Assembly: GCF_023101085.1 (NCBI RefSeq)
Contig: NZ_CP064703.1
Coordinates: 5,022,001 to 5,086,000, forward strand
Source: Bradyrhizobium sp. 170
GTDB taxonomy: Bacteria > Pseudomonadota > Alphaproteobacteria > Rhizobiales > Xanthobacteraceae
DNA length: 64,000 nt
Direction of reading: 5' to 3'
The notes beneath the pieces are model-generated. The model was not told where the DNA came from. It saw only the letters and a list, made by a program, of their open reading frames with translations, and ran no database searches. Numbering within the stretch: the first letter of the stretch is position 1; each line of letters starts with the position of its first letter. Of the stretch, positions 1-64,000 are shown piece after piece. Both the position numbers and the translations under genes were made by a program.

Positions 1-212
1 TCGCAACCACAGGCGTGAAACCTGCATCGAGGACGACAAATAGCAACGGGTTCTACCGGTCGCGCGATGAGCGATCGCGATCGAAATCGAGACGGTTCGC
101 CGCAATGTTTCTTTGGCGGAACCTGAGATGACAGCGCGTCATCAAAAATCTCCGCCAAGCGGAACGAATGCCTTCCGAAGCCTTTGGTTTTGATCGACAA
201 GAGGAGGTATCT

Positions 213-434
213 ATGAAGCTATCTGCCTTGACGATTGCAACACTGCTTACGGTCGGAACCATCGGTTCGGCCAACGCTCTCGAGTTTGGCGTCGGTCCCG
301 GCGGCGTCTACGTTGGTCCCGGCTATGATCGCCCCTACTACCGTGATTACAGAGATGACTGCCGGATCGTTATCCGCGAACGCACCAACCGCTTTGGTGA
401 ACGCGTCAGGATTCGCGAGCGCATCTGCGACTAA
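213..434 (+). CDS. Small secreted hypothetical protein (73 aa)
   Basis: The protein begins with a clear signal peptide (residues 1-22, cut after Ala-Asn-Ala). A Gly/Pro/Tyr-rich stretch and an Arg-rich tail follow. Two cysteines, C50 and C72, could form one disulfide in the periplasm. I chose ATG 213 because a strong GAGGAGG-type ribosome binding site lies just upstream and the signal peptide starts there; the in-frame ATG at 168 would put 15 polar residues before it. Such short Gly/Arg-rich exported proteins are common in Bradyrhizobium, and I know of no function. It stands alone and faces a hairpin at 509-542. Confidence 0.75.
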   Translation: MKLSALTIATLLTVGTIGSANALEFGVGPGGVYVGPGYDRPYYRDYRDDCRIVIRERTNRFGERVRIRERICD

Positions 435-508
435 ACACGCGCTCGACGGTAGCCACGATCAGCTCGGGGTCCGTCGGGGATGCTGAACCGATCGGTAGGT
501 CAGGAATT

Positions 509-542
509 GGAACGATGTCGCACTCCCCCGCGACATCGTTCC
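509..542. terminator. Perfect hairpin between convergent genes
   Basis: Arms of 13 bp (509-521 and 530-542) are perfectly complementary around an 8-nt C-rich loop. The hairpin lies between the plus-strand gene ending at 434 and the minus-strand gene ending at 688, so it could stop transcripts from both sides. No long T-run follows on either strand, so intrinsic termination is only likely. Confidence 0.6.
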
Positions 543-687
543 CGCAAAAGAAGGGTCTCAGGGACCCGCCGGGACTCTTCTTGCGCTTCTTGGGCCGAAA
601 CCGCGATTACAGTGCACTTAACTTGATGCCGGCTTCGAAATGACGTTGCCGCCCTGCGAATTTTCGTTTCTCGCTTCTTCCCATCCT

Positions 688-1122
688 TCAAGCTTTAGTT
701 CGCTTGATGTCATTTGCGACCTTTGGGTCCCTCAAGTCTCTGTGCCACCAATGGTTCACGAGATCTAACGGCTTTTCCCTGCGTCGCCTATTGTCTACGA
801 CCGCCAGCAACTTAATGAGGAGTCTAAAAACTCGGGGTAGCTCAGGCTCTGGAAGCCTCACAAGTTTAGCTAACTGAATCCTGAGGTCCGGCTTCATGAT
901 CAATACACTTGGGGTGAGCGTTTCCTTTAGCCGCGCTTCGGAAATCGCAACGGCCGCGTCTTCCTCACGCGGACTCGCCTGCAAGATGAGGACATTTAAA
1001 CCAAGAAGCAGCCTACGTTTGCAATCTCCGTTCTGCGCCTGGAACCATGCGTCGCCTTCTGAATCACTTACGATCCCCTGCGCCAACTGATTCAGTAGTA
1101 TCTCTTCGTCTGTGCTTAGCAT
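688..1122 (-). CDS. DUF5958 family protein
   Basis: This 144-aa protein matches my memory of DUF5958. The N-terminal LLNQLAQG segment, a following WF, the central LTPSVLI segment, the Arg-rich VVDNRRRRE stretch near residue 110 and the HWWHRDL box near residue 125 all occur in that order. The family is mostly known from actinobacteria and its function is unknown. No signal peptide or TM segment is seen. Base composition is visibly less GC-rich than the flanking genes, and it stands beside a repeat element, which suggests acquisition by transfer. The ATG at 1122 has a weak AGGAC-type ribosome site. The family call is from memory of motifs, not from a search. Confidence 0.7.
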   Translation of the reverse strand: MLSTDEEILLNQLAQGIVSDSEGDAWFQAQNGDCKRRLLLGLNVLILQASPREEDAAVAISEARLKETLTPSVLIMKPDLRIQLAKLVRLPEPELPRVFRLLIKLLAVVDNRRRREKPLDLVNHWWHRDLRDPKVANDIKRTKA

Positions 1123-1371
1123 CAGAAAGATCTGTCCTTACTGCAGCCGGAAGATTGCGTGCAACTACGGTGACCGTGCACCTGACTGCCTATGATCCTC
1201 GCGAAGGCGCGTTGTATTGAATGCACCGTAATTCTCGCTGCGCAACAGCCACTTCGCGCTCGCGCGATTTCCTCCCGCGCCCTAATCACTGATTTGCCCG
1301 ACATGGCAAGAAACATATTTCGCGCTCGCTAAAGATTTTTCGCTTAACGCGCCACCCAAATCAAACCTACA
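1123..1371. other. Gene-free stretch upstream of the DUF5958 gene
   Basis: This AT-richer stretch shows no ORF with a plausible start or protein-like composition. It presumably carries the promoter of the minus-strand DUF5958 gene, but I cannot pick out a convincing -35/-10 pair. Confidence 0.4.
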
Positions 1372-1900
1372 ACTCCCGCTATCCTGTCCCGCCAGAGGGG
1401 CGTTGGCCATCGTCACGAACGTTGGGACGGGTTGCGGTGGACGCGGCAGCGTCGGGCGCGAGGTGTGTTCGCAGGGCGGTTCTTCCGTGAGCGGACATAT
1501 CGCGCAGACGAACGGCGCTTAAACGCCTCGGCTGAAACTTCTTCCGGCAGCATGCGGGCCGGTTGAGGCGTATGGTTCGAGGAAGCTGTGGACGGCAAAA
1601 CCGTGTGGTCCTGGCACCCGTTGCTGGTGTCAAGCTGATGGAGATTGTCGGGCCCAACCGGGCTTCGATCAATCGCTAATCCGTCAGCGACGGAGGCAAA
1701 AGGAATTCGTCTCCGGGGAGAGCGCGGCATAAGCCGTTAAAACCATCGCGCAGGGAAAGCCGGGTGATCCGGCGCACCTGCGGTCCGCCGTGTGCATTCT
1801 TGCGCACGACTGCGGGTGTCATGGGCACCCGGCTTTCCCTGCGCCCTCTGCTTTCGAGAGGGCATCGTAGACTTATAACTTCGGGCGCACCGCGCCGCGA
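1372..1900. repeat. Bradyrhizobium-type interspersed intergenic repeat (~0.5 kb)
   Basis: From memory, segments such as GGGGCGTTGGCCATCGTCAC, AAAACCGTGTGGTCCTGGCA and GGCAAAAGGAATTCGTCTCC occur in many intergenic regions of Bradyrhizobium and relatives, where they often yield spurious short ORFs. All six frames here are broken by stops. The right end holds a perfect 18-bp inverted repeat (1749-1766 and 1826-1843, 59-bp spacer) that could fold into a long hairpin. I see no transposase. The limits are approximate, and 1901-2068 has no recognisable feature beyond upstream sequence of the caspase gene. Confidence 0.6.
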
Positions 1901-2068
1901 GATCGCAATGTCGTATCCAGCCGCCGGCCGCATCTATCGAAAACAACTACGCGCAGGGAGTACCGACATCGCTCTACCCAATCAGCCCTGTTTGCGACGC
2001 CGCGGCGCTTTCCGCAGGACACGCCTCCTGATAATCTGCCGTCATTTCATTATGGGTTTTATTAGAAG

Positions 2069-3427
2069 ATGCGCGGGGCTTTCGGCGGGAAAATCTGGAA
2101 AATCGCGGCGCTGGCGTCATTGGCTGCGCTTGCCCTCGCTACACCTGCCGCGGCAGAGAAGCGCGTCGCGCTGGTCATCGGCAACTCCGCCTATCAGAAC
2201 GTGACCCGGCTCGATAACCCCCGCAACGACGCGGCGCTGATGGCCGAGACGCTCTCAGGTCTCGGCTTCACGCTGATCGGCGGCCGCGCCCAGCTCGATC
2301 TCGACAAGCCGGCGATGGATTTGGCCGTGCAGAATTTCGGCCGTCTGGTTCAGGGCGCCGACGTCGCGCTGTTCTATTATGCTGGCCACGGCGTGCAGGT
2401 CGCCGGCGCGAATTATCTCGTTCCGGTCAGCGCCAACCCGACGCGCGAGGCCGATGTCGATTTCCAGATGGTGGACGTCAGCCTCGTGCTGCGCCAGATG
2501 CAGGGCTCCGGCACGCGCTTCAACATGGTGATCCTCGATGCCTGCCGTAACAACCCGTTCGGCGCCCGCGGATTGCGCGCCTCCGACGGCGGCCTCGCGC
2601 AGATGCGCGCGCCGGAGGGCACGCTGATTTCCTATGCGACGCAGCCCGGCAATGTCGCGCTCGACGGCACCGACGGCCACAGCCCCTACACCAGGGCGCT
2701 TGCCACGACGATCAAGCAGGCCGGGCTCGACATCTTCCAGACCTTCAACCAGGTCGGCCTCGCCGTGAAACGCCAGACCGGCGGATCGCAACAGCCCTGG
2801 GTGTCCTCCTCGCCGATCGACGGCAATTTCTATTTCGTGGCCCCTGCCCCAGTCGCTTCATCCCAACAGCTTGCGGTCGCGGCGCCGCCCGAGCCGCTGG
2901 CCTCGACGCTGCGTCCCGATCCCGACCGCATCCCGATCAAGGATCCCGTGCTGCTGCGCGAATTGAGCGACCGCCTGTTCGAGCTGAATTACGACCCGGA
3001 GCCGCCGGACAGCAAGAACGGCATGCGCCTGGCGATCTCCAAGTTTCAGGACAAGGTCAGGATGACGCCGAATGGTGAAGCCACCGAAGGCGTGCTGACG
3101 CGGCTGCGCAAGATGGAAGACCTGAAGCCGTGGGCCTCGATCGTCTACGGCCCCGACGGCGACAAATGGGGAATGTCCTGGAATCACGCTTCGCGCCGGG
3201 CGGCGATCGACGACGCACGCAGCAAGTGCGGCGCGAACAAATGTCCGATGGAGCTGAGTTTCTACGGGTCGCGATGCGGCGCGTTCGCGATCTCGGACGA
3301 GTCGTGGTCGCTGATTCAGCGCGACACCGTTGCGCAGGCCAGGAAAGCGGCGCTTGACGAGTGCGGCAAGGCTGGCAAATCCTGCCGCATTATTGGCGCG
3401 GTCTGTGCCGACGGGTCGGGCCGCTAA
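2069..3427 (+). CDS. Exported caspase-family (metacaspase-like) protein with C-terminal DUF4189
   Basis: The 452-aa protein has a signal peptide (about residues 1-29), then a peptidase C14 domain (about 31-255). The catalytic pair is visible: His107 in YYAGHG and Cys159 in LDACRNNPF. The family cleaves after basic residues or is degenerate; here both catalytic residues are present. A linker leads to a C-terminal DUF4189 domain (about 350-450) with the typical W-x-S-W start, paired cysteines and a final C-A-D motif. It should act in the periplasm. A Gly-rich secreted protein follows 31 bp downstream on the same strand. The ribosome site before ATG 2069 is weak. Substrate unknown. Confidence 0.9.
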   Translation: MRGAFGGKIWKIAALASLAALALATPAAAEKRVALVIGNSAYQNVTRLDNPRNDAALMAETLSGLGFTLIGGRAQLDLDKPAMDLAVQNFGRLVQGADVALFYYAGHGVQVAGANYLVPVSANPTREADVDFQMVDVSLVLRQMQGSGTRFNMVILDACRNNPFGARGLRASDGGLAQMRAPEGTLISYATQPGNVALDGTDGHSPYTRALATTIKQAGLDIFQTFNQVGLAVKRQTGGSQQPWVSSSPIDGNFYFVAPAPVASSQQLAVAAPPEPLASTLRPDPDRIPIKDPVLLRELSDRLFELNYDPEPPDSKNGMRLAISKFQDKVRMTPNGEATEGVLTRLRKMEDLKPWASIVYGPDGDKWGMSWNHASRRAAIDDARSKCGANKCPMELSFYGSRCGAFAISDESWSLIQRDTVAQARKAALDECGKAGKSCRIIGAVCADGSGR

Positions 3428-3458
3428 TTTTTGTTCGCGATATTGGAAGCACCTGCTC

Positions 3459-3992
3459 ATGCAACATGCCGTCCGACGTTCGATCCCGATCGTCCTCCTT
3501 TCCCTGCTGATATCGGTGGCGTGCAGCTCCGGCCTCGCTTATGCGCAATCCGGCAGCGCCGGCGGCAGCATCGGCAACGACGAAAAATCGCTGTCCGGTT
3601 CACGCGAGAAGCCACGCGCGGTCGAATCCTCCAAGCCGGCGCGTCGCGCCAAGCCCGAAGCCGACGAGCCGCGCCGCGCGTCGCGCAGAAGCGGTGGTGA
3701 GGGCAGCGGCGGTGGCGGTGGCGGTGGCGGTAGCAATTTCGATGGCTCATGGGTTTCCGTTGCCGTGGGCACGCCTTGCGGCAGCGCCACCGAGAGATTT
3801 GTCATCTTCGGCGGCAGGATTTCGGGCGAGTTGAGCTCCGGGTCGGTCAGCCCAAATGGCGCCACGAGGAGCGGCGGATCCGTCCAGGGTTTGAGCTGGA
3901 ACAGTTCCGGGCGTTTTTCGGGCCGCAGCGGCTCCGGCTCATTCGTGCGATCCGATGGCTGTACCGGACGCTGGACCGCCTCCAAACAGTAG
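3459..3992 (+). CDS. Secreted Gly-rich hypothetical protein
   Basis: This 177-aa protein has a signal peptide (about residues 1-29, ending AYA before QSG). A charged linker rich in Arg, Lys and Glu and an uninterrupted poly-Gly tract (near residue 84, from GGY codon repeats at 3706-3732) follow. A compact C-terminal domain of about 90 residues starts FDGSW and ends CTGRW-x-A. I recall FDGSW domains of this type next to, or fused with, exported caspase-like proteins in Bradyrhizobium, which fits the gene just upstream. It is probably periplasmic or surface-exposed. The start at 3459 was chosen for the signal peptide. Function unknown. Confidence 0.7.
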   Translation: MQHAVRRSIPIVLLSLLISVACSSGLAYAQSGSAGGSIGNDEKSLSGSREKPRAVESSKPARRAKPEADEPRRASRRSGGEGSGGGGGGGGSNFDGSWVSVAVGTPCGSATERFVIFGGRISGELSSGSVSPNGATRSGGSVQGLSWNSSGRFSGRSGSGSFVRSDGCTGRWTASKQ

Positions 3993-4022
3993 GAAAAAGG
4001 CCGGTTTTTCGAGAGGCTTAGC

Positions 4023-4040
4023 CCGCCTCAATTGAGGCGG
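4023..4040. terminator. 18-bp palindrome after the Gly-rich protein gene
   Basis: CCGCCTCAA and its exact complement TTGAGGCGG abut. As RNA this gives a hairpin of about 7 bp with a 4-nt loop, 30 bp past the upstream stop codon. No T-run follows, so the terminator role is tentative. Confidence 0.4.
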
Positions 4041-4156
4041 AACACTAGCCCCAATTATACCCCATCCCTTCCGGAATTGCGGCTCATTGCCACCCAAGTC
4101 TCTGACCAGATTGGGGGCGTCAAGAGTCGCGTTGCGTAGCGTTGCCGGGGATGTTG

Positions 4157-5224
4157 ATGTCGAACCGTTCCGTGAAATTCGTCCCGGCTCTCGTTGCCGG
4201 TGTCGTGGCTGGAGCCAATCTGGCCACCATGACGGATCTCCGGGCCCAGGTAATAGCAGCCGCGGAAGCCGCCACGCCAGCGACCCAGGCCGGCGCAGAC
4301 AGTTGCCTGTCCGCCCCGAAGGGCGCGATCCCCTCGGGCAGCCATTGGTACTATCGCATCGATCGCGTCACCAAACGTCAATGCTGGTACCTCCGGGAGG
4401 AGAGCGACACGGCCGACGACAAGTTCGCGCGCGCCGCGCCGCCAGCTTCGGCCCCGGCGCCGTCTTCGGCCGCAGCAGAACCGGCGTCGCCGCAGCAACG
4501 AACGATCACGCGCAAGTCGATCGCCGACGCACGTGCCGAATGGGTCTCCCAGCAACCCCGCGCCGAACCGAATTCGCCCGCCAAAGCCGAGCCGCGAACG
4601 GTTGCCGCAGCCCCCGCACCGGCCGCTCAGAATGCCCAGCGCGCAGCCATGCCGAACGTGCTCGCGCCAGCGCCGCTGTCGTCGATGCGATGGAACGACG
4701 CTCCCACCACGAGATCTCTGGGCAATCCAGCTGATCTCCAGGTCGCCGCCGCCAACCCGCCCGCAGGCCAGCCGCCGCAGGCCGCGGAAGTGCAGCAGCC
4801 CGCGGCAGATCAGGTTGCGCCCGCCGCAGCGGACGCGGCGACGGCAAAGCCGACCGCATCGCTGCAGAAGCTGTTGCTGGTGATGGCCGCCGCCCTCGCG
4901 CTGGCCGGCCTCACGGTAAGCGCGATCGTCAGGATCGGCCGCATGCGGGCGCGTCGCGCCATGCGCCGCAAGCGGCGCGCGATGTGGGATTCCGCAAAGA
5001 CTAAGCGGCGTTCGCCGCAACCGATGTTCCATGACGAGGACGCCGGGCTGCGGCGTGCCGGAGGCGTGCACCATCCGCGCGTGCCCCAGGAAAGGACAAC
5101 ACGCGTACCCCGAGAGCGGCCGCGCCCGCCCCAGGAACGGCGACACGCGCCCAACCAGGATCGGGAGCGGGAGCGGCAAGTTACAGAAATGCTGTCCCGG
5201 CTCGCCCGCAGCGCGCAGACCTGA
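4157..5224 (+). CDS. Hypothetical protein with one C-terminal membrane segment
   Basis: The 355-aa protein has a weakly hydrophobic N-terminus (possible signal). A conserved block around residues 40-75 follows, with C-L-S-A-P and SHWYYRIDR..KRQCWYL. A long Ala/Pro-rich linker precedes one TM segment (about residues 238-258, LLLVMAAALALAGLTVSAIV) and a very basic Arg-rich tail. I recall the WYYR-x-D...CWYL block from many Bradyrhizobium hypotheticals; no function is known. ATG 4157 has GGGG at a 6-nt spacing; upstream TTG 4142 and ATG 4151 lack a suitable site. It converges on gmk with 18 bp between the stops. Confidence 0.75.
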   Translation: MSNRSVKFVPALVAGVVAGANLATMTDLRAQVIAAAEAATPATQAGADSCLSAPKGAIPSGSHWYYRIDRVTKRQCWYLREESDTADDKFARAAPPASAPAPSSAAAEPASPQQRTITRKSIADARAEWVSQQPRAEPNSPAKAEPRTVAAAPAPAAQNAQRAAMPNVLAPAPLSSMRWNDAPTTRSLGNPADLQVAAANPPAGQPPQAAEVQQPAADQVAPAAADAATAKPTASLQKLLLVMAAALALAGLTVSAIVRIGRMRARRAMRRKRRAMWDSAKTKRRSPQPMFHDEDAGLRRAGGVHHPRVPQERTTRVPRERPRPPQERRHAPNQDRERERQVTEMLSRLARSAQT

Positions 5225-5242
5225 CCGAAACGGAAGCGGCGG

Positions 5243-5896
5243 CTATTTCTCCAGCTGGCGCTGCAGCTTGCGAACGAACTCGGTGAGGCCGGTGCGGCGC
5301 TCGCGCTTGAGCCGCTCGGCCTTGAGGATCGACTGCACTTCGGCGAAGGCGTCATCGACGCTGTGGTTGACGACGATATAGTCGTATTCCGCCCAGTGAC
5401 TGAGTTCATGGCTGGCGCGGCTCATGCGGCCGCGAATCACCTCGTCGGAATCCTGCGCACGGGTGTGCAGCCGTTTCTCCAGATCGGCGGCCGATGGCGG
5501 CAGGATGAACACCCGGACCACATCGACGCTTGCCTTCTGATGCAGCTGCTGGGTGCCCTGCCAGTCGATGTCGAACAAGACGTCCTGTCCCGCCGACAAT
5601 GCCGCCTCGACCGGCGCGCGCGGCGTCCCGTAGAGATTGTCGAACACAGTCGCCCATTCGAGCAGTTCGCCCTGCTCCACCATCGTCTCGAATTTGGGCT
5701 TGTCGACGAAGAAATAATCGCGTCCCTCGACCTCGCCCGGTCGCATCGAGCGCGTCGTCGCCGAAACTGACATCTTCAGGCCCGGCTCGCGCTCAAGCAG
5801 CATGCGCGACAGCGTGGTCTTGCCCGCGCCCGAAGGCGACGACAGCACGAACATCAGCCCTCGCCGTTCCACCCCGTCGAAACCTCCAGCCGTCAT
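5243..5896 (-). CDS. gmk: Guanylate kinase
   Basis: This cytosolic enzyme phosphorylates GMP to GDP with ATP, feeding GTP and dGTP pools. The 217-aa protein has the P-loop SSPSGAGKTT near residues 18-27. The GMP-binding stretch SVSATTRSMRPGEVEGRDY and the lid arginines follow in the expected order. The length is normal for the family. It starts 3 nt after the yicC stop, so the two are almost certainly cotranscribed, an arrangement widespread in proteobacteria. Confidence 0.97.
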   Translation of the reverse strand: MTAGGFDGVERRGLMFVLSSPSGAGKTTLSRMLLEREPGLKMSVSATTRSMRPGEVEGRDYFFVDKPKFETMVEQGELLEWATVFDNLYGTPRAPVEAALSAGQDVLFDIDWQGTQQLHQKASVDVVRVFILPPSAADLEKRLHTRAQDSDEVIRGRMSRASHELSHWAEYDYIVVNHSVDDAFAEVQSILKAERLKRERRTGLTEFVRKLQRQLEK

Positions 5897-5899
5897 CGG

Positions 5900-6787
5900 T
5901 TACTCCAGGTTCTGGACCTGCTCGCGGAACTGCTCGACCACGTTCTTCATCTCGAGCCCGGTCTGGGTCAATTCCAGATCGTTCGATTTGGAGCAGCAGG
6001 TGTTGACCTCGCGGTTGAATTCCTGGGCGAGGAAGTCGAGCCGCCGCCCGACCGGTCCGCCCTTGCCGATCATCTCACGGGCCTGCGCGACGTGCGAGGC
6101 GATGCGGTCGAGCTCTTCGCGGATGTCGGCCTTGGTCGCGATCAGGATCGCTTCCTGATTGAGCCTGTCAGGATCGAAGCGTTCCGAAGTGTCCAGCAGT
6201 GCGGCCACCTGTTCGGCCAGGCGCGCCCTGATCGCCTCCGGCTTGCGGCCGGGTGCCGCCTCGGCCCGCTTCGCCAGCCTCTCGATCTCATCCATGCGCT
6301 GGATCAGAATTTGCCCGAGCGTCGTGCCCTCGCGGCGGCGCATCTCGACGAGATGGGCGAGCGCCTGCTCGAAGGCGGCGGCGGCGGCATCCCTCGCCGC
6401 CTTGTCTTCCGCCTCGTCGCTTTCGGGTTCGACGACTTCGATGACGCCCTTGATGCCAAGGAGACCGTCGATGCTGGGCGCCACTGCATCGATCCTGCCG
6501 GCGAGTTCGCCCGCGACCTTCACGATCGAGGCCAGCACGTCTTCATTGATGCGCACGGTGGAGACCGCGTTGGCGCGCTTGACGCTGAGGTTGGCGTAGA
6601 CCGTGCCCCGCGACAGCACCTCACCCGCGCGTTTCTTGGCAAAGGCCTCCAGTTCGTCCCAGCCCGGCGGCAGGCGCAAGCGCAGGTCAAAACCCTTGGC
6701 GTTGACGGACTTCAGTTCCCACTCGAACGTATAGGGGCCACTGGCGCCGTGACTCCGGGCAAAACCGGTCATGCTCGATAGCGCCAT
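5900..6787 (-). CDS. YicC/YloC family endoribonuclease-like protein
   Basis: The protein is 295 aa. It starts with the family signature SSMTGFARS, followed by WELKSVNAKGFDLRLRLP. It ends with the conserved DFLAQEFNREVNT..SK block and a C-terminal EQFREQVQNLE. Members are reported as endoribonucleases acting on RNA in the cytosol. I placed the start at ATG 6787 because the family begins there; the upstream extension is Arg/Pro-rich and not protein-like. It is coupled to gmk downstream and follows mltG in the same direction. Confidence 0.93.
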   Translation of the reverse strand: MALSSMTGFARSHGASGPYTFEWELKSVNAKGFDLRLRLPPGWDELEAFAKKRAGEVLSRGTVYANLSVKRANAVSTVRINEDVLASIVKVAGELAGRIDAVAPSIDGLLGIKGVIEVVEPESDEAEDKAARDAAAAAFEQALAHLVEMRRREGTTLGQILIQRMDEIERLAKRAEAAPGRKPEAIRARLAEQVAALLDTSERFDPDRLNQEAILIATKADIREELDRIASHVAQAREMIGKGGPVGRRLDFLAQEFNREVNTCCSKSNDLELTQTGLEMKNVVEQFREQVQNLE

Positions 6788-6914
6788 CGCGTAACACTCT
6801 CCAAAAGACAGGGATTTCGAGACTCGAAAGGGACGGCGCGACCTTAAGCCGATTTCCGCCAAAGTGGAATTGCGTTCCGGCCGTAGCGGAAATGCCGACT
6901 TAACCGGCCGGGCG

Positions 6915-8195
6915 TCAGCGCTGAACCACCGGCGGCGTCGTGGTCGACTGCGCGGCGCCCTGGCGGGCCGGCGCCGTCGCAGGCGCCGCAGGACGGGCGG
7001 GCGGCTTCTTCGGCCCGGCCGGCCGCGGCGTGGTCGCGGTTGGATTGGTATCGGCCGGCCCTCCGGCCGACGTGGGCGGCGGCGCATCCTCTGATGGTTC
7101 GACGGTGTCGTTCTGAATCTGTTTTTCGAGCGCCCGCAGCTTGGCGACGTTCTTCTGGTGCTGGTCGTAGGTCTCGGTAAAGGCGTGCCCGCCGGTCCCG
7201 TCAGCCACGAAGAACAGGTCGCGCGTGCGCGCCGGGTTGGCGGCGGCTTCGAGCGAGGCGCGGCCCGGATTGGCGATCGGTCCGGGCGGCAGGCCCTCGA
7301 TCACGTAGGTGTTGTAGGGCGAAGGCTGCGTGATCTCGGAGCGCTTGATCGGCCGGCCCAGCGTACCCTTGCCGCCGACCAGGCCGTAGATGATGGTCGG
7401 ATCGGACTGCAGCTTGATCCTCTGCCGCAGGCGATTGGTGAATACGGCGGCCACGCGGCTGCGCTCGTCGGCCCGGCCGGTTTCCTTCTCGATGATCGAG
7501 GCCAGCGTGATGAGCTGCTCCGGCGACTTGACCAGAACATCCGGATTGCGGCGTTCCCAGATTTCAGCGAGCACTCGCTTCTGGCTCTGTTGCAAGCGGT
7601 GGATCACCTGCTCGCGCGTGGTGCCGCGCGGGAATTTGTAGGTTTCCGGCAGCAGCGTGCCTTCGCGCGGCATTTCCCGCACGCTCCCAGCGAAGATGTC
7701 GTTGTCGATAAGCCGCGCCACGATCTGTTCGGAAGTCAGGCCTTCGGGAACCGTGACGGCGTGCTGTACCACCTTGCCCTCGACGATGGTGGCGATGACG
7801 TCGCGCAGGCTGGCATTCTTCTGGAAGGAATACTCGCCGGGCTTGAGGTCGGAACTCGCCTTCAGCGCAAACACGCCGCCGATGAACGCCCAACGACCGA
7901 CGTTGATCACCCCCTCGCGCAGCAACGTGTCGGCGATGTCGGCCTTGCCGGCCCGCGTCGGAATGTTGACGATCTTGTCTTCCCGCAGCGGCCCCGGCGT
8001 CTCCAGCATTTGCCGGCCGTAATAATACGTGGTCCCCGCCCCGATCATCAGAATGATCAGGATGGTGATGATGGCATTGCCGACGACCACGAAAGGATTG
8101 CGGGCGCGCTCCGACCGCTTCGGCGGCGGCGGCACCTGCTCGGGCTCCAACGCAGCGCGCGGGCTCCGTGGTGAAATGGGCGGCCTCTCACTCAT
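6915..8195 (-). CDS. mltG: Endolytic murein transglycosylase
   Basis: This inner-membrane lytic transglycosylase cuts nascent glycan strands and sets their length. The 426-aa protein has a cytoplasmic Pro-rich N-terminus and one TM segment (about residues 36-56). A LysM-like region follows, then the YceG/MltG catalytic domain with ASIIEKETG (catalytic Glu), LQSDPTIIYG and GLPPGPIANPG. The C-terminal 60 residues are a Pro/Ala/Thr-rich tail beyond the usual domain. It lies between fabF and yicC, as in many alphaproteobacteria. The aminodeoxychorismate lyase gene that often accompanies mltG in gammaproteobacteria is absent. Confidence 0.95.
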   Translation of the reverse strand: MSERPPISPRSPRAALEPEQVPPPPKRSERARNPFVVVGNAIITILIILMIGAGTTYYYGRQMLETPGPLREDKIVNIPTRAGKADIADTLLREGVINVGRWAFIGGVFALKASSDLKPGEYSFQKNASLRDVIATIVEGKVVQHAVTVPEGLTSEQIVARLIDNDIFAGSVREMPREGTLLPETYKFPRGTTREQVIHRLQQSQKRVLAEIWERRNPDVLVKSPEQLITLASIIEKETGRADERSRVAAVFTNRLRQRIKLQSDPTIIYGLVGGKGTLGRPIKRSEITQPSPYNTYVIEGLPPGPIANPGRASLEAAANPARTRDLFFVADGTGGHAFTETYDQHQKNVAKLRALEKQIQNDTVEPSEDAPPPTSAGGPADTNPTATTPRPAGPKKPPARPAAPATAPARQGAAQSTTTPPVVQR

Positions 8196-8321
8196 CGATG
8201 CAACCTGAATCCTGTCGGTTCAATCGCGGCCCGGCAATCCCCTGCCCAGCCGATAGCATACGCCCATATGTAGAAGTCATCGCCGAATACGGCAAAACGG
8301 TGGAGTCGTTATAAACACTTG

Positions 8322-9587
8322 CTAGTCAGCCACGCGCCGAACGATCACGGAGGCATTGGTCCCCCCGAAACCGAAGGAATTCGACAGCGCGACGTTAATC
8401 TCGCGCTTGCGCGCCGTCTGCGGCACCAGATCGATTGCCGTTTCCACCGACGGATTTTCCAAATTGATGGTGGGCGGAGCAACGTTATCGCGAATCGCAA
8501 GGATACTGAAAATGGCCTCGATCGCGCCGGCAGCACCGAGCAGGTGCCCGGTCGACGATTTCGTCGACGACATCGACACCTTGGAGGCGGCGTTGCCGAG
8601 CAGCCGCTCCACCGCGCCGAGTTCGATCTCGTCGCCGATCTGCGTCGAGGTTCCGTGCGCGTTGATGTAGTCGATATCGGATACCGCGATCCCGGCGCGC
8701 TTGATCGCCGCGCTCATGCTGCGGAAGCCGCCATCACCATCCGGCGCTGGCGAGGTGATGTGATAGGCATCGCCCGACAGGCCATAGCCGACCACTTCCG
8801 CATAGATCTTCGCACCGCGCTTTTTCGCGTGCTCATATTCCTCGAGCACCACGATACCGGCCCCCTCACCCATCACGAAACCATCGCGATCCTTGTCGTA
8901 GGGTCGCGAGGCTCTTTGCGGTGCCTCGTTGTAACCGGTCGAGAGCGCACGCGCGGCGCAAAAGCCCGCCATCGCCAACCGGCAGATCGGCGATTCGGTC
9001 CCGCCCGCCACCATGACGTCGGCGTCGCCGAGCGCAATGAGCCTCGCACCGTCGCCGATCGCATGCGCGCCGGTCGAACACGCCGTCACCACGGAATGGT
9101 TGGGGCCCTTGAGGCCGTGCTCGATCGAGACATAGCCGGACGCGAGATTGATCAGGCGCCCCGGAATGAAGAACGGCGATACCCTGCGCGGCCCGCGCTC
9201 CTTCAGAAGCAACGCGGTGTCGGCGATGCCGGACAGGCCGCCGATCCCCGAACCGATCAGGGTGCCGGTGGCGCATTTGTCTTCTTCGGTCGAGGGATGC
9301 CAGTCGGCGTCATCTAGCGCCTGACGCGCCGCAGCCATCGCAAAGATGATGAAATCGTCGACCTTGCGCTGTTCCTTTGGCTCCATCCACTGGTCGGGAT
9401 TGAAAGTGCCATCACTGCCGTCGCCGCGTGGAATCACGCAAGCGATCCGGCTCGCAAGATCGGCGACTTCAAATGTATCGATCTTCCTGGCGCCGCTCTG
9501 GCCGTTGAGGATACGCGCCCACGTTGTGTCAACGCCGCAGCCGAGCGGCGTAACCATGCCCAGCCCCGTGACGACAACCCGCCTCAT
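8322..9587 (-). CDS. fabF: Beta-ketoacyl-ACP synthase II
   Basis: This enzyme condenses malonyl-ACP with acyl-ACP in type II fatty acid elongation. The 421-aa protein starts at the canonical MRRVVVTGLG. It carries the Cys-His-His triad: Cys170 in VVTACSTGAHA, His311 in NAHGTST and His348 in SSTGHLLGAAG. A Gly-rich C-terminal FGFGGTNAS loop is present. The upstream in-frame ATG at 9620 would add non-conserved residues. It lies 98 nt after acpP in the same direction, the standard acpP-fabF order. Confidence 0.97.
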   Translation of the reverse strand: MRRVVVTGLGMVTPLGCGVDTTWARILNGQSGARKIDTFEVADLASRIACVIPRGDGSDGTFNPDQWMEPKEQRKVDDFIIFAMAAARQALDDADWHPSTEEDKCATGTLIGSGIGGLSGIADTALLLKERGPRRVSPFFIPGRLINLASGYVSIEHGLKGPNHSVVTACSTGAHAIGDGARLIALGDADVMVAGGTESPICRLAMAGFCAARALSTGYNEAPQRASRPYDKDRDGFVMGEGAGIVVLEEYEHAKKRGAKIYAEVVGYGLSGDAYHITSPAPDGDGGFRSMSAAIKRAGIAVSDIDYINAHGTSTQIGDEIELGAVERLLGNAASKVSMSSTKSSTGHLLGAAGAIEAIFSILAIRDNVAPPTINLENPSVETAIDLVPQTARKREINVALSNSFGFGGTNASVIVRRVAD

Positions 9588-9685
9588 GTCAAAAACTCCA
9601 ACCCGAAACCAACGGCACAAAACAAGAAACCGGGGGACCGTTCGACAACGGCCCGTCCGGCTCTGTCTCTACCCGCCCGGGACGT

Positions 9686-9925
9686 TCAGCTTTTCGCGTT
9701 CTTCTCGAGAAACTTCGTAGCGTCGCCGACGGTCAAAATCGTCTCGGCGGCGTCATCCGGGATTTCGCAACCGAACTCTTCTTCAAATGCCATCACAAGC
9801 TCGACGGTGTCGAGACTGTCGGCGCCGAGATCGTCGATGAAACTTGCGTTGTCGACAACCTTATCGGGTTCAACACCGAGGTGTTCGACCACAATCTTCT
9901 TAACCCGCTCGCCAATCTCACTCAT
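9686..9925 (-). CDS. acpP: Acyl carrier protein
   Basis: The 79-aa acidic protein carries the 4'-phosphopantetheine attachment site [16 protein letters not shown], with the modified residue at Ser37. It shuttles acyl intermediates between the Fab enzymes. Length and charge are typical. A GAGG ribosome site precedes ATG 9925. It sits between fabG and fabF on the same strand, the conserved order. Confidence 0.98.
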
Positions 9926-10229
9926 CGTTCAACCTCGTGCTTGTTCCATTGGACCCGACCCCAAGACGCTATAGAGACGCTACGAGCTATCGTGGTCGTT
10001 AAACTTCCTTCGCTATCGCGCATAGTCTTGATTCGGCCCGGTGGTAGCCGACAAAGCCCCGGCGAACGGCAGGCGTCGCCACGCCAATATACAGGGTTTC
10101 AAAATCCTGCAATGGCCTTGTTTGCCCATCCGTCGGGGGTTCGGTTATCATACTTCCCTAGCCTTGACTACAAGCCTCAACCGTCCCGGGAAACGGCCTT
10201 TGGCCGCACCGATCGGGGCAATAACTGGC
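9926..10229. other. Intergenic region between fabG and acpP
   Basis: About 300 bp without a believable gene. It must contain the acpP leader and probably its promoter on the minus strand. A small CGGCC-TTT-GGCCG hairpin near 10195-10207 may end the fabG transcript. I could not assign a confident -35/-10 pair. Confidence 0.4.
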
Positions 10230-10967
10230 TCAAAACATGGCCATTCCGCCGTTGACGTGAATCGTCTGGCCGGTGACGTAGGCCGCCTCGTTCGAGGCGA
10301 GATAGACGGCCGCCGCGGCGATGTCCTCCGGCGTCCCCAGCCGCGCCGCAGGAACCTTCGTCAGGATGGTCTCGCGCTGCTTGTCGTTGAGCGCGTCCGT
10401 CATCGGCGTCTTGATGAATCCCGGCGCAATGCAATTGGCGGTCACGTTGCGCTTGGCGTATTCCGCACCCAGCGTCTTGATCAGGCCGATGATTCCGGCC
10501 TTCGACGCGGTGTAGTTGGCCTGGCCGGGGTTGCCGGTCACACCGACGATCGAGGTGATCGCAATGATCCGGCCGAAACGCTTGCGCATCATCAGTTTGG
10601 TTGCAGCGCGGGCGAGACGGAAGGTCGCGGTCAGATTGACCTGGATGACGTCGTCCCAATCCTCGTCACGCAACTGCACGAAAAGGTTGTCGCGCGTGAT
10701 GCCGGCATTGGCGATCAGGATGTCGACCTGCCCCATCGCGGCTTCCGCCGCGGGCACCAGCGCCTCGACATCAGCGCTATCGGAAAGGTTGCACGGCAGC
10801 ACGTGGACGCGATCGCCAAGCTTGCCGGCGAACGAATCCAGCACCTCGCGGCGCGTTCCCGATATCGCTACCGTCGCGCCCTGCGCGTGCAACGCCTGTG
10901 CGATCGCCCCGCCAATGCCGCCGGTCGCGCCGGTCACCAGCGCCGTCCTGCCCGTCAAATCGAACAT
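10230..10967 (-). CDS. fabG: 3-oxoacyl-ACP reductase
   Basis: This NADPH-dependent reductase acts on beta-ketoacyl-ACP in fatty acid elongation. The 245-aa SDR protein has the cofactor motif TGATGGIG (residues 12-19), NAGITRDN (87-94) and the catalytic set Asn111, Ser139, Tyr152 and Lys156 (NYTASKAG). It ends in the usual TGQTIHVNGGMAMF. A GGAGAC ribosome site serves ATG 10967; an adjacent TTG at 10970 is also possible. It follows fabD by 21 nt and belongs to the fab cluster. Confidence 0.97.
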   Translation of the reverse strand: MFDLTGRTALVTGATGGIGGAIAQALHAQGATVAISGTRREVLDSFAGKLGDRVHVLPCNLSDSADVEALVPAAEAAMGQVDILIANAGITRDNLFVQLRDEDWDDVIQVNLTATFRLARAATKLMMRKRFGRIIAITSIVGVTGNPGQANYTASKAGIIGLIKTLGAEYAKRNVTANCIAPGFIKTPMTDALNDKQRETILTKVPAARLGTPEDIAAAAVYLASNEAAYVTGQTIHVNGGMAMF

Positions 10968-10988
10968 CAATGTCTCCTTCCGGGAGCT

Positions 10989-11942
10989 TTAGGCCGAAGC
11001 CGCCAATGCGTCCTTGGCCGCCGCAATATCGTTGGGTCCCCCGATCGACACTCCGACCGCGCCGTCGGCGATGCGCTTGACCAGCCCGCTCAGCACCTTG
11101 CCGGCGCCGATTTCGAAGAACCGCGTGACGCCATGACCTGCCATGTAGGCCACGGACTCGCGCCAGCGCACGGTGCCGGTGACCTGCTCGATCAGGCGGC
11201 GGCGAATCTCGTCGGGATCGGTGATCGGCGCCGCCAGCACGTTCGACACCAGCGGCGAGGCCGGCGTCTTGATCGTTACACCGGCCAGCGCCTCCGCCAT
11301 CGCATCGGCCGCGGGCTGCATCAGCTTGCAATGGAACGGCGCGGACACCGGCAGCAGCATTGCGCGCTTGGCGCCTTTGGTCTTGGCGATTTCGAGCGCG
11401 CGCTCGACGGCGGCCTTGTCGCCGGACACCACCACCTGTCCGCCGCCATTGTCGTTGGCGGCCTGGCAGACCTGACCCTGCGCGGCTTCGCTGGCAACCG
11501 CCATCGCGGCCTCATAATCGAGCCCAAGCAGTGCGGCCATGGCGCCGGCGCCGACCGGCACGGCCTTTTGCATCGCAAGGCCGCGGGTACGCAGCAGGCG
11601 CGCGGTATCGCTGATGCTGAGGCTGCCGGCTGCGGCCAGCGCGGAATATTCGCCGAGCGAATGGCCGGCGACGAAGGCTGCATCCCGCTCCACGGAAAAG
11701 CCCGCCTCGGTCTCCAGTACCCGCAGCGTGGCGATCGAGACCGCCATCAGGGCCGGCTGGGCATTTTCGGTGAGCTGGAGGATTTCGGCCGGGCCGTCCC
11801 AGATGATGGCGGTCAGCTTCTCGCCGAGCGCCGAATCGACCTCGTCGAACGCCGCCCGCGCGGCCGGAAAGGCCTCCGCCAGGGCCTTGCCCATGCCGAC
11901 CGCCTGGGAACCCTGTCCCGGAAACGTAAATGCAGCCGTCAT
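10989..11942 (-). CDS. fabD: Malonyl-CoA:ACP transacylase
   Basis: This enzyme loads malonyl groups onto ACP for fatty acid synthesis. The 317-aa protein opens with FTFPGQGSQ. The nucleophile is Ser95 in GHSLGEYSA, and the SAPFHCKLM segment carries the catalytic His. I chose ATG 11942, which has a GAGGGAG site and the family N-terminus, over the longer ATG at 12020. It is the first fab gene of the minus-strand cluster. Confidence 0.97.
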   Translation of the reverse strand: MTAAFTFPGQGSQAVGMGKALAEAFPAARAAFDEVDSALGEKLTAIIWDGPAEILQLTENAQPALMAVSIATLRVLETEAGFSVERDAAFVAGHSLGEYSALAAAGSLSISDTARLLRTRGLAMQKAVPVGAGAMAALLGLDYEAAMAVASEAAQGQVCQAANDNGGGQVVVSGDKAAVERALEIAKTKGAKRAMLLPVSAPFHCKLMQPAADAMAEALAGVTIKTPASPLVSNVLAAPITDPDEIRRRLIEQVTGTVRWRESVAYMAGHGVTRFFEIGAGKVLSGLVKRIADGAVGVSIGGPNDIAAAKDALAASA

Positions 11943-12054
11943 CGGCGCTCCCTCATTCGAATGGGGCCGTAAGACACTGACCAAGGCCGGGATGTCAAGC
12001 CGCGGTGCGGGACGACGCATTCCTTAGGAACGTCGAGAATTGGGGCGGACCGGC

Positions 12055-12681
12055 TCAGCGTTCTTGCAGCGCCAACCGGACGCCCAGAGCGCAATAGATG
12101 GCGCCCACTGCCTTGCCCTGCCATTTCAGCACAGTGGGATTTCGACGGAGAAAATTGCCCAGTCCTCCCGCGCAGACCGCAAAAACCACCGTGCTGACGA
12201 GCCCCAACAGGACAAAAAGGATCCCCAGGATCGTCAGTTGAAGCATGACCGATCCGTTTTCAGGCACCACGAACTGGGGGAGGAACGCGAGGAAGAAAAG
12301 CGCGGTCTTTGGGTTTAGCACCTCGGCCAAAATAGCCTGCCTCAATGCCCTGCCGGCCGAGATTGGTAGTGCGCCGGCCGCCAGATTTGCCGGCGTTCTC
12401 TCAAGGAATGCACGAATGCCGAGGTAAACCAGATACGCGGCGCCAATGTATTTGATGATGCTGAACAGCAATGCCGAAGTGGCAATGATCGCCGAGATGC
12501 CGACGATCGCCATAAGGGTATGAATCATGTCGCCAGCCGCGATCCCGACGCCGGTCGCAATTCCCACCTTGGTGCCCGAACTCGTTGCCCGTGCAATGGT
12601 GAGTAGCGTGGCGGGGCCCGGAATGAATACGAAGCCGAGCACGACCGCCGCATAAGCAGCCAAGGTGGTCAGATCGATCAT
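12055..12681 (-). CDS. LysE/RhtB family amino-acid exporter
   Basis: This 208-aa inner-membrane protein has about six hydrophobic segments. It shows the family marks: FIPGPATLLTIARATSSG near residue 19, an early GD in the second helix region, and VLNPKTALFFLAFLPQF near residues 120-136. The family exports amino acids or homoserine lactones by proton exchange; the substrate here cannot be told. A GAAAGGAGCC ribosome site lies before ATG 12681. It stands between fabD and the desaturase/TetR pair on the same strand and is probably transcribed alone. Confidence 0.88.
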   Translation of the reverse strand: MIDLTTLAAYAAVVLGFVFIPGPATLLTIARATSSGTKVGIATGVGIAAGDMIHTLMAIVGISAIIATSALLFSIIKYIGAAYLVYLGIRAFLERTPANLAAGALPISAGRALRQAILAEVLNPKTALFFLAFLPQFVVPENGSVMLQLTILGILFVLLGLVSTVVFAVCAGGLGNFLRRNPTVLKWQGKAVGAIYCALGVRLALQER

Positions 12682-12750
12682 GCGGTGGCTCCTTTCTCAC
12701 AGATACTGTACGCTCAGGGAAGTCACCCCTATGGGGCGAGGAAGGCAGCT

Positions 12751-13776
12751 CTAGAGGCCGCCTGCAGCCTGATCACCGCCAACTTCTTTCCCGGCCCGGG
12801 CGCGGCGTGCGCCGCTCACCAGTTTGCCCGGCCGGTCCTCGTGGTCCGGCCTGGCGGTCGCGAGCCGCAGCACGGCGGGGTAACTGGGCTGCACCTCCAT
12901 CCGCTCCGCATACCGGCTTTCAGAGAGAATGCGGTGGACGCGCGGCAGGTTATAGCAAGGCACGTAAAACAGCAGGTGATGCTCAAGGTGATAGTTGACG
13001 TAGTACGGCGCGATAAACAGCCGCTCGAGGAAGTTCGCGTGCGTGGTGCGGGTATTGCGCAGGGGATCGCTCGAATCCGGGACCACCGCATGCTCGGCAA
13101 TGTTGCGGATGCGGGTGATGACCATCTGCCAGGTGAGCAGCGGCAACAGCCATAACAGCGGATAGGCCCACCACACGCCAGCAGCCGCCAGGCCCGCAAA
13201 CAGCACCGCATTGACGGCACACTGCGGACCAAGTTTTTCCCGGAAATACGCGGCGCGTTGCGCGAGCGGCCATTCCTTGGGCCCGAGCGCGTTCAAGAAC
13301 TGCGCCTTGCGCTGCTGGTAGCCGGTCTGCCCGGTGATATCGCGCACGAACTTGCGGCGGTAGCTCATTCCGGTGATCGGAAACGGCGCTGATAGCACCA
13401 GATCGGGATCGTCCTCCTGCTGCGTGCGCGCATGGTGCTGCAGGTGATAGCGGCGGTAGGCGCGGGTCTCGGCGAAGATCGGATAGGCGCAGAACCATTG
13501 GCTCAGCGTCAGGTTGACCTTCTCGTCCGCCGACAGGCAACCATGCGCGCCGTCATGCATCAGGATCGCAAGCCCGAGCTGACGCGAGCCGATGATGCCG
13601 ACCGCCAACAAAAAGGTCAGCGGGTTGGGCCACCATACCACCAGCGCGATCGCCCCCAAGATCAGCGCCCACGCATGCGCGATCAGGGCTACACCCTTCC
13701 AGGTCACGCGCTGGCGAACGGCGATCAATTGATCCTCGTTCAAGAAGTCGCGGGCACGCATGCGAAGCGCGGTCAT
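12751..13776 (-). CDS. Membrane fatty acid desaturase family protein
   Basis: The 341-aa membrane protein has the three histidine boxes of the di-iron desaturase superfamily: HDGAH (74-78), HLQHH (111-115) and HLEHH (263-267). Hydrophobic segments lie around residues 28-75 and 185-220. It should introduce a double bond, or hydroxylate, a lipid acyl chain at the inner membrane. Its ATG overlaps the stop of the upstream TetR gene by 4 bp (13773-13776), so the two are translationally coupled and the regulator probably controls this enzyme. The last 35 residues are low-complexity. Exact substrate unknown. Confidence 0.88.
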   Translation of the reverse strand: MTALRMRARDFLNEDQLIAVRQRVTWKGVALIAHAWALILGAIALVVWWPNPLTFLLAVGIIGSRQLGLAILMHDGAHGCLSADEKVNLTLSQWFCAYPIFAETRAYRRYHLQHHARTQQEDDPDLVLSAPFPITGMSYRRKFVRDITGQTGYQQRKAQFLNALGPKEWPLAQRAAYFREKLGPQCAVNAVLFAGLAAAGVWWAYPLLWLLPLLTWQMVITRIRNIAEHAVVPDSSDPLRNTRTTHANFLERLFIAPYYVNYHLEHHLLFYVPCYNLPRVHRILSESRYAERMEVQPSYPAVLRLATARPDHEDRPGKLVSGARRARAGKEVGGDQAAGGL

Positions 13777-14492
13777 GACGATCCCTCCCCGTCGGGTGAA
13801 TCCGAAGCGTCGCGGTCGCCGACGAGACGTAGCCGCGCATTGTCACCGCTGGTCCTTGTCGTCGCCTGGTCGCCCAGCACGCGCAGCATCTCGGCGCACA
13901 TTTCCTCGGCCGAGCGGCCCATGGCATGGCCCTCGACCATCACGCCGATCGCAAGCGCCCAGAACCGGCGTGAGCTGGCGTCAGGATCGCGCGAGGATTT
14001 CCAGCCGTGTCGTTCGATCTGGTCGGCAAAGGCGCGCATGCCCTCGCCGTGTAGCCGTTCGATGGTGCGCTCCACCAGCGGCGCGAGATCCGGGCGGCGG
14101 CGAGTGAGCGTGAGCGCTTCGGTAAAGAAGGCGACCGAATCCGTCGCCGTAACTGTTTCGACCAGTGCGCGGGTGTATTCCCACGGCGTGTGGGCCTGCA
14201 ATGCGGCCTGTTCGGCCGCACGCGCCAGGTACAGCACGTCGCGGCAGGCGGCTTCGACGAACAACGCTTCCTTGGTGCGGAAGTAATAGGTGATCTGGCT
14301 CGGAAACGCGTCCGCAGCCGCTGCGATGTCCGAGATCGAGGTTCCGGCGAGGCCCCGCTCCTTGAACAGCCGGCTGGCGCCGTCGAGCAGGCGCGAGCGC
14401 ATCTGGCGCCCCGCCGAACGCGTCGCGCGGGCGGCGTGCTTGGGGTCGCCAGCCGGCGTTTCGGGAGCTGTCTGGACGGACTTGGGAGCCAT
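13773..14492 (-). CDS. TetR family regulator of the desaturase operon
   Basis: The 239-aa protein has an N-terminal helix-turn-helix around residues 28-75 (LLDGASRLFKERGLAGTSIS, then ITYYFRTKEALF). A ligand-binding half with no clear family mark follows. ATG 14492 has a GAGAGGG site; the longer in-frame start at 14600 would read through the promoter. The desaturase gene follows with a 4-bp overlap. A promoter with an internal inverted repeat at 14511-14539 suggests the protein represses its own operon, perhaps in response to an acyl ligand (inference). Confidence 0.88.
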   Translation of the reverse strand: MAPKSVQTAPETPAGDPKHAARATRSAGRQMRSRLLDGASRLFKERGLAGTSISDIAAAADAFPSQITYYFRTKEALFVEAACRDVLYLARAAEQAALQAHTPWEYTRALVETVTATDSVAFFTEALTLTRRRPDLAPLVERTIERLHGEGMRAFADQIERHGWKSSRDPDASSRRFWALAIGVMVEGHAMGRSAEEMCAEMLRVLGDQATTRTSGDNARLRLVGDRDASDSPDGEGSS

Positions 14493-14510
14493 TTTGCCCT
14501 CTCGTCCATT

Positions 14511-14539
14511 ATTGTATGATATACAAACAAATAAGTCAA
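14511..14539 (-). promoter_or_regulatory. Promoter with TetR operator for the TetR-desaturase operon
   Basis: On the minus strand, -35 TTGACT (14534-14539) and -10 TACAAT (14511-14516) are 17 bp apart. The inverted repeat TTGTAT-GAT-ATACAA (14512-14526) overlaps the -10 and spacer, where a bound repressor would block polymerase. The start codon lies 19 bp downstream of the -10. Confidence 0.7.
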
Positions 14540-14606
14540 TCCGCGCGTCGGCCCCACCGCCCTCCTGCGGCGAGGCCAAGAACCCCGGCAGCCCCGGCAA
14601 GAAGCC

Positions 14607-14634
14607 TTGCCAGCGCGCTGAAAATCCTTATAAA
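14607..14634 (+). promoter_or_regulatory. Candidate promoter of the rpsF operon
   Basis: TTGCCA (14607-14612) and TATAAA (14629-14634) are 16 bp apart, about 190 bp upstream of rpsF. The rest of 14540-14826 contains no gene. The resulting long leader leaves room for ribosomal-protein feedback. Confidence 0.5.
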
Positions 14635-14758
14635 CCGCGCCATCCGTGGATCCCGGCCGGGAGCTGAACGGACGGTCTCAGCAATCTCACCTTTTGGCGA
14701 TGTTGATGTGGCAGGGCCAGTTGGCCCGTCGTCCCGTGCTTCCGCCTTCTGAGCATTA

Positions 14759-14782
14759 TCGAGTCCTTTCCGGAGGTCTCGA
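14759..14782 (+). promoter_or_regulatory. Leader hairpin upstream of rpsF
   Basis: Arms TCGAG/CTCGA and CCT/AGG pair around a single T-T mismatch, enclosing the loop TTCCGG, 44 nt before the rpsF start. Some bacteria have an S6:S18-binding leader with an exposed CCG. A CCG is exposed here, but I cannot confirm the full motif. Confidence 0.35.
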
Positions 14783-14826
14783 AGGGCTTGCCGCCGGGAA
14801 CCGCGCCAACACAGGAAAGGACACCC

Positions 14827-15300
14827 ATGCCTCTTTATGAGCATGTTTTTCTCGCGCGTCAGGATGCGAGCACCCAGCAGGTTGAAGAGCTGACCACCCA
14901 GATGACGGGCATCGTCGAAGGGCTCGGCGGCAAGGTCACCAAGACCGAGAACTGGGGCGTGCGTTCGCTCACCTACCGCATGAACAAGAATCGCAAAGCG
15001 CATTTCGTGCTGATGAACATCGAGGCGCCCTCTGCTGCGGTCACCGAGATCGAGCGGCAGGAGCGGATCTCTGAAGACGTCATCCGTTACCTCACCGTCC
15101 GCGTCGAAGAGCACGAGGAAGGTCCCTCGGCCATGATGCGCAAGGCCGATCGTGACCGCGAGCGCGACGATCGCGGCGGCGGCTTCCGCGGTGACCGCGA
15201 AGGCGGCTTCCGTGGCGATCGTGAAGGCGGTGGCTTCCGCGGCGACCGCGGCCCGCGCCGTCCGCGCGAAGACGCTGTTGAAGCGACGGTAGAGGAGTAA
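14827..15300 (+). CDS. rpsF: 30S ribosomal protein S6
   Basis: This protein of the small-subunit platform binds S18 and 16S rRNA. The 157-aa chain starts with the typical [13 protein letters not shown] and includes [17 protein letters not shown]. The C-terminal extension (about residues 113-157) is unusual: it has three GG-x-FRGDRE-like repeats, giving a charged, Arg/Gly-rich tail. Alphaproteobacterial S6 is often extended, but this RGD/RGG-like form is distinctive. ATG 14827 has AGGAAAGG upstream. It is followed by rpsR after 5 nt. Confidence 0.97.
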
Positions 15301-15305
15301 GAATC

Positions 15306-15545
15306 ATGGCTGAAGCTGGTGCACGCCGTCCGTTTTTCCGTCGCCGCAAGACCTGCCCGTTCACGGGTCCGAATGCGCCGAAGATCGACTACAAGGATTC
15401 CAAGCTGTTGATGCGTTACGTCTCCGAGCGCGGCAAGATCGTGCCGAGCCGCATCACCGCCGTCTCCGCCAAGAAGCAGCGTGAACTCGCGCGCGCCATC
15501 AAGCGCTCGCGTTTCCTCGGCCTGCTGCCCTACGTCATTCGCTAA
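15306..15545 (+). CDS. rpsR: 30S ribosomal protein S18
   Basis: This 79-aa basic protein forms a heterodimer with S6 on the platform of the 30S subunit. The diagnostic stretch [19 protein letters not shown] is followed by [20 protein letters not shown] and RFLGLLPYV. The length is typical. It is cotranscribed with rpsF and followed by a strong hairpin. Confidence 0.98.
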
Positions 15546-15553
15546 GACACTTT

Positions 15554-15579
15554 GGTCCGCGGCGTTCGCGCCGCGGACC
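15554..15579 (+). terminator. Strong UUCG hairpin after rpsR
   Basis: Perfect 11-bp arms (15554-15564 and 15569-15579) enclose a TTCG tetraloop, a very stable fold. No T-run follows, so it may attenuate or protect the rpsF-rpsR message rather than fully end it before the DUF2232 gene. Confidence 0.6.
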
Positions 15580-15667
15580 TGACTATTCATAAGGCTTCCG
15601 GGTCGTCCGGTCGCCGATGGTTGGGGTCGAGAAGACCTCTAACCGCTCGAAAGGAGCGGGACAGCTG

Positions 15668-16639
15668 ATGATCGCGATTGTCCTCATTGGTCTTGCAGCC
15701 GGCTGTGCGTCGGCGCTGATGTTCGCCTCGATCATCTCGGGCGCGCTGATCTCATTGCTGCTGTTCTATCTGGCGCCGCTGCCGCTGATGGTGGCGGCCT
15801 TGGGATGGGGACCGATCGCGGCGACGATCGGCGGCATTGTCGCCGCTTCCGGCCTCGGCGCGATCTTCGGCCTGCCCTACTGCATCGCCTTTGCCATCAC
15901 GGTTGCGGTGCCCGCCTGGTGGCTCGGCCACCTCTCGCTATTGGGACGGCCGCTGCCTGGTGCAGCCTCCGGCAATGGTTCGACGCCGGCCGCGCCGGAG
16001 CTCGAATGGTATCCGGTCGGCCGCATTCTGCTCTGGATCGCCGGCTTTGCCGCATTGGCCACGATTGCGGCCATGCTGACGCTTGGCACCGATGCCGAGA
16101 CCATCACCAATTCGCTGCGCCGTGGCCTGTCGCGAATTCTGGGGGCGCGCGATGCCGCGTCGTCGGGCGATATCGAACGCTGGGTCGCAGCGCTTGCCAT
16201 CATCGCGCCGGCGGCCGCAACGATCGTCGCCATGATGACGTTGACGCTCAACCTCTGGCTCGCCAGCAAGATCACCGCGACGTCCGGCCGGCTGCACCGG
16301 CCATGGCCCGATCTGAAGAGCGCGGAATTGCCGCCGATGACGCTGGTTGCGCTGTCCGTCGCGCTGGCCTTTTGCTTTATCGGCGGGCTCGCCGCGATGT
16401 TCGCACAAATCACAACGACTGCGCTGATGATGGCCTACGCCCTCACCGGCTTTGCCGTACTGCACACGCTAACGCTGGCGCTCAAGAGCCGAGTCTTCTG
16501 GCTCTGTTGCGCCTACGCAGTTGTCGTCACCTTCGGCTGGCCGGTGCTGGCGATGATCGCGCTCGGCCTTGCGGACGCGATCTTTGGCATTCGCCAACGC
16601 TATCTGCGCGGCAAGCCACCGCCCTTGCCCGCATCCTGA
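15668..16639 (+). CDS. DUF2232 family integral membrane protein
   Basis: This 323-aa protein is almost entirely hydrophobic, with about eight TM segments. It sits between rpsR and rplI, where alphaproteobacteria regularly carry a DUF2232 (YybS-like) membrane protein of unknown role. I chose ATG 15668 because AGGAG lies 11 nt upstream and the first TM begins at once (MIAIVLIGLAAG). ATG 15617 is also in frame but lacks a ribosome site. It may be cotranscribed with the ribosomal genes. Confidence 0.85.
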   Translation: MIAIVLIGLAAGCASALMFASIISGALISLLLFYLAPLPLMVAALGWGPIAATIGGIVAASGLGAIFGLPYCIAFAITVAVPAWWLGHLSLLGRPLPGAASGNGSTPAAPELEWYPVGRILLWIAGFAALATIAAMLTLGTDAETITNSLRRGLSRILGARDAASSGDIERWVAALAIIAPAAATIVAMMTLTLNLWLASKITATSGRLHRPWPDLKSAELPPMTLVALSVALAFCFIGGLAAMFAQITTTALMMAYALTGFAVLHTLTLALKSRVFWLCCAYAVVVTFGWPVLAMIALGLADAIFGIRQRYLRGKPPPLPAS

Positions 16640-16693
16640 AACGCCAACCATCCACTTCAAACTGAATACGTACACATCAAGAGGAGAATGAAA

Positions 16694-17293
16694 ATGGAAG
16701 TCATTTTGCTGGAACGCGTCGCCAAGCTCGGTCAGATGGGCGAAGTCGTCCGCGTCAAGGACGGGTTTGCCCGCAACTTTCTGCTCAAGCGCGGCAAGGC
16801 GCTGCGCGCCACCGCCGACAACCGCGCCAAGTTCGACGGCATGAAGGCCGACCTCGAGGCCAACAACCTCAAGGCCAAGGGCGAAGCGAGCAAGGTCGCG
16901 GAGAAGATCAACGGGCGCAACGTGATCGTGCTGCGTCAGGCATCGGAAACCGGCCAGCTGTTCGGATCGGTGAGCGTGCGCGACATCATCGCCTCGTTCG
17001 AGGCCGACGGCGTCACCATCAGCCGCAGCCAGGTGCTGCTAGATGCGCCGATCAAGACCATCGGCAAGCACGCGATCGCCATCGCCGTGCATCCGGAAGT
17101 CGAAGTCAGCGTCAGCGTCACCGTGGCGCGCAGCGCCGATGAAGCCGAGCGCATCAACCGCGGCGAGGACATCTCGAGCCGTCAGGAAGATCAGGACGCC
17201 GCCGCCGAAGCGCTCGCCGCCGCCGGCGAGTTCTTCGATCCGGAAGCCCAGCACGACGACGAGGCGCCGGCACCCGCTCCGACCGAGAAGTAA
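16694..17293 (+). CDS. rplI: 50S ribosomal protein L9
   Basis: This large-subunit protein binds domain V of 23S rRNA and bridges neighbouring ribosomes. The 199-aa chain starts [16 protein letters not shown], with the conserved [14 protein letters not shown] next. A long helix and a C-terminal domain follow. The last 40 residues are an acidic Ala/Glu/Pro-rich tail typical of rhizobial L9. GAGGAG lies 7 nt before ATG 16694, making it better than the in-frame ATG at 16688, which is too close. It ends at a strong bidirectional hairpin. Confidence 0.97.
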
Positions 17294-17320
17294 CGCGCCT
17301 TATCGCACTGTGATGAGTTC

Positions 17321-17346
17321 AAGCCCGGCCCCTTCAGGCCGGGCTT
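17321..17346. terminator. Bidirectional terminator hairpin between rplI and the thioesterase gene
   Basis: AAGCCCGGCC and GGCCGGGCTT (17321-17330 and 17337-17346) form a perfect 10-bp stem with a 6-nt loop. It lies 28 nt after rplI and overlaps the stop end of the convergent thioesterase gene, so it could serve both. Confidence 0.7.
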
Positions 17347-17798
17347 GGGATTCTGGCAGCCGCTTTCTCGTCGAGCATGGCAATCGACGCCAGCGCGGTC
17401 GCAGTGTGCTTCTCTACACCATCGATCACGCAGAACACGTCGGCCGCAACCACGGCGACCTGACGTCCGGGCTTGATCACGCGCGCCCGGCAGATCAGCC
17501 GCTCGCCCGTCGCCGGCGACAGCAGATTCAATTTGTATTCCGCCGTCAGTGCCGACTGCCCGCGCGATGTCGCAGCCGCAATCGTCGTTGCGTTGTCGAC
17601 GAGGAAAGCGGTGACGCCGCCATGGAACAGGCCGTGCTGCTGTAACAGTTCCGGCCGGCGGTCGACCGCAAGCGTGCACGTGCCGCGCGTCAGCTCGGAC
17701 AGCTCCGCCCCGATATGAGTCATGAAGCCCTGGCGGCCGACATTGTCGCGGATGCGGCTCGCGATCGGCGCGAAGTCGGGATCGTTATTCGCATTCAT
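17334..17798 (-). CDS. PaaI-type hotdog-fold thioesterase
   Basis: The 154-aa protein has the hotdog thioesterase pattern. GLFHGGVTAFLVDNATTIAA (near residues 56-75) holds the HGG and catalytic Asp, and TAEYKLNLLSPATGERL follows. Such enzymes release acyl groups from acyl-CoA in the cytosol; the acyl type here is unknown. Its start overlaps the stop of the TetR gene by 4 bp, indicating translational coupling and likely control by that regulator. Confidence 0.9.
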   Translation of the reverse strand: MNANNDPDFAPIASRIRDNVGRQGFMTHIGAELSELTRGTCTLAVDRRPELLQQHGLFHGGVTAFLVDNATTIAAATSRGQSALTAEYKLNLLSPATGERLICRARVIKPGRQVAVVAADVFCVIDGVEKHTATALASIAMLDEKAAARIPSPA

Positions 17799-18400
17799 AC
17801 GGTTTCTCCCGGTTTATCGATCGCATCGGGCGCGACCACCGCGCGAATGGCACAGGCGATCAGGATGTCGGCCTGTGCTCCTGGATCGGCGCGGTCGCGG
17901 CCCGACAGCCATGCGCGGCAAAAAATCTGCGCCGGTCCGATGATCTGGCTGAAGAACAGTGACGACGTCATCGGCAGCAATTCGCCGCGCTCAACCAGCG
18001 GCGCGCGCCATCGCTCGACGGCTTCCGCCAGGCGTGAATTCTGTGCGCGCTGCGCGCCGCGGATTTCCTCGGTCCATTCGCTGCGGGAAATTTCGAACAG
18101 ATAGCGCGCCTCGCGCCTGGAATTGACGACCCATTCGAGATGCGCCCGGATCAGCCGTGCCACGCCTTCCCGCGCGCTGCAGGATTCATCGACCGCCGCG
18201 ATGACGGCTAAGTGATAACGGGCGAGAATTTCCAGGAACAGCGTGCCGGCCAGCTCCTTCTTCGACCCGAAGAAATGGAAGAAGCTGCCATTGGAGGCCC
18301 GCGCGCGGGTTCTGATGGCGGCAACGGTGGCGCCTTCGAAACCGTCGCGGTCGAACACCGCCAATCCCGCCGCCAGCAGATCCTCGCGTGCCGTGGTCAT
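17795..18400 (-). CDS. TetR family regulator of the thioesterase operon
   Basis: The 201-aa protein has an N-terminal helix-turn-helix (about residues 6-52: LLAAGLAVFDRDGFEGATV, then NGSFFHFFGSKKELAG). A C-terminal ligand and dimer domain follows. The thioesterase gene overlaps its stop by 4 bp. A 21-bp perfect inverted repeat sits in its promoter region (18434-18454), the usual position for self-repression. The inducing ligand is unknown; an acyl-CoA is a reasonable guess from the partner enzyme. Confidence 0.9.
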   Translation of the reverse strand: MTTAREDLLAAGLAVFDRDGFEGATVAAIRTRARASNGSFFHFFGSKKELAGTLFLEILARYHLAVIAAVDESCSAREGVARLIRAHLEWVVNSRREARYLFEISRSEWTEEIRGAQRAQNSRLAEAVERWRAPLVERGELLPMTSSLFFSQIIGPAQIFCRAWLSGRDRADPGAQADILIACAIRAVVAPDAIDKPGETV

Positions 18401-18432
18401 TCGCGTCCGTCTTTCGAGACCGTTGGATCACT

Positions 18433-18462
18433 ACTCTAGAGCTACGCTCTAGAGCCGGTCAA
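18433..18462 (-). promoter_or_regulatory. TetR operator and promoter for the thioesterase operon
   Basis: The 9-bp arms CTCTAGAGC and GCTCTAGAG with spacer TAC occupy 18434-18454. A minus-strand -35 TTGACC (18457-18462) and a -10 TAGAGT (18433-18438), 18 bp apart, bracket the repeat, so a bound dimer would cover the promoter core. Confidence 0.65.
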
Positions 18463-18505
18463 GCGACATCACACCGTCGGACCGGGGTCCGGAAATCTGA
18501 AAATT

Positions 18506-19540
18506 CTAGCGCGAGATGGGCGGCACGGGCGGGCCGGCGGGCGCGGCCGGCGGCGGTGCGGGCGCCGTAGCCGTTACCGGTGGAGGCGCCTCTGCGGGAG
18601 AACCTGGGGCCGGCTCAGGGGCGGTCGCTGCGGAAGCTGGCGGCGCCGGCGTGACCGGCGGCACCGGATCTGGCCTGAGCGGGTTGGGCTCGCTGCCGAC
18701 GTTCTCCTTGGGAGCATCGACCTTGGCGGTCTCGGGTCTGTCCTCGCGTGCCGGCTTTTCCGTTTCGCCTACGGGCTTCGCTGCCTCGCTGGCCGGCTTG
18801 TCGCCGTCGGTCTTGATCGCGTCGGTCTTGGCGGGATCGGTCTTGGCGGGATCGGTCTTGGCGGGATCGGTCGCGGCAGTTTCAGCCTTGGCGGCATCCC
18901 GCGACGCATCTTCTTCCTTCGCGGCATCGCCGGGGGCTGCCTGCTCGGTTTTCGGCGGTTCTTCGGCGGCGGGCTTGCCACGTCTGCCCTGCTTCTGCCT
19001 GACGCCTGATTTGCTGTCGGTAGCGGCCTGCACCGGAGCCTGTCCATCTGCAGGTTTGGCGGCATCCGCTTGCGGACGTGCGAGCCGCTTCGCGTCGCGG
19101 CCCGGACGCGCGCCCTCGCCTTGCGGTGGCGCTCCGTCGGCGTCAGGCCGGGAAGCGTCCCGCGCAGGTGCGGCCGGTGGCTGCCGGCGACCGAGCCGGT
19201 CGGGCTGATCCGGCCGTCCATCCTGTTTGGCGTCCTTCTTCTGCTGATCCTTGCCCTGATACCGGGGGTCAGCAGCCCCGTTGGATATCAGGTAGGAAGA
19301 AAGCACCGAGGCCATGTCGGTGCCGGTCGTATAGTGCTGGCGCAGAAAGCCCGGCAACGACGAAGGCGACGTGTTCTTCAACAGGCCACGCGGGCTCTTG
19401 TGACAGGCGCTGCAGGTGTTCGAGAATATCTGGGAGGGGCTCTTGCCGGCGTCGAGATTTTCCACTGCACGCGCCGCGCCTGCTGTGAGGCAGCCGATCA
19501 GGAGCGTCACCGTCGCCAAACTGAGCGCTCGGCTCAACAT
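18506..19540 (-). CDS. Exported single-haem c-type cytochrome-like protein with long Pro/Ala/Lys-rich tail
   Basis: The 344-aa protein has a signal peptide (about residues 1-26) and a short N-terminal domain with one haem c motif, CSACH, followed by KSPRGLL and a Leu/Tyr-rich segment. From about residue 100 to the end it is low-complexity: Pro, Ala, Lys, Asp and Glu, with DPAKT pentapeptides in tandem. The N-terminal part resembles a reduced cytochrome c fold, but I see no obvious downstream Met ligand loop, so electron transfer is uncertain. The tail may span or bind the cell wall (inference). ATG 19540 starts the signal peptide; ATG 19576 is an alternative. Confidence 0.75.
   Translation of the reverse strand: MLSRALSLATVTLLIGCLTAGAARAVENLDAGKSPSQIFSNTCSACHKSPRGLLKNTSPSSLPGFLRQHYTTGTDMASVLSSYLISNGAADPRYQGKDQQKKDAKQDGRPDQPDRLGRRQPPAAPARDASRPDADGAPPQGEGARPGRDAKRLARPQADAAKPADGQAPVQAATDSKSGVRQKQGRRGKPAAEEPPKTEQAAPGDAAKEEDASRDAAKAETAATDPAKTDPAKTDPAKTDAIKTDGDKPASEAAKPVGETEKPAREDRPETAKVDAPKENVGSEPNPLRPDPVPPVTPAPPASAATAPEPAPGSPAEAPPPVTATAPAPPPAAPAGPPVPPISR
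18822..18866. repeat. Three tandem 15-bp repeats inside the haem-protein tail
   Basis: The unit TCGGTCTTGGCGGGA occurs three times head to tail and encodes the DPAKT pentapeptides on the minus strand. Being in frame, copy-number change would alter tail length without breaking the gene. Confidence 0.85.
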
Positions 19541-19798
19541 TCCCTGCTTCTCCAGACGTGGAATCGCTGCCGGCATCGCATAACGTAGCCGGCGGCGGGG
19601 TCACCTTTTAGCCGATTATGACGCTAATGGAAGCGCGCTTATTGCGCATCTGCGTGATCGCCACATTCGGGAATATCCGCTTTGACTCCAACACAGTAGC
19701 GCCACGGCATTCGTACTTGTGACAAAATTGATCCATCCGTGGAACCAACCTTTCCGTGGCGCGTCGGTATAAGGGTAGCTCGTTCCATTGGTGCTTCG

Positions 19799-21049
19799 AT
19801 GGATCGGTTGTTGCGTTATTTTTTGGGTCAGTTCATTCGCCGCGGCACGATGATATTTACGGCCGCGAGTGGGACGAGGTTTACCTGCGGTGACGGAACC
19901 GGCCGCCCGGTGTCGGCGAAGTTCCTGACCGAACGGACCCAGCGCCGTATTCTGCTCAATCCCGAACTGGCGCTTGGCGAAGCCTATATGGACGGCACCT
20001 TCGTGGTCGAGGACGGCTCGATCGCGGATGCGCTCGAAATACTGCTCGGCCAGCCCGAAATGCTCCCACGTTGGGCCAAGCTGCAATGGTGGCTGCGCTA
20101 TTTCAGCCGGCACGCCAGGCAATTCAATTGGCGCGGCCGGGCGAAAAACAACGTCGCCCACCACTACGATCTCGACGGGCGGCTCTATTCCCTCTTCCTC
20201 GACGCCGACAGGCAATACAGTTGCGCCTATTTCGAAACGCCGGAGACGACCCTCGACGATGCCCAGCTCGCCAAGAAACGCCACCTTGCCGCCAAGCTCC
20301 TGATCGGGCGCGGCAACCGCGTGCTCGACATCGGCTCGGGCTGGGGCGGACTTGGCCTCTATCTGGCCGAAATGACCGGCGCCGACGTCACCGGCATCAC
20401 GTTGTCATCAGAGCAATTGCAGGCCTCGAACGCGCGCGCCGCCGAGAAGTACCTGACGGGGTCGGCAAGATTCCTGCCGAGCGATTACCGCGATATTACC
20501 GGCCCGTTCGACCGGATCGTGTCGGTCGGCATGTTCGAACATGTCGGCATCGATTTCTATGAAACCTTTTTCCGGCGCTGCGCCGAACTTCTCAGCGACG
20601 ACGGCGTCATGGTGCTGCACTCGATTGGCCGCTCTACCGGGCCCGACGTGTCGAGCCCATGGATCACGAAATACATCTTCCCGGGCGGCTATATCCCCGC
20701 CCTTTCCGAGGTCGTTCCCGCGATCGAGAAGGCAGGCCTTCTGGTCTGCGACATCGAAATCCTGCGGCTGCATTATGCTGAAACGCTGAAGGCCTGGCGC
20801 GACCGCTTCATGGCGCGGCGCGAAGAGGCGGTGCGCCTCTATGACGAGCGTTTTGCCCGCATGTGGGAATTTTATCTGGCGGCGTCGGAAATGTCGTTCC
20901 GGAAGCAAAACCTGATGAATTTCCAGATCCAGCTCACCAAGCGCCAGGGGATCGTGCCGATGACGCGGGATTACATTACCCGGGAAGAAGCGAGGCTGCG
21001 CGGAATGGAACTCGGGAGCCAGCCGCGGCTGCAATTGGCGGGCGAATAG
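19799..21049 (+). CDS. Cyclopropane-fatty-acyl-phospholipid synthase family methyltransferase
   Basis: The enzyme transfers a methylene from S-adenosylmethionine to double bonds of membrane phospholipid chains. The 416-aa protein has an N-terminal lipid-binding region, the NNVAHHYDL block, then the SAM site VLDIGSGWGGLGLYLAE (from about residue 175). SVGMFEHVG follows near residue 244. The C-terminal part matches the family. ATG 19799 begins a plausible N-terminus; the in-frame ATG at 19739 is less likely. Which lipid it modifies is unknown; more than one paralogue is common in rhizobia. It diverges from the haem-protein gene. Confidence 0.9.
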   Translation: MDRLLRYFLGQFIRRGTMIFTAASGTRFTCGDGTGRPVSAKFLTERTQRRILLNPELALGEAYMDGTFVVEDGSIADALEILLGQPEMLPRWAKLQWWLRYFSRHARQFNWRGRAKNNVAHHYDLDGRLYSLFLDADRQYSCAYFETPETTLDDAQLAKKRHLAAKLLIGRGNRVLDIGSGWGGLGLYLAEMTGADVTGITLSSEQLQASNARAAEKYLTGSARFLPSDYRDITGPFDRIVSVGMFEHVGIDFYETFFRRCAELLSDDGVMVLHSIGRSTGPDVSSPWITKYIFPGGYIPALSEVVPAIEKAGLLVCDIEILRLHYAETLKAWRDRFMARREEAVRLYDERFARMWEFYLAASEMSFRKQNLMNFQIQLTKRQGIVPMTRDYITREEARLRGMELGSQPRLQLAGE

Positions 21050-21070
21050 TCCGCCCCGATCGTCGTGGCG

Positions 21071-21277
21071 TCAGTTCCGCAGGCTGTACGCCGAGGCATA
21101 AGGCGTATGAGTCAGTGCCGGACGCGCGAGTTGGGCTCGCAACGCTGCGAGCAACTGATCATCGCAGGGGACAGCACGCAGCTCCGGGCGCGAAATCTCT
21201 TCCATCGTGTCGATCAGCATCGACAGCCACAAGCGCTGCCCGCTTGCCGATCGCCATCCCTGGATTTGCTGACCCAT
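21071..21277 (-). CDS. Small hypothetical protein (68 aa)
   Basis: The 68-aa product starts MGQQIQGWRSASGQRLW and continues with a plausible amphipathic body (LSMLIDTMEEISRPELRA). The start at 21277 has an AGGACAGG-type ribosome site, and an upstream in-frame ATG (21352) seems less likely. No known family recognised, no signal peptide, no TM. It converges with the cyclopropane synthase gene and diverges from the CRP-like sites at 21368-21394. It could still be a chance ORF. Confidence 0.45.
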   Translation of the reverse strand: MGQQIQGWRSASGQRLWLSMLIDTMEEISRPELRAVPCDDQLLAALRAQLARPALTHTPYASAYSLRN

Positions 21278-21367
21278 CGCCTGTCCTTCCGGTCCGTTAC
21301 AACTGGCAACTCGAAAATCGCCGGCCCGTTCCCGATTTCCTAACCAATCCATTCTGCGGCGAAGAAA

Positions 21368-21394
21368 ATCACACCCGATGTGATCTACTTCACA
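21368..21394. promoter_or_regulatory. CRP-type palindromes upstream of a small membrane protein
   Basis: Two overlapping inverted repeats share a half-site: ATCACA-CCCGA-TGTGAT (21368-21384) and TGTGA-TCTACT-TCACA (21379-21394). The second is a perfect match to the CRP-type core TGTGA-N6-TCACA. The small membrane gene starts 34 bp further right and the 68-aa gene 91 bp to the left. Confidence 0.5.
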
Positions 21395-21427
21395 GAAGCC
21401 CCCGGCGGCTCGTCGTACATCTCCGCC

Positions 21428-21544
21428 ATGAGCCGACAGACCTACCCAGCCCCGTTCGATTCCGACATCAGGATCGACTACGCCTTGATCGTAGCCGGCG
21501 TGGGCGCCGCTCTGTTCGCGTTCATCTACCTGATCCTGGTTTGA
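21428..21544 (+). CDS. 38-aa single-span membrane protein
   Basis: The ORF is too short for usual gene calls but looks real. A polar N-terminus (MSRQTYPAPFDSDIRIDYA) is followed by one TM helix (about residues 20-38) ending at the C-terminus. I recall similar tiny membrane proteins in Bradyrhizobium but no function. The ribosome site is weak; an in-frame GTG at 21380 inside the CRP-like site is an alternative start. Confidence 0.5.
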   Translation: MSRQTYPAPFDSDIRIDYALIVAGVGAALFAFIYLILV

Positions 21545-21733
21545 TCAACGCTTAAGACGCGGGTCGAAAACGTGTCCCCGCGTTCGGATGTGTCTGTCCA
21601 AGTCGTGGTAAGGTTCAGGTTCTCCTAAGATCTTACCTAGGATTTTCCTTGGCATTTTCGGCGAATGCGTACCCGCGTCGCCCGGCTCTCGCCGCAACCC
21701 CGTCAAGGGAAGATGTCTACCGGCCGGGATTCA

Positions 21734-21754
21734 TTCACACCTCACATGTGTGAA
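21734..21754. promoter_or_regulatory. Inverted repeat in the region upstream of dnaB
   Basis: TTCACAC and GTGTGAA (7-bp arms, 7-nt spacer) occupy 21734-21754, and another TTCACAC occurs at 21771-21777. The arrangement suggests a regulator site 130 bp before dnaB. The rest of 21545-21882 contains no convincing gene. Confidence 0.4.
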
Positions 21755-21882
21755 TCGTGCATAAGGCAGCTTCACACTTCCACCGGACCCGCGAGTGGCG
21801 CTTTATCGCCCCCCACTTCTGAGGATCGCAACCTTCCGGCGGAATCCCAACAACGCCAAGAATCTGAAGCATAATCCGACCC

Positions 21883-23382
21883 ATGGCTCTGACTGATTCG
21901 AATGTCCTCAAACTCGCTCCCGACGCGGGAACTCCGGTCTACCGGAGCGCGCCGCACAATATCGAGGCGGAGCAGAGCCTGCTGGGCGCCATCCTGGTCA
22001 ACAACGACGCGTTCTACCGGGTTTCCGACTTTCTGGAGCCGAAGCACTTCTTCGAGCCGATCCACCAGACCATTTTCGAGACCGCCAGCAGCCTGATCCG
22101 GATGGGCAAGGTCGCTACCCCCGTCACGTTGAAGACCTTCCTGCCCGCCGATACCGATATCGGCGGCATGACGGTTGGCCAGTACCTCGCGCGTCTCGCG
22201 GCCGAGGCCACCACGATCATCAACGCGCAGGACTACGGCCGGACCATTTACGACATGTCGCTGCGCCGCGACCTGATCCGGATCGGCGAGGACATGGTCA
22301 ATGTCGCCTTCGATGCGCCGGTGGATTTTGCGCCGCGCGCGCAGATCGAGGACGCCGAGCGCCAGCTCTATGAACTCGCCGAGTCCGGCCGTTATGACGG
22401 TGGCTTCCAGCGCTTTTCGCAGGCGCTGACAACCGCCGTCGACATGGCGGCCAAGGCTTTCCAGCGCGACGGAAGTCTGTCGGGCGTCGCTACCGGCTTG
22501 CGCGACCTCGATACCAAGATGGGCGGGCTGCAGGCCTCCGACTTGATCATCGTCGCTGGCCGCCCCGGCATGGGCAAGACGGCGCTCGCCACCAACATCG
22601 CCTACAATATCGCCAAGGCGCATCGCGCCGAGGTGCAGCCCGACGGCACGATGAAAACCGTCAACGGCGGCATCGTCGGCTTCTTCTCGTGCGAAATGTC
22701 GGCCGAACAGCTCGCCACCCGTATTCTGGCCGAACAGACCAGCATCGCCTCCAGCATGATCCGCCGCGGCGGCATCAGCGAGGCCGATTTCGAGAAGATC
22801 CGCGACTACTCGATCGAGCTGCAGTCGCTGCCGCTCTACGTCGACGAAACCGGTGGCCTGTCGATCTCGCAGCTCACCGCACGTGCCCGCCGGCTGAAGC
22901 GGCAAAAGGGCCTCGACATGATCGTGATCGACTACATCCAGCTTCTGCAGGGATCGGGCAAGAAGTCTGACAACCGCGTGCAGGAAGTGACCGAGATCAC
23001 CACCAACCTCAAGGCATTGGCAAAAGAGCTCAACGTTCCGATCATTGCCCTGTCGCAGCTCTCGCGTCAGGTCGAAAACCGCGACGACAAGCGGCCGCAA
23101 CTGGCCGACCTGCGTGAATCCGGCTCGATCGAACAGGACGCCGACGTCGTGATCTTCGTGTATCGCGAGGAATATTACCTCGCCAACAAGGAGCCCCGTA
23201 TCGGCACGCCCGAATACGAAAAATGGCAGCTCGACATGTCGCTGGTGCACGGCAAGGCCGAAATCATCATCGGCAAGCAGCGCCACGGCCCCACCGGAAC
23301 GGTGGAGGTGCAGTTCGAGGGCCAGTTCACGCGCTTCAGCGATCTCGCGCAGGATGGCCACTTGCCCGACCGCGGCTATTGA
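21883..23382 (+). CDS. dnaB: Replicative DNA helicase DnaB
   Basis: This hexameric 5'-3' helicase unwinds DNA at the replication fork and recruits primase. The 499-aa protein has the N-terminal domain beginning APHNIEAEQSLLGAIL and a RecA-like domain with Walker A GRPGMGKT (226-233). DMIVIDYIQLLQG is Walker B, and the C-terminal DLRESGSIEQDADVV carries the H3/H4 motifs. A lysine/Gly-containing insert (QPDGTMKTVNGG) after Walker A is typical of alphaproteobacteria. No intein is present. alr follows 46 bp downstream. Confidence 0.97.
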   Translation: MALTDSNVLKLAPDAGTPVYRSAPHNIEAEQSLLGAILVNNDAFYRVSDFLEPKHFFEPIHQTIFETASSLIRMGKVATPVTLKTFLPADTDIGGMTVGQYLARLAAEATTIINAQDYGRTIYDMSLRRDLIRIGEDMVNVAFDAPVDFAPRAQIEDAERQLYELAESGRYDGGFQRFSQALTTAVDMAAKAFQRDGSLSGVATGLRDLDTKMGGLQASDLIIVAGRPGMGKTALATNIAYNIAKAHRAEVQPDGTMKTVNGGIVGFFSCEMSAEQLATRILAEQTSIASSMIRRGGISEADFEKIRDYSIELQSLPLYVDETGGLSISQLTARARRLKRQKGLDMIVIDYIQLLQGSGKKSDNRVQEVTEITTNLKALAKELNVPIIALSQLSRQVENRDDKRPQLADLRESGSIEQDADVVIFVYREEYYLANKEPRIGTPEYEKWQLDMSLVHGKAEIIIGKQRHGPTGTVEVQFEGQFTRFSDLAQDGHLPDRGY

Positions 23383-23428
23383 GGCGAACGGCGGTTGAAC
23401 CGCCGCGTTCCGCCGCCTAAAATGGGGC

Positions 23429-24649
23429 ATGAACATTGCCCCCGATCCCAAATCCATTCCCCTGCTCTCGCCCGAGGCGAACCAGGCTGCCGCGACTGCC
23501 ACCGGTGTGCTGACGGTCGATCTCGACGCCATCGTCGCCAACTGGCGCAAGCTCGAGAAGACGGCGGTGCCGGCCGAATGCGCCGGTGTCGTCAAGGCGG
23601 ACGCCTATGGCTGCGGCGCCGAACAGGTGGCGCGAGCGCTTGCTGCCGCCGGCTGCAAGACGTTTTTCGTTGCCACCCTCGATGAGGCCCGCGTGGTTCG
23701 CGCCGCGGCGCCTGCGGCTGCCATCTATGTGCTCGACGGCTTCTTCCAGAACACCGGCGAGGCCTACGCCAAGATCGACTGCAAGCCCGTGATCGGCGAC
23801 CTCAACGAACTCGCCGAATGGGACGTGTTCTGCCGCCGCTCGGGTTGGTCGGGCGGCGCCGCCATCCATATCGATACCGGCATGAACCGGCTCGGCCTGA
23901 CGGTAACCGAGGCACAGGGCATCATCCCGCGCATCAACGCGGGCGATCACGGCATTACGCTTGTGATGAGCCACCTCGCCTCCGCTGAGTTGCTCAACAA
24001 TCCCGCCAACGCCAGGCAGCTCACGGCCTTCCGTGAGATCGCGAGCGTGTTCTCCGGCGTGCCGGCGTCGCTGGCGAATTCATCCGGCATCTTCCTGGGC
24101 GCCCAATTCCAGTTCGATCTGGTGCGCCCCGGCTGTGCCCTCTACGGCATCAATCCGACGCCGGAAGCCGACAATCCGATGCAGCCGGTCGTCGAACTGA
24201 AGGCGCGCATCGTGCAGATCCGCAACGTCGAGCGCGGCGATACCGTCGGCTATGGCGGCACCTGGACGGCGCGGCGTCCGACCAGATTAGCGATCGTTTC
24301 CGCAGGGTATGCCGACGGCTATTTCCGCGCCGCCAGCGCCAATGACGGCACCCGCGGCGCCGAGGTGGTGGTCGCCGGCAAGCGCTGCCCGGTTGCTGGA
24401 CGGATTTCGATGGACCTGACGGCGGTCGACGTCACCGATCTCGACAAGAGCGCCGTGCGGCGCGGCCATATGGTGACGTTGATCGGCGAAGGCATTACGG
24501 TCGATGAACTCGCCCACCATTTCGGCACCATCGGCTACGAAGTGTTGACCAGCCTCGGCAAGCGATACGCGCGAATCTACAAGGGCGGCAATGCCACTGC
24601 AGAGCCGCCTGCTCCGTCTCCAGCGGAGCCGGCTGCCGCTTCTACCTAG
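23429..24649 (+). CDS. alr: Alanine racemase
   Basis: This PLP enzyme makes D-alanine for peptidoglycan. The 406-aa protein has the PLP lysine Lys56 in VVKADAYGCG. The catalytic tyrosine is in GDTVGYGGTW near residue 275. Asn-Ser-Ser-Gly and the C-terminal RISMDLTAVDVTDL block fit the family. A 25-residue N-terminal extension and a Pro/Ala tail lie outside the core. The dnaB-alr order is conserved in rhizobia and the genes are probably cotranscribed. Confidence 0.96.
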   Translation: MNIAPDPKSIPLLSPEANQAAATATGVLTVDLDAIVANWRKLEKTAVPAECAGVVKADAYGCGAEQVARALAAAGCKTFFVATLDEARVVRAAAPAAAIYVLDGFFQNTGEAYAKIDCKPVIGDLNELAEWDVFCRRSGWSGGAAIHIDTGMNRLGLTVTEAQGIIPRINAGDHGITLVMSHLASAELLNNPANARQLTAFREIASVFSGVPASLANSSGIFLGAQFQFDLVRPGCALYGINPTPEADNPMQPVVELKARIVQIRNVERGDTVGYGGTWTARRPTRLAIVSAGYADGYFRAASANDGTRGAEVVVAGKRCPVAGRISMDLTAVDVTDLDKSAVRRGHMVTLIGEGITVDELAHHFGTIGYEVLTSLGKRYARIYKGGNATAEPPAPSPAEPAAAST

Positions 24650-24699
24650 TGACCGTCAAAGCAATAACTGCGAAACCCGATCCGGCATGACGCCCCGTA

Positions 24700-24921
24700 T
24701 TATTGTGTCTTCCGGCCAGCCAACACTTTCTTGCAGGCGTCGCTGAGTTGGTGCTGCTGCTTGTTCAGACATGCGACGACGCGGCCGCCGCCGGGCAGCG
24801 TACCGGCGCAAAATTTGTCATAGTCCGCCTTGCAGGCGCCGCGCTGGTCGGTGGTTTGAGCAACCGCAGGTCCGGAGCATCCGATGGCGAGCGCGAGAAC
24901 GGCGAAGCGTAGTTTCGACAT
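24700..24921 (-). CDS. Small secreted cysteine-rich repeat protein
   Basis: The 73-aa protein has a signal peptide (about residues 1-21) and one cysteine-rich repeat of the GLG1/FGFR-like type: C-x3-D-x2-KFC, a GGGRVVACL segment, then LS-x2-C. Four cysteines in the mature part would form two disulfides. Such proteins are common exported hypotheticals in Bradyrhizobium; function unknown. It diverges from the exonuclease gene by 59 bp. Confidence 0.8.
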   Translation of the reverse strand: MSKLRFAVLALAIGCSGPAVAQTTDQRGACKADYDKFCAGTLPGGGRVVACLNKQQHQLSDACKKVLAGRKTQ

Positions 24922-24980
24922 GGAATCTCCAAATGTCAGCGAAGTGTCAGGCGAAGCATCGTGATGCCGGCTAGCTCTAC

Positions 24981-25751
24981 ATGAAGATCGCGACCTTCAA
25001 CATTAATAATGTCAACCGCCGCCTGCCGAACCTGTTGCGCTGGCTGCGCGCGGCTAAACCCGAAATCGTTTGTCTGCAGGAATTGAAATCGACTGATGCC
25101 GAGTTCCCGATTTTGGCAATCGAGAAGGCCGGCTACGGCGCGGTGTGGCGCGGACAGAAGACATGGAATGGCGTCGCCATTCTTGCGCGCAACGCCGAGC
25201 CGGTATTGACCCGAACCGCGCTGCCCGGCGATCGCAATGATGACGAGGCGCGCTATATCGAAGCCGCCGTCAATGGCGTCATCGTCACCAGCATCTATCT
25301 GCCGAACGGCAACCCGCAGCCCGGACCGAAATTCGATTACAAGCTCGACTGGTTCAAACGGCTGCGGTCGCATGCCGGCAAACTGCTCAAGCAGGATATC
25401 CCCGTGGTGCTGGCCGGCGACTACAATGTCGCGCCGACCGCATCGGATATCTATCCGACGAAATCCTGGGACAAGGACGCGCTGATCCAGCCGAAGAGCC
25501 GCGCCGCGTTCAAGGCGCTGGTGGACCAGGGCTGGACCGATGCGATCCGGACGCTTCACCCCTCGAAACCGATGTTCACGTTCTGGGACTACAAGCGCAA
25601 CCGCTGGCCGCGCGACGCCGGATTGCGACTCGATCATCTGCTGCTGAGCCCGGCGATAGCTCCGCGCCTGACGAAGGCCGGCGTCGACCGCGCGGTGCGA
25701 GGCGAAGAAGGCGCGAGCGACCACGCGCCGGCATGGATCGTGCTGAAGTAG
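24981..25751 (+). CDS. Exonuclease III family AP endonuclease
   Basis: The enzyme cleaves DNA at abasic sites and trims 3' ends in base-excision repair. The 256-aa protein has the family order FNINNVNRRL (metal Asn7), CLQELK (catalytic Glu34), AGDYNVAPT, then LRLDHLLLS and the final SDHAPAW with the catalytic His. The length is normal. It is an xthA-type protein; alphaproteobacteria often have two, so I do not assign the symbol. It converges with the fused transporter gene with 14 bp between stops. Confidence 0.92.
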   Translation: MKIATFNINNVNRRLPNLLRWLRAAKPEIVCLQELKSTDAEFPILAIEKAGYGAVWRGQKTWNGVAILARNAEPVLTRTALPGDRNDDEARYIEAAVNGVIVTSIYLPNGNPQPGPKFDYKLDWFKRLRSHAGKLLKQDIPVVLAGDYNVAPTASDIYPTKSWDKDALIQPKSRAAFKALVDQGWTDAIRTLHPSKPMFTFWDYKRNRWPRDAGLRLDHLLLSPAIAPRLTKAGVDRAVRGEEGASDHAPAWIVLK

Positions 25752-25765
25752 CTGCCAGCAAGCCG

Positions 25766-28030
25766 CTACCCGCCAAATTTCCTGCGCAGCATGATGCCGA
25801 GAATGTTGGAATAGTCGTCCGTCCAAAGCGCGCTTGCCGGGCCCGGGTGCAACGGCGCCCATTTTCCCGCAACGCTTCCGGTATCACCGGCCTCGCGCGC
25901 CATTGCGACGACCCGGGCGTTGGACGCGAATGTCGCCATGAAATCGCCGGCGCGGTCATCTTCGCGAAGGAAGCCAACCAGACCCTGGGACCGGGCGACG
26001 TTGGCCACCACCGGCGCGAGATCGAGGTGGCGGTTGGAAATATGTGCGACGATCACGCCGCGAGGCGAGAGTTTCGAGAGATATCCCGCCAGCGCCTCGC
26101 GCGTCAGCAGATGCGCCGGGATGCTATCGGACGAAAAAGCATCCAGAACGATCAGGTCATAGCGGCCGGACGACGCTTCCAGCGTCAGTCGCGCATCGCC
26201 AGCCACCACGGGTGCATCGGGCGCGCAGCTCGACAGGAACGTAAAGAGGCGCGGATCCCGCGCGATACGGATCACTTCCGGGTCGATCTCGAAAAACGTC
26301 CAGTGCTCCCCGGCCTTGCGATGGCAGGCCAGCGACCCCGTACCGAGCCCGACCACCGCGACATGACCGAGAACACCATGGGCAGCCCGGGCGGCATTGA
26401 TTGCTTCAGCCAACGGACCTTGCGGGTAATAGTAAGTCAGCGGCGTCGGCGAACCATCGACCGGCGTACCGTCGTCGTTACGCAACCGCTGAGCCCCGTG
26501 GATCGTGGTGCCGTGATAGAGGATGCGCGCCTTGCCGTCGGCAACTTCGGCCACCCTGTGGACGCCGAAGAAACTGCGGGCCGTCTCGATTGGCGCTATT
26601 CCGGGGCGCCACACGCCGGTGATAACAAAACTCAGGACGACGAGCCCAAAGAAGGGCATCAGCCGCTGCCGCAGAAACAGCATCGCGGCCGCCAGCAACG
26701 CGAGCAGCACTTGAAACGGCAGCTCCAGGGTCGCAGGCAGCTGCAGACGGGTGACGCACCAGACCAGTGTCAGGACCATGCTCGGCAGCAGCCACGGCCA
26801 AAGTTCGGCGGCCGCCTTGCGGATGCCGCCGGCGAAGATTCCGGGCATGCACAGCACCGCCAGCGCGACCAGGATCGGGTATTCGTAATTGCCGTTGAAT
26901 ATCTGCGGCGCCAGCAGGCCCGCAAACGCTCCGCCAATCACCCCGCCGAACGAGGTGCAAAGGTAAAATTCCGTCAGCCGCCGAGGGCTCGGACGACGCC
27001 CATAGAGTTCGCCATGGCACATCAGCGTCAGGAGCGCGAACGCGACGAGATTGAGGGCAATCATCGTCAGCCAGAACACCTTGTCCCCGCCGATCAGGCT
27101 CACCGCGAGCGGCGCCACTGCGAACGGAACAAACCGGACCACATTGGCATGTGCGATCCACGGTCGTTCGCGAAACGCGGCGACGAAGGTGAGCAGGTAT
27201 ATCGCCAGCGGAAGCACCCACAGGAACGGCGCGGCCGCGATATCGGTCGTCAGATACGCCGTGACTGCGATAACGAGTCCGGACGGCACCGCTGCAAGCG
27301 CAATCCAGCGCATTCGTTCAATGGCACTCGCACGAACTTCGTCCTGCGGCGCTGCCTGCGCTGCGACCGGTGCTGCGCCCGAGGTGAACAGGCTGGCGAC
27401 AGCCAGGAGCACTGCGAACAGCGCAAATCCGAACGACCAGGCCGCGGTTTGCGCCTTCAGCGTCAGGATCGGCTCGATGACGACGGGATAGGCGAACAGC
27501 GCGGCAAACGACCCGAGATTGGACGCGGCGTAGAGCACGTAGGGGTTGCCCGCCTGCCTGTGCCCACTCGCGGCAAACCAGCTTTGCAGCAGAGGCGCGC
27601 TGGCCGACAGCGTGAAGAATGGAAGGCCGATCGAGATCGCAAACAATCCGAACAGCCAGAGCGCCGTACCATCCGGCGGCGGCGCTGACCATCCCGGCGC
27701 AACGGCAATCGGCAACGTCATCGCCGTGACTGCGACCAGCACCAGATGAAGCATCGCGACCCGGCGAGACCGCAGCGTGCGGTTCAACACATGGGCGTAG
27801 GCATAACCTGCCAGCAACGTCGTTTGAAAGAACACCATCGCGACCGACCACACGGCCGGCGCGCCGCCGAGTTTCGGCAGCACCATCTTTGCAAACATCG
27901 GCTGGATCGAGAACAGAAGCAGCGCCGAGACGAATAGCGTCAGCCCGTAGAGAAACGGCAAGAGCCGGATGCCTGCCGCCTGCCGATCAAGGCCAGTCGA
28001 TATCCGGTCCGAAGCATGGAAGAGTGACAT
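25766..28030 (-). CDS. Fused polytopic membrane / spermidine-synthase-like protein
   Basis: The 754-aa protein has a long N-terminal membrane half (about residues 20-480, more than ten hydrophobic segments) related to MFS-like halves seen fused to SpeE domains. A soluble C-terminal domain (about 500-754) has a spermidine-synthase-like fold: HGTTIHGAQ, PLTYYYPQGPL, VVGLGTGSLACH (SAM-type loop), FFEIDPEVI, GDARLTL and DLIVLDAFSSDSIP. Such fusions are widespread and of unknown substrate; they may make or move a polyamine-like compound. ATG 28030 has GGGG at 7 nt; the ORF extends 18 codons further up. Confidence 0.85.
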   Translation of the reverse strand: MSLFHASDRISTGLDRQAAGIRLLPFLYGLTLFVSALLLFSIQPMFAKMVLPKLGGAPAVWSVAMVFFQTTLLAGYAYAHVLNRTLRSRRVAMLHLVLVAVTAMTLPIAVAPGWSAPPPDGTALWLFGLFAISIGLPFFTLSASAPLLQSWFAASGHRQAGNPYVLYAASNLGSFAALFAYPVVIEPILTLKAQTAAWSFGFALFAVLLAVASLFTSGAAPVAAQAAPQDEVRASAIERMRWIALAAVPSGLVIAVTAYLTTDIAAAPFLWVLPLAIYLLTFVAAFRERPWIAHANVVRFVPFAVAPLAVSLIGGDKVFWLTMIALNLVAFALLTLMCHGELYGRRPSPRRLTEFYLCTSFGGVIGGAFAGLLAPQIFNGNYEYPILVALAVLCMPGIFAGGIRKAAAELWPWLLPSMVLTLVWCVTRLQLPATLELPFQVLLALLAAAMLFLRQRLMPFFGLVVLSFVITGVWRPGIAPIETARSFFGVHRVAEVADGKARILYHGTTIHGAQRLRNDDGTPVDGSPTPLTYYYPQGPLAEAINAARAAHGVLGHVAVVGLGTGSLACHRKAGEHWTFFEIDPEVIRIARDPRLFTFLSSCAPDAPVVAGDARLTLEASSGRYDLIVLDAFSSDSIPAHLLTREALAGYLSKLSPRGVIVAHISNRHLDLAPVVANVARSQGLVGFLREDDRAGDFMATFASNARVVAMAREAGDTGSVAGKWAPLHPGPASALWTDDYSNILGIMLRRKFGG

Positions 28031-28153
28031 CGATATCCCCGGCACCGGCAATTCCCGGCACGGTACCGAGCCGCCCCTAAACAAGGCTTAACCGCAACCC
28101 GGGGCCGGCGGACGTCATGGTGAACGTCGCCTTGATCCGGGCAGGACGGCTGT

Positions 28154-28603
28154 TCAGCCCTTGCGGGTGTGCCCCCAGGCTGCGTCCCAATCCTCGCCTG
28201 CGGCATCGATGACGCGGCCATCGGCCTCGAAGAACTTGTTCGGGACCTGGAAGATCGCGAGCATCAGCCCACCCTCCGGACACCAGGCGACATGGCGGCT
28301 GCCCTCCTCGCGCCAGATGAATTCGCCGGCCTTGCATTCGATGCCCTGCGCCGGGCCTTCCTTGTCGACGAGCGAGCCTTCGAGCACGTAGGTCTGCTCG
28401 ATGTTGACGTGTTCGTGGTCGGGTAGCACCGCGCCCGGCGCGAACCGCATCAGCGCGGTCATCAGGCCGGTCTTGCGATCGAACAGCAGCGTCTTGGCTT
28501 CGCAGCCGGGAAAACGCGTCTTCTGCCATTCCATGCTGTCGGGGCGAACCAGATGGGAATGCGTGTCAGCGGTCTGCGCGCCCGTCGGCGTCACGGCGTC
28601 CAT
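28154..28603 (-). CDS. Cupin domain protein (ChrR-like)
   Basis: The 149-aa protein is one cupin barrel. Metal ligands are visible in PDHEHVNIEQTYVLEG (His, His, Glu) and in GSRHVAWCPEGG (His). The N-terminal SMEWQKTRFPG and FDRKTGLMTALMRFAPGA match ChrR-like anti-sigma or dioxygenase-like cupins. No sigma factor gene is nearby, so a small-molecule oxygenase or binding role is as likely. An AGGA site lies before ATG 28603. Confidence 0.85.
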   Translation of the reverse strand: MDAVTPTGAQTADTHSHLVRPDSMEWQKTRFPGCEAKTLLFDRKTGLMTALMRFAPGAVLPDHEHVNIEQTYVLEGSLVDKEGPAQGIECKAGEFIWREEGSRHVAWCPEGGLMLAIFQVPNKFFEADGRVIDAAGEDWDAAWGHTRKG

Positions 28604-28760
28604 GGCGGTCCTCCGTTCCCGGTTATTTTGACGCGATCCTAGCAGCTTTGCCTTGGGCCGCCAGCCGGCAGGTGTGCGCTGCGGTGGCGCTTGTCTTGCT
28701 CAACCCCGCTGCCGACGATAGGATCGTCATACCTGCCACGCTCGGGAGTCACGGCTGGAA

Positions 28761-29497
28761 ATGGCAGCTCTGCAACATTCGCTTATCTGCAAAGGGTGCT
28801 GGGAGCAGATGCATGTGCCGGTGCTGCTTCGCGGCGTGGCGTCGGCGCCGTTTCGCGCATTCGGCATTCGTCCGAGCCGGATGAACCCCAACACCTGCAC
28901 CATCTGCGAGCTGATGTTCACGAAGGTGATGCGGGCTCGCAAGATCACCATCGACGCGACCATCATGTTTGCCGACCTCCGCGGCTACACCAGCCTGTCG
29001 CAGTCGCAATCGCCGGATGCCGTCTCAGGCCTGCTCGACGCGTTCTACGATGAATGCGCCAATGCAATCTGGGAGCACGAGGGGCTCCTCAATAAAACCA
29101 TCGGCGACGCGGTGATGGCCGTCTTCAATTTTCCCTTGAAGCGGGAAGCACACGCCAGAAACGCCGTGCTCGCCGCGCGCGAAATCCAGAACAACTGGCG
29201 CAACCGGCGCGAGAGCCTTGTCGAAGCGCACGGCCTCACCGCGAGCGAACTGGGGATCGGCATCGGCATCCATTGCGGCGAACTAAGTTTTGGCGAGTTC
29301 GGCCGATCGCACCGGGACCTCACGCGATCGGCACGGTCGTCAACACCGCCTCCCGGGCCCAGTCGGTCGCCGAAGCCGACCAGATCCTCGTGACGAGGGC
29401 TGTGTTTGACCGCGCCCAACCGGATTTGAAGGACAGCCAATCAAAGGCATTCCAGCTCAAGGGGTTCGATACCCCGATCGAGCTTTACGCCGCCTAG
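28761..29497 (+). pseudogene. Adenylate/guanylate cyclase-domain protein, broken by a frameshift near 29324
   Basis: The first frame (from ATG 28761) encodes the N-terminal CxxC-type region (NPNTCTICELMF) and most of a class III cyclase domain: DATIMFADLRGYT with the metal Asp, LNKTIGDAVMAVFNF, then GIGIHCGELSFGEFG. After DLT at 29324 the frame degenerates into Ser/Pro. The conserved continuation AIGTVVNTASRAQSVAEAD appears in the frame one base earlier and runs to a stop at 29497 (ELYAA). One missing base in the ACGCG at 29322-29326 explains it. The split lies inside the catalytic core, so the product should be inactive unless this is a sequencing error or a programmed shift, for which no slippery site is visible. 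Confidence 0.85.
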
Positions 29498-29517
29498 CCT
29501 TGCTGGCCGGCCGCCTG

Positions 29518-29844
29518 TCACCACAAATTCTTGCCATCGATGACGGTGACCGGCACGGCATCGAGGTCGAAATCGTCGAACAGCCGCGCATTGACGCCGA
29601 CCTTCGGATTGTCGAAGTCCGGCTTGCCGGTCGACCAATCAGGCGATTCCGAATAGGTGCCGCAGCCGCAACCGGCGCAGAAATGATGCTTGACGGTGCG
29701 GCTGCCCCACAGATAGGTCGCGACATTTTCCGGCGGCGAGGTCAGGCGAAATTGCGCCGGGGTGTAATAAGCCCACAGCGCGCCGCGCTTGGAACAAAGC
29801 GAACAGGTGCAGCGCCCGCAATGGCAGCTTCCTTTGATGGCCAC
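29518..29844 (-). CDS. Shortened GFA-family zinc-binding protein
   Basis: The 108-aa protein has the GFA family features GSCHCG near the N-terminus, CTCSLCSKRGALWAYY and, near residue 65, HHFCAGCGCGTY. In the usual family member about 20 residues separate CHCG from the C-x-C-x2-C group; here CHCGRCTCSLC is continuous, as if that strand were deleted in frame. The zinc site spacing is thus abnormal. I chose GTG 29844 because GGGGAG lies 6 nt upstream and the family starts with AIKGSCHCG; the longer ATG at 29922 adds unrelated residues. Substrate unknown. Confidence 0.75.
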   Translation of the reverse strand: MAIKGSCHCGRCTCSLCSKRGALWAYYTPAQFRLTSPPENVATYLWGSRTVKHHFCAGCGCGTYSESPDWSTGKPDFDNPKVGVNARLFDDFDLDAVPVTVIDGKNLW

Positions 29845-29946
29845 GGTCCGCTCCCCTGTAATATATCCGACGGAGCAACGGTGGTAGCTGACGCCTGCTG
29901 CCAGCATACTGTCAGCAGGCATGCGTGCTTGTGCCGAAAAGCGGCG

Positions 29947-30399
29947 TCAGCTCTCCCGCGGCCGCCAGACCTCCTGCAGGTCTGTCCAGCGCTCGGGAAG
30001 TCCCTCACTCAACTTGGCGATGCCGCCGCAAACCGGCAAGTGAACCGTCAGGGTCTTCCAATCCTGCGTGTCGCGCGGCGTAAGGTTGCGCAACATGATC
30101 TTGTCATGCGTGCGATTGATCTCCTCGAACTGATAGCGGTAGGCGACGGCACCAGGCGAGTACTCACGCCAGACGGCGCCCTCCTTTTTGAAATCGCTCT
30201 GCGTACCGCGATAGACGTCGGAGGTGCGGCAACTCGGAAGATTGAGCGCCTTGAGAATCATCGGAATGGCAGTTCCTGCCTGGCTGATCATGGCGAACAC
30301 AGCGGTCGCCGTGGTTACCCCGCCGAAAAGCAAGGCCAACAGACTAGGCTTCAACCCGCTCAGATACGACGCAAAGAAGGTGGCGCGTGCTTTCTCCAT
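29947..30399 (-). CDS. Hypothetical protein with one N-terminal membrane segment
   Basis: The 150-aa protein has a basic N-terminus, one TM (about residues 16-40, LLALLFGGVTTATAVFAMIS) and a soluble part of about 100 residues with two cysteines. I recognise no family. ATG 30399 lies 10 nt after AGGGAG; ATG 30417 is six codons earlier but has no ribosome site. It diverges from the TauE gene with a CRP-type palindrome between them (30515-30530). Confidence 0.65.
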   Translation of the reverse strand: MEKARATFFASYLSGLKPSLLALLFGGVTTATAVFAMISQAGTAIPMILKALNLPSCRTSDVYRGTQSDFKKEGAVWREYSPGAVAYRYQFEEINRTHDKIMLRNLTPRDTQDWKTLTVHLPVCGGIAKLSEGLPERWTDLQEVWRPRES

Positions 30400-30514
30400 G
30401 ATCGCGGTCTCCCTCATCCGGCGACCAGTACTGGCGAAATTGCGCCGCCGATCGCTCTAACCAGCCAAGATCCCGTCCCACGACACAAACCTTGCAGAAA
30501 ACGAGCGGCGTGAA

Positions 30515-30530
30515 TGTGAGCTAGCTCACA
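30515..30530. promoter_or_regulatory. Perfect CRP-type palindrome between divergent genes
   Basis: TGTGAGCTAGCTCACA is a perfect 16-bp palindrome fitting TGTGA-N6-TCACA. It lies about 107 bp before the TauE start and 116 bp before the divergent 150-aa gene, so it could serve either. The remainder of 30400-30636 shows no gene. Confidence 0.55.
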
Positions 30531-30636
30531 ACCAAAGGTGACATTTGCCAAGCCGACGCCCATGTTCCGGGCTTGCCATTGCCGCTACCCTCGCCATCAC
30601 GATTCCCGGCACCCGCCAGTCCCGGAGCTGTAATCC

Positions 30637-31359
30637 TTGGGCTTCCTCTTCGTCCTCATTGTCGGCCTGCTCGCCGGCACCATCTCGGGCATTGTCGGCA
30701 CCGGCTCGTCGATCATGCTGATGCCGGTATTGGTCTATCAATACGGGCCGAAGGAAGCGGTGCCGATCATGGCGGTCGCGGCCGTGATGGCGAACCTGTC
30801 GCGCATTCTCGCCTGGTGGCGCGAGGTCGACTGGCGGGCCTGCCTTGCCTATTCGGTCACGGGGATTCCGGCCGCCGCGCTTGGCGCACGGACGCTGCTG
30901 GCGCTGCCCTCGCACGCCGTCGACATCGCGATCGGCCTGTTTCTTATCGCGATGGTGCCGGTTCGGCACTGGCTGTCCCGCCATCAGCTTAAAGCACGCC
31001 TCTGGCACCTGGCGGTCGGCGGCGCCATCATCGGTTATCTCACGGGTATCGTGGTCTCGACCGGTCCGCTCAGCGTGCCGCTGTTTCTGTTCTACGGATT
31101 GAACAAGGGCGCCTTCCTCGCCACCGAAGCCGCAAGCTCGCTCGGGCTTTATCTGAGCAAGTCGGTCACGTTCGAACGCTTCGGCGCGCTGACGCCGGAT
31201 ATCGCGGTGAAGGGCCTGATTGCGGGCTCCTCGCTCATGTTCGGCGCCTTCATCGCCAAACGCTTCGTGCTGCGTCTCGAGCCCGACGTCTTTCGATTGT
31301 TGATGGATGGCATCATGCTGGTCGCCGGTCTCACCCTGTTGTGGACGGCATTTTCATAG
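30637..31359 (+). CDS. TauE/SafE family membrane exporter
   Basis: The 240-aa inner-membrane protein has about eight hydrophobic segments. Its LLAGTISGIVGTGSSIMLMP and the second-half GYLTGIVVSTGPLSVPLFL repeat are typical of the TauE/SafE (DUF81) family, which exports sulfite, sulfoacetate and other organic anions. The start is TTG 30637 with GGAG 9 nt upstream; no ATG fits better. The SPFH gene follows 131 bp downstream. Substrate unknown; no sulfur-metabolism genes are beside it. Confidence 0.85.
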   Translation: MGFLFVLIVGLLAGTISGIVGTGSSIMLMPVLVYQYGPKEAVPIMAVAAVMANLSRILAWWREVDWRACLAYSVTGIPAAALGARTLLALPSHAVDIAIGLFLIAMVPVRHWLSRHQLKARLWHLAVGGAIIGYLTGIVVSTGPLSVPLFLFYGLNKGAFLATEAASSLGLYLSKSVTFERFGALTPDIAVKGLIAGSSLMFGAFIAKRFVLRLEPDVFRLLMDGIMLVAGLTLLWTAFS

Positions 31360-31490
31360 GAATGCGGCGCTCCGCCTGAACCATTCGCCATCAATGCCCG
31401 ACCAAGTGACGCCTGTCATATCCATTCGGCAAGTGACCATAGATCAATGCCGCGCATGGATTCGCATCACCCACGTCTGGAGAGACCGAA

Positions 31491-32375
31491 ATGCCCAGGG
31501 GAATCATCGGCGCCATCGTCGCCGTCATTGTCATTGCCATCATCGTCGCGGGAAGCTGGTACACCGTCGATCAGACCGAGCGCGGCGTGAAGCTGCGCTA
31601 CGGCGCGGTCATTGGCACAGCGCAGCCGGGTTTGGGCTTCAAGGTCCCGCTGATCGACAGCGTGGAGAAGGTCAGCGTCAAGACCTTCACCTATGCCTGG
31701 GACAAGATGAATTCCTATTCCTACGACCAGCAGCCCGCCGACCTCAAGATCAGCGTGACCTTGCGCGCCTCGCCCGACAAGGTGGCCGATCTCTATGCCA
31801 AGTTCGGCGGACTGGACACCGCGGTCAAACAGGTGGTCAGCCCCGCCGTCAATCAGCAGGTCAAGATCGTGTTCGGCCGCTACACAGCGGTGAAGGCTAT
31901 CCAGGAGCGTGGAGCGCTCAACGCCTCGATCAAGGACGCCATCACGGCATCGCTGAAGGACGACCCCATGATCATGATCGAGAGCGTCCAGCTTGAAAAC
32001 ATCGAGTTCAGCGCCAACTATCTGCACTCGATCGAGCAGCGCATGCTGGCCGAGGTCGAAGTGCAGAAGCTGCAGCAGAACGCCGAGCGCGAAAAGGTGC
32101 AGGCGCAGATCACCGTCACCCAGGCCACCGCCAAGGCCAACGCCGTCCGCGCCGAGGCCCAGGCCAGCGCCGACGCGCTGCGGCTGAACGGCGAAGCACG
32201 GGCGACCAACATCAAGCTGACCGGCGAAGCCGAAGCCGCCGCCATCGAGGCCCGCGCCAAGGCGCTCGGCACCAACCCCAACCTCGTTACCCTGGTGCAG
32301 GCCGAACGCTGGAACGGCGTGCTGCCGACCACGATGGTGCCGGGCTCGGCGGTGCCGTTCGTCTCGGTGAAATAG
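31491..32375 (+). CDS. SPFH/prohibitin-family membrane protein
   Basis: The 294-aa protein has an N-terminal TM (about residues 5-22) and an SPFH (Band 7) domain with YTVDQTERGVKLRYG near residue 24. A long coiled-coil segment rich in Ala/Glu (about 185-260) follows. The C-terminal stretch is prohibitin-like rather than flotillin-like. It probably forms large membrane-bound oligomers and may chaperone membrane proteins or organise microdomains. A GAGA-type ribosome site precedes ATG 31491. It ends just before a good intrinsic terminator. Confidence 0.88.
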   Translation: MPRGIIGAIVAVIVIAIIVAGSWYTVDQTERGVKLRYGAVIGTAQPGLGFKVPLIDSVEKVSVKTFTYAWDKMNSYSYDQQPADLKISVTLRASPDKVADLYAKFGGLDTAVKQVVSPAVNQQVKIVFGRYTAVKAIQERGALNASIKDAITASLKDDPMIMIESVQLENIEFSANYLHSIEQRMLAEVEVQKLQQNAEREKVQAQITVTQATAKANAVRAEAQASADALRLNGEARATNIKLTGEAEAAAIEARAKALGTNPNLVTLVQAERWNGVLPTTMVPGSAVPFVSVK

Positions 32376-32401
32376 GCTCCGGATCAATCAGGAAGCGGCA
32401 G

Positions 32402-32429
32402 TGCCCGGGATCGCGATCCCGGGCATTTT
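32402..32429 (+). terminator. Intrinsic terminator after the SPFH gene
   Basis: TGCCCGGGATCG and CGATCCCGGGCA form a perfect 12-bp palindrome directly followed by TTTT, 26 nt past the stop codon. As RNA the central bases open into a small loop. Confidence 0.75.
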
Positions 32430-32551
32430 CGTGCGGCCGCTGATACACAACGCAACGGAAAGTGTTCGACTGTTTTCGGCTGCGCGAGTCCCATCATGCA
32501 GGGCCGCATGTTAAATGCGCGAACCCTCTGATTTTTCCCGGGATTGAAATT

Positions 32552-33217
32552 GTGGGCGCACTGATTTTTGACTTCGACGGCGTCATCGCCGACAGCGAGG
32601 CGATTGCCAATACCGTTCTGGCGGAAACCGTTACCAGGCTCGGTCATTCAACGACGCTCGACGAGGCGCTCACCCGCTATTCCGGCCGGAGATGGGACGA
32701 AGCCGTGGCGGAGATTGAAGCTGCGATCGGACAGCCGCTGCCTTCCGATTTTTCCGGCCAGCTCAAGCTTGCGACGCTGGACCGGTTCCGAACGGATTTG
32801 AAGGAAGTGAGCGGGGCGACAGATTTCATCAGACGTTTTGCGCACATCCCCCGATGCATTGCCTCCTCCAGTTCGATTGATCGCCTGCAGCTGTGCCTTT
32901 CGGTGCTGGCCCTGGAAGCGGAATTCGGCAGTCATGTTTTCAGCGCCGATATGGTCGCGCGAGGAAAGCCGCACCCGGACATTTTTCTGTTCGCCGCCGG
33001 CAAATTGGGCGTGCGCCCGGATCAGTGTCTCGTCATTGAGGACAGCGCAGGCGGAATCCGGGCGGCCGTTGCCGCCGGGATGACGGTCGTCGGCCTCTGC
33101 GCGGCCAGCCACATTCGCGAAGGCCATGATCTCAAGCTGCGCGATGCCGGCGCCGTGCATCTGGCGCATTCCTGGTCGGACGTCGAACGTTTCGCCCTGC
33201 ACTTTTTCAATAGCTAG
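32552..33217 (+). CDS. HAD-superfamily hydrolase (phosphoglycolate/beta-phosphoglucomutase type)
   Basis: The 221-aa protein has the HAD motifs in order. Motif I is DFDGVIADSE (nucleophile and general acid Asp, near residues 6-8). Motif II is SSSS around residue 105, the lysine is in GKPHPDIF, and motif III is EDSAGGI. The alpha-helical cap in residues 15-85 suits small phosphorylated substrates. GTG 32552 starts immediately before motif I, as the family expects; the GTG at 32462 adds 30 unrelated residues. Substrate unknown. Confidence 0.85.
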   Translation: MGALIFDFDGVIADSEAIANTVLAETVTRLGHSTTLDEALTRYSGRRWDEAVAEIEAAIGQPLPSDFSGQLKLATLDRFRTDLKEVSGATDFIRRFAHIPRCIASSSSIDRLQLCLSVLALEAEFGSHVFSADMVARGKPHPDIFLFAAGKLGVRPDQCLVIEDSAGGIRAAVAAGMTVVGLCAASHIREGHDLKLRDAGAVHLAHSWSDVERFALHFFNS

Positions 33218-33313
33218 TACGCACGCCCTCCGGTGGTATCATGCTGGCGTGAACGGTGCCTTGTACCGTGGCATGGTACATCATCCGATACATTCAATTT
33301 GGGGACGAGTGTC

Positions 33314-34717
33314 TTGAGCACATTGGCGGAAACGGCCGATATCACAAATCCCCGGAGCGAAGCAGCCGGGCGAACCAACGCCCAGCAAGACACCCAGAAG
33401 TTCGCCGAAGCGGCCATTGCGGACAGCAAGCGCGAAGGTCTTCTGCTCGCCGTCCGGGCCCGCTGGGTCGCGTTGGCGGTGATTGCCATTACCTTGCCGA
33501 TCATCAACCCGAACTGGGACGTGATTTACTACGTGGTGATGCTCGGCTTTTTTGCGTTGATCGGCTGGGCCCAACTCAAGGTCGGCAAGGTCGGGCGTTC
33601 GCAGCCGGAGCTTTTCCTGATCTTTTGCGATCTGGCGTTAATGACCCTCCTCACCGTCGTGCCCAATCCGCTGAGTGCCGAGAGCTGGCCGCTCGGCATG
33701 CAATTCCGGTTCGAGACTTTCATCTATTTCTTTGTTTTCCTGGGAACCGCGACCCTTGCCTATTCGTGGCGAACGGTGGTCGCGATGGGCTTCTGGACCT
33801 CTGCCGTGTGGGCGATCGGGGTCGGCTGGGTCTACCTGCAGCCCGAGACCCACGCCGAGCTGTCGGAACGCGTGCGAGCCGCTGTCGGCTCCGACGTCAG
33901 AATGTTCGACATCATCAACCCCACAGCGATCGGCATTCCGACACGATTCCAGGAAATCACGGTGTTCCTGATCGTCGCCATGACGTTGGCGCTGGCGGTG
34001 CGCCGTTCCAACGCCCTGCTGATCAGTCACGCCGGAATCGAGCGCGAACGGGCCAACCTCGCGCGGTATTTTTCCCCCAATGTCGTCGAGCAATTGTCTG
34101 GAAATGACGAACCTCTCAAGCAGGTCCGAACGCAGAATGTCGCGGTGCTATTTGCTGATATCGTCGATTTCACCGCCTATACGGATGGCCGGAGCCCGAT
34201 GGAGGTCATCGGGACGCTGCGACTATTCCACGAGCGGATGGAACGGGAGGTGTTCCGGCATGGCGGAACGCTGGACAAGTATCTGGGTGACGGATTGATG
34301 GCGACGTTCGGCACCCCCACCGCCAGCGAGTCGGACGCCGGAAACGCGCTGCGTTGCGCGCAGGCCATGATCGCGTCGATCAGCGAGTTCAATCGCGAAC
34401 GAAAAAATCGCGCCGAGCCGCCGATCCGCGTCAGCGTCGGGTTACACTATGGTGAAGTCGTGCTCGGGGATATCGGCTTGAACCGGCTCGAATTCGCGGT
34501 CATCGGCACGGCGGTGAACGCGGCAAGCCGGCTTGAATCACTTACCCGCGAGCTTGGCTGCGCCATGATAGCCAGCGACGACCTGGTGCGGCAGGCGCGC
34601 GCGGAGGCCAGCAGTTCAGATGCCGACTTCGCGCATCTGGCCGCCCAGCCACCACGGACGATTCGCGGTCTCGAGCAGCCGGTTGGCATCTGGACGTGTG
34701 CCGACATCAATGCCTGA
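33314..34717 (+). CDS. Membrane-bound class III adenylate/guanylate cyclase
   Basis: The 467-aa protein has about six TM helices in residues 45-250 and a C-terminal class III cyclase domain (about 280-440). Metal-binding AVLFADIVDFTAYTD, GTLDKYLGDGLMATFG and AVIGTAVNAASRLE are all present, so it should be catalytically competent. It makes cAMP (or cGMP) at the cytosolic face; the membrane half may sense a signal. I chose TTG 33314 with GGGGACG upstream; longer GTG/ATG starts at 33233 and 33241 are possible. It contrasts with the broken cyclase at 28761-29497. Confidence 0.88.
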   Translation: MSTLAETADITNPRSEAAGRTNAQQDTQKFAEAAIADSKREGLLLAVRARWVALAVIAITLPIINPNWDVIYYVVMLGFFALIGWAQLKVGKVGRSQPELFLIFCDLALMTLLTVVPNPLSAESWPLGMQFRFETFIYFFVFLGTATLAYSWRTVVAMGFWTSAVWAIGVGWVYLQPETHAELSERVRAAVGSDVRMFDIINPTAIGIPTRFQEITVFLIVAMTLALAVRRSNALLISHAGIERERANLARYFSPNVVEQLSGNDEPLKQVRTQNVAVLFADIVDFTAYTDGRSPMEVIGTLRLFHERMEREVFRHGGTLDKYLGDGLMATFGTPTASESDAGNALRCAQAMIASISEFNRERKNRAEPPIRVSVGLHYGEVVLGDIGLNRLEFAVIGTAVNAASRLESLTRELGCAMIASDDLVRQARAEASSSDADFAHLAAQPPRTIRGLEQPVGIWTCADINA

Positions 34718-34824
34718 CGCCCGAAGAAGATGGAGGCGTTTGCAAAGCGCTCTATCGCGTGGCGCTGCTTTTTTTATGCTATGAAGTCCCGCCCGTTCCA
34801 CTGAGACTGCGACTCACTCCCTTC

Positions 34825-36288
<1,464 letters not shown>

Positions 36289-36452
36289 AGCGGCGTGACG
36301 CGCCCCGCCCTCGCCGCTATACAACGCGCGCGAAAGGCGGGCGGGATGGCGCGATATCCGGCCTTGCGGGATGCGCCTTCTGCCCCTCACTTGGGGTGAC
36401 CCTGACCCGTCGATTCGCTGCTTGAGAACTTACGAGCGGACCTGACCAGCCG

Positions 36453-37082
36453 ATGCCGATAACGATACTCGATCTCGTCCTGCTCGGAGTGATGCTGATT
36501 TCGGGGCTGCTCGCCATGGTGCGCGGCTTCATGCGCGAAATCCTGTCGATCGCGGCATGGGGCGCGGCGGCGCTGGTGACGCTGTATGCCTTCTCGAAGC
36601 TGCTGCCGACCGCCAAGGCCTATTTCAATAACGACACGGTGGCGTCCGTGGTGGTGGTGGCCGGCACCTTCATCGGCACCCTGATCGTGGTCTCCGTCAT
36701 CACCGTGCGGATTTCGGACATGATCCTGGATTCCCGGATCGGCGCGCTGGATCGCACGCTTGGATTCTTGTTTGGGTTGGGTCGCGGCCTTTTGATCGTG
36801 GTGGTCGCGTTCCTGTTCTTCAGCTGGCTGGTCCCGGACAAGCAGCGGCCGGACTGGATCACCGGCGCCAAGTCGCGAGTGGTCCTGCAGGGAACCGGGG
36901 ATTGGTTAATGTCGCTCTTGCCGGACGATCCCGAGAACACCATCTTAAAGAGATTCAAGAAGAATAAACCGGAAGACGATCAAACTGACGCCGACCAGGC
37001 AGCCCCTGCGTCCGGCGATGGCTACAGTAAACCTGCCCGCGACAGCCTTAAAAAGCTGATCGAGAAACCCGCGGCACGCTAA
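36453..37082 (+). CDS. cvpA: CvpA family membrane protein
   Basis: The 209-aa inner-membrane protein has four TM segments in the first 130 residues, with the family start ILDLVLLGVMLISGLLAMVRGFMRE. A charged C-terminal tail follows. CvpA supports colicin V production and envelope integrity in enterobacteria. The gene lies 22 bp before purF, an arrangement conserved widely. The function in this group is not established. Confidence 0.9.
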   Translation: MPITILDLVLLGVMLISGLLAMVRGFMREILSIAAWGAAALVTLYAFSKLLPTAKAYFNNDTVASVVVVAGTFIGTLIVVSVITVRISDMILDSRIGALDRTLGFLFGLGRGLLIVVVAFLFFSWLVPDKQRPDWITGAKSRVVLQGTGDWLMSLLPDDPENTILKRFKKNKPEDDQTDADQAAPASGDGYSKPARDSLKKLIEKPAAR

Positions 37083-37104
37083 TTCTGGCCAAGATAGAGA
37101 GGCG

Positions 37105-38619
37105 ATGGACGCGATGCAAAACCCTTCCGATCCCGCCGGCCAACTCGACCCGAATTTTGGCATCGAGTTGCAGGACGATCTCGAAGGCGACACGCTACGC
37201 GAGGAATGCGGCGTGTTCGGCATCTTCGGCCACCCCGAGGCCGCCGCCATCACCGCACTCGGACTACACGCCCTTCAGCATCGCGGCCAAGAAGCCGCGG
37301 GCATCGTCTCCTTCGACGGCAGCCGCTTCCATTCAGAACGCCGCCTCGGCCTCGTCGGCGATACCTTCTCCCGCCGCGAGGTGATCGAGCGCCTGCCCGG
37401 CATTATGGCCGTCGGTCATGTCCGCTATTCCACGACAGGCGCGACCATCCTGCGCAACGTCCAGCCGCTGTTCGCCGAATTGAATGCCGGCGGCTTCGCA
37501 GTCGGCCATAACGGCAATCTCACCAACGGACTGACGCTGCGCCGCGAGCTGGTGAAGGGCGGCGCGATGATGCAGTCGACCACCGATACCGAGGTCATCC
37601 TGCATCTGGTCGCGCAATCCAAGCGCGGCCGTTTCATCGACCGCTTCATCGAGTCGCTGCGTGCGATCGAAGGCGCTTACGCGCTGGTCGCGCTGACCAA
37701 CAAGAAACTGATCGGCGCGCGTGACCCGCTCGGCATCCGCCCGCTGGTGCTCGGCGATCTCGACGGTCGTCCGATCCTGACCTCGGAAACCTGTGCGCTC
37801 GACATGATCGGCGCCAAATATGTCCGCGACATCGAGCCCGGCGAAATCATCGTGTTCGACGAGACCGGCGCTAACAGCCACAAGCCGTTCCCGCCGAAGC
37901 CGCCGCGGCCCTGCATTTTCGAATATATCTATTTCTCGCGACCGGACTCCATCGTCGGCGGCCGCTCGGTCTACGACGTCCGCAAAGCCTTCGGCGCGCA
38001 GCTCGCGCGCGAAAGCCATGTCGAGGTCGACGTCGTGGTGCCGGTGCCGGATTCCGGCGTGCCTGCCGCTCTCGGCTACAGCCAGCATTCCGGTGTGCCG
38101 TTCGAACTCGGCATCATCCGTAACCACTATGTCGGCCGCACCTTCATCCAGCCGACGCAGAGCGTGCGCGAACTCGGCGTGCGCATGAAGCATTCGGCCA
38201 ACCGCGCCGCGATCGAGGGCAAGCGCATCATCCTGATCGACGACTCGCTGGTGCGCGGCACCACGTCGAAGAAGATCGTCCGCATGATGCGTGATGCCGG
38301 CGCGCGCGAGGTGCATTTCCGCCTCGCCTCGCCGCCGATCCTGTATCCCGATTACTACGGCATCGACCTGCCGGACCGCGGTGGCCTTCTCGCGGCCACC
38401 CATTCGCTGGAAGAGATGCGCGACATCATCGGCGCGGACTCGCTGGCGTTCTTGTCGATCGACGGCATGTACCGCGCCATGGGCGAACCCGGCCGCGATC
38501 CCGCCAATCCGAAATTCTCCGATCATTGCTTCACCGGCGCCTATCCGACCCACCTCACCGACCAGACCCAGGTCGAGCCGCAGCCCCGGCAATTGTCGCT
38601 GCTGGCGGAAGCGAGCTGA
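37105..38619 (+). CDS. purF: Amidophosphoribosyltransferase
   Basis: This enzyme makes 5-phosphoribosylamine, the first committed step of purine synthesis. The 504-aa protein has an N-terminal propeptide; the mature enzyme begins at Cys35 (ECGVFGIFG), the glutaminase nucleophile. The PRPP site IILIDDSLVRGTTS and the conserved CIFEYIYFSRPDS follow. ATG 37105 has an AGAGAGG site very close; ATG 37114 is an alternative. It follows cvpA and is followed by an intergenic repeat. Confidence 0.96.
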   Translation: MDAMQNPSDPAGQLDPNFGIELQDDLEGDTLREECGVFGIFGHPEAAAITALGLHALQHRGQEAAGIVSFDGSRFHSERRLGLVGDTFSRREVIERLPGIMAVGHVRYSTTGATILRNVQPLFAELNAGGFAVGHNGNLTNGLTLRRELVKGGAMMQSTTDTEVILHLVAQSKRGRFIDRFIESLRAIEGAYALVALTNKKLIGARDPLGIRPLVLGDLDGRPILTSETCALDMIGAKYVRDIEPGEIIVFDETGANSHKPFPPKPPRPCIFEYIYFSRPDSIVGGRSVYDVRKAFGAQLARESHVEVDVVVPVPDSGVPAALGYSQHSGVPFELGIIRNHYVGRTFIQPTQSVRELGVRMKHSANRAAIEGKRIILIDDSLVRGTTSKKIVRMMRDAGAREVHFRLASPPILYPDYYGIDLPDRGGLLAATHSLEEMRDIIGADSLAFLSIDGMYRAMGEPGRDPANPKFSDHCFTGAYPTHLTDQTQVEPQPRQLSLLAEAS

Positions 38620-38632
38620 CAAGCCCACCGGT

Positions 38633-38773
38633 GTCGTCCCTGCCTAGGGCGCAATTGCGCTCCGGCGCAGGGACCCATAGCCACCGGCCTTCGTTTTCGG
38701 ACGCCATAGCTACGAACACCTTCCGCCATTATAACCTTCACGGCGTATGGGTCCCTGCGTTCGCAGGGACGAC
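38633..38773. repeat. Palindromic intergenic repeat between purF and the SDR gene
   Basis: Outer arms GTCGTCCCTGC and GCAGGGACGAC are perfect complements at the two ends. Inside them GCAGGGACCCATA and TATGGGTCCCTGC also pair, so the whole element folds into a long hairpin. Elements with this GTCGTCCCTGC...GGGACGAC signature recur between genes in Bradyrhizobium. Confidence 0.75.
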
Positions 38774-38792
38774 GACGATAAGAGCAATTTGA

Positions 38793-39533
38793 ATGACCAA
38801 ACCCCTCGCCTCCCGCATCGCCCTCGTCACCGGCGCCTCACGCGGCATCGGCTATGCCACAGCGCGTGCGCTCGCCCGCGCGGGCGCGCATGTCGTGGCC
38901 GTCGCGCGCACGCAAGGCGGGCTGGAGGAACTCGACGACGAGATCGGAAAAGACGGCGGCAGCGCCACGCTGGTGCCGCTGAACCTCACCGACTACGACG
39001 GCATCGCGCGGCTGGGCGCGGCGCTGCATGAACGTCATGGCAAGCTCGACATTCTCGTCGGCAATGCCGGTATCGCCGGCCCCTCCTCGCCGCTCGGCCA
39101 TATCGAACTGAAGCCGTGGAACGATGTGATGGCGGTGAACGTCACCGCGAACTTCCAGCTCATCCGCTGCATGGACCCGCTGCTCAGGGTCTCGGATGCC
39201 GGCCGCGCCGTGTTCGTGACCTCGGGTGCCGCCAGCAAGGCGAACGCCTATCAGGGCCCCTACGCCGCCTCCAAGGCTGCGCTGGACACGCTGGTGCGCT
39301 CCTGGGCCAACGAGACCGTGAGCACGAAACTGCGGGTCAATCTGTTCAGTCCCGGCCCGATCCGCACCCGCATGCGCGCCGGCGTATTTCCCGGCGAAGA
39401 CCCGATGACGCTGGATACGCCGGAACAGGCCGCGGAATTCATCGTGCCGATGTGCGCGCCCGACTGGAACGAGACCGGCAAGTTGTATGACTACAAGAGC
39501 CGCACGCTGATGAGTTTCCGCGGGCCGGAGTGA
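38793..39533 (+). CDS. Short-chain dehydrogenase/reductase
   Basis: The 246-aa Rossmann enzyme has the cofactor motif TGASRGIG (residues 14-21), NAGIAGPSS and the catalytic SGAAS...YAASKAA with Tyr and Lys in the usual places. The C-terminal GPIRTRMRAG segment is typical. It should oxidise or reduce an alcohol/ketone with NAD(P); the substrate is not evident. It lies between purF and the NHL protein, flanked on both sides by intergenic repeats, so it is probably transcribed alone. Confidence 0.9.
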   Translation: MTKPLASRIALVTGASRGIGYATARALARAGAHVVAVARTQGGLEELDDEIGKDGGSATLVPLNLTDYDGIARLGAALHERHGKLDILVGNAGIAGPSSPLGHIELKPWNDVMAVNVTANFQLIRCMDPLLRVSDAGRAVFVTSGAASKANAYQGPYAASKAALDTLVRSWANETVSTKLRVNLFSPGPIRTRMRAGVFPGEDPMTLDTPEQAAEFIVPMCAPDWNETGKLYDYKSRTLMSFRGPE

Positions 39534-39549
39534 GCGTGCGGGTTTCTCG

Positions 39550-39634
39550 CGTCATTGCGAGCGAAGCGAAGCAATCCATTTTGCCGCTTGTTGAGGCATG
39601 GATTGCTTCGTCGCTTACGCTCCTCGCAATGACG
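39550..39634. repeat. RPE/REP-like palindromic repeat
   Basis: CGTCATTGCGAGCGAAGCGA at one end and the related CGCTTACGCTCCTCGCAATGACG region at the other form a long imperfect hairpin, with GCAATCCAT/ATGGATTGC inside. This sequence type is a common mobile intergenic repeat in alphaproteobacteria. It lies just past the SDR gene and may also end its transcript. Confidence 0.8.
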
Positions 39635-39723
39635 GCGTCATACCGTTGACTCCTCCCCCTCCCCACGATTGACTGCCCGCCCAAGCGGGACAAACCCGCC
39701 AAGAAAAATATCGGGAGGCATCT

Positions 39724-40860
39724 ATGACGCCGACATCTACGCGCGCTCGCCTGACTCTTTCCGGAACCATCGCAGCCTGCTTCACCGCCGCAATGCTGAT
39801 TGCGACGCTCCCTCCGTCGCGCGCCGGCGAAATCCCAACCTTCGCCGTCGATGCGTCCTGGCCAAAACCGCTGCCGAACAACTGGATCCTCGGCCAGGTC
39901 GGCGGCATCACCGTCGATGCGCAGGGTCATATCTGGGTGATCCATCGTCCGCGCTCGCTCACCGACGATGAGAAGGGTGCTGCGCTGAATCCGCCCCGCT
40001 CGAAATGCTGCGTTTCGGCGCCGCCGGTGCTCGAGTTCGACGCCGACGGAAATCTGCTGCGCTCCTGGGGCGGCCCTGGCGAAGGCTATGAATGGGTCGG
40101 CCGCGAGCACGGCATCGAAGTGGATGAGAAAGGTTTCGTATGGGTCGGCGGCAACGCCGACAACGACAATGCGATCCTGAAATTCACCGGCGACGGTAAG
40201 TTCGTGATGCAGATCGGAAAGATCGCGCCGAGCAAGGGCTCCGGTGACACCACGCAACTCGGCAAGCCCGCCGAGACCGCGGTCGACAAGGACGCCAATG
40301 AAATCTTCGTTGCCGACGGCTACGGCAATCGCCGCATCATCGTGTTTGATGCGACGACTGGCGCCTACAAGCGGCACTGGGGCGCCTACGGCAAGCCGCC
40401 CAGCGATGACAAGCAACCACCTTACGATCCCAATGGACCAGCCCCGCAGCAATTCGCCAACCCCGTGCATTGCGTGAAGCTCGCCAATGACGGGTTGCTG
40501 TATGTCTGCGATCGCATCAACAACCGCATCCAGGTATTCAGGAAAGATGGAACCTTCGTTAAGGAATGGTTCTACGAAAAGAACACACGCGGCAACGGCG
40601 CGGTGTGGGATATCGCGATCTGGCCGGACCCAAAGCAGACTTATCTGCTGAGCGCCGACGGCGAGAACAATGAAATCCGCGTGCTGAAACGGAACGATGG
40701 TACCGTGGTCGGCAGTTTTGGGCGCAGCGGCCGCAATGCCGGGCAGTTCCACTGGATTCACGCCATGGCGGTGGATGCCAAGGGTAACGTCTATACCGCC
40801 GAAGTCGATACCGGGAAGCGGATCCAGAAGTTCAAGCTGACTTCGGACGCGCTACGATAG
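39724..40860 (+). CDS. Exported NHL-repeat beta-propeller protein
   Basis: The 378-aa protein has a signal peptide (about residues 1-34, ending RAG). About six NHL repeats of G-x-I/V-x-V-D-x-G-x2-W/Y-V type follow (for example GGITVDAQGHIWVIH and AMAVDAKGNVYTAEVDTG). It should be a periplasmic six-bladed beta-propeller that binds, and perhaps hydrolyses, a small molecule. A Cys pair in SKCCVSAPP is unusual for the fold. The amino-acid-type binding protein follows 93 bp downstream on the same strand, so shared expression is possible. Confidence 0.85.
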   Translation: MTPTSTRARLTLSGTIAACFTAAMLIATLPPSRAGEIPTFAVDASWPKPLPNNWILGQVGGITVDAQGHIWVIHRPRSLTDDEKGAALNPPRSKCCVSAPPVLEFDADGNLLRSWGGPGEGYEWVGREHGIEVDEKGFVWVGGNADNDNAILKFTGDGKFVMQIGKIAPSKGSGDTTQLGKPAETAVDKDANEIFVADGYGNRRIIVFDATTGAYKRHWGAYGKPPSDDKQPPYDPNGPAPQQFANPVHCVKLANDGLLYVCDRINNRIQVFRKDGTFVKEWFYEKNTRGNGAVWDIAIWPDPKQTYLLSADGENNEIRVLKRNDGTVVGSFGRSGRNAGQFHWIHAMAVDAKGNVYTAEVDTGKRIQKFKLTSDALR

Positions 40861-40953
40861 GTGCATTGCCCGTCCCAGCGAGAAGGACTATCGCAAAGCC
40901 GCTGGCAGGTTCCGAAAAGAGAGCCGGCGAACAACCATTTCTGGAGGAATACC

Positions 40954-42192
40954 ATGACGACTAGAATTGCGCGGCGCTTCGCCGCCTCCGTAGCGCTTGC
41001 CGCACTCAGCCTTGCGACGCCAGCACTGGCCCAAGACAAGGCCTCGGACAAGACCGTCAAGATCGGCGTGCTGAACGACATGTCGAGCCTCTACGCCGAC
41101 ATCGGCGGCCCCAATTCGGTGGTTGCGGTCAGGATGGCAGTCGAAGATTCCGGCCTCAACCAGAAAGGCTGGAAGATCGAGGTCGTGAGCGGCGATCACC
41201 AGAACAAGCCGGACATCGGCACCAATATCGCAAGGCAGTGGATCGACACGGAGAAGGTCGATGCGATCGCCGATACCCCGAACTCCGGCGTCGCGCTCGC
41301 CGTCAGCAACCTCGTCAAGGAAAAGAACGCGGTGCTGCTGAACTCCGGTGCGGCAACCGCCGACCTCACCGGCAAGGCCTGCACGCCGAACACGATTTCC
41401 TTTACCTACGACACCTACATGCTCGCGACCGGCACCGGCAAGGCGCTGACCAAGGCCGGCGGCGATAGCTGGTTCTTCCTCACCGCCGACTATGCCTTCG
41501 GTCACGCGCTCGAGCGCGACACGTCCGCGGTCGTCACCGCCAACGGTGGCAAGGTGCTCGGCGGTGTGAAGCATCCTCTGAATACGTCCGACTTTTCGTC
41601 CTTCCTGCTGCAGGCCCAGGCTTCCAAGGCCAAGGTCGTCGGCCTTGCCAATGCCGGTGGCGACACCACCAATGCGATCAAGCAGGCGGCCGAATTCGGC
41701 ATCGTCGCGGCCGGCCAGAAGCTCGCCGCGCTGCTCTTGTTCATCAACGACGTGCATTCGCTCGGGCTGAAGACCGCGCAGGGCCTGACGTTCACGGAAT
41801 CCTTCTACTGGGACCTGAACGACCAGACGCGCGCCTGGTCGAAGCGGTTCTCGGCACAGGCCAGCAAGAACGCGATGCCGTCCATGACGCAGGCCGGCAA
41901 CTACGCCATGGTGCTGCATTATCTGAAGGCGATGGAAGCACTCGGCGGCAATCCCCATGACGGCGCCAAGGTCGTGGCCAAGATGAAGGAATTGCCGACC
42001 GACGATCCGCTGTTCGGCAAGGGCCCGCTGCGCGCCGACGGCCGCCGCATCATCCCGGCCTATCTGTTCGAGGTGAAGAAGCCGGAAGAGTCGAAGGGAC
42101 CGTGGGACTATTACAAGCAGATCGCCACGATCTCGGCGGAAGATGCCGCCAAGCCGCTCGAAGCCAGCGAGTGTCCGCTGGTGAAGAAGTAA
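40954..42192 (+). CDS. Orphan branched-chain-amino-acid-type ABC substrate-binding protein
   Basis: The 412-aa periplasmic protein has a signal peptide (about residues 1-26) and a type I binding fold of the LivK/Peripla_BP_6 type, starting KTVKIGVLNDMSSLYADIGG. A CTGGAGGA ribosome site lies 5 nt before ATG 40954. It is very similar to the 62406-63623 protein (conserved segments KPDIGT, YAFGHALERDT and NDVHSLGLK; clearly well over half identical by eye). No permease or ATPase gene is near, so it must use the liv-type transporter from elsewhere or act as a receptor. Confidence 0.9.
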   Translation: MTTRIARRFAASVALAALSLATPALAQDKASDKTVKIGVLNDMSSLYADIGGPNSVVAVRMAVEDSGLNQKGWKIEVVSGDHQNKPDIGTNIARQWIDTEKVDAIADTPNSGVALAVSNLVKEKNAVLLNSGAATADLTGKACTPNTISFTYDTYMLATGTGKALTKAGGDSWFFLTADYAFGHALERDTSAVVTANGGKVLGGVKHPLNTSDFSSFLLQAQASKAKVVGLANAGGDTTNAIKQAAEFGIVAAGQKLAALLLFINDVHSLGLKTAQGLTFTESFYWDLNDQTRAWSKRFSAQASKNAMPSMTQAGNYAMVLHYLKAMEALGGNPHDGAKVVAKMKELPTDDPLFGKGPLRADGRRIIPAYLFEVKKPEESKGPWDYYKQIATISAEDAAKPLEASECPLVKK

Positions 42193-42207
42193 ACTAAAGG
42201 CAAGCAG

Positions 42208-42246
42208 AAGGCGGGCAAGGCGCCGCTCGCGCCATGTGCCCGCCTT
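42208..42246 (+). terminator. Two-tier hairpin after the orphan binding-protein gene
   Basis: AAGGCGGGCA and TGCCCGCCTT (42208-42217 and 42237-42246) form a perfect 10-bp stem, with a further 5-bp stem GGCGC/GCGCC inside. It lies 16 nt past the stop and also close to the end of the convergent autotransporter gene, so it may serve both. The following bases are not a clear T-run. Confidence 0.65.
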
Positions 42247-42283
42247 CCTCTACATCAAGGATGCGCCCGCCGATCAGCGCTTC

Positions 42284-45200
42284 TTACCAGGCATAGCGCA
42301 CCACGCCCTTTCCGGCGTAGCTTGAGGTGACGTTCGAGAACTCACCCTCGAAGGTCGCGGCGAGCGAGAAACCGTTCAGCCACTTCGCCTCGGCAGTTAC
42401 CGAAGTGAGCGCGGCGTCTCGCGCAGGCGATGCACCGCCCACGACGAAGGATGCGCCCGGCAACGTCTGGAAGGTAGCGGCAATGCTGCGATCGATATCG
42501 TAGTCGTGTGCCCAGCCGAAGCGGCCGCGCAGGGTGAGGATCGCCCCCGGCAATGCAAACGATCGGTCGGTGCGAAATCCCAGTTCGGAGCGCGGCGAGG
42601 TAACGCTTTTGGCCACATTGGCCAGCGCAAAGGTGTTGACACCGACAATGGCCTGTTCGGCGTAGCCCGGCAGTTCGAAGGTTGCGAACTGCGCGGCGGC
42701 ATAGGGTGTAATGCCGATGCCGACCCACGGGGTGATGAAGCGATAGCCGCCCTCGAGACGCCCCGCCCACGCGTTGGCGTTGAACTGCGCACGCAACTGG
42801 TCGCTGCCCGCAATCGTGACCGTTCGGTTCGTCGTGACATCCTGCCAGCCATAGGCCAGAGCGCCCGAAAAGTACGCGGCACCGGCCGTATGACGAACGT
42901 ATGCGCCAGCCTGGAACAGGTCGGAGCGGCCCGACCCGAGGCCGTTGGCGACGACGAAGTTGGTACCGCCGCCAGCCAGGGCGAACCCGACCTGCGTGAA
43001 TGACGAAATCCGGTACTCGGCCCCGGCGGCTGTGCCGGCGATGCGGCTGGTGGCCGTGTTCGATCCCTGTACCGCATTGCCGGCGGTGGTCTGCGAGCCC
43101 CCATAGCCCGCGCCCCACACGCTCCAGCGGTGGCCGAAACCAACCGCCCCCGGCGCCTTGGTCATCGCAGCGTAGGCGTCGCGTTCGGCACTGGCCCGGC
43201 GGCGACCGCCGGCATAGCTATCGGCTGCTCCCTCTTCCTGGAATGCAGCGGCCGCCGGCGCGGTCCCGTCGCGTCCCGCAGCAAACGGATTGGCCAGCAA
43301 ATTGACGAAGAGGTTCATCGCGTCGAACGTTGTCTGCTGCGAACCCGTCGCCAACTCGCCCGAGGCCTGTGTCAGGTTTGCGGGGACATTGCCGACGAAG
43401 ATGCCGCCGAATGTCGCCGGCACGCTGCCAAAGGAATTGAATGCCTTGTCGAGCGCGGTGGCGACGGCTCTCTGGTTGATATTGAGGCCGGTAATCTCCG
43501 CAAGGCCCGACCCCAGAACAAGCTGCACCGTGCTGCCGGAATAGGTCAGCGAACCGGAAATCCCCGTCGGCGTCGCCACAGAATCAAAGTGCGAGCCGTT
43601 CAACGTCGCCGCAGTCAGGATGGTGTAGGGCGAATTGAACCGCAGGGTGCCGTTTGCGAGAGCAACCCGAACCGTCCCGGCCAAATTAGCCGCCCCCGTC
43701 ACATTGGTGAGATCGGATGCCGATGACGACACCTCCACCAGGTAGGTCGAAGCCGCCGTGAAGACGAGGCTCCCCTGCACGGCGATCGTCCCGATTGAGT
43801 TACCCGGAGCCAGCGTACCGCCGCCGATGACGGAGTTGCCGACGATGCCGTTGCCACCCAGCGTGCCGCCGGCATTGACAAAGAGATTGCTGGCCGACGC
43901 AACATTGCCATTCACAACGAGCGTGCCGCCATTGACATGAATGTCTCCGGCGAAGGAGCCGGTGCCGGTTAGCGTCCAGGCGGAATCGCCAACCTTGTTG
44001 AAGGTACCAAAACCCTGATACTGGGCGGCGGCGCCCAGCGTGCTGACATCGAAGCTCGCGGCACCGCTGCCGCCGAGCTGGAACGTGTCACTGCCGCCGC
44101 CGAGTACGTTGCCCGATATCACCGATCCCGGTGCGAGCGTGAGAACGTTGCCGCTGCCGGCAAACTGAATGGCGGCCGTTCCGCCGCTGATCGTTCCCGC
44201 ATTGAAGACGGTCGACCCGCCGGTGCCCGCATAGATGCCGTTGCCCGTGAGGCCGGAAATGGAGCCGTAGTTGGTGACTGAGACGGACCCCAGGCTGGCC
44301 CGGACGCCGGTGTCGCCGCCGCTGATCTGTGCGCCGGCATTGTTGGTCACCACCGCGCTCGTCTCGGCGCGAATGGCGTAGCCAAAGCCGCCAACGCTTA
44401 TGTTTCCGGAATTGACGACGGTAGCGACGCCATTGCTGGCATATATCCCGTTATTGATCAGGCTCGTGATCTGCCCGCCGACGCCATTGATGACATTGAT
44501 ATCGGCAAAGGCATAAATGGCGGTATGGTTCAGGCCGGCAATGGTCCCCTGGTTGGTAACGTGGGCAGAACCCAGATTGGCCACCATTCCACCGCTTACG
44601 CTTCCACTGGCGCCGTTCGTTATCGTCAGATTGGCATGCGCATCGGCCGCAATGCCGGTAGCGCTTGAGATCGTGCCGTAATTTGTCGCCGTGATCGATC
44701 CGCTGTGGGTGCGGAGGGCATCCGTGGCGCCGGTAATCGTTCCGGTGGCCGCGTTGGTGACTTCCATATCGCCGGTCACCTCCAGGCCATAGTTGGCGGT
44801 ACCGGCAATCGTGCCGGCATTGGTGACAGTCAATAATTGGTTGGCCTGGATAGCGCTTGTCCCGCCGGAAATCAGACCGCCCGCATGGTTGGAGACGATC
44901 CCCGTGCCGTAGGCAATGAAACCGAAAGAGGTGCCGACGATATTGCCGGCATTGGTGACATTCCCGACAGCAGAGTAGCCGGAATTGACCCCCAGATCGC
45001 CGGTGATGGTGCCGCCGGCATTGTTGGTAACGGTGGCGTTGACGAAGGCGAATACGCCAATGTTTGCGTTGCCCGTGATCGTGCCAGAGTTGACGACAGT
45101 CACACTGCCATTGTTCGAGCCGACGCCGGATACGGTAGTGCCGGTGATGGTGGCGCCGGTGTTGTTGGTGACCGTGACGTCATTTTGAGAGAAAACACCG

Positions 45201-45568
45201 TTCGTTGCGCCGGTGATGCTTCCCGAATTGCTGACCGTCGCACTGCCGATATTGATTCCGCTATTCGCGCTTCCCGTGACAGAGGCACCGCTGTCGACAT
45301 TGATGACAATGCCGGTCTGGTTGCCCGTCCCGTAACCGTCGGTCCCGTTCTGATCGGTCGTCACGCCTGAGCATGTAACGGTCGTGCCCGGCGGAGGATT
45401 GGGGCTATTGTCGGCCGCCGGCGAACAGGCCGCGGATGCCCCGCTCGCAAGCGCCAGAGTGGCGCAACCAGCGATCGCAAGAGCGGCGGCGGCTTGCCAA
45501 AACGGCAATCGCGGCCGGGGGAAACACCGTATCCGAACCGGCACGCGCGTCATTTGAATGGCTTGCAT
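42284..45568 (-). CDS. Autotransporter with beta-helical passenger and C-terminal barrel
   Basis: The 1094-aa protein has a long signal peptide (about residues 1-47, hydrophobic core AAAALAIAGCATLALASG). A passenger of about 700 residues follows with a repeated pattern of roughly 20 residues (VTNNAGGTITG, TNAGTIAG and variants), the mark of a right-handed beta-helix. Autotransporter-associated strands (SVISGNVLGGGSDTF, GGTLAPGNS) are next. A C-terminal outer-membrane barrel from about residue 830 ends in the aromatic RYAW. It probably displays a surface adhesin. No protease active site is evident in the passenger. It is alone on the minus strand. Confidence 0.92.
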   Translation of the reverse strand: MQAIQMTRVPVRIRCFPRPRLPFWQAAAALAIAGCATLALASGASAACSPAADNSPNPPPGTTVTCSGVTTDQNGTDGYGTGNQTGIVINVDSGASVTGSANSGINIGSATVSNSGSITGATNGVFSQNDVTVTNNTGATITGTTVSGVGSNNGSVTVVNSGTITGNANIGVFAFVNATVTNNAGGTITGDLGVNSGYSAVGNVTNAGNIVGTSFGFIAYGTGIVSNHAGGLISGGTSAIQANQLLTVTNAGTIAGTANYGLEVTGDMEVTNAATGTITGATDALRTHSGSITATNYGTISSATGIAADAHANLTITNGASGSVSGGMVANLGSAHVTNQGTIAGLNHTAIYAFADINVINGVGGQITSLINNGIYASNGVATVVNSGNISVGGFGYAIRAETSAVVTNNAGAQISGGDTGVRASLGSVSVTNYGSISGLTGNGIYAGTGGSTVFNAGTISGGTAAIQFAGSGNVLTLAPGSVISGNVLGGGSDTFQLGGSGAASFDVSTLGAAAQYQGFGTFNKVGDSAWTLTGTGSFAGDIHVNGGTLVVNGNVASASNLFVNAGGTLGGNGIVGNSVIGGGTLAPGNSIGTIAVQGSLVFTAASTYLVEVSSSASDLTNVTGAANLAGTVRVALANGTLRFNSPYTILTAATLNGSHFDSVATPTGISGSLTYSGSTVQLVLGSGLAEITGLNINQRAVATALDKAFNSFGSVPATFGGIFVGNVPANLTQASGELATGSQQTTFDAMNLFVNLLANPFAAGRDGTAPAAAAFQEEGAADSYAGGRRRASAERDAYAAMTKAPGAVGFGHRWSVWGAGYGGSQTTAGNAVQGSNTATSRIAGTAAGAEYRISSFTQVGFALAGGGTNFVVANGLGSGRSDLFQAGAYVRHTAGAAYFSGALAYGWQDVTTNRTVTIAGSDQLRAQFNANAWAGRLEGGYRFITPWVGIGITPYAAAQFATFELPGYAEQAIVGVNTFALANVAKSVTSPRSELGFRTDRSFALPGAILTLRGRFGWAHDYDIDRSIAATFQTLPGASFVVGGASPARDAALTSVTAEAKWLNGFSLAATFEGEFSNVTSSYAGKGVVRYAW

Positions 45569-45724
45569 CCGAGACGTCCGCGGCCCCGGCCTTCAATAGA
45601 AAAAACGAATCAACTGATTTACTTTATACGGGAACCGCGCTGCCGAAAGTTCCCGAGCAGTCCCGCGTGGCTAAAGGTCGAGAAATCGGAATCGCTGTTG
45701 CAAACTGGCTACAGTAGCAACCGC

Positions 45725-46996
45725 CTATTCGCGGCAATCAGTCTGGCGAGCGGATGCGACCGTCGCCAGCGTGCGCCACGCGACCACCAGCGCCAGCCCT
45801 AACAGCGCCGCCGCCAGCAGGAACGGCGCGCCCGGCATTTTCACTGGCGCCTGGTCACTGATGAAATAGGCAAAGGTCAGCGTAAACAGAAACGGTCCTG
45901 CCATCTGGGCGATGCTGTTGACGCTGTTGGTCGCGCCCTGCAACTGACCCTGCTGATCCGGCGCAACCAGTTGCGTCGTCAGCGCCTGGATCGCCGCGCC
46001 CGCCACGCCCCACAGCGCCATCACGGGAATGCCGAGCCAGAACAGCGGTCCGGTCGGGGCTGCGCCATAGATGAAGAATCCCAACGCGCCACAAGCAAGC
46101 CCCAGCAGCAGCGCCCGGCGCTCGCCGAGGCGCGTGACGATCGGTCCGACACCCGCGCCCTGCACCACCATGGCGCAGACGCCGACTAGGGCCAGCGTCA
46201 GGCCGACGGTCGTCGTATCCCAGCCATATCGGTAGGTCGCATAGAGCACGAAAGTAGAGGGCAGAACCACATGCGCAACCTGCCCGAAGAAATTCGCCAG
46301 CGACAGGCCGGCGAGAATCCGGTTCGAGCGCAAGAGATGCAGTGCGCCGAGCGGGCTGGCGCTTTTCCAGCGGAACGGCGCGCGCCGCTCCAACGGCAGC
46401 GACTCGGGGAGGATCAGCCAGCCGTAGAGCGTATTCGCAAAACTCAAGCCTGCCGCGATCCAGAACGGCAGGCGCGGATCCATGCCGCCGAGCAGGCCGC
46501 CGATGGCGGGGCCGAGAATGAAGCCGGCGCCGAAGGCCGCGCCGATCTTGCCGAACACCGCCGCGCGACGTTCCGGCGGCGTCACGTCAGCGATATAGGC
46601 GAAGGCGGTCGAGATGCTCGCCGACGTAATGCCTGAGATCACCCGGCCGATGAACAGCCAGGTCAGCGAGGGTGCCAGCGCCATCAACACGTAGTCCAGC
46701 GCCAATCCGAAATTCGATAGCAGCACCACCGGCCGCCGGCCGAAGCGGTCCGAGAGCGCGCCGAGAATTGGCGAGAACAGGAACTGCATCAGCGCCCAGG
46801 CGGTGCCGAACAGACCGAAGATCCGCGCAGCGGTTGCGGTATCGTTGTCGACGAAACTCTCCACCAGCTTGGGCAGGATCGGCAGGATCAAGCCGAGCGC
46901 GAGCATGTCGAGCAGGATGGTGACGAAGATGAAGGCCGCCGCGCCGCTGCGTACCGGCGGCACCTGGCCAGGGTGCGCGGACGCTTTTTCGCTCAT
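45725..46996 (-). CDS. Tet-type MFS efflux transporter
   Basis: The 423-aa protein has twelve TM segments. Motif A is [19 protein letters not shown], and the [24 protein letters not shown] and FGFIGA-like regions match TetA-class (TCR/Tet) drug:proton antiporters. True tetracycline resistance cannot be inferred, since many chromosomal relatives export other compounds. ATG 46996 was chosen over the long ORF start at 47290 because it overlaps the der stop by 4 bp (ATGA) and begins at the MFS N-terminus; the longer form is an antisense-like Arg-rich leader. Confidence 0.87.
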
Positions 46997-48378
46997 GACG
47001 GCCGCTTGCGCTTGTGGGCGAACGGATTGGCCTTTTCGCGCAGCGTGATCCGTATCGGCGCACCCGGCAGGTCGAAGGCCTCGCGCATCGAGTTGGTCAG
47101 ATAACGCAGATAGGATTGTGGAACGGCGTCGGCGCGCGAGCAGAACAAGATAAAACTCGGCGGCCGCGCCTTGGCCTGCGTAATGTAGTTCAGCTTCAGC
47201 CGCCGGCCGGAGACCGCGGGCGGCGGGTTGGCATCGACCGCCTGCTCGAACCAGCGATTGAGCGTGGCCGTCGGCACGCGCTTGTTCCACACTGCATAGG
47301 CTTCCTCAATCGCCGTCATCAGCCGGTCGATGCCTTCGCCCATCAGCCCGGACACCGCGACAACAGGCGCGCCCTTGACCTGCGGCAGCCAGTGATCGAC
47401 ATCGGTGCGCAGCGCGGAAATCAGATTTCCCTTCCGCTCCATCAGGTCCCACTTGTTGACCGCGAGCACGATCGCCCGCCCCTCGCGCTCGATCAGATCG
47501 GCGATGCGCAGGTCCTGTTCCTCGAACCGGTTTTGCGCATCCATCATCATCACGACGACTTCGGCAAAGCGCACCGCGCGCAGCGCGTCCGCCACCGAAA
47601 GCTTTTCCAGCTTCGCCTCGATCCGCGAGCGCCGTCGCAGCCCCGCGGTGTCGAACACGCGGAACTCGCGGCCCTGCCAGGTGATCTCCACCGAAATGGA
47701 ATCGCGCGTGGTGCCGGCCTCGGCGCTGGTCAGCAGCCGCTCCTCGCCGAGCAGATGATTGATCAACGTGGATTTCCCGGCATTGGGGCGGCCGACGATG
47801 GCGACGCGGATCGGACGCTGCGCGAGTTCCTCATCTGATATGATGATGTCGTCGTCGTCGAACTCTTCATCCTGATCGACCGGCTCCGGCATCAGCGCAG
47901 CGAGCGCGTCGTAGAGATCGCTCATGCCCTCGCCATGCTCGGCCGAAATCTGGATGGGATCGCCGAGCCCCAGCGCGTAGGATTCCATCGCGCCGACTTC
48001 GCCGTGCCTGCCTTCGCTCTTGTTGGCGACCAGCACCACCGGCTTGTTGGCGCGGCGCGCGAAATCGGCAAAGGCGCGATCGTTGGGCGTTAGCCCAGCG
48101 CGCGCGTCGATCACGAACATCAGCGCGTCGGCAAGGCCGATCGCGGTTTCGGTCTGCTCCTGCATCCGCGCGGTGAGCGAGCCCCTGGCGCCTTCGTCGA
48201 GGCCGGCGGTGTCGATCACGGTGAATTCGAGATCGCCGAGACGCGCATTGCCCTCGCGGCGGTCGCGGGTGACGCCAGGCTCGTCATCCACCAACGCGAG
48301 TTTCTGCCCTACCAGCCGGTTGAACAGCGTCGACTTGCCGACATTGGGGCGGCCGATGATGGCGATCGTAAAGGACAT
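46993..48378 (-). CDS. der: Ribosome biogenesis GTPase Der
   Basis: Der is an essential GTPase with two tandem G domains that helps assemble the 50S subunit. The 461-aa protein has G1 motifs GRPNVGKST (residues 9-17) and GRPNAGKST (near 196). DTAGLDEGA and DTAGLRRRS are the switch II motifs, and a C-terminal KH-like domain ends [13 protein letters not shown]. The length is typical. Its stop overlaps the start of the MFS gene. Confidence 0.97.
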
Positions 48379-48433
48379 AAATGATCCAAACGCCCTTTTT
48401 TGAAGGGCGTGTCAATCGAACGAAAAGGACAAA

Positions 48434-48955
48434 TCAGCGCGTGAAAGTACCGCTCGGCACCGGCGCCGGGAACGCGGATTGTTGCGGGGATTGTGCAGGC
48501 GCCGCCGATTGATCGGGCGGCGGCGCGGTGGTGCGCTTGCGCACGATCTTGGCCGGCTTGGGCGCCGGCGGCGCGGCGGCGGTGCTGCCCTCTTCCTCGG
48601 GCGCGGCGTCGGGGTCCACGGCCGCGGGTGCGGCAGCCTGCTTGCCCTTGGATTTCGCGCCACGCTTCGATTTCGGCTCTTCCGGCGGAGGAGCTGCAGC
48701 GGCAGCCTGCGCGTTCGGGTCGTCGACCTGCTGACGGGAGCCCTTGTAGAGATCCTTCGGCACGCCCTGCTCGAGGCCCGGCACGCCTTCGGGGAACACC
48801 GGCTTGCGGTCACCGGGCAGCTTCTTCTTGGTATCGAGGAAGTCGAGCATGTCGGAGGGATCGAAATTGCCGATGCCGCCACCGCCACAGCCCGCCAGCG
48901 CGCCGGAAAGTGCGACGAGAACGGCGGCTGCGATCAAACGTTGCGGGCGGCGCAT
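48434..48955 (-). CDS. Predicted outer-membrane lipoprotein
   Basis: The 173-aa protein has a lipoprotein signal with lipobox LAGC (Cys near residue 22), a Gly run, then a conserved segment DMLDFLDTKKKLPGDRKPVFP. The rest is Ala/Pro/Lys-rich low complexity. It occupies the place between the YfgM-like gene and der where many proteobacteria carry the BamB beta-propeller, but it is far too short and has no propeller repeats. A role in the Bam complex is only a guess from position. ATG 48955 was chosen; the longer TTG start is less likely. Confidence 0.75.
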   Translation of the reverse strand: MRRPQRLIAAAVLVALSGALAGCGGGGIGNFDPSDMLDFLDTKKKLPGDRKPVFPEGVPGLEQGVPKDLYKGSRQQVDDPNAQAAAAAPPPEEPKSKRGAKSKGKQAAAPAAVDPDAAPEEEGSTAAAPPAPKPAKIVRKRTTAPPPDQSAAPAQSPQQSAFPAPVPSGTFTR

Positions 48956-48984
48956 GGTTGTTTTCCCACTCAACTCTTTTTCCG

Positions 48985-49638
48985 TCAGCTCTTGGCGACC
49001 GGCGGAAGCAAGGCCTGCAGCGCCTCAGAGCGCGAACGCAGGCTCGGCGGCGTCTGGCCGTCATTGGCGATCATATCCAGCCATTGCCGCGTCGCGGAGG
49101 CATCGTTGGCGCGCCAGGCCGATAGCGCCAGCAATTCGCGCGCAGTATGGCGGAAAGTCGCGCCCGGCGCCGCAGCAGCTTCGAGGCGCTCTTTCATGTT
49201 GGGATAGCTCGTGCTTTCCAACAGCAACTGGGCGGCGCGAATCCGCGCCAGATCCTGCTCGGCGACGCCGACGCTGCGATCAGCGGTGATCTCATCGAAC
49301 ATCTTTGCCGCGGCCTGCGGATCGCGGTTGGCGACTTCCGTCGCCATGCGCAACCGCGCCAGCACGCGATAGCCGAACGGCGCCTTCGCGACGAGATCGG
49401 CGAAGGCCGCCTCGGCCTCGGCGTGCTTGTTGGCTTCCGAAAGCTCGACGGCCTTGTCGAACGCAGCCCCCGCCTCGGCCGCCTTCTTGGCCTCCAAATA
49501 TTGGTAGCCGCGCCAGCCACCCACGGCGGCGATGATCAAAATCATGCCGGCGATGATATAAAGCGAGTATCGGTCCCACAGCTTCTTGAGCTGATCGCGA
49601 CGGACCTCCTCGTCGACTTCATCAAATAATTCAGACAC
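48985..49638 (-). CDS. YfgM-like tetratricopeptide membrane protein
   Basis: The 217-aa protein has a cytosolic N-terminal helix (SELFDEVDEEVRRDQLKKLW), one TM (about residues 27-45, LYIIAGMILIIAAVGGW) and a periplasmic TPR-like helical domain. This matches YfgM/DUF2659-type proteins, chaperones associated with the Sec translocon. The start appears to be GTG 49638 with a weak GGGA site. It is followed by the lipoprotein gene and der on the same strand, probably as one operon. Confidence 0.88.
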   Translation of the reverse strand: MSELFDEVDEEVRRDQLKKLWDRYSLYIIAGMILIIAAVGGWRGYQYLEAKKAAEAGAAFDKAVELSEANKHAEAEAAFADLVAKAPFGYRVLARLRMATEVANRDPQAAAKMFDEITADRSVGVAEQDLARIRAAQLLLESTSYPNMKERLEAAAAPGATFRHTARELLALSAWRANDASATRQWLDMIANDGQTPPSLRSRSEALQALLPPVAKS

Positions 49639-49881
49639 TTAAAGATATCCCATCCCCGAGGAACCGCGCCTTGGGCGGCAGCATCGTGCGCCCGATCCCC
49701 GCATGGCCGCGACGTAGCCTATCGATATGGCGGTGGCAAGGCAAAGCGAGGTGGATCAAAGCGTTAACAGCGGCTCGATATGCCTCCGAAATCGGCTGAC
49801 AATGTTGACATCGCGGTTCAAAGTTTGGCGTAATCCCGCCCGCTTCCATTTCGAATCTTATCCCGATTTCCTGGGTGTTTC

Positions 49882-50754
49882 ATGCCTCGCCATGCGTTGG
49901 TTTCGATGCTTGCCATGAGCTTGGTATTGGGACTGGCATCCCTGCCCGCGGCGTCACTGGCCGACGACATCAAGCCGAAGGCGCCCGAGACGGCGTTCTC
50001 GGGCAAATTGCGCCCCGACATTTTGGGTATCTCGACCGAATCGAACGCCGAATCCGCGCGCGCCATCTTTGATTCCCTGTTCAAGGGCCGTACCGACACC
50101 AAGACCGACATCCAGCAGCAAAAATTCGGCAATGGCAGCGCCAGCTACGTCGCTGCGTTGAGTTTCAGCCTCCCCGCCGGTTCGAAACAGAACGGCGAGA
50201 TGCTCTCGACCAGCTTCTCCTCGCCCGCGAGCGCCAACCGCGCCTATTTCGTCGCGCGCAACCTGACCTTCGCCCAGGACCAGCAGCCGTCGAAGGCCGA
50301 CATGATCAAGGAAGTCATGGGCAAATACGGCGTGCCCACCATCGTCGGCGATCAGCATCTGTATTACATCTACCGCAAGGGCTCGATCATGTCGGTCGGC
50401 GGCAAGTACAAGGAAGCGACCGCGCTGGAAGCGATCGACAAGCCGCTTGACCCCAGGGCCGCCGTCAAGCTCAACGGCGACACCGTCCGCGGCAGTTGCG
50501 TGGCGGTCGTCAAGCGCGCGCAGACCAAGGCCAAAGAACCTAGCGCCATGCTCGCCGAGGCCAAGGGTGCGAATTGCGACGGCGTATTGAGCGTGCAGTT
50601 CGTCCCGGGCACGCCCGCCGACCGCGTCGGCATCGCGCAATTCACCCTGCTGGACGTCAAGCAGCTCGTCAGCGCTGCCGCGATCGACAGTGCGGCGCTT
50701 GCCGGCGGGTCGAGCGAAGGCTCAATGCCCAAGGGCAGCGCGCCGAAACTCTAG
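49882..50754 (+). CDS. Exported hypothetical protein (290 aa)
   Basis: The protein has a signal peptide (about residues 1-27, ending SLA). A globular part of about 240 residues has three cysteine-containing stretches; the GSCVAVV and GANCDGV segments could form a disulfide. I recognise no family. Methionines at positions 9 and 12 are alternative starts, but the present one gives the best signal sequence. It diverges from the YfgM-like gene across about 240 bp that show nothing else. Confidence 0.75.
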   Translation: MPRHALVSMLAMSLVLGLASLPAASLADDIKPKAPETAFSGKLRPDILGISTESNAESARAIFDSLFKGRTDTKTDIQQQKFGNGSASYVAALSFSLPAGSKQNGEMLSTSFSSPASANRAYFVARNLTFAQDQQPSKADMIKEVMGKYGVPTIVGDQHLYYIYRKGSIMSVGGKYKEATALEAIDKPLDPRAAVKLNGDTVRGSCVAVVKRAQTKAKEPSAMLAEAKGANCDGVLSVQFVPGTPADRVGIAQFTLLDVKQLVSAAAIDSAALAGGSSEGSMPKGSAPKL

Positions 50755-50887
50755 CCCTCGCGCGCGCCGACACGCGGCGACGGTAGGCGCGTTCATCGGT
50801 GCCATCCGCCAGACGTTTTTTTGAAACGCGTCACGGGAACCTATCGCCCGCGCTGTCATTGAATCTCCGTTACATGGAGTTCGGGCA

Positions 50888-51190
50888 ATGCGCGGATTTC
50901 CTCCGACTGTGCCGTATGGCGCTGATCAGACAATATATCTGGTCGTGGAAGGTCCAGGGCCGCATGGCACCGCTCGGCAAACCGAGCGCGCTGACATCGA
51001 GACGGTCATTGCCGATCTTCTGTCGGGACAATTCAACGACCCGATCGAGGTCGTTGCTTTCAACACGCTGGAGCACTGGACCGACGATTTGTCCAAGGAT
51101 GTCGCGCGAGAAATCCGCTGTCGTTGCGACATCGAGGGGCACGAAGTGCCTGCCTACCTGGAGGAATTCGTAGGCAGAACCTCGGCTTGA
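50888..51190 (+). CDS. Conserved hypothetical protein (100 aa)
   Basis: The 100-aa protein starts MRGFPPTVPYGADQTIYLVV and contains DIETVIADLLSGQF and VVAFNTLEHWTDDLSKDVA. I recall closely similar proteins in many Bradyrhizobium genomes, without a function. GGAG lies 8 nt before ATG 50888. No signal or TM. Its last 37 bp overlap the end of the convergent acyl-CoA synthetase gene. Confidence 0.75.
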   Translation: MRGFPPTVPYGADQTIYLVVEGPGPHGTARQTERADIETVIADLLSGQFNDPIEVVAFNTLEHWTDDLSKDVAREIRCRCDIEGHEVPAYLEEFVGRTSA

Positions 51191-52776
51191 TCAGCGGCGT
51201 CGCGGAGCTGCCGTTTCATCACCTTGCCGTTGGCATTGCGCGGCAACGGGTCCGTCCGCACATCCACGGTTTCCGGCACCTTGTAATCAGACAGCCGCTC
51301 GGCGCACCAGGCGCGCAGCACCTCGGCCCCGGCCGCGCCGCGGATGACGACGACCGCATGCACGCGCTCACCCAGCACCGGGCACGGCTTGGCGATAATC
51401 GCGCTCTCGAACACATCGGGGTGACCGGCGAGTACCGACTCCACCTCGGCCGAATAGATCTTTAATCCGCCACGGTTGATCATGTCCTTCTGCCGATCGA
51501 ATACGCGAACGAAGTTCTCCTGGTCAATCGAGCCGAGATCGCCGGAGTGCCAGAAGCCGGCCGTAAAACTCTCGGCGGTGGCTTTCGGATTATTCCAGTA
51601 GCCCTTGATGACAGATCCGCCGTGAATCCAGATTTCGCCGATCTCGCCGCGCGGCAGCTCACGGCCCTCGGCATCGATGACGACGATCTGCGCGCCCGGA
51701 CAGGGCAAGCCGACGCTGTCGATGTGGCTGGCGGTCAGTTCGCCGGGCATCATGGTCGACGGCGACGTGGTCTCGGTCGCGCCGTAGCAATTCATCAGCT
51801 TCAGACCGGGAATCTTGGCGTCCAGCCGCTCGATCGTGGCGATCGGCATCGGCGCGCCGCCAAAGCCGCCGATCCGCCAGCTCGACAGATCGTAGCTGTC
51901 GAAGTCCGGCTGCAGCAGGCAGAGATTGTACATCGCCGGCACCATCACGGTGTAGGTGACGCGCTCACGCGCCGCCATCTTCAGATATTCCGCCGCCTTG
52001 AACTCCGCCATGACGATCAGCGCACCGCCGCAGCGGACCATGGTCATGATGTTGGCGACGACGCCTGTAACGTGGCCGAGCGGGACCGCGGCGATCGAAC
52101 GATCCGCCGCTGTTAGCTTCAGGCACGACACGAACACCATCGCCGAATGAATGATGTTGCAATGGGCAAGCATCGCGCCCTTGGGCCGCCCGGTCGTGCC
52201 CGACGTGTAGAGGATCATGGCGGTGTCTTCTTCGCCGACCTCGACCGGCGCAGCCAGCGGCGCGTGATCGGCCAGATCCGAGAAGCGCGAGAGTTTCGGA
52301 TCATCATCGACCGCGATCCGGTGCGTCACATCGGGAATGTCGCCCGCATCGGGCACACGGTCGGCCAGCGCAGCCTCGTGGATCAGGAGCCGCGCGCCGC
52401 AATCGGTGAGCACATAGGCGATCTCGGGCTTTTGCTGGCGGGTCGAAAGCAACACCGTGACCAGCCCGGCATGCGCCGCGGCCAGCATCGTCAGCACGAA
52501 TTCGGTTCTGTTGCCGAGTAGCACCGCGACGCGGTCGCCGCGCTTGAGGCCAAACTTCCCGAAGCCTGCCGCGATCTGCGCAGACTGCTGCGCGACTTCG
52601 CGCCAGGTCATTCGCCTGTCACCGCAGACCAGCGCTTCGCCGTCCGGATTCATAGCAACTGCATCGGCTACCATCGCCGGGATGCTTTTGGGCCGTTCGC
52701 AAAAAGCCGGAACGATACGATCGCCGAAGCGCGGTTCTAGCCGCATCGCCGGAATGGAATGCTGCGACCAGTCCAT
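51154..52776 (-). CDS. Acyl-CoA synthetase (AMP-dependent ligase family)
   Basis: The 540-aa enzyme activates a carboxylic acid through an acyl-AMP to its CoA thioester. The AMP-binding core TSGTTGRPKGAML (near residue 194) is present, with GFGGAPM, NCYGATE, the SGDLGS hinge region, RVFDRQKDMINRGGLKIYSA and a C-terminal NANGKVMKRQL lysine. These fit medium- or long-chain and aromatic CoA ligases; the substrate is unknown. GAGG precedes ATG 52776. panB lies 11 bp upstream in the same direction. Confidence 0.92.
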   Translation of the reverse strand: MDWSQHSIPAMRLEPRFGDRIVPAFCERPKSIPAMVADAVAMNPDGEALVCGDRRMTWREVAQQSAQIAAGFGKFGLKRGDRVAVLLGNRTEFVLTMLAAAHAGLVTVLLSTRQQKPEIAYVLTDCGARLLIHEAALADRVPDAGDIPDVTHRIAVDDDPKLSRFSDLADHAPLAAPVEVGEEDTAMILYTSGTTGRPKGAMLAHCNIIHSAMVFVSCLKLTAADRSIAAVPLGHVTGVVANIMTMVRCGGALIVMAEFKAAEYLKMAARERVTYTVMVPAMYNLCLLQPDFDSYDLSSWRIGGFGGAPMPIATIERLDAKIPGLKLMNCYGATETTSPSTMMPGELTASHIDSVGLPCPGAQIVVIDAEGRELPRGEIGEIWIHGGSVIKGYWNNPKATAESFTAGFWHSGDLGSIDQENFVRVFDRQKDMINRGGLKIYSAEVESVLAGHPDVFESAIIAKPCPVLGERVHAVVVIRGAAGAEVLRAWCAERLSDYKVPETVDVRTDPLPRNANGKVMKRQLRDAADQAEVLPTNSSR

Positions 52777-52787
52777 GGCGTGCCTCG

Positions 52788-53609
52788 TCAGCTCTTCTTC
52801 ATCTCGTAGACGTGCTCAGGCCCCGGGAAAGCGCGCGAGCGCACGTCGCTGGCGTAGCCCTGGACCGCGGCTTCGATCGCGGGGCCGAGATCGCCGTAGC
52901 GGCGAACGAATTTCGGCGTCCTGGGCGACAGGCCCAGCATGTCCTCCAGCACCAGCACCTGCCCGTCGCAAGCTGAGCTGGCGCCAATGCCGATGGTCGG
53001 AATGGCGATGGTCTGCGTGATCTTTCGCGCCAGCGGCTCGGCGACCGCCTCGACCACGACCGAGAATGCCCCGGCATCCGAAATCGCCTGGGCATCCCTC
53101 AGGATCGGGTCCCAACTGCCCTCGTCGCGGCCCTGCGCGCGAAACGAACCGAGCGTGTTGATCGATTGCGGCGTCAACCCGATATGGCCCATGACAGGAA
53201 CGCCGCGCTCGGACAGGAACGCGACGGTCTCCGCCATCCGCGCTCCGCCTTCGAGCTTCACCGCGCCGCAATGGGTTTCCTTCAATATCCGCACCGCGGA
53301 ATGAAATGCCTGCTCCTTCGAGGCCTCATAGGAGCCGAACGGCATGTCCACCACGACCAGCGCGTGCTGCGACCCGCGCATCACCGCATGCCCCTGCAGG
53401 ATCATCATGTCGAGCGTCACCGGCACCGTGGTCTCGAAACCGTGCATGACGTTGCCGAGGGAATCGCCGACCAGAATGACGTCGCAGTGGCGATCCACCA
53501 GCGCTGCGGTATGCGCATGGTAGGACGTCAGCATCACGATCGGCTCGCCGTTCTTGCGCGCGCGGATATCCGGCGCAGTTTTGCGCTTGATCGCAGATTG
53601 AACCGACAT
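52788..53609 (-). CDS. panB: Ketopantoate hydroxymethyltransferase
   Basis: This enzyme makes ketopantoate from ketoisovalerate with methylene-tetrahydrofolate, the first step of pantothenate and CoA synthesis. The 273-aa protein has [20 protein letters not shown] with metal ligands near the N-terminus. KLEGG and [11 protein letters not shown] follow, and the C-terminal [12 protein letters not shown] is present. ATG 53609 has GGAG 7 nt upstream. panC is not nearby. It sits 1 nt after the NnrU stop, so the genes are likely cotranscribed. Confidence 0.96.
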
Positions 53610-53610
53610 G

Positions 53611-54195
53611 CTAGACTCCAACCACGGGGACGCCGATCACGACCGGGTGGAACGCGAATGCGAGCGCCAGATAGGCGACGAGGCCGACCGCGATCGCGAT
53701 CAGATCGTTGCCGGGACCACCGACGGGGATCGGCGGCGCGCCGGCGTCGGAACGAGATTTCAGCGAAATACGGTCATATACCGCCCATGCGAGAAACGAC
53801 CCGAACAGGATGATCGAGCCGAGATCGCCGTTGGCGAGCAGATGCGCCGCAGCCCACAGCTTGATGCCCGTCAGCATCGGATGCTTCAGCGTCGTATAGA
53901 TCCGGCCGCGAATGTAGGACGCAACCACCATGATGACCGCGGGCAGCATCAGGGCCAGCGTAATGTGCTTGAGCGCCGTCGGCGGGGTCCAGACGTCGAT
54001 CCAGCCGGTCGCACGATACTTCGCAAAACCCCAGATGATCAGCGCAAGCCCTGCGAACGAGGCCAGCGCATAGCCGATCTTGTAACCGCCCTCGCCGGTC
54101 GCGGCGATGACCTGCGCGCGCAGCTTGCGCTGGATGGTGAGCGTGTGGACGCCGAAGAACAGGAGCAGGCCCAGGATCAACACCAGCAGTCCCAT
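53611..54195 (-). CDS. NnrU family membrane protein
   Basis: The 194-aa inner-membrane protein has about six hydrophobic segments. The family signatures [10 protein letters not shown] at the start and [29 protein letters not shown] in the middle are clear. NnrU was first linked to nitric-oxide metabolism in Rhodobacter, and the family also includes isoprenoid-related proteins; its biochemical role is unsettled. No denitrification genes are nearby. panB follows immediately. Confidence 0.9.
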
Positions 54196-54282
54196 GATGT
54201 CCTCCCGTTGCGCGGCTGGTTTGCCGGTATTATCCGCGTATCATCTTAGGGGCTTGGTGCGCAATGCGCCACGCGGACGTCG

Positions 54283-54885
54283 TCACGGCTTCTCCGCCTG
54301 CTTTGCCAAATCGCGGTTGTCGACGTAGCGGATCGCGATCGGCCGCCCGGCCAGCGCACCGCCCAGTCCGGACGTGAACTTGAGCGGCGCGCAGCCCGCG
54401 AGCGAGGTGTTGATCGCTTTGAGATAGGCAGCGCGGGTATCTGCCGGGGCGCCGGCCGTGGCATAGGTCACGCGCGGGGCGGCGATGATCTCGCCCGAGC
54501 GCTTGAAGCTGAAGCGAACCGACATCTGCATGCCCGGCCGCGCGATATCGGAAGGCGGCGGCGACCAGCAGGACCGGAGCGCCGCAAACAGGTCGCCGAT
54601 GGTATCGAGATCGTGGTCGGGCTTGCGATATTTCGCGGCCTGGTCCTGCGGTGGCACGGTTTCGATCGTGAGTTGCAGGTTCTGGCCGTAGGGATAATCG
54701 ATCTCGGGAATGCACGGACCATCATTGAACACGCTGCAAAACGACGGTGTGCAGGGCTGGCCGTCGAGCACGCTGCAGGGCGCATGCGCAAACGGCGTCG
54801 CGTCGATCTGCCGCCGCGACTGGGCATCGGCCGTGCTCATCCCGACGAACAGGCCGATCAGACAGACGATGATGCACCGAAGCAT
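54283..54885 (-). CDS. Exported hypothetical protein, TonB/TolA C-terminal-like
   Basis: The 200-aa protein has a signal peptide (about residues 1-21, ending ADA). A Cys-rich N-terminal part has several cysteines within 25 residues (PCSVLDGQPCTPSFCSVF). A C-terminal domain carries VRFSFKRSGEIIAAPRVTYA and PIAIRYVDNRDL, which resembles TonB/TolA C-terminal-type modules. I do not know its role. It may be cotranscribed with NnrU (87 bp gap). An AGGA ribosome site serves ATG 54885. Confidence 0.7.
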   Translation of the reverse strand: MLRCIIVCLIGLFVGMSTADAQSRRQIDATPFAHAPCSVLDGQPCTPSFCSVFNDGPCIPEIDYPYGQNLQLTIETVPPQDQAAKYRKPDHDLDTIGDLFAALRSCWSPPPSDIARPGMQMSVRFSFKRSGEIIAAPRVTYATAGAPADTRAAYLKAINTSLAGCAPLKFTSGLGGALAGRPIAIRYVDNRDLAKQAEKP

Positions 54886-54955
54886 GCGGGCGGGTCCTCA
54901 TGGACGACCCAACCAAGCTGGTGCGCATATTCGTCCGCATCAAGGCTGATGGCGT

Positions 54956-55513
54956 TCACATCCCTGCGTTCATGGCCGACAGTTCCGCAATCAGGGCCTT
55001 CTCGCCGGGCTGGTCGAGGACGCCGGCCGTATAGAGCGAGATGCCGCCATAAAGCGTGATGTAGACCTTCATCACCGCGCGGCGCCGATCGGCCGGGCTC
55101 TCGATATCCTGGCAGAATATCCGCATGGCCTGGGTGATGACCTTGTGGACCGCGGCCTGCAGCGGCGGATTGTGCTTCATGGTCGCGTGCGGGCGGCTGG
55201 TCATCAGAGCGTAGAGCGCGCGATTGGCCAGGGCGAAACGGACATATTTCGCGGTATAGTCCTGCGGCGTCTCTGCCTTGACGAGGATGGCGGCGAGCCG
55301 GGTATAGGCCTCGGTCGCCACCGCATCCAGCAGCGCCTCGCGGTCGGCGAAATGATTGTACAGCGAGCGATGCGCGACGCCGACGGCCTCCGCGACCTCA
55401 CGCAAGCTCAGCTGCTCATGGCCGGCCGCGGCCACGAGGCGCGTGGCGGCCTTCAGCGCCGCGGATTTCAGATTGCCATGGCGATAGGTCGCCCGGCGTG
55501 GCTTCACTGTCAT
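54956..55513 (-). CDS. TetR family regulator next to a crotonase gene
   Basis: The 185-aa protein has the helix-turn-helix in residues 12-60 (LKAATRLVAAAGHEQLSLRE then RSLYNHFADREALLDAVA). A C-terminal domain with a WHG-like pattern follows. The ribosome site AGGAGG lies only 1 nt before ATG 55513, and GTG 55507, 7 nt away, may be the real start. The crotonase gene is 61 bp upstream on the same strand, and two matching inverted repeats lie before that gene, so this regulator probably controls the pair. Confidence 0.85.
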   Translation of the reverse strand: MTVKPRRATYRHGNLKSAALKAATRLVAAAGHEQLSLREVAEAVGVAHRSLYNHFADREALLDAVATEAYTRLAAILVKAETPQDYTAKYVRFALANRALYALMTSRPHATMKHNPPLQAAVHKVITQAMRIFCQDIESPADRRRAVMKVYITLYGGISLYTAGVLDQPGEKALIAELSAMNAGM

Positions 55514-55574
55514 GCCTCCTTCATACAAAGGCACGGGACGCAACGCCACCACCGGACGGGTCGAAGTTGGCGTC

Positions 55575-56300
55575 TCAGGCCGACGCCCGCTGGGCAACAC
55601 GGTCCTCGCCATATTGCGGCGTGATGTCCTCGTCGATCATGCCTCGGATCATCTTGATCACGGCCCCGCGCGCTCGTGCCTTGGTGGCGGCGTGAGCGGT
55701 CATGTTGAGGGTGGCGAGCGCCTGCGCGGCCTCCTCGGCGCTGCGCTCCAGCGCGTCAGCCGGAACGACGCGGTCAAAGAAGCCGGCGGTGACGGCTTCG
55801 GTGGGGCCGAACATTTCCGCTGTCATCACCACCCTGCTGAAACAGGCCGGCGTCAGCCGCTGTCGCGCGATCTCGATGGCGAAGCGCGGCACGGTAAGCC
55901 CGATCGCGACCTCGTTCATGCCGATCCGGTAGTCGCCCTCGGCGGCAATGCGATGGTCGCTGGACATGATGAGGAAGGCCCCCATCGGATAGGCGTTGCC
56001 CTGGCAGGCCGCCACCACAGGTGTCGGGAACGAGAGGATGCGCAGCGCCAGTTCTGCGCCCGCTTTCACCATCAGATATTGGTCCTCGGCGCTCCCCTTG
56101 GCGAAGACGCTAAGATCGAAGCCGCCGGAAAAATGCTTGCCCCGCGCCTTCAGGATCACGACGGTCTTGTCTTTTTCCGCCTGATCGAACGCCGCGTGCA
56201 GCGCATTCAGCATCGCAAGCGACATCACATTGGCCTTGCCGTCGTCGATCACAATGGCGCCGACCGGGCCGGAACGGGAATAGGTCGCGAGATCAGTCAT
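55575..56300 (-). CDS. Enoyl-CoA hydratase/isomerase family protein
   Basis: The 241-aa crotonase-fold enzyme acts on acyl-CoA thioesters. The oxyanion-hole segments are ARGKHFSGGFDLSVF and QGNAYPMGAFLIMSSDHRIA. The second catalytic Glu of classical hydratases is not in its usual context; a Met-Asn-Glu stretch (GMNEVAIGL) is present near residue 128, so a hydratase or isomerase role is open. GGGAGG lies 7 nt before ATG 56300. It precedes its TetR gene in what looks like a two-gene operon with palindromic operators upstream. Confidence 0.9.
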   Translation of the reverse strand: MTDLATYSRSGPVGAIVIDDGKANVMSLAMLNALHAAFDQAEKDKTVVILKARGKHFSGGFDLSVFAKGSAEDQYLMVKAGAELALRILSFPTPVVAACQGNAYPMGAFLIMSSDHRIAAEGDYRIGMNEVAIGLTVPRFAIEIARQRLTPACFSRVVMTAEMFGPTEAVTAGFFDRVVPADALERSAEEAAQALATLNMTAHAATKARARGAVIKMIRGMIDEDITPQYGEDRVAQRASA

Positions 56301-56321
56301 GATTTGCCTCCCTGTCGTTAT

Positions 56322-56408
56322 AAGTATCCAGTGGATACTTTAGCGGACACGGATCCGGCGCAAGGGATTTCTCCAGACGGGAAATGCATGCTGGCATCCA
56401 CTGGATGC
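56322..56408 (-). promoter_or_regulatory. Two related TetR-type operators before the crotonase gene
   Basis: Site 1, AAGTATCC-AGT-GGATACTT (56322-56340), is 22 bp before the start codon and abuts a minus-strand -10 TATAAC (56317-56322). Site 2, GCATCC-ACT-GGATGC (56394-56408), shares the core RTATCC-like half. Their centres are 70 bp apart. The 56301-56449 interval shows no gene. Confidence 0.65.
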
Positions 56409-56449
56409 ATATGTCTCGGCGAATGCCTGCTGGCTCCCGGCAAAGAGGC

Positions 56450-56549
56450 GTCATCGTCCGGCTTGACCGGACGATCCAGTATTCCAGAGACAATAGTGAT
56501 TCACCGTGAGGCCGCGGCGTACTGGGTCCCCGCTTTCGCGGAGGACGAC
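56450..56549. repeat. Palindromic intergenic repeat near prfC
   Basis: GTCATCGTCCGGCTTGACCG at one end pairs imperfectly with the CGCTTTCGCGGAGGACGAC end, and ATCCAGTA pairs with TACTGGGT within. It is another Bradyrhizobium-type mobile intergenic palindrome, placed just beyond the prfC stop, and may help terminate it. Confidence 0.7.
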
Positions 56550-56576
56550 AGATGGGGCGGAGCGACAGCGCTCCGA

Positions 56577-58196
56577 CTACGCCTTCTTCTTCACGTCCTT
56601 GACGTTGGAAAAATTGATCCCCTCGGCCCGTTCGCGGGTATAGCCGAGATAGAACTCGTTCTTGGCCATGAATACCGGATCGCCGTCGACGTCATCGGCG
56701 ATGCCGGAGCCGTTGGCGGCGATGAAAGCGTCGAGTTTCTTGCGATCGTCGGACGAGACCCAGCGCGCGAGCTGGAACTCCGAGACCTCGAATTCCACCG
56801 GCAGCGAATATTCCGCGTCGAGCCGCGCCTTGAGCACGTCGAGCTGCAGCGGACCGACGACGCCGACCAGCGCCGGTGCGCCGTCGCGCGGCCGGAACAC
56901 CTGCACCACGCCCTCTTCCGACATCTGCTGCAGGGCTTCCTTCAGCTTCTTCGCCTTCATCGCGTCCGTCAGGCGCACGCGGCGGACGATTTCCGGCGCA
57001 AAGCTCGGAACTCCGACGAAGGTGATATCCTCGCCCTCGGTCAGCGTATCGCCGATCCGAAGCGTGCCGTGGTTGGGAATGCCGACGACGTCGCCGGCAA
57101 AGGCTTCGTCTGCCACAGAACGATCCTGGGCGAAGAAGAACTGCGGCGACGACAGCGACATGTTCTTGCCGGTGCGCACCAGTTTTGCCTTCATGCCGCG
57201 GCTGAGTTTGCCTGAACATAGGCGCGCGAAGGCGATACGATCGCGGTGGTTCGGATCCATGTTGGCCTGGATCTTGAACACGAACGCGCTCATGCGCGGC
57301 TCGGCCGCCTCGACCTTGCGCAGGTTCGAATCTTGCGCCCGGGGCGCAGGCGCAAACTTGCCAAGACCTTCCAGCAGGTCGCCGACGCCGAAATTGCGCA
57401 GCGCGCTGCCGAAATAGACCGGCGTGAGATGGCCTTCGCGAAATGCCTGCAGCTCGAACGGCTTGCAGGCTTCCGAGACCAGCGCGAGTTCATCCTTGAT
57501 CTCGGCGACGTCGAGATTGGCGTTGCGGCCGGTGAGATCGGCGATGTCGATCTGCTCGGTCGCGCCGGTCTTGGCGCCGCCGCCTTCGAGCAGGCGCACA
57601 CCGCCATTGACGACGTCGTAGGTGCCGAGGAAGTCGCGGCCGCGGCCGACCGGCCAGGTCATCGGCGTGGTGTCGAGCGCCAGCGTCTTTTCGATCTCGT
57701 CCAGGAGTTCGAACGTGTCGCGGCTCTCGCGATCCATCTTGTTGATGAAGGTGATGATCGGAATGTCGCGCAGCCGGCACACCTCGAACAGCTTTCGCGT
57801 CCGCGCCTCGATGCCCTTGGCGGCGTCGATCACCATCACGGCGGAATCGACCGCGGTCAGCGTGCGGTAGGTGTCTTCGGAAAAGTCCTCGTGGCCCGGC
57901 GTATCCAAGAGGTTGAAGACGAGGTCCTGGAACTCGAACGTCATCACCGAGGTCACGACCGAGATGCCGCGCTCGCGCTCGATCTTCATCCAGTCGGAAC
58001 GGGTATTGCGCCGCTCGCCCTTGGCCTTGACCTGTCCCGCCAGATTGATGGCGCCGCCGAACAGCAGGAGTTTTTCGGTCAGCGTGGTCTTGCCGGCGTC
58101 CGGGTGGGAGATGATCGCAAACGTGCGCCGCCGCGCCACTTCATCGGCAAGCGGCGAGCGGGACGGCGATTCGGCAGTGACGGCAATGTCGGACAT
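56577..58196 (-). CDS. prfC: Peptide chain release factor 3
   Basis: RF3 is the GTPase that removes RF1/RF2 from the ribosome after peptide release. The 539-aa protein has the G1 motif [10 protein letters not shown] (residues 30-39), [13 protein letters not shown], and NKMDRESRD with the NKxD G4 motif. The C-terminal domains ([26 protein letters not shown]) are typical. ATG 58196 is the conserved start; the in-frame ATG at 58235 adds a poor extension. It diverges from the gdx gene with its riboswitch. Confidence 0.96.
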
Positions 58197-58249
58197 GAGG
58201 CTCGAGCGTTTGGCAGGGAAAACCGGGCTAATCAAGCCTCATTTGGTGG

Positions 58250-58278
58250 TTGCGGAGGGCGTTGGCCAGACCCATATC
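58250..58278 (+). promoter_or_regulatory. Candidate promoter of the riboswitch-gdx unit
   Basis: TTGCGG (58250-58255) and CATATC (58273-58278) are 17 bp apart. Transcription would start about 58284-58286, exactly at the first riboswitch hairpin. The match to consensus is modest; position is the main support. Confidence 0.4.
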
Positions 58279-58284
58279 GGCAGC

Positions 58285-58349
58285 GGAAGGACGGCCTTCC
58301 ATTTCACAGCTCATCCGCGGGGACGACCCTGCCTGGTTCGGAGGGTCGT
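58285..58349 (+). promoter_or_regulatory. Guanidine-II (mini-ykkC) riboswitch
   Basis: Two hairpins with ACGR loops define the class. P1 is GGAAGG-ACGG-CCTTCC (58285-58300) and P2 is GCGGGG-ACGA-CCCTGC (58317-58332, one G-U pair), with a 16-nt linker. Each ACGR loop is the guanidine-binding element of the class. In addition ACGACCCT (58323-58330) can pair over 8 bp with AGGGTCGT (58342-58349), which includes the ribosome site GGAGG (58340-58344). So P2 and the site-sequestering helix exclude each other: guanidine should free the ribosome site and turn gdx on (mechanism inferred). The start codon follows at 58351. Confidence 0.88.
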
Positions 58350-58350
58350 G

Positions 58351-58665
58351 ATGGCCTGGATCGTATTGTTCGTCGCCGGCCTCATGGAAATAGGCTGGGC
58401 TATCGGCCTCAAGTATACTGAAGGTTTCACACGCCTCGTTCCATCCGTCCTGACGCTCGCCTGCATGGCGGGCAGCATCCTCCTGCTCGGCCTTGCCTTG
58501 AAAGCGCTGCCGATCGGAACCGCCTACGCGGTGTGGACCGGTATCGGCGCGGTCGGAACGGCCATCCTGGGCATCGCCCTGTTCGGCGAGCCTGCTACCG
58601 CCGCCCGCCTCGCCTGCATCGGCCTGATCGTGGCCGGCATTGCCGGGCTCAAGCTTGTCACCTGA
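58351..58665 (+). CDS. gdx: SMR-family guanidinium exporter Gdx (SugE)
   Basis: The 104-aa four-TM protein matches Gdx/SugE. The central Glu13, essential for substrate and proton exchange, is in [37 protein letters not shown] in helix 3 is the subtype mark that separates Gdx from the drug pump EmrE. It should exchange guanidinium for protons across the inner membrane as a dimer of opposite topology. ATG 58351 sits directly below the riboswitch. Its stop abuts, without a gap, the stop of the convergent pit gene. Confidence 0.93.
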
Positions 58666-59670
58666 TCAGCGCAACAGCAGTGCCGCCCAATAGGTCAACG
58701 CCGCCACGATCGCGGAAGCCGGAATGGTGATCACCCAGGCATAGACGATCGAACTCGCCACGTTCCAGCGCACCGCCGAAACCCGCCGCGCCGCGCCGAC
58801 GCCGATGATCGAGCCGGTAATGGTGTGGGTCGTGGATACGGGAACCCCGAGAAAGGTCGCCATGAACAGGGTCGCCGCCCCGCCGGTTTCAGCGCAAAAA
58901 CCCTGCATCGGCGTCAGCTTCGTAATCCGCAGCCCCATGGTGCGGACGATCCGCCAGCCTCCCATCAGGGTGCCGAGGCCCATGGCCGCCTGGCAGGAAA
59001 TCACGACCCAGAACGGGATGTTAAAGTCCGCGCCGAGGTGACCCTGCGAATAGAGCAGCACCGCGATGATGCCCATGGTCTTTTGCGCGTCATTGCCGCC
59101 ATGGCCGAGCGAATAGAGCGACGCCGAGACGAATTGCAGGATGCGGAAGGCGCGGTCGACCGCAAACGGCGTCGAGCGCACCGAGAGCCAGGACACGATC
59201 GCGACCAGCACCAGCGCCAGCAGGAACCCGACCAGCGGCGACAGCACGATCGCCAGCAGCGTTTTCGACAGGCCGGTCCAGACAGCCGCCGAAATCCCGG
59301 CCTTTGCCATGCCGGCGCCCACCAACCCGCCGATCAGCGCGTGCGAACTGGACGAGGGAATCCCGAGCGCCCACGTGATCAGGTTCCAGACGATGGCGCC
59401 CACAAGTGCCGCGAAAATCACGGTGGCATCGACAACGCTCGGTTCGATGATGCCGGTGCCGATCGTATTGGCGACGTGGAGCCCGAACACCAGGAAGGCG
59501 ATGAAATTGAAAAAGGCGGCCCAGATCACCGCATATTGCGGGCGCAACACGCGGGTCGACACGATCGTTGCGATCGAATTGGCGGCGTCGTGCAACCCGT
59601 TGAGGAAGTCGAACAGCAGCGCGACCGCGATCAGGAAGACCAGAATCGGAAGACCGAGCGAGGCGTCCAC
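58666..59670 (-). CDS. pit: Low-affinity inorganic phosphate transporter (Pit)
   Basis: The 334-aa protein of about ten TMs moves metal-phosphate complexes with protons. The PiT signatures are clear: NGLHDAANSIATIVSTRVL near residue 24, a PSSSSHALIGGLVG half near residue 105 and GVPVSTTHTITGSIIG in the second half, with GGNDAQKTMG between. The start is GTG 59670 with AGGG upstream. It follows the DUF47 gene by 15 bp, the orfA-pit arrangement of Sinorhizobium. The length is shorter than the E. coli Pit (about 500 aa) but normal for rhizobial forms. Confidence 0.95.
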   Translation of the reverse strand: MDASLGLPILVFLIAVALLFDFLNGLHDAANSIATIVSTRVLRPQYAVIWAAFFNFIAFLVFGLHVANTIGTGIIEPSVVDATVIFAALVGAIVWNLITWALGIPSSSSHALIGGLVGAGMAKAGISAAVWTGLSKTLLAIVLSPLVGFLLALVLVAIVSWLSVRSTPFAVDRAFRILQFVSASLYSLGHGGNDAQKTMGIIAVLLYSQGHLGADFNIPFWVVISCQAAMGLGTLMGGWRIVRTMGLRITKLTPMQGFCAETGGAATLFMATFLGVPVSTTHTITGSIIGVGAARRVSAVRWNVASSIVYAWVITIPASAIVAALTYWAALLLR

Positions 59671-59685
59671 TTGATTGGCCCTGCC

Positions 59686-60330
59686 CTATACCTGTTCGAT
59701 CACGATGGAATTGATCTCATTGGCGACGTCGTCGAAGCGGTCGGATACTTTCTCAAGATGCTTGTAGATTTCGGCGCCCACGATGAAATCCATCGAGTTG
59801 CCGCCTCGGTGCTTGAGAAACAGTTCCTTCAATCCGATGTCGTGGAGATCGTCGATGCGGCCCTCCAGCTTTCCGATCTCCTCGGTAATGGCGGTCAGCA
59901 TCGCGACGTTGTTTCCGATCGACTGCATCAGCGGCAGCGCACGACCGACCAGATTGGCGCACTCGACCAGCAGGGTCCCGATCTCGCGCATCGGCGGCTC
60001 GAAGATGCGGACCTCGAACAGCACCACCGCCTTCGCAGTCTGCTGCATCTGATCGATCGCATCGTCCATCGCGGTGATCAGGTTCTTGATGTCACCGCGG
60101 TCGAACGGGGTAATGAAAGTGCGTCGGACCGCTGTCAGCACCTCGCGGGTAATGCCGTCGGCGTCATTTTCGAACTGGTTGACGCGCTGGCAGAACACCG
60201 GCGTCTCGTCGCCGCCGCGCAGCATGTCCTGCAGCGCCAACGCCCCCTGCAGCACCGTCTGGGCGTGCCGGTCAAACAGGTCAAAAAACCGCTCCTCCTT
60301 GGGCAAAAAGGCACGAAACCAGCGCAGCAT
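59686..60330 (-). CDS. DUF47 (PhoU-like) accessory protein of Pit
   Basis: The 214-aa cytosolic all-helical protein is of the DUF47 family, a PhoU-like accessory to Pit transporters (orfA in Sinorhizobium). FITPFDRGDIKNLITAMDDAID is the typical metal-binding block and DRFDDVANEINSIVIE the C-terminal helix. It probably gates or couples Pit. It is first in the operon with pit 15 bp downstream. A Pho-box-like sequence lies about 40-60 bp upstream. Confidence 0.94.
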   Translation of the reverse strand: MLRWFRAFLPKEERFFDLFDRHAQTVLQGALALQDMLRGGDETPVFCQRVNQFENDADGITREVLTAVRRTFITPFDRGDIKNLITAMDDAIDQMQQTAKAVVLFEVRIFEPPMREIGTLLVECANLVGRALPLMQSIGNNVAMLTAITEEIGKLEGRIDDLHDIGLKELFLKHRGGNSMDFIVGAEIYKHLEKVSDRFDDVANEINSIVIEQV

Positions 60331-60370
60331 AGGTACTATCCATCGTTCAGGAACGGCCGCCCGGGGCGGC

Positions 60371-60388
60371 CCGTCACGAAGCTGTCAT
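60371..60388 (+). promoter_or_regulatory. Pho-box-like element upstream of DUF47-pit
   Basis: CCGTCAC-GAAG-CTGTCAT (60371-60388) has one perfect and one 5/7 PhoB half-site with the normal 4-nt gap. It reads opposite to transcription, which is unusual for activation; in Sinorhizobium orfA-pit is repressed by PhoB. Only one 18-bp unit is present. Confidence 0.4.
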
Positions 60389-60482
60389 AGACCATCCGAA
60401 GACAAAGCGCGCGACGGCAGGCCCCGGGAAACGGGTCATCCACCGCTTTGTGGCACCGAAACAGGCGTCAAAACCGGCAGTT

Positions 60483-61451
60483 TTACAGCGATCTCCGGAA
60501 ATAATGCGCGATTTCGCCGATCACGCCGCGGCGGAAGGTCAGCACGCAGGCGACGAAGATGACGCCCTGGATCACCGTCACCCACTGGCCGAACCCGGCC
60601 AGATATTGCTGCATGGCGATGATGACGAAGGCGCCGACCACCGGGCCGAACACCGTTCCGAGGCCGCCAACCAGCGTCATCAGCACGATTTCGCCCGACA
60701 TCGTCCAGTGCACGTCGGTGAGCGAGGCGTTCTGCGCCACGAACACCTTCAGCGAGCCGGCAAAGCCCGCGATGGTCCCGGAGAGGATGAAGGCGAGCAG
60801 CTTGTACTGGTCGGTCTTGTAGCCCAGCGAGATCGCGCGCTGCTCGTTCTCGCGGATCGACTTCAGCACCTCGCCGAACGGCGAGTTGATGGTGCGGTAG
60901 ATCAGCAGGAATCCGCCGAGGAAGCCGGCCAGCACGACGTAGTAAAGTACGGTCGGGTTAGCGAGATTGAAGACACCGAACAGATAGCCTTGCGGGATGC
61001 CCTGGATGCCGTCTTCGCCATGGGTAAAGGGCATCTGCAGATAGATGAAATACAGCAGTTGCGACAGCGCCAGCGTGATCATCGAGAAATAGATGCCCTG
61101 CCGACGGATCGAGATGAAGCCGGTGACGACCGAAAGAGCCGCGGCGGCGGCGACTCCGACCAGAATTCCGAGTTCAGGCGTAAAACCCCAAACCTTCAGC
61201 GCATGCGCCGTGCAGTAACCCGCGGTGCCCAGGAACATCGCGTGGCCGAACGACAGCAGGCCGCCATAGCCGATCAGGAGATTGAACGCGCAGGCGAGCA
61301 GCGCGAAGCACAGCGCCTGCATGACGAAGAACGGGTAGATGCCGGTCGCGGGCACCATGGCCAGCAGCACCGCCATCGCCGCGAACACGATCATTTCGTC
61401 GCGGATGGCCCGCGGGCTTGTCGGCAGTGTGTCGTCAGTCAATGCGCTCAT
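60483..61451 (-). CDS. Branched-chain-amino-acid-type ABC permease (LivM type)
   Basis: The 322-aa inner-membrane permease has about ten hydrophobic segments and the LivM-type order: FNLLIGYGGLLSFGHAMFLG (about residues 57-76), a conserved GIPQGYLFG region and VLMTLVGGLGTVFGPVVGAF near residue 235, the ATPase coupling region. It works with the LivH-type permease, from which it is separated by 1 bp. The operon order is binding protein, LivH, LivM on the minus strand, with a LivF-type ATPase upstream of the binding protein. Confidence 0.92.
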   Translation of the reverse strand: MSALTDDTLPTSPRAIRDEMIVFAAMAVLLAMVPATGIYPFFVMQALCFALLACAFNLLIGYGGLLSFGHAMFLGTAGYCTAHALKVWGFTPELGILVGVAAAAALSVVTGFISIRRQGIYFSMITLALSQLLYFIYLQMPFTHGEDGIQGIPQGYLFGVFNLANPTVLYYVVLAGFLGGFLLIYRTINSPFGEVLKSIRENEQRAISLGYKTDQYKLLAFILSGTIAGFAGSLKVFVAQNASLTDVHWTMSGEIVLMTLVGGLGTVFGPVVGAFVIIAMQQYLAGFGQWVTVIQGVIFVACVLTFRRGVIGEIAHYFRRSL

Positions 61452-61452
61452 G

Positions 61453-62316
61453 TCAGGCAGCCCGTCCGGTCAGTCCCGCAGGCTTCACCAGCAACACCAG
61501 CACCATCAGGACGAACACCACGGTGTTGGAAGCCTCGGGATAAAAATACTTGGTCAGTCCCTCGATCACGCCGAGGGCGAAGCCGGTGATGATCGATCCC
61601 ATGATCGAGCCCATGCCGCCGATCACCACCACCGCGAACACGACGATGATCAGATCGGCGCCCATCAGCGGCCGCACCTGGTTGATCGGGGCCGACAACA
61701 CGCCGGCCAGCGCGGCAAGACCGACGCCGAGCCCGTAGGTCAGCGTGATCATCCTGGGCACGTTGATGCCGAAGGCGCGCACCAGGGTCGGATTTTCGGT
61801 CGCGGCGCGCAGATTGGCGCCGAGCCGCGTTTTCTCGATCAGGAACCAGGTCGCGATGCAGACCACGAGCGAGAACACCACCACCCAGCCGCGATAGATC
61901 GGCAGGAACATGAAGCCGAGATTCATGCCGCCCTTCAGCTCATCCGGGATCGCGTAAGGCAACCCGGAAGAGCCGAAATAATTCTGGAACACGCCCTGCA
62001 CGATCAGCGCGATGCCGAAGGTCAGCAGCAATCCGTAGAGATGGTCGAGGCCGGAGAGCCATTGCAGCATGGTCCGCTCCAGGATCATGCCGAAGATACC
62101 GACGACGATGGGCGCGATGATCAGCGCCGGCCAATAGCCGATGCCGGCGATGTTCAACAGAAAGTACGCGCAGAACGCACCCATCATATAGAGCGCGCCA
62201 TGGGCGAAATTGATGATGTTGAGCATGCCGAAGATCACGGCGAGCCCGAGACTGAGCAGCGCGTAGAACGATCCGTTGATCAATCCCACCAAGAGCTGGG
62301 CGTAAAGAGCTTGCAT
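61453..62316 (-). CDS. Branched-chain-amino-acid-type ABC permease (LivH type)
   Basis: The 287-aa permease has about eight TM segments. It shows the LivH marks YAQLLVGLINGSFYALLSLG at the start, GMLNIINFAHGALYMMGAF and VFAVVVIGGMGSIMGSIITG near residue 225, the coupling region. I placed the start at ATG 62316, the family N-terminus; a TTG five codons earlier is also possible. It follows the binding-protein gene by 89 bp with a hairpin between (62372-62397) and precedes LivM by 1 bp. Confidence 0.92.
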   Translation of the reverse strand: MQALYAQLLVGLINGSFYALLSLGLAVIFGMLNIINFAHGALYMMGAFCAYFLLNIAGIGYWPALIIAPIVVGIFGMILERTMLQWLSGLDHLYGLLLTFGIALIVQGVFQNYFGSSGLPYAIPDELKGGMNLGFMFLPIYRGWVVVFSLVVCIATWFLIEKTRLGANLRAATENPTLVRAFGINVPRMITLTYGLGVGLAALAGVLSAPINQVRPLMGADLIIVVFAVVVIGGMGSIMGSIITGFALGVIEGLTKYFYPEASNTVVFVLMVLVLLVKPAGLTGRAA

Positions 62317-62371
62317 CGGTTTCGCACTCAATCTCGTTTATGACGCAAATCGCGTTGTGACGCGAGAGGGC

Positions 62372-62397
62372 GCCCGCCGGCACGGATGCCGGCGGGC
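62372..62397 (-). terminator. Hairpin between binding protein and permeases
   Basis: GCCCGCCGGCA and TGCCGGCGGGC form a perfect 11-bp stem with a CGGA loop. No T-run follows on the minus strand, so it probably stabilises or attenuates the message to give more binding protein than permease, as in many ABC operons. Confidence 0.6.
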
Positions 62398-62405
62398 TAT
62401 CGTTC

Positions 62406-63623
62406 TTACTTCTTTACCAGCGGACAGGCGCTTTCCGAAAGCGGTCGGAAGGCCTGGTCCGCCGGGGTTGTTCCGACCAGCTTGTAATAGTCCCACGGTC
62501 CCTTGGATTCGGAAGGCTTCTTGACTTCAAACAGATAGGCCGGATGAAGCTTGCGGCCGTCGGCGCGGATCGTGCCCTTGCCGAACAGCGGGTCGTCAGT
62601 CGGCGCTTCCTTCATTTTCGCAACCACCTTGACGCCGTCATGAGGATTGCCGCCCATCGCATCGATCGTCTTGAAATAGTGGATCAGGCCCGAATACACG
62701 CCAGCCTGCACCATCGACGGCATCGCCTTGTTCTTCATGCGCTCGGAGAAGCGTTTCGAAAACGCGCGAGTGCCGTCGTTCAAATCCCAGTAGAACGTTT
62801 CGGTGAAATTCAGGCCCTGAGCCACCTTGAGGCCGAGGGAGTGAACGTCGTTGATGAACAGCAGCAGTCCCGCGAGTTTCTGGCCGCCCGAGACGATGCC
62901 GAACTCCGCGGCCTGCTTGATGGTGTTGGTAGTGTCGCCGCCGGCATTGGCCATGCCGACGATCTTGGCCTTGGAGGCCTGCGCCTGCAGCAGGAACGAG
63001 GAGAAGTCCGACGAATTCAGGGGATGCCTGACGGTGCCGATAACCTTGCCGCCCGATTTAACCACGACTGCGGCGGTATCGCGTTCCAGCGCGTGGCCGA
63101 ACGCGTAGTCCGCGGTCAGGAAGTACCAGGTGTCGCCGCCGGCCTTCACCAGCGCCTGCCCGGTGCTGTTCGCCAGCATGTAGGTGTCGTAAACCCAGTG
63201 AATTGTGTTCGGCGAGCACTGGGCATTGGTGAGGTCCGACGTCGCCGCGCCGGTATTGATCATGATGGCGTTCTTTTCCTTCACCAGATTGTTCACCGCC
63301 AGCGCAACGCCGGAGTTCAGAACATCCACGAAGATATCGACCTTCTCGACGTCGATCCATTGACGCGCGACGGTGGTGCCGATGTCGGGTTTGTTCTGGT
63401 GGTCGGCGGAGATCAGGTCGATCTTCCACCCCTTGGCCGCAAGGCCGGAATCCTCGATCGCCATCTGCGCCGCCAACGTCGAGCCGGCGCCGCCGAGGTC
63501 GGAGTAAAGCCCGGAATTGTCGGTGAGAACGCCGATCTTGACGTTCTTGTCCTGTGCCAGGGCGCCGCCTGCGGCAAACGCCAGGGCGGTGCCGAGGAAA
63601 AGAGCTGAAATGCGATGTTTCAT
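62406..63623 (-). CDS. Branched-chain-amino-acid-type ABC substrate-binding protein
   Basis: The 405-aa periplasmic protein has a signal peptide (about residues 1-23, ending GALA) and a type I fold with KNVKIGVLTDNSGLYSDLGG at the start. GGAGAC precedes ATG 63623. It lies in an operon of the order ATPase, binding protein, LivH, LivM. It is highly similar to the orphan protein at 40954-42192, with which it shares several stretches of more than ten identical residues. The true ligand may be amides, urea-like or aromatic acids rather than leucine; the sequence alone does not decide. Confidence 0.93.
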   Translation of the reverse strand: MKHRISALFLGTALAFAAGGALAQDKNVKIGVLTDNSGLYSDLGGAGSTLAAQMAIEDSGLAAKGWKIDLISADHQNKPDIGTTVARQWIDVEKVDIFVDVLNSGVALAVNNLVKEKNAIMINTGAATSDLTNAQCSPNTIHWVYDTYMLANSTGQALVKAGGDTWYFLTADYAFGHALERDTAAVVVKSGGKVIGTVRHPLNSSDFSSFLLQAQASKAKIVGMANAGGDTTNTIKQAAEFGIVSGGQKLAGLLLFINDVHSLGLKVAQGLNFTETFYWDLNDGTRAFSKRFSERMKNKAMPSMVQAGVYSGLIHYFKTIDAMGGNPHDGVKVVAKMKEAPTDDPLFGKGTIRADGRKLHPAYLFEVKKPSESKGPWDYYKLVGTTPADQAFRPLSESACPLVKK

Positions 63624-63661
63624 ATTGTCTCCATTAATCCTGAGTGCAGTCGCAGTAACAA

Positions 63662-64000
63662 TCAGACGCCGAGATAGGTGTGGAGCTTGTCCATGTTGGC
63701 CGACAGCTCCGAATTCGCAAACCCGTCGATGACCTTGCCGTGCTCGACGATGTAGTAGCGGTCGGCCACCGTGGAGGCGAAGCGAAAATTCTGCTCGACC
63801 AGCAGGATGGTGAAGCCTTCCGATTTCAGCCGCGCGATGGTGTGGCCGATCTGCTGGATGATGACAGGCGCGAGACCCTCGGTCGGCTCGTCCAGCATCA
63901 GGAAGCGCGCGCCGGTGCGCAGGATTCTGGCGATCGCGAGCATCTGCTGCTCGCCGCCGGAAAGCTTGGTGCCCTGGCTGTTGAGGCGCTCCTTCAGGTT
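63662..64000 (-). CDS. LivF-type ABC ATPase, partial (N-terminus beyond window)
   Basis: Only the C-terminal part (about 112 residues) is inside the window. It begins in NLKERLNSQGTKLSGGEQQM, with the ABC signature LSGGEQQ. Walker B is FLMLDEPTEGLAP and the H-loop region is ILLVEQNFRFA. It ends LHTYLGV, typical of LivF. The gene starts at the right of the window and precedes the binding-protein gene by about 38 bp. It supplies ATP hydrolysis for the adjacent permeases. Confidence 0.92.
   Translation of the reverse strand, partial: NLKERLNSQGTKLSGGEQQMLAIARILRTGARFLMLDEPTEGLAPVIIQQIGHTIARLKSEGFTILLVEQNFRFASTVADRYYIVEHGKVIDGFANSELSANMDKLHTYLGV

Follow-up and report, generated by a model that had tools for sequence, protein, structure and literature searches.

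The gdx locus and its leader

Within the window (the whole stretch of DNA analysed, 64 kb long, from a genome that forms a single contig of 9.2 Mb), a short leader lies between two divergent genes, prfC (minus strand, taken as 56577-58196) and gdx (plus strand, 58351-58665, ATG at 58351). The latter, also named sugE, encodes a 104-amino-acid protein of the SMR family that is predicted from profile matches to export guanidinium: it scores 144 bits against the SugE model NF008512 (cut-off 126) and 98.1 bits against PF00893, and is nearer to the SMR structures 6wk5 (E = 6.7e-31) and 8vxu (E = 2.4e-30) than to EmrE (best E = 2e-12). With a SugE score above the cut-off and structures of the Gdx type closer than EmrE (the PDB entries matched are titled just 'SMR family', and 6wk5 is presumably Gdx-Clo), the predicted protein has the features of the Gdx/SugE subtype. 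Among the best 80 of 575 confirmed gdx loci, the nearest named ones are those of Bradyrhizobium sp. CSA112 (96%) and B. archetypum (95%). The gdx frame stays open far upstream through the riboswitch, as an open reading frame of 264 amino acids from a GTG at 57871 (57871-58665, plus strand), so automatic annotation could set the start too early. Downstream of gdx, on the minus strand, 60483-63943 holds a gene cluster that resembles a branched-chain-amino-acid-type ABC transporter, as judged from translations only.

The leader itself carries a Guanidine-II (mini-ykkC) aptamer. In a cmscan search, Rfam model RF01068 matched 58283-58331 (plus strand) over its full length (model positions 1-48) with 43.3 bits against a gathering cut-off of 32, the sole gathering-level Rfam match in the window, with E-values of 2.7e-5 (whole 64 kb), 3.8e-7 (the 901 bases 57900-58800) and 9.2e-7 (search of its own genome); the match ends 19 nt 5' of gdx. 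Two hairpins make up the aptamer, P1 (58285-58300, plus strand; strands GGAAGG and CCUUCC around the loop ACGG at 58291-58294) and P2 (58317-58332, plus strand; strands GCGGGG and CCCUGC around the loop ACGA at 58323-58326, also found in the folds), separated by a 16-nt linker (58301-58316, plus strand) that falls inside the class range of 7-40 nt given in an excerpt of PMC7544219. An earlier interpretation of this DNA, made from the letters alone (hereafter the sequence-only reading), had placed both hairpins exactly here, 16 nt apart, and had proposed a mini-ykkC RNA in front of a Gdx-type gene, with the Rfam model as a check; class, position and target type are all borne out by the RF01068 match above cut-off, the NF008512 match and the structure matches. 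Judged by its sequence, with the aptamer ahead of a guanidine-exporter-type gene, the leader is an authentic member of the Guanidine-II riboswitch class in its usual place.

In the genus, RF01068 matched 178 of the 265 genomes at E 0.001 in front of any downstream gene (168 over the cut-off); it matched 111 of 397 genomes of the order and 84 of 398 of the phylum, these three genome sets overlapping. Among the best 80 of the 575 confirmed gdx loci (named genomes), 36 (11 + 10 + 5 + 10) had a gathering-level match, which ended 30 nt or less from the gene in 34 and at 87 nt in the remaining two (L057 and L058). Three Guanidine-II matches occur in one genome of the order: two lie about 800 bases from each other (G461:C1, 609817-609863 and 610661-610710, the second just under the cut-off at 31.8 bits), and the third is elsewhere, at 4534577-4534629.

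Complementarity to the ribosome site

The ribosome-binding site, GGAGGG (58340-58345, plus strand), is followed by UCGU, which is complementary to the ACGR loops, and the resulting stretch GGAGGGUCGU (58340-58349) is open to three captures, by the loop and 3' strand of P2, by the loop and 3' strand of P1, and by the linker. The P2 segment 58323-58330 (ACGACCCT) is the exact reverse complement, over 8 bp, of 58342-58349 (AGGGTCGT), and in the folds CC at 58332-58333 can add two further pairs with GG at 58340-58341 past one bulged G. This complement had been read correctly, base for base, in the sequence-only reading, which built on it a mutual exclusion between P2 and an accessible site; the alternative hairpin is real, but it is one of three captures. 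The other two were absent from that reading: P1 pairs from 58291-58300 with the whole of 58340-58349 (10 bp, 2 of them G-U), and linker bases 58309-58312 and 58314-58316 can form seven pairs with 58340-58346, as in the minimum-free-energy fold to 58383. Both sensing loops appear able to cover the ribosome site.

Duplex energies with the last 21 nt up to the ATG were compared with those of 500 shuffles of these 21 nt. The P2 loop and 3' strand reached -15.7 (shuffled mean -8.9; about 2% of shuffles equally good), the P1 segment -16.7 (shuffled mean -8.5; share 0.00 after rounding) and the linker -12.0 (shuffled mean -8.7; share 0.09). The bases that follow the site also set this leader apart in its own genome: among 67 GGAGGGNNNNNATG sites, counted irrespective of whether they mark gene starts, UCGU or UUGU follows at gdx only (0 of the 66 others).

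Conservation across Bradyrhizobium

Leaders for comparison were located with our own two-hairpin finder rather than with Rfam; the finder identified one in 265 of 304 sequences, and the other 39 comprise 33 of the gdx loci from named genomes and six lost RF01068 matches (L138, L162, L231, L283, L296 and L303). The gdx start was defined as M-x-W with 50 open codons, giving 173 leaders (172 without L001, the window's duplicate); a TTG inside GTTGTCATGG was considered as a start codon and dropped, and start parsing uses overlapping matches. The 140 regions drawn from genome-search matches were taken mostly by match score, not at random. Pair counts use 73 of the 75 distinct Bradyrhizobium leaders, L168 and L194 lacking the core sought, and members of one genus are not independent of one another.

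Both segments and their target are retained. The P2 loop and 3' strand read ACGACCCU in 66 of the 73 leaders, in 63 of 73 P1 has ACGRCC, then two pyrimidines, then CC, and the ribosome site reads GGAGGGUCGU in 38 and GGAGGGUUGU in 14. U(C/U)GU lies 0-1 nt past GGG in 64 of the 75 distinct leaders, and in the 59 that are in register position -3 is G throughout, with C (44) or U (15) at -4, both able to pair with the loop G; positions -12 to -18, by comparison, have pairwise identities of 0.41-0.72, and third codon positions one of 0.62.

Tests for selection on pairing

Swap tests set each native site against the sites of other leaders. With its own P1, the native site scored better than swapped sites in three runs over 64 sequence clusters (p = 0.0012, 0.0004 and 0.0007; reversed-site control p = 0.12); in the latter two runs, two Bradyrhizobium leaders (L071 and L139) stood among the 'other genera'. 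The 56-cluster test, which excludes both and all of Bradyrhizobium, gave p = 0.0045 (control p = 0.64). At a looser cluster cut-off of 0.7 over all genera, the P1 value rose to p = 0.09 (28 clusters). For P2, the corresponding values were p = 0.02-0.03 over all clusters, p = 0.005 at the 0.7 cut-off and p = 0.24 outside Bradyrhizobium (56 clusters), such that in other genera P1 alone beats swapped sites. Hairpin 5' strands gave nothing (p = 0.54 and 0.79). The linker, tried as a general blocker, was rejected: its pairing was no better than with swapped sites (p = 0.71 over 64 clusters, p = 0.86 over 56 other-genus clusters) and is evident in single cases such as L274. Because P1 and P2 shift at the 0.7 cut-off and one reversed-site control of the linker reached p = 0.04, single p values near 0.03 are not reliable.

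The fourth P2 loop base and its partner across the helix were examined for Watson-Crick covariation, which is absent: the pair was readable in 33 of 88 clusters, with 18 standard pairs and 15 others, 8 of which are A opposite C. In this count and in the natural-context swap described below, 'non-Brady' refers to sequences outside the 75 distinct leaders, among which some Bradyrhizobium leaders remain. Read by eye, the P1 3' strands of three leaders outside Bradyrhizobium (L134, L152 and L040) match their ribosome sites over 8-10 bases; the same three are clear single cases for P1 in the swap-test energies.

What holds and what frees the site in folding models

Three closed forms of this leader lie within about 5 kcal/mol of one another, the lowest of them depending on the 3' end. 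For the six 3' ends modelled, the free ensemble is more stable than the open form (P1 + P2) by 5.6 to 9.3 kcal/mol, a large gap for a weak ligand to bridge. As the RNA is lengthened stepwise, P2 is present up to an end at 58345 (mean pair probability of 0.97); afterwards the leading form flips with the 3' end, the P2 alternative leading at 58349, 58360, 58370, 58410 and 58440 (0.74-0.99) and P2 at 58352, 58383 and 58500 (0.68-0.78).

Unconstrained, the site of this leader is masked (unpaired 0.02). The sequence-only reading had guanidine stabilise P2 and thereby free the site; in the folding model this is insufficient, since with P2 fixed the site moves to P1 (0.51) and the linker (0.42) and stays closed (unpaired 0.03; 9 nt past the ATG). 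With P1 and P2 both fixed, the linker holds it (0.86), leaving 0.07 unpaired with 9 nt past the ATG and 0.02 with 30 nt; at this greater length the linker is the main partner even in the free fold (0.83).

When 74 Bradyrhizobium leaders are folded freely to 9 nt beyond the ATG, the site is held chiefly by P2 in 65, by P1 in 8 and by the linker in a single one; at 30 nt beyond it, the corresponding counts are 60, 7 and 5, with one site open and one paired to coding sequence. When P2 is fixed, P1 captures the site (0.59 over the 74 leaders). The mean unpaired fraction over 75 leaders rises from 0.05 (free) to 0.06 (P1 fixed), 0.13 (P2 fixed) and 0.30 (both), so that fixing both hairpins opens the site beyond the sum of the single effects; this superadditivity suggests a P1-P2 kissing complex, which would hold both loops, as the unmasking state in the model. 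Even with both fixed, few sites open by more than half, 8 of 74 with 9 nt past the ATG and 2 of 74 with 30 nt; the site is then bound chiefly by the linker in 38 and 57 leaders, respectively. Outside Bradyrhizobium (56 clusters), the site opens hardly at all when the hairpins are fixed, from 0.31 to 0.34.

When the site context was replaced by 66 other natural ones, the mean closing energy was 4.3 instead of 7.8 kcal/mol with 9 nt past the ATG, and 5.4-5.5 instead of 7.7 kcal/mol with 0 or 30 nt; contexts that closed the leader equally tightly numbered 4 of 66 (9 nt), and 8 of 66 and 7 of 66 (0 and 30 nt).

A proposed translational switch and its alternatives

We propose, with a probability of about 0.6, that the gdx leader is a Guanidine-II translational ON switch, opened when a kissing complex removes both loop-based blockers. 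In the absence of guanidine, P2 would sequester GGAGGGUCGU through its ligand-binding loop and 3' strand, and the corresponding segment of P1 or the linker could step in as a fallback. When two guanidinium ions bind, P1 and P2 would be locked together through their ACGR loops as a kissing complex, so that both loops are withdrawn as blockers at the same time; the freed site would then admit ribosomes, and the exporter would be made. The order of the blockers is as the folding models would have it. What is observed is the aptamer match, the gene, the complementarities and their retention across Bradyrhizobium; ligand binding and kissing belong to the proposal. Weighing against it are the linker's hold on the site in doubly fixed folds, the energy of the open form, a leading closed form that changes with the 3' end, the lack of covariation at the fourth P2 loop base, the P2 swap test outside Bradyrhizobium and the P1 test at the 0.7 cut-off, the non-independence of leaders from one genus, the other natural contexts that close the leader equally tightly, and the near-absent effect of fixing the hairpins in other genera. 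The sequence-only reading had counted one guanidine per ACGR loop, a count that leaves out the loop-loop interaction between P1 and P2 described in excerpts of PMC5486947 and PMC9561414. Because the linker still holds the site in models with both hairpins fixed, we infer, rather than observe, that its pairing is lost in the bound state.

A stronger version of this proposal, which we regard as possible but doubtful, is that in Bradyrhizobium both ligand-binding loops are also both ribosome-site blockers, so that gdx opens only when both are locked by guanidine. It draws on GGAGGGU(C/U)GU as the shared complement of both ACGR-CC segments, from which it would follow that the site opens only if both loops are locked simultaneously. 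If true, the kissing complex would read out as an AND gate, giving a functional reason for two near-identical hairpins and connecting the number of blockers with cooperativity in ligand binding. It is worth testing, and the very short leaders of Bradyrhizobium, with their many natural variants, lend themselves to reading and testing the blocker.

Unmasking of the ribosome site has already been published as a proposal for Guanidine-II RNAs, and the class is described as working by an unblocking mechanism in an excerpt of PMC10907184 (further excerpts on class features: PMC7544219, PMC9481103, PMC7266159, PMC2864571 and PMC12186494). In the excerpts consulted, the blocker has been put in different positions (linker, P0 flank or P2 overlap), and mutational evidence on it is noted for P. 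aeruginosa only (PMC9561414). The E. coli sugE and P. aeruginosa systems resemble this leader in their two ACGR hairpins, short linker, SMR exporter gene and nearby ribosome site; they differ in that the blocker is placed in the linker in E. coli (PMC9300104 and PMC9094411) and in a P0 flank helix, proposed with ON and OFF mutants, in P. aeruginosa (PMC9561414), whereas here the loop and 3'-strand segments of both hairpins complement the site. In Gloeobacter violaceus, a stem loop was proposed that overlaps both P2 and the ribosome site and could form to the exclusion of the folded riboswitch, much as here, but the excerpt of PMC5486947 mentions no capture by P1, which this leader adds. The excerpts of the Guanidine-II literature consulted contained no mention of capture by the P1 loop and 3' strand, and we make no claim that it is unpublished.

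An account along E. coli lines, which we consider unlikely, has the linker as the blocker and P1-P2 kissing as what loosens its hold, the loop complements being by-products of a CC-rich aptamer meeting a GG-rich site. The linker's role as main partner in the longer fold of this leader, and in the doubly fixed folds of about half or more of the 74 leaders, would suit it, as would the E. coli proposal itself; against it stand the linker swap tests and the variability of linker sequences across Bradyrhizobium leaders in which UCGU is kept, a conservation that this account leaves unexplained.

That P2 simply competes with a single alternative hairpin (58323-58349), with ligand on P2 alone deciding the outcome, is improbable in our judgement. 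The exact 8-bp complement, the predominance of P2 as site partner in free folds (65 of 74 leaders) and the stem loop proposed for Gloeobacter all speak for it, but fixing P2 keeps the site closed through P1 and the linker (open 0.13 on average and 0.03 here), and a lone hairpin functions poorly according to an excerpt of PMC9481103.

The likely start of the transcript bears on a further alternative. A [CT]ATA[TA] box lies 4-18 nt 5' of P1 in 58 of the 75 Bradyrhizobium leaders (shuffles: mean 0.9, most 4) and starts 12-14 nt before P1 in 55 of them; here it forms part of a putative promoter, TTGCGG - 17 nt - CATATC (58250-58278, plus strand), proposed from the conserved -10-like box and the TTG only. 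The conserved position of the box would place the transcript start at about the first base of P1, so that transcripts probably begin at P1 itself, with no 5' flank. A scan of 58150-58760 for promoters of the E. coli-type consensus found none. The same interval yielded no terminator-like site, and transcription termination was therefore rejected as the mechanism. A P0 helix of the P. aeruginosa kind would join bases upstream of P1 to the 3' flank; in that species, changing C7, C8, C32 and C34 breaks switching ON (excerpt of PMC9561414). For this leader such a helix is very improbable, as no 5' flank is expected if the predicted start holds. Hardly any weight attaches to the idea that the match arose by chance or is a decayed one without a part in regulation, which would fit the ordinary fold energy of 58283-58375 (z = -0.25; an equal or better energy in 84 of 200 shuffles) but not the Rfam E-value over the 901 bases, the gene context or the retention in the genus.

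A second Guanidine-II element in the same genome

The genome carries a second Guanidine-II element (L002:1440-1640; 3830546-3830594), over the cut-off at 35.3 bits, which precedes UAAP1 (TIGR03425, 305.9 bits; cut-off 205.95) and stands behind ABC-transporter genes. It is of the same class as the gdx leader, with a different linker, ribosome site and downstream gene. As the same class of switch stands before gdx and before UAAP1, which is named after urea amidolyase, one signal may serve both, and guanidine export and probable breakdown may thus answer a single signal in this genome. The P1 hairpin of this second element shares bases with the 3' end of the ATPase gene; the stop codon of that gene sits in the linker that joins P1 to P2.
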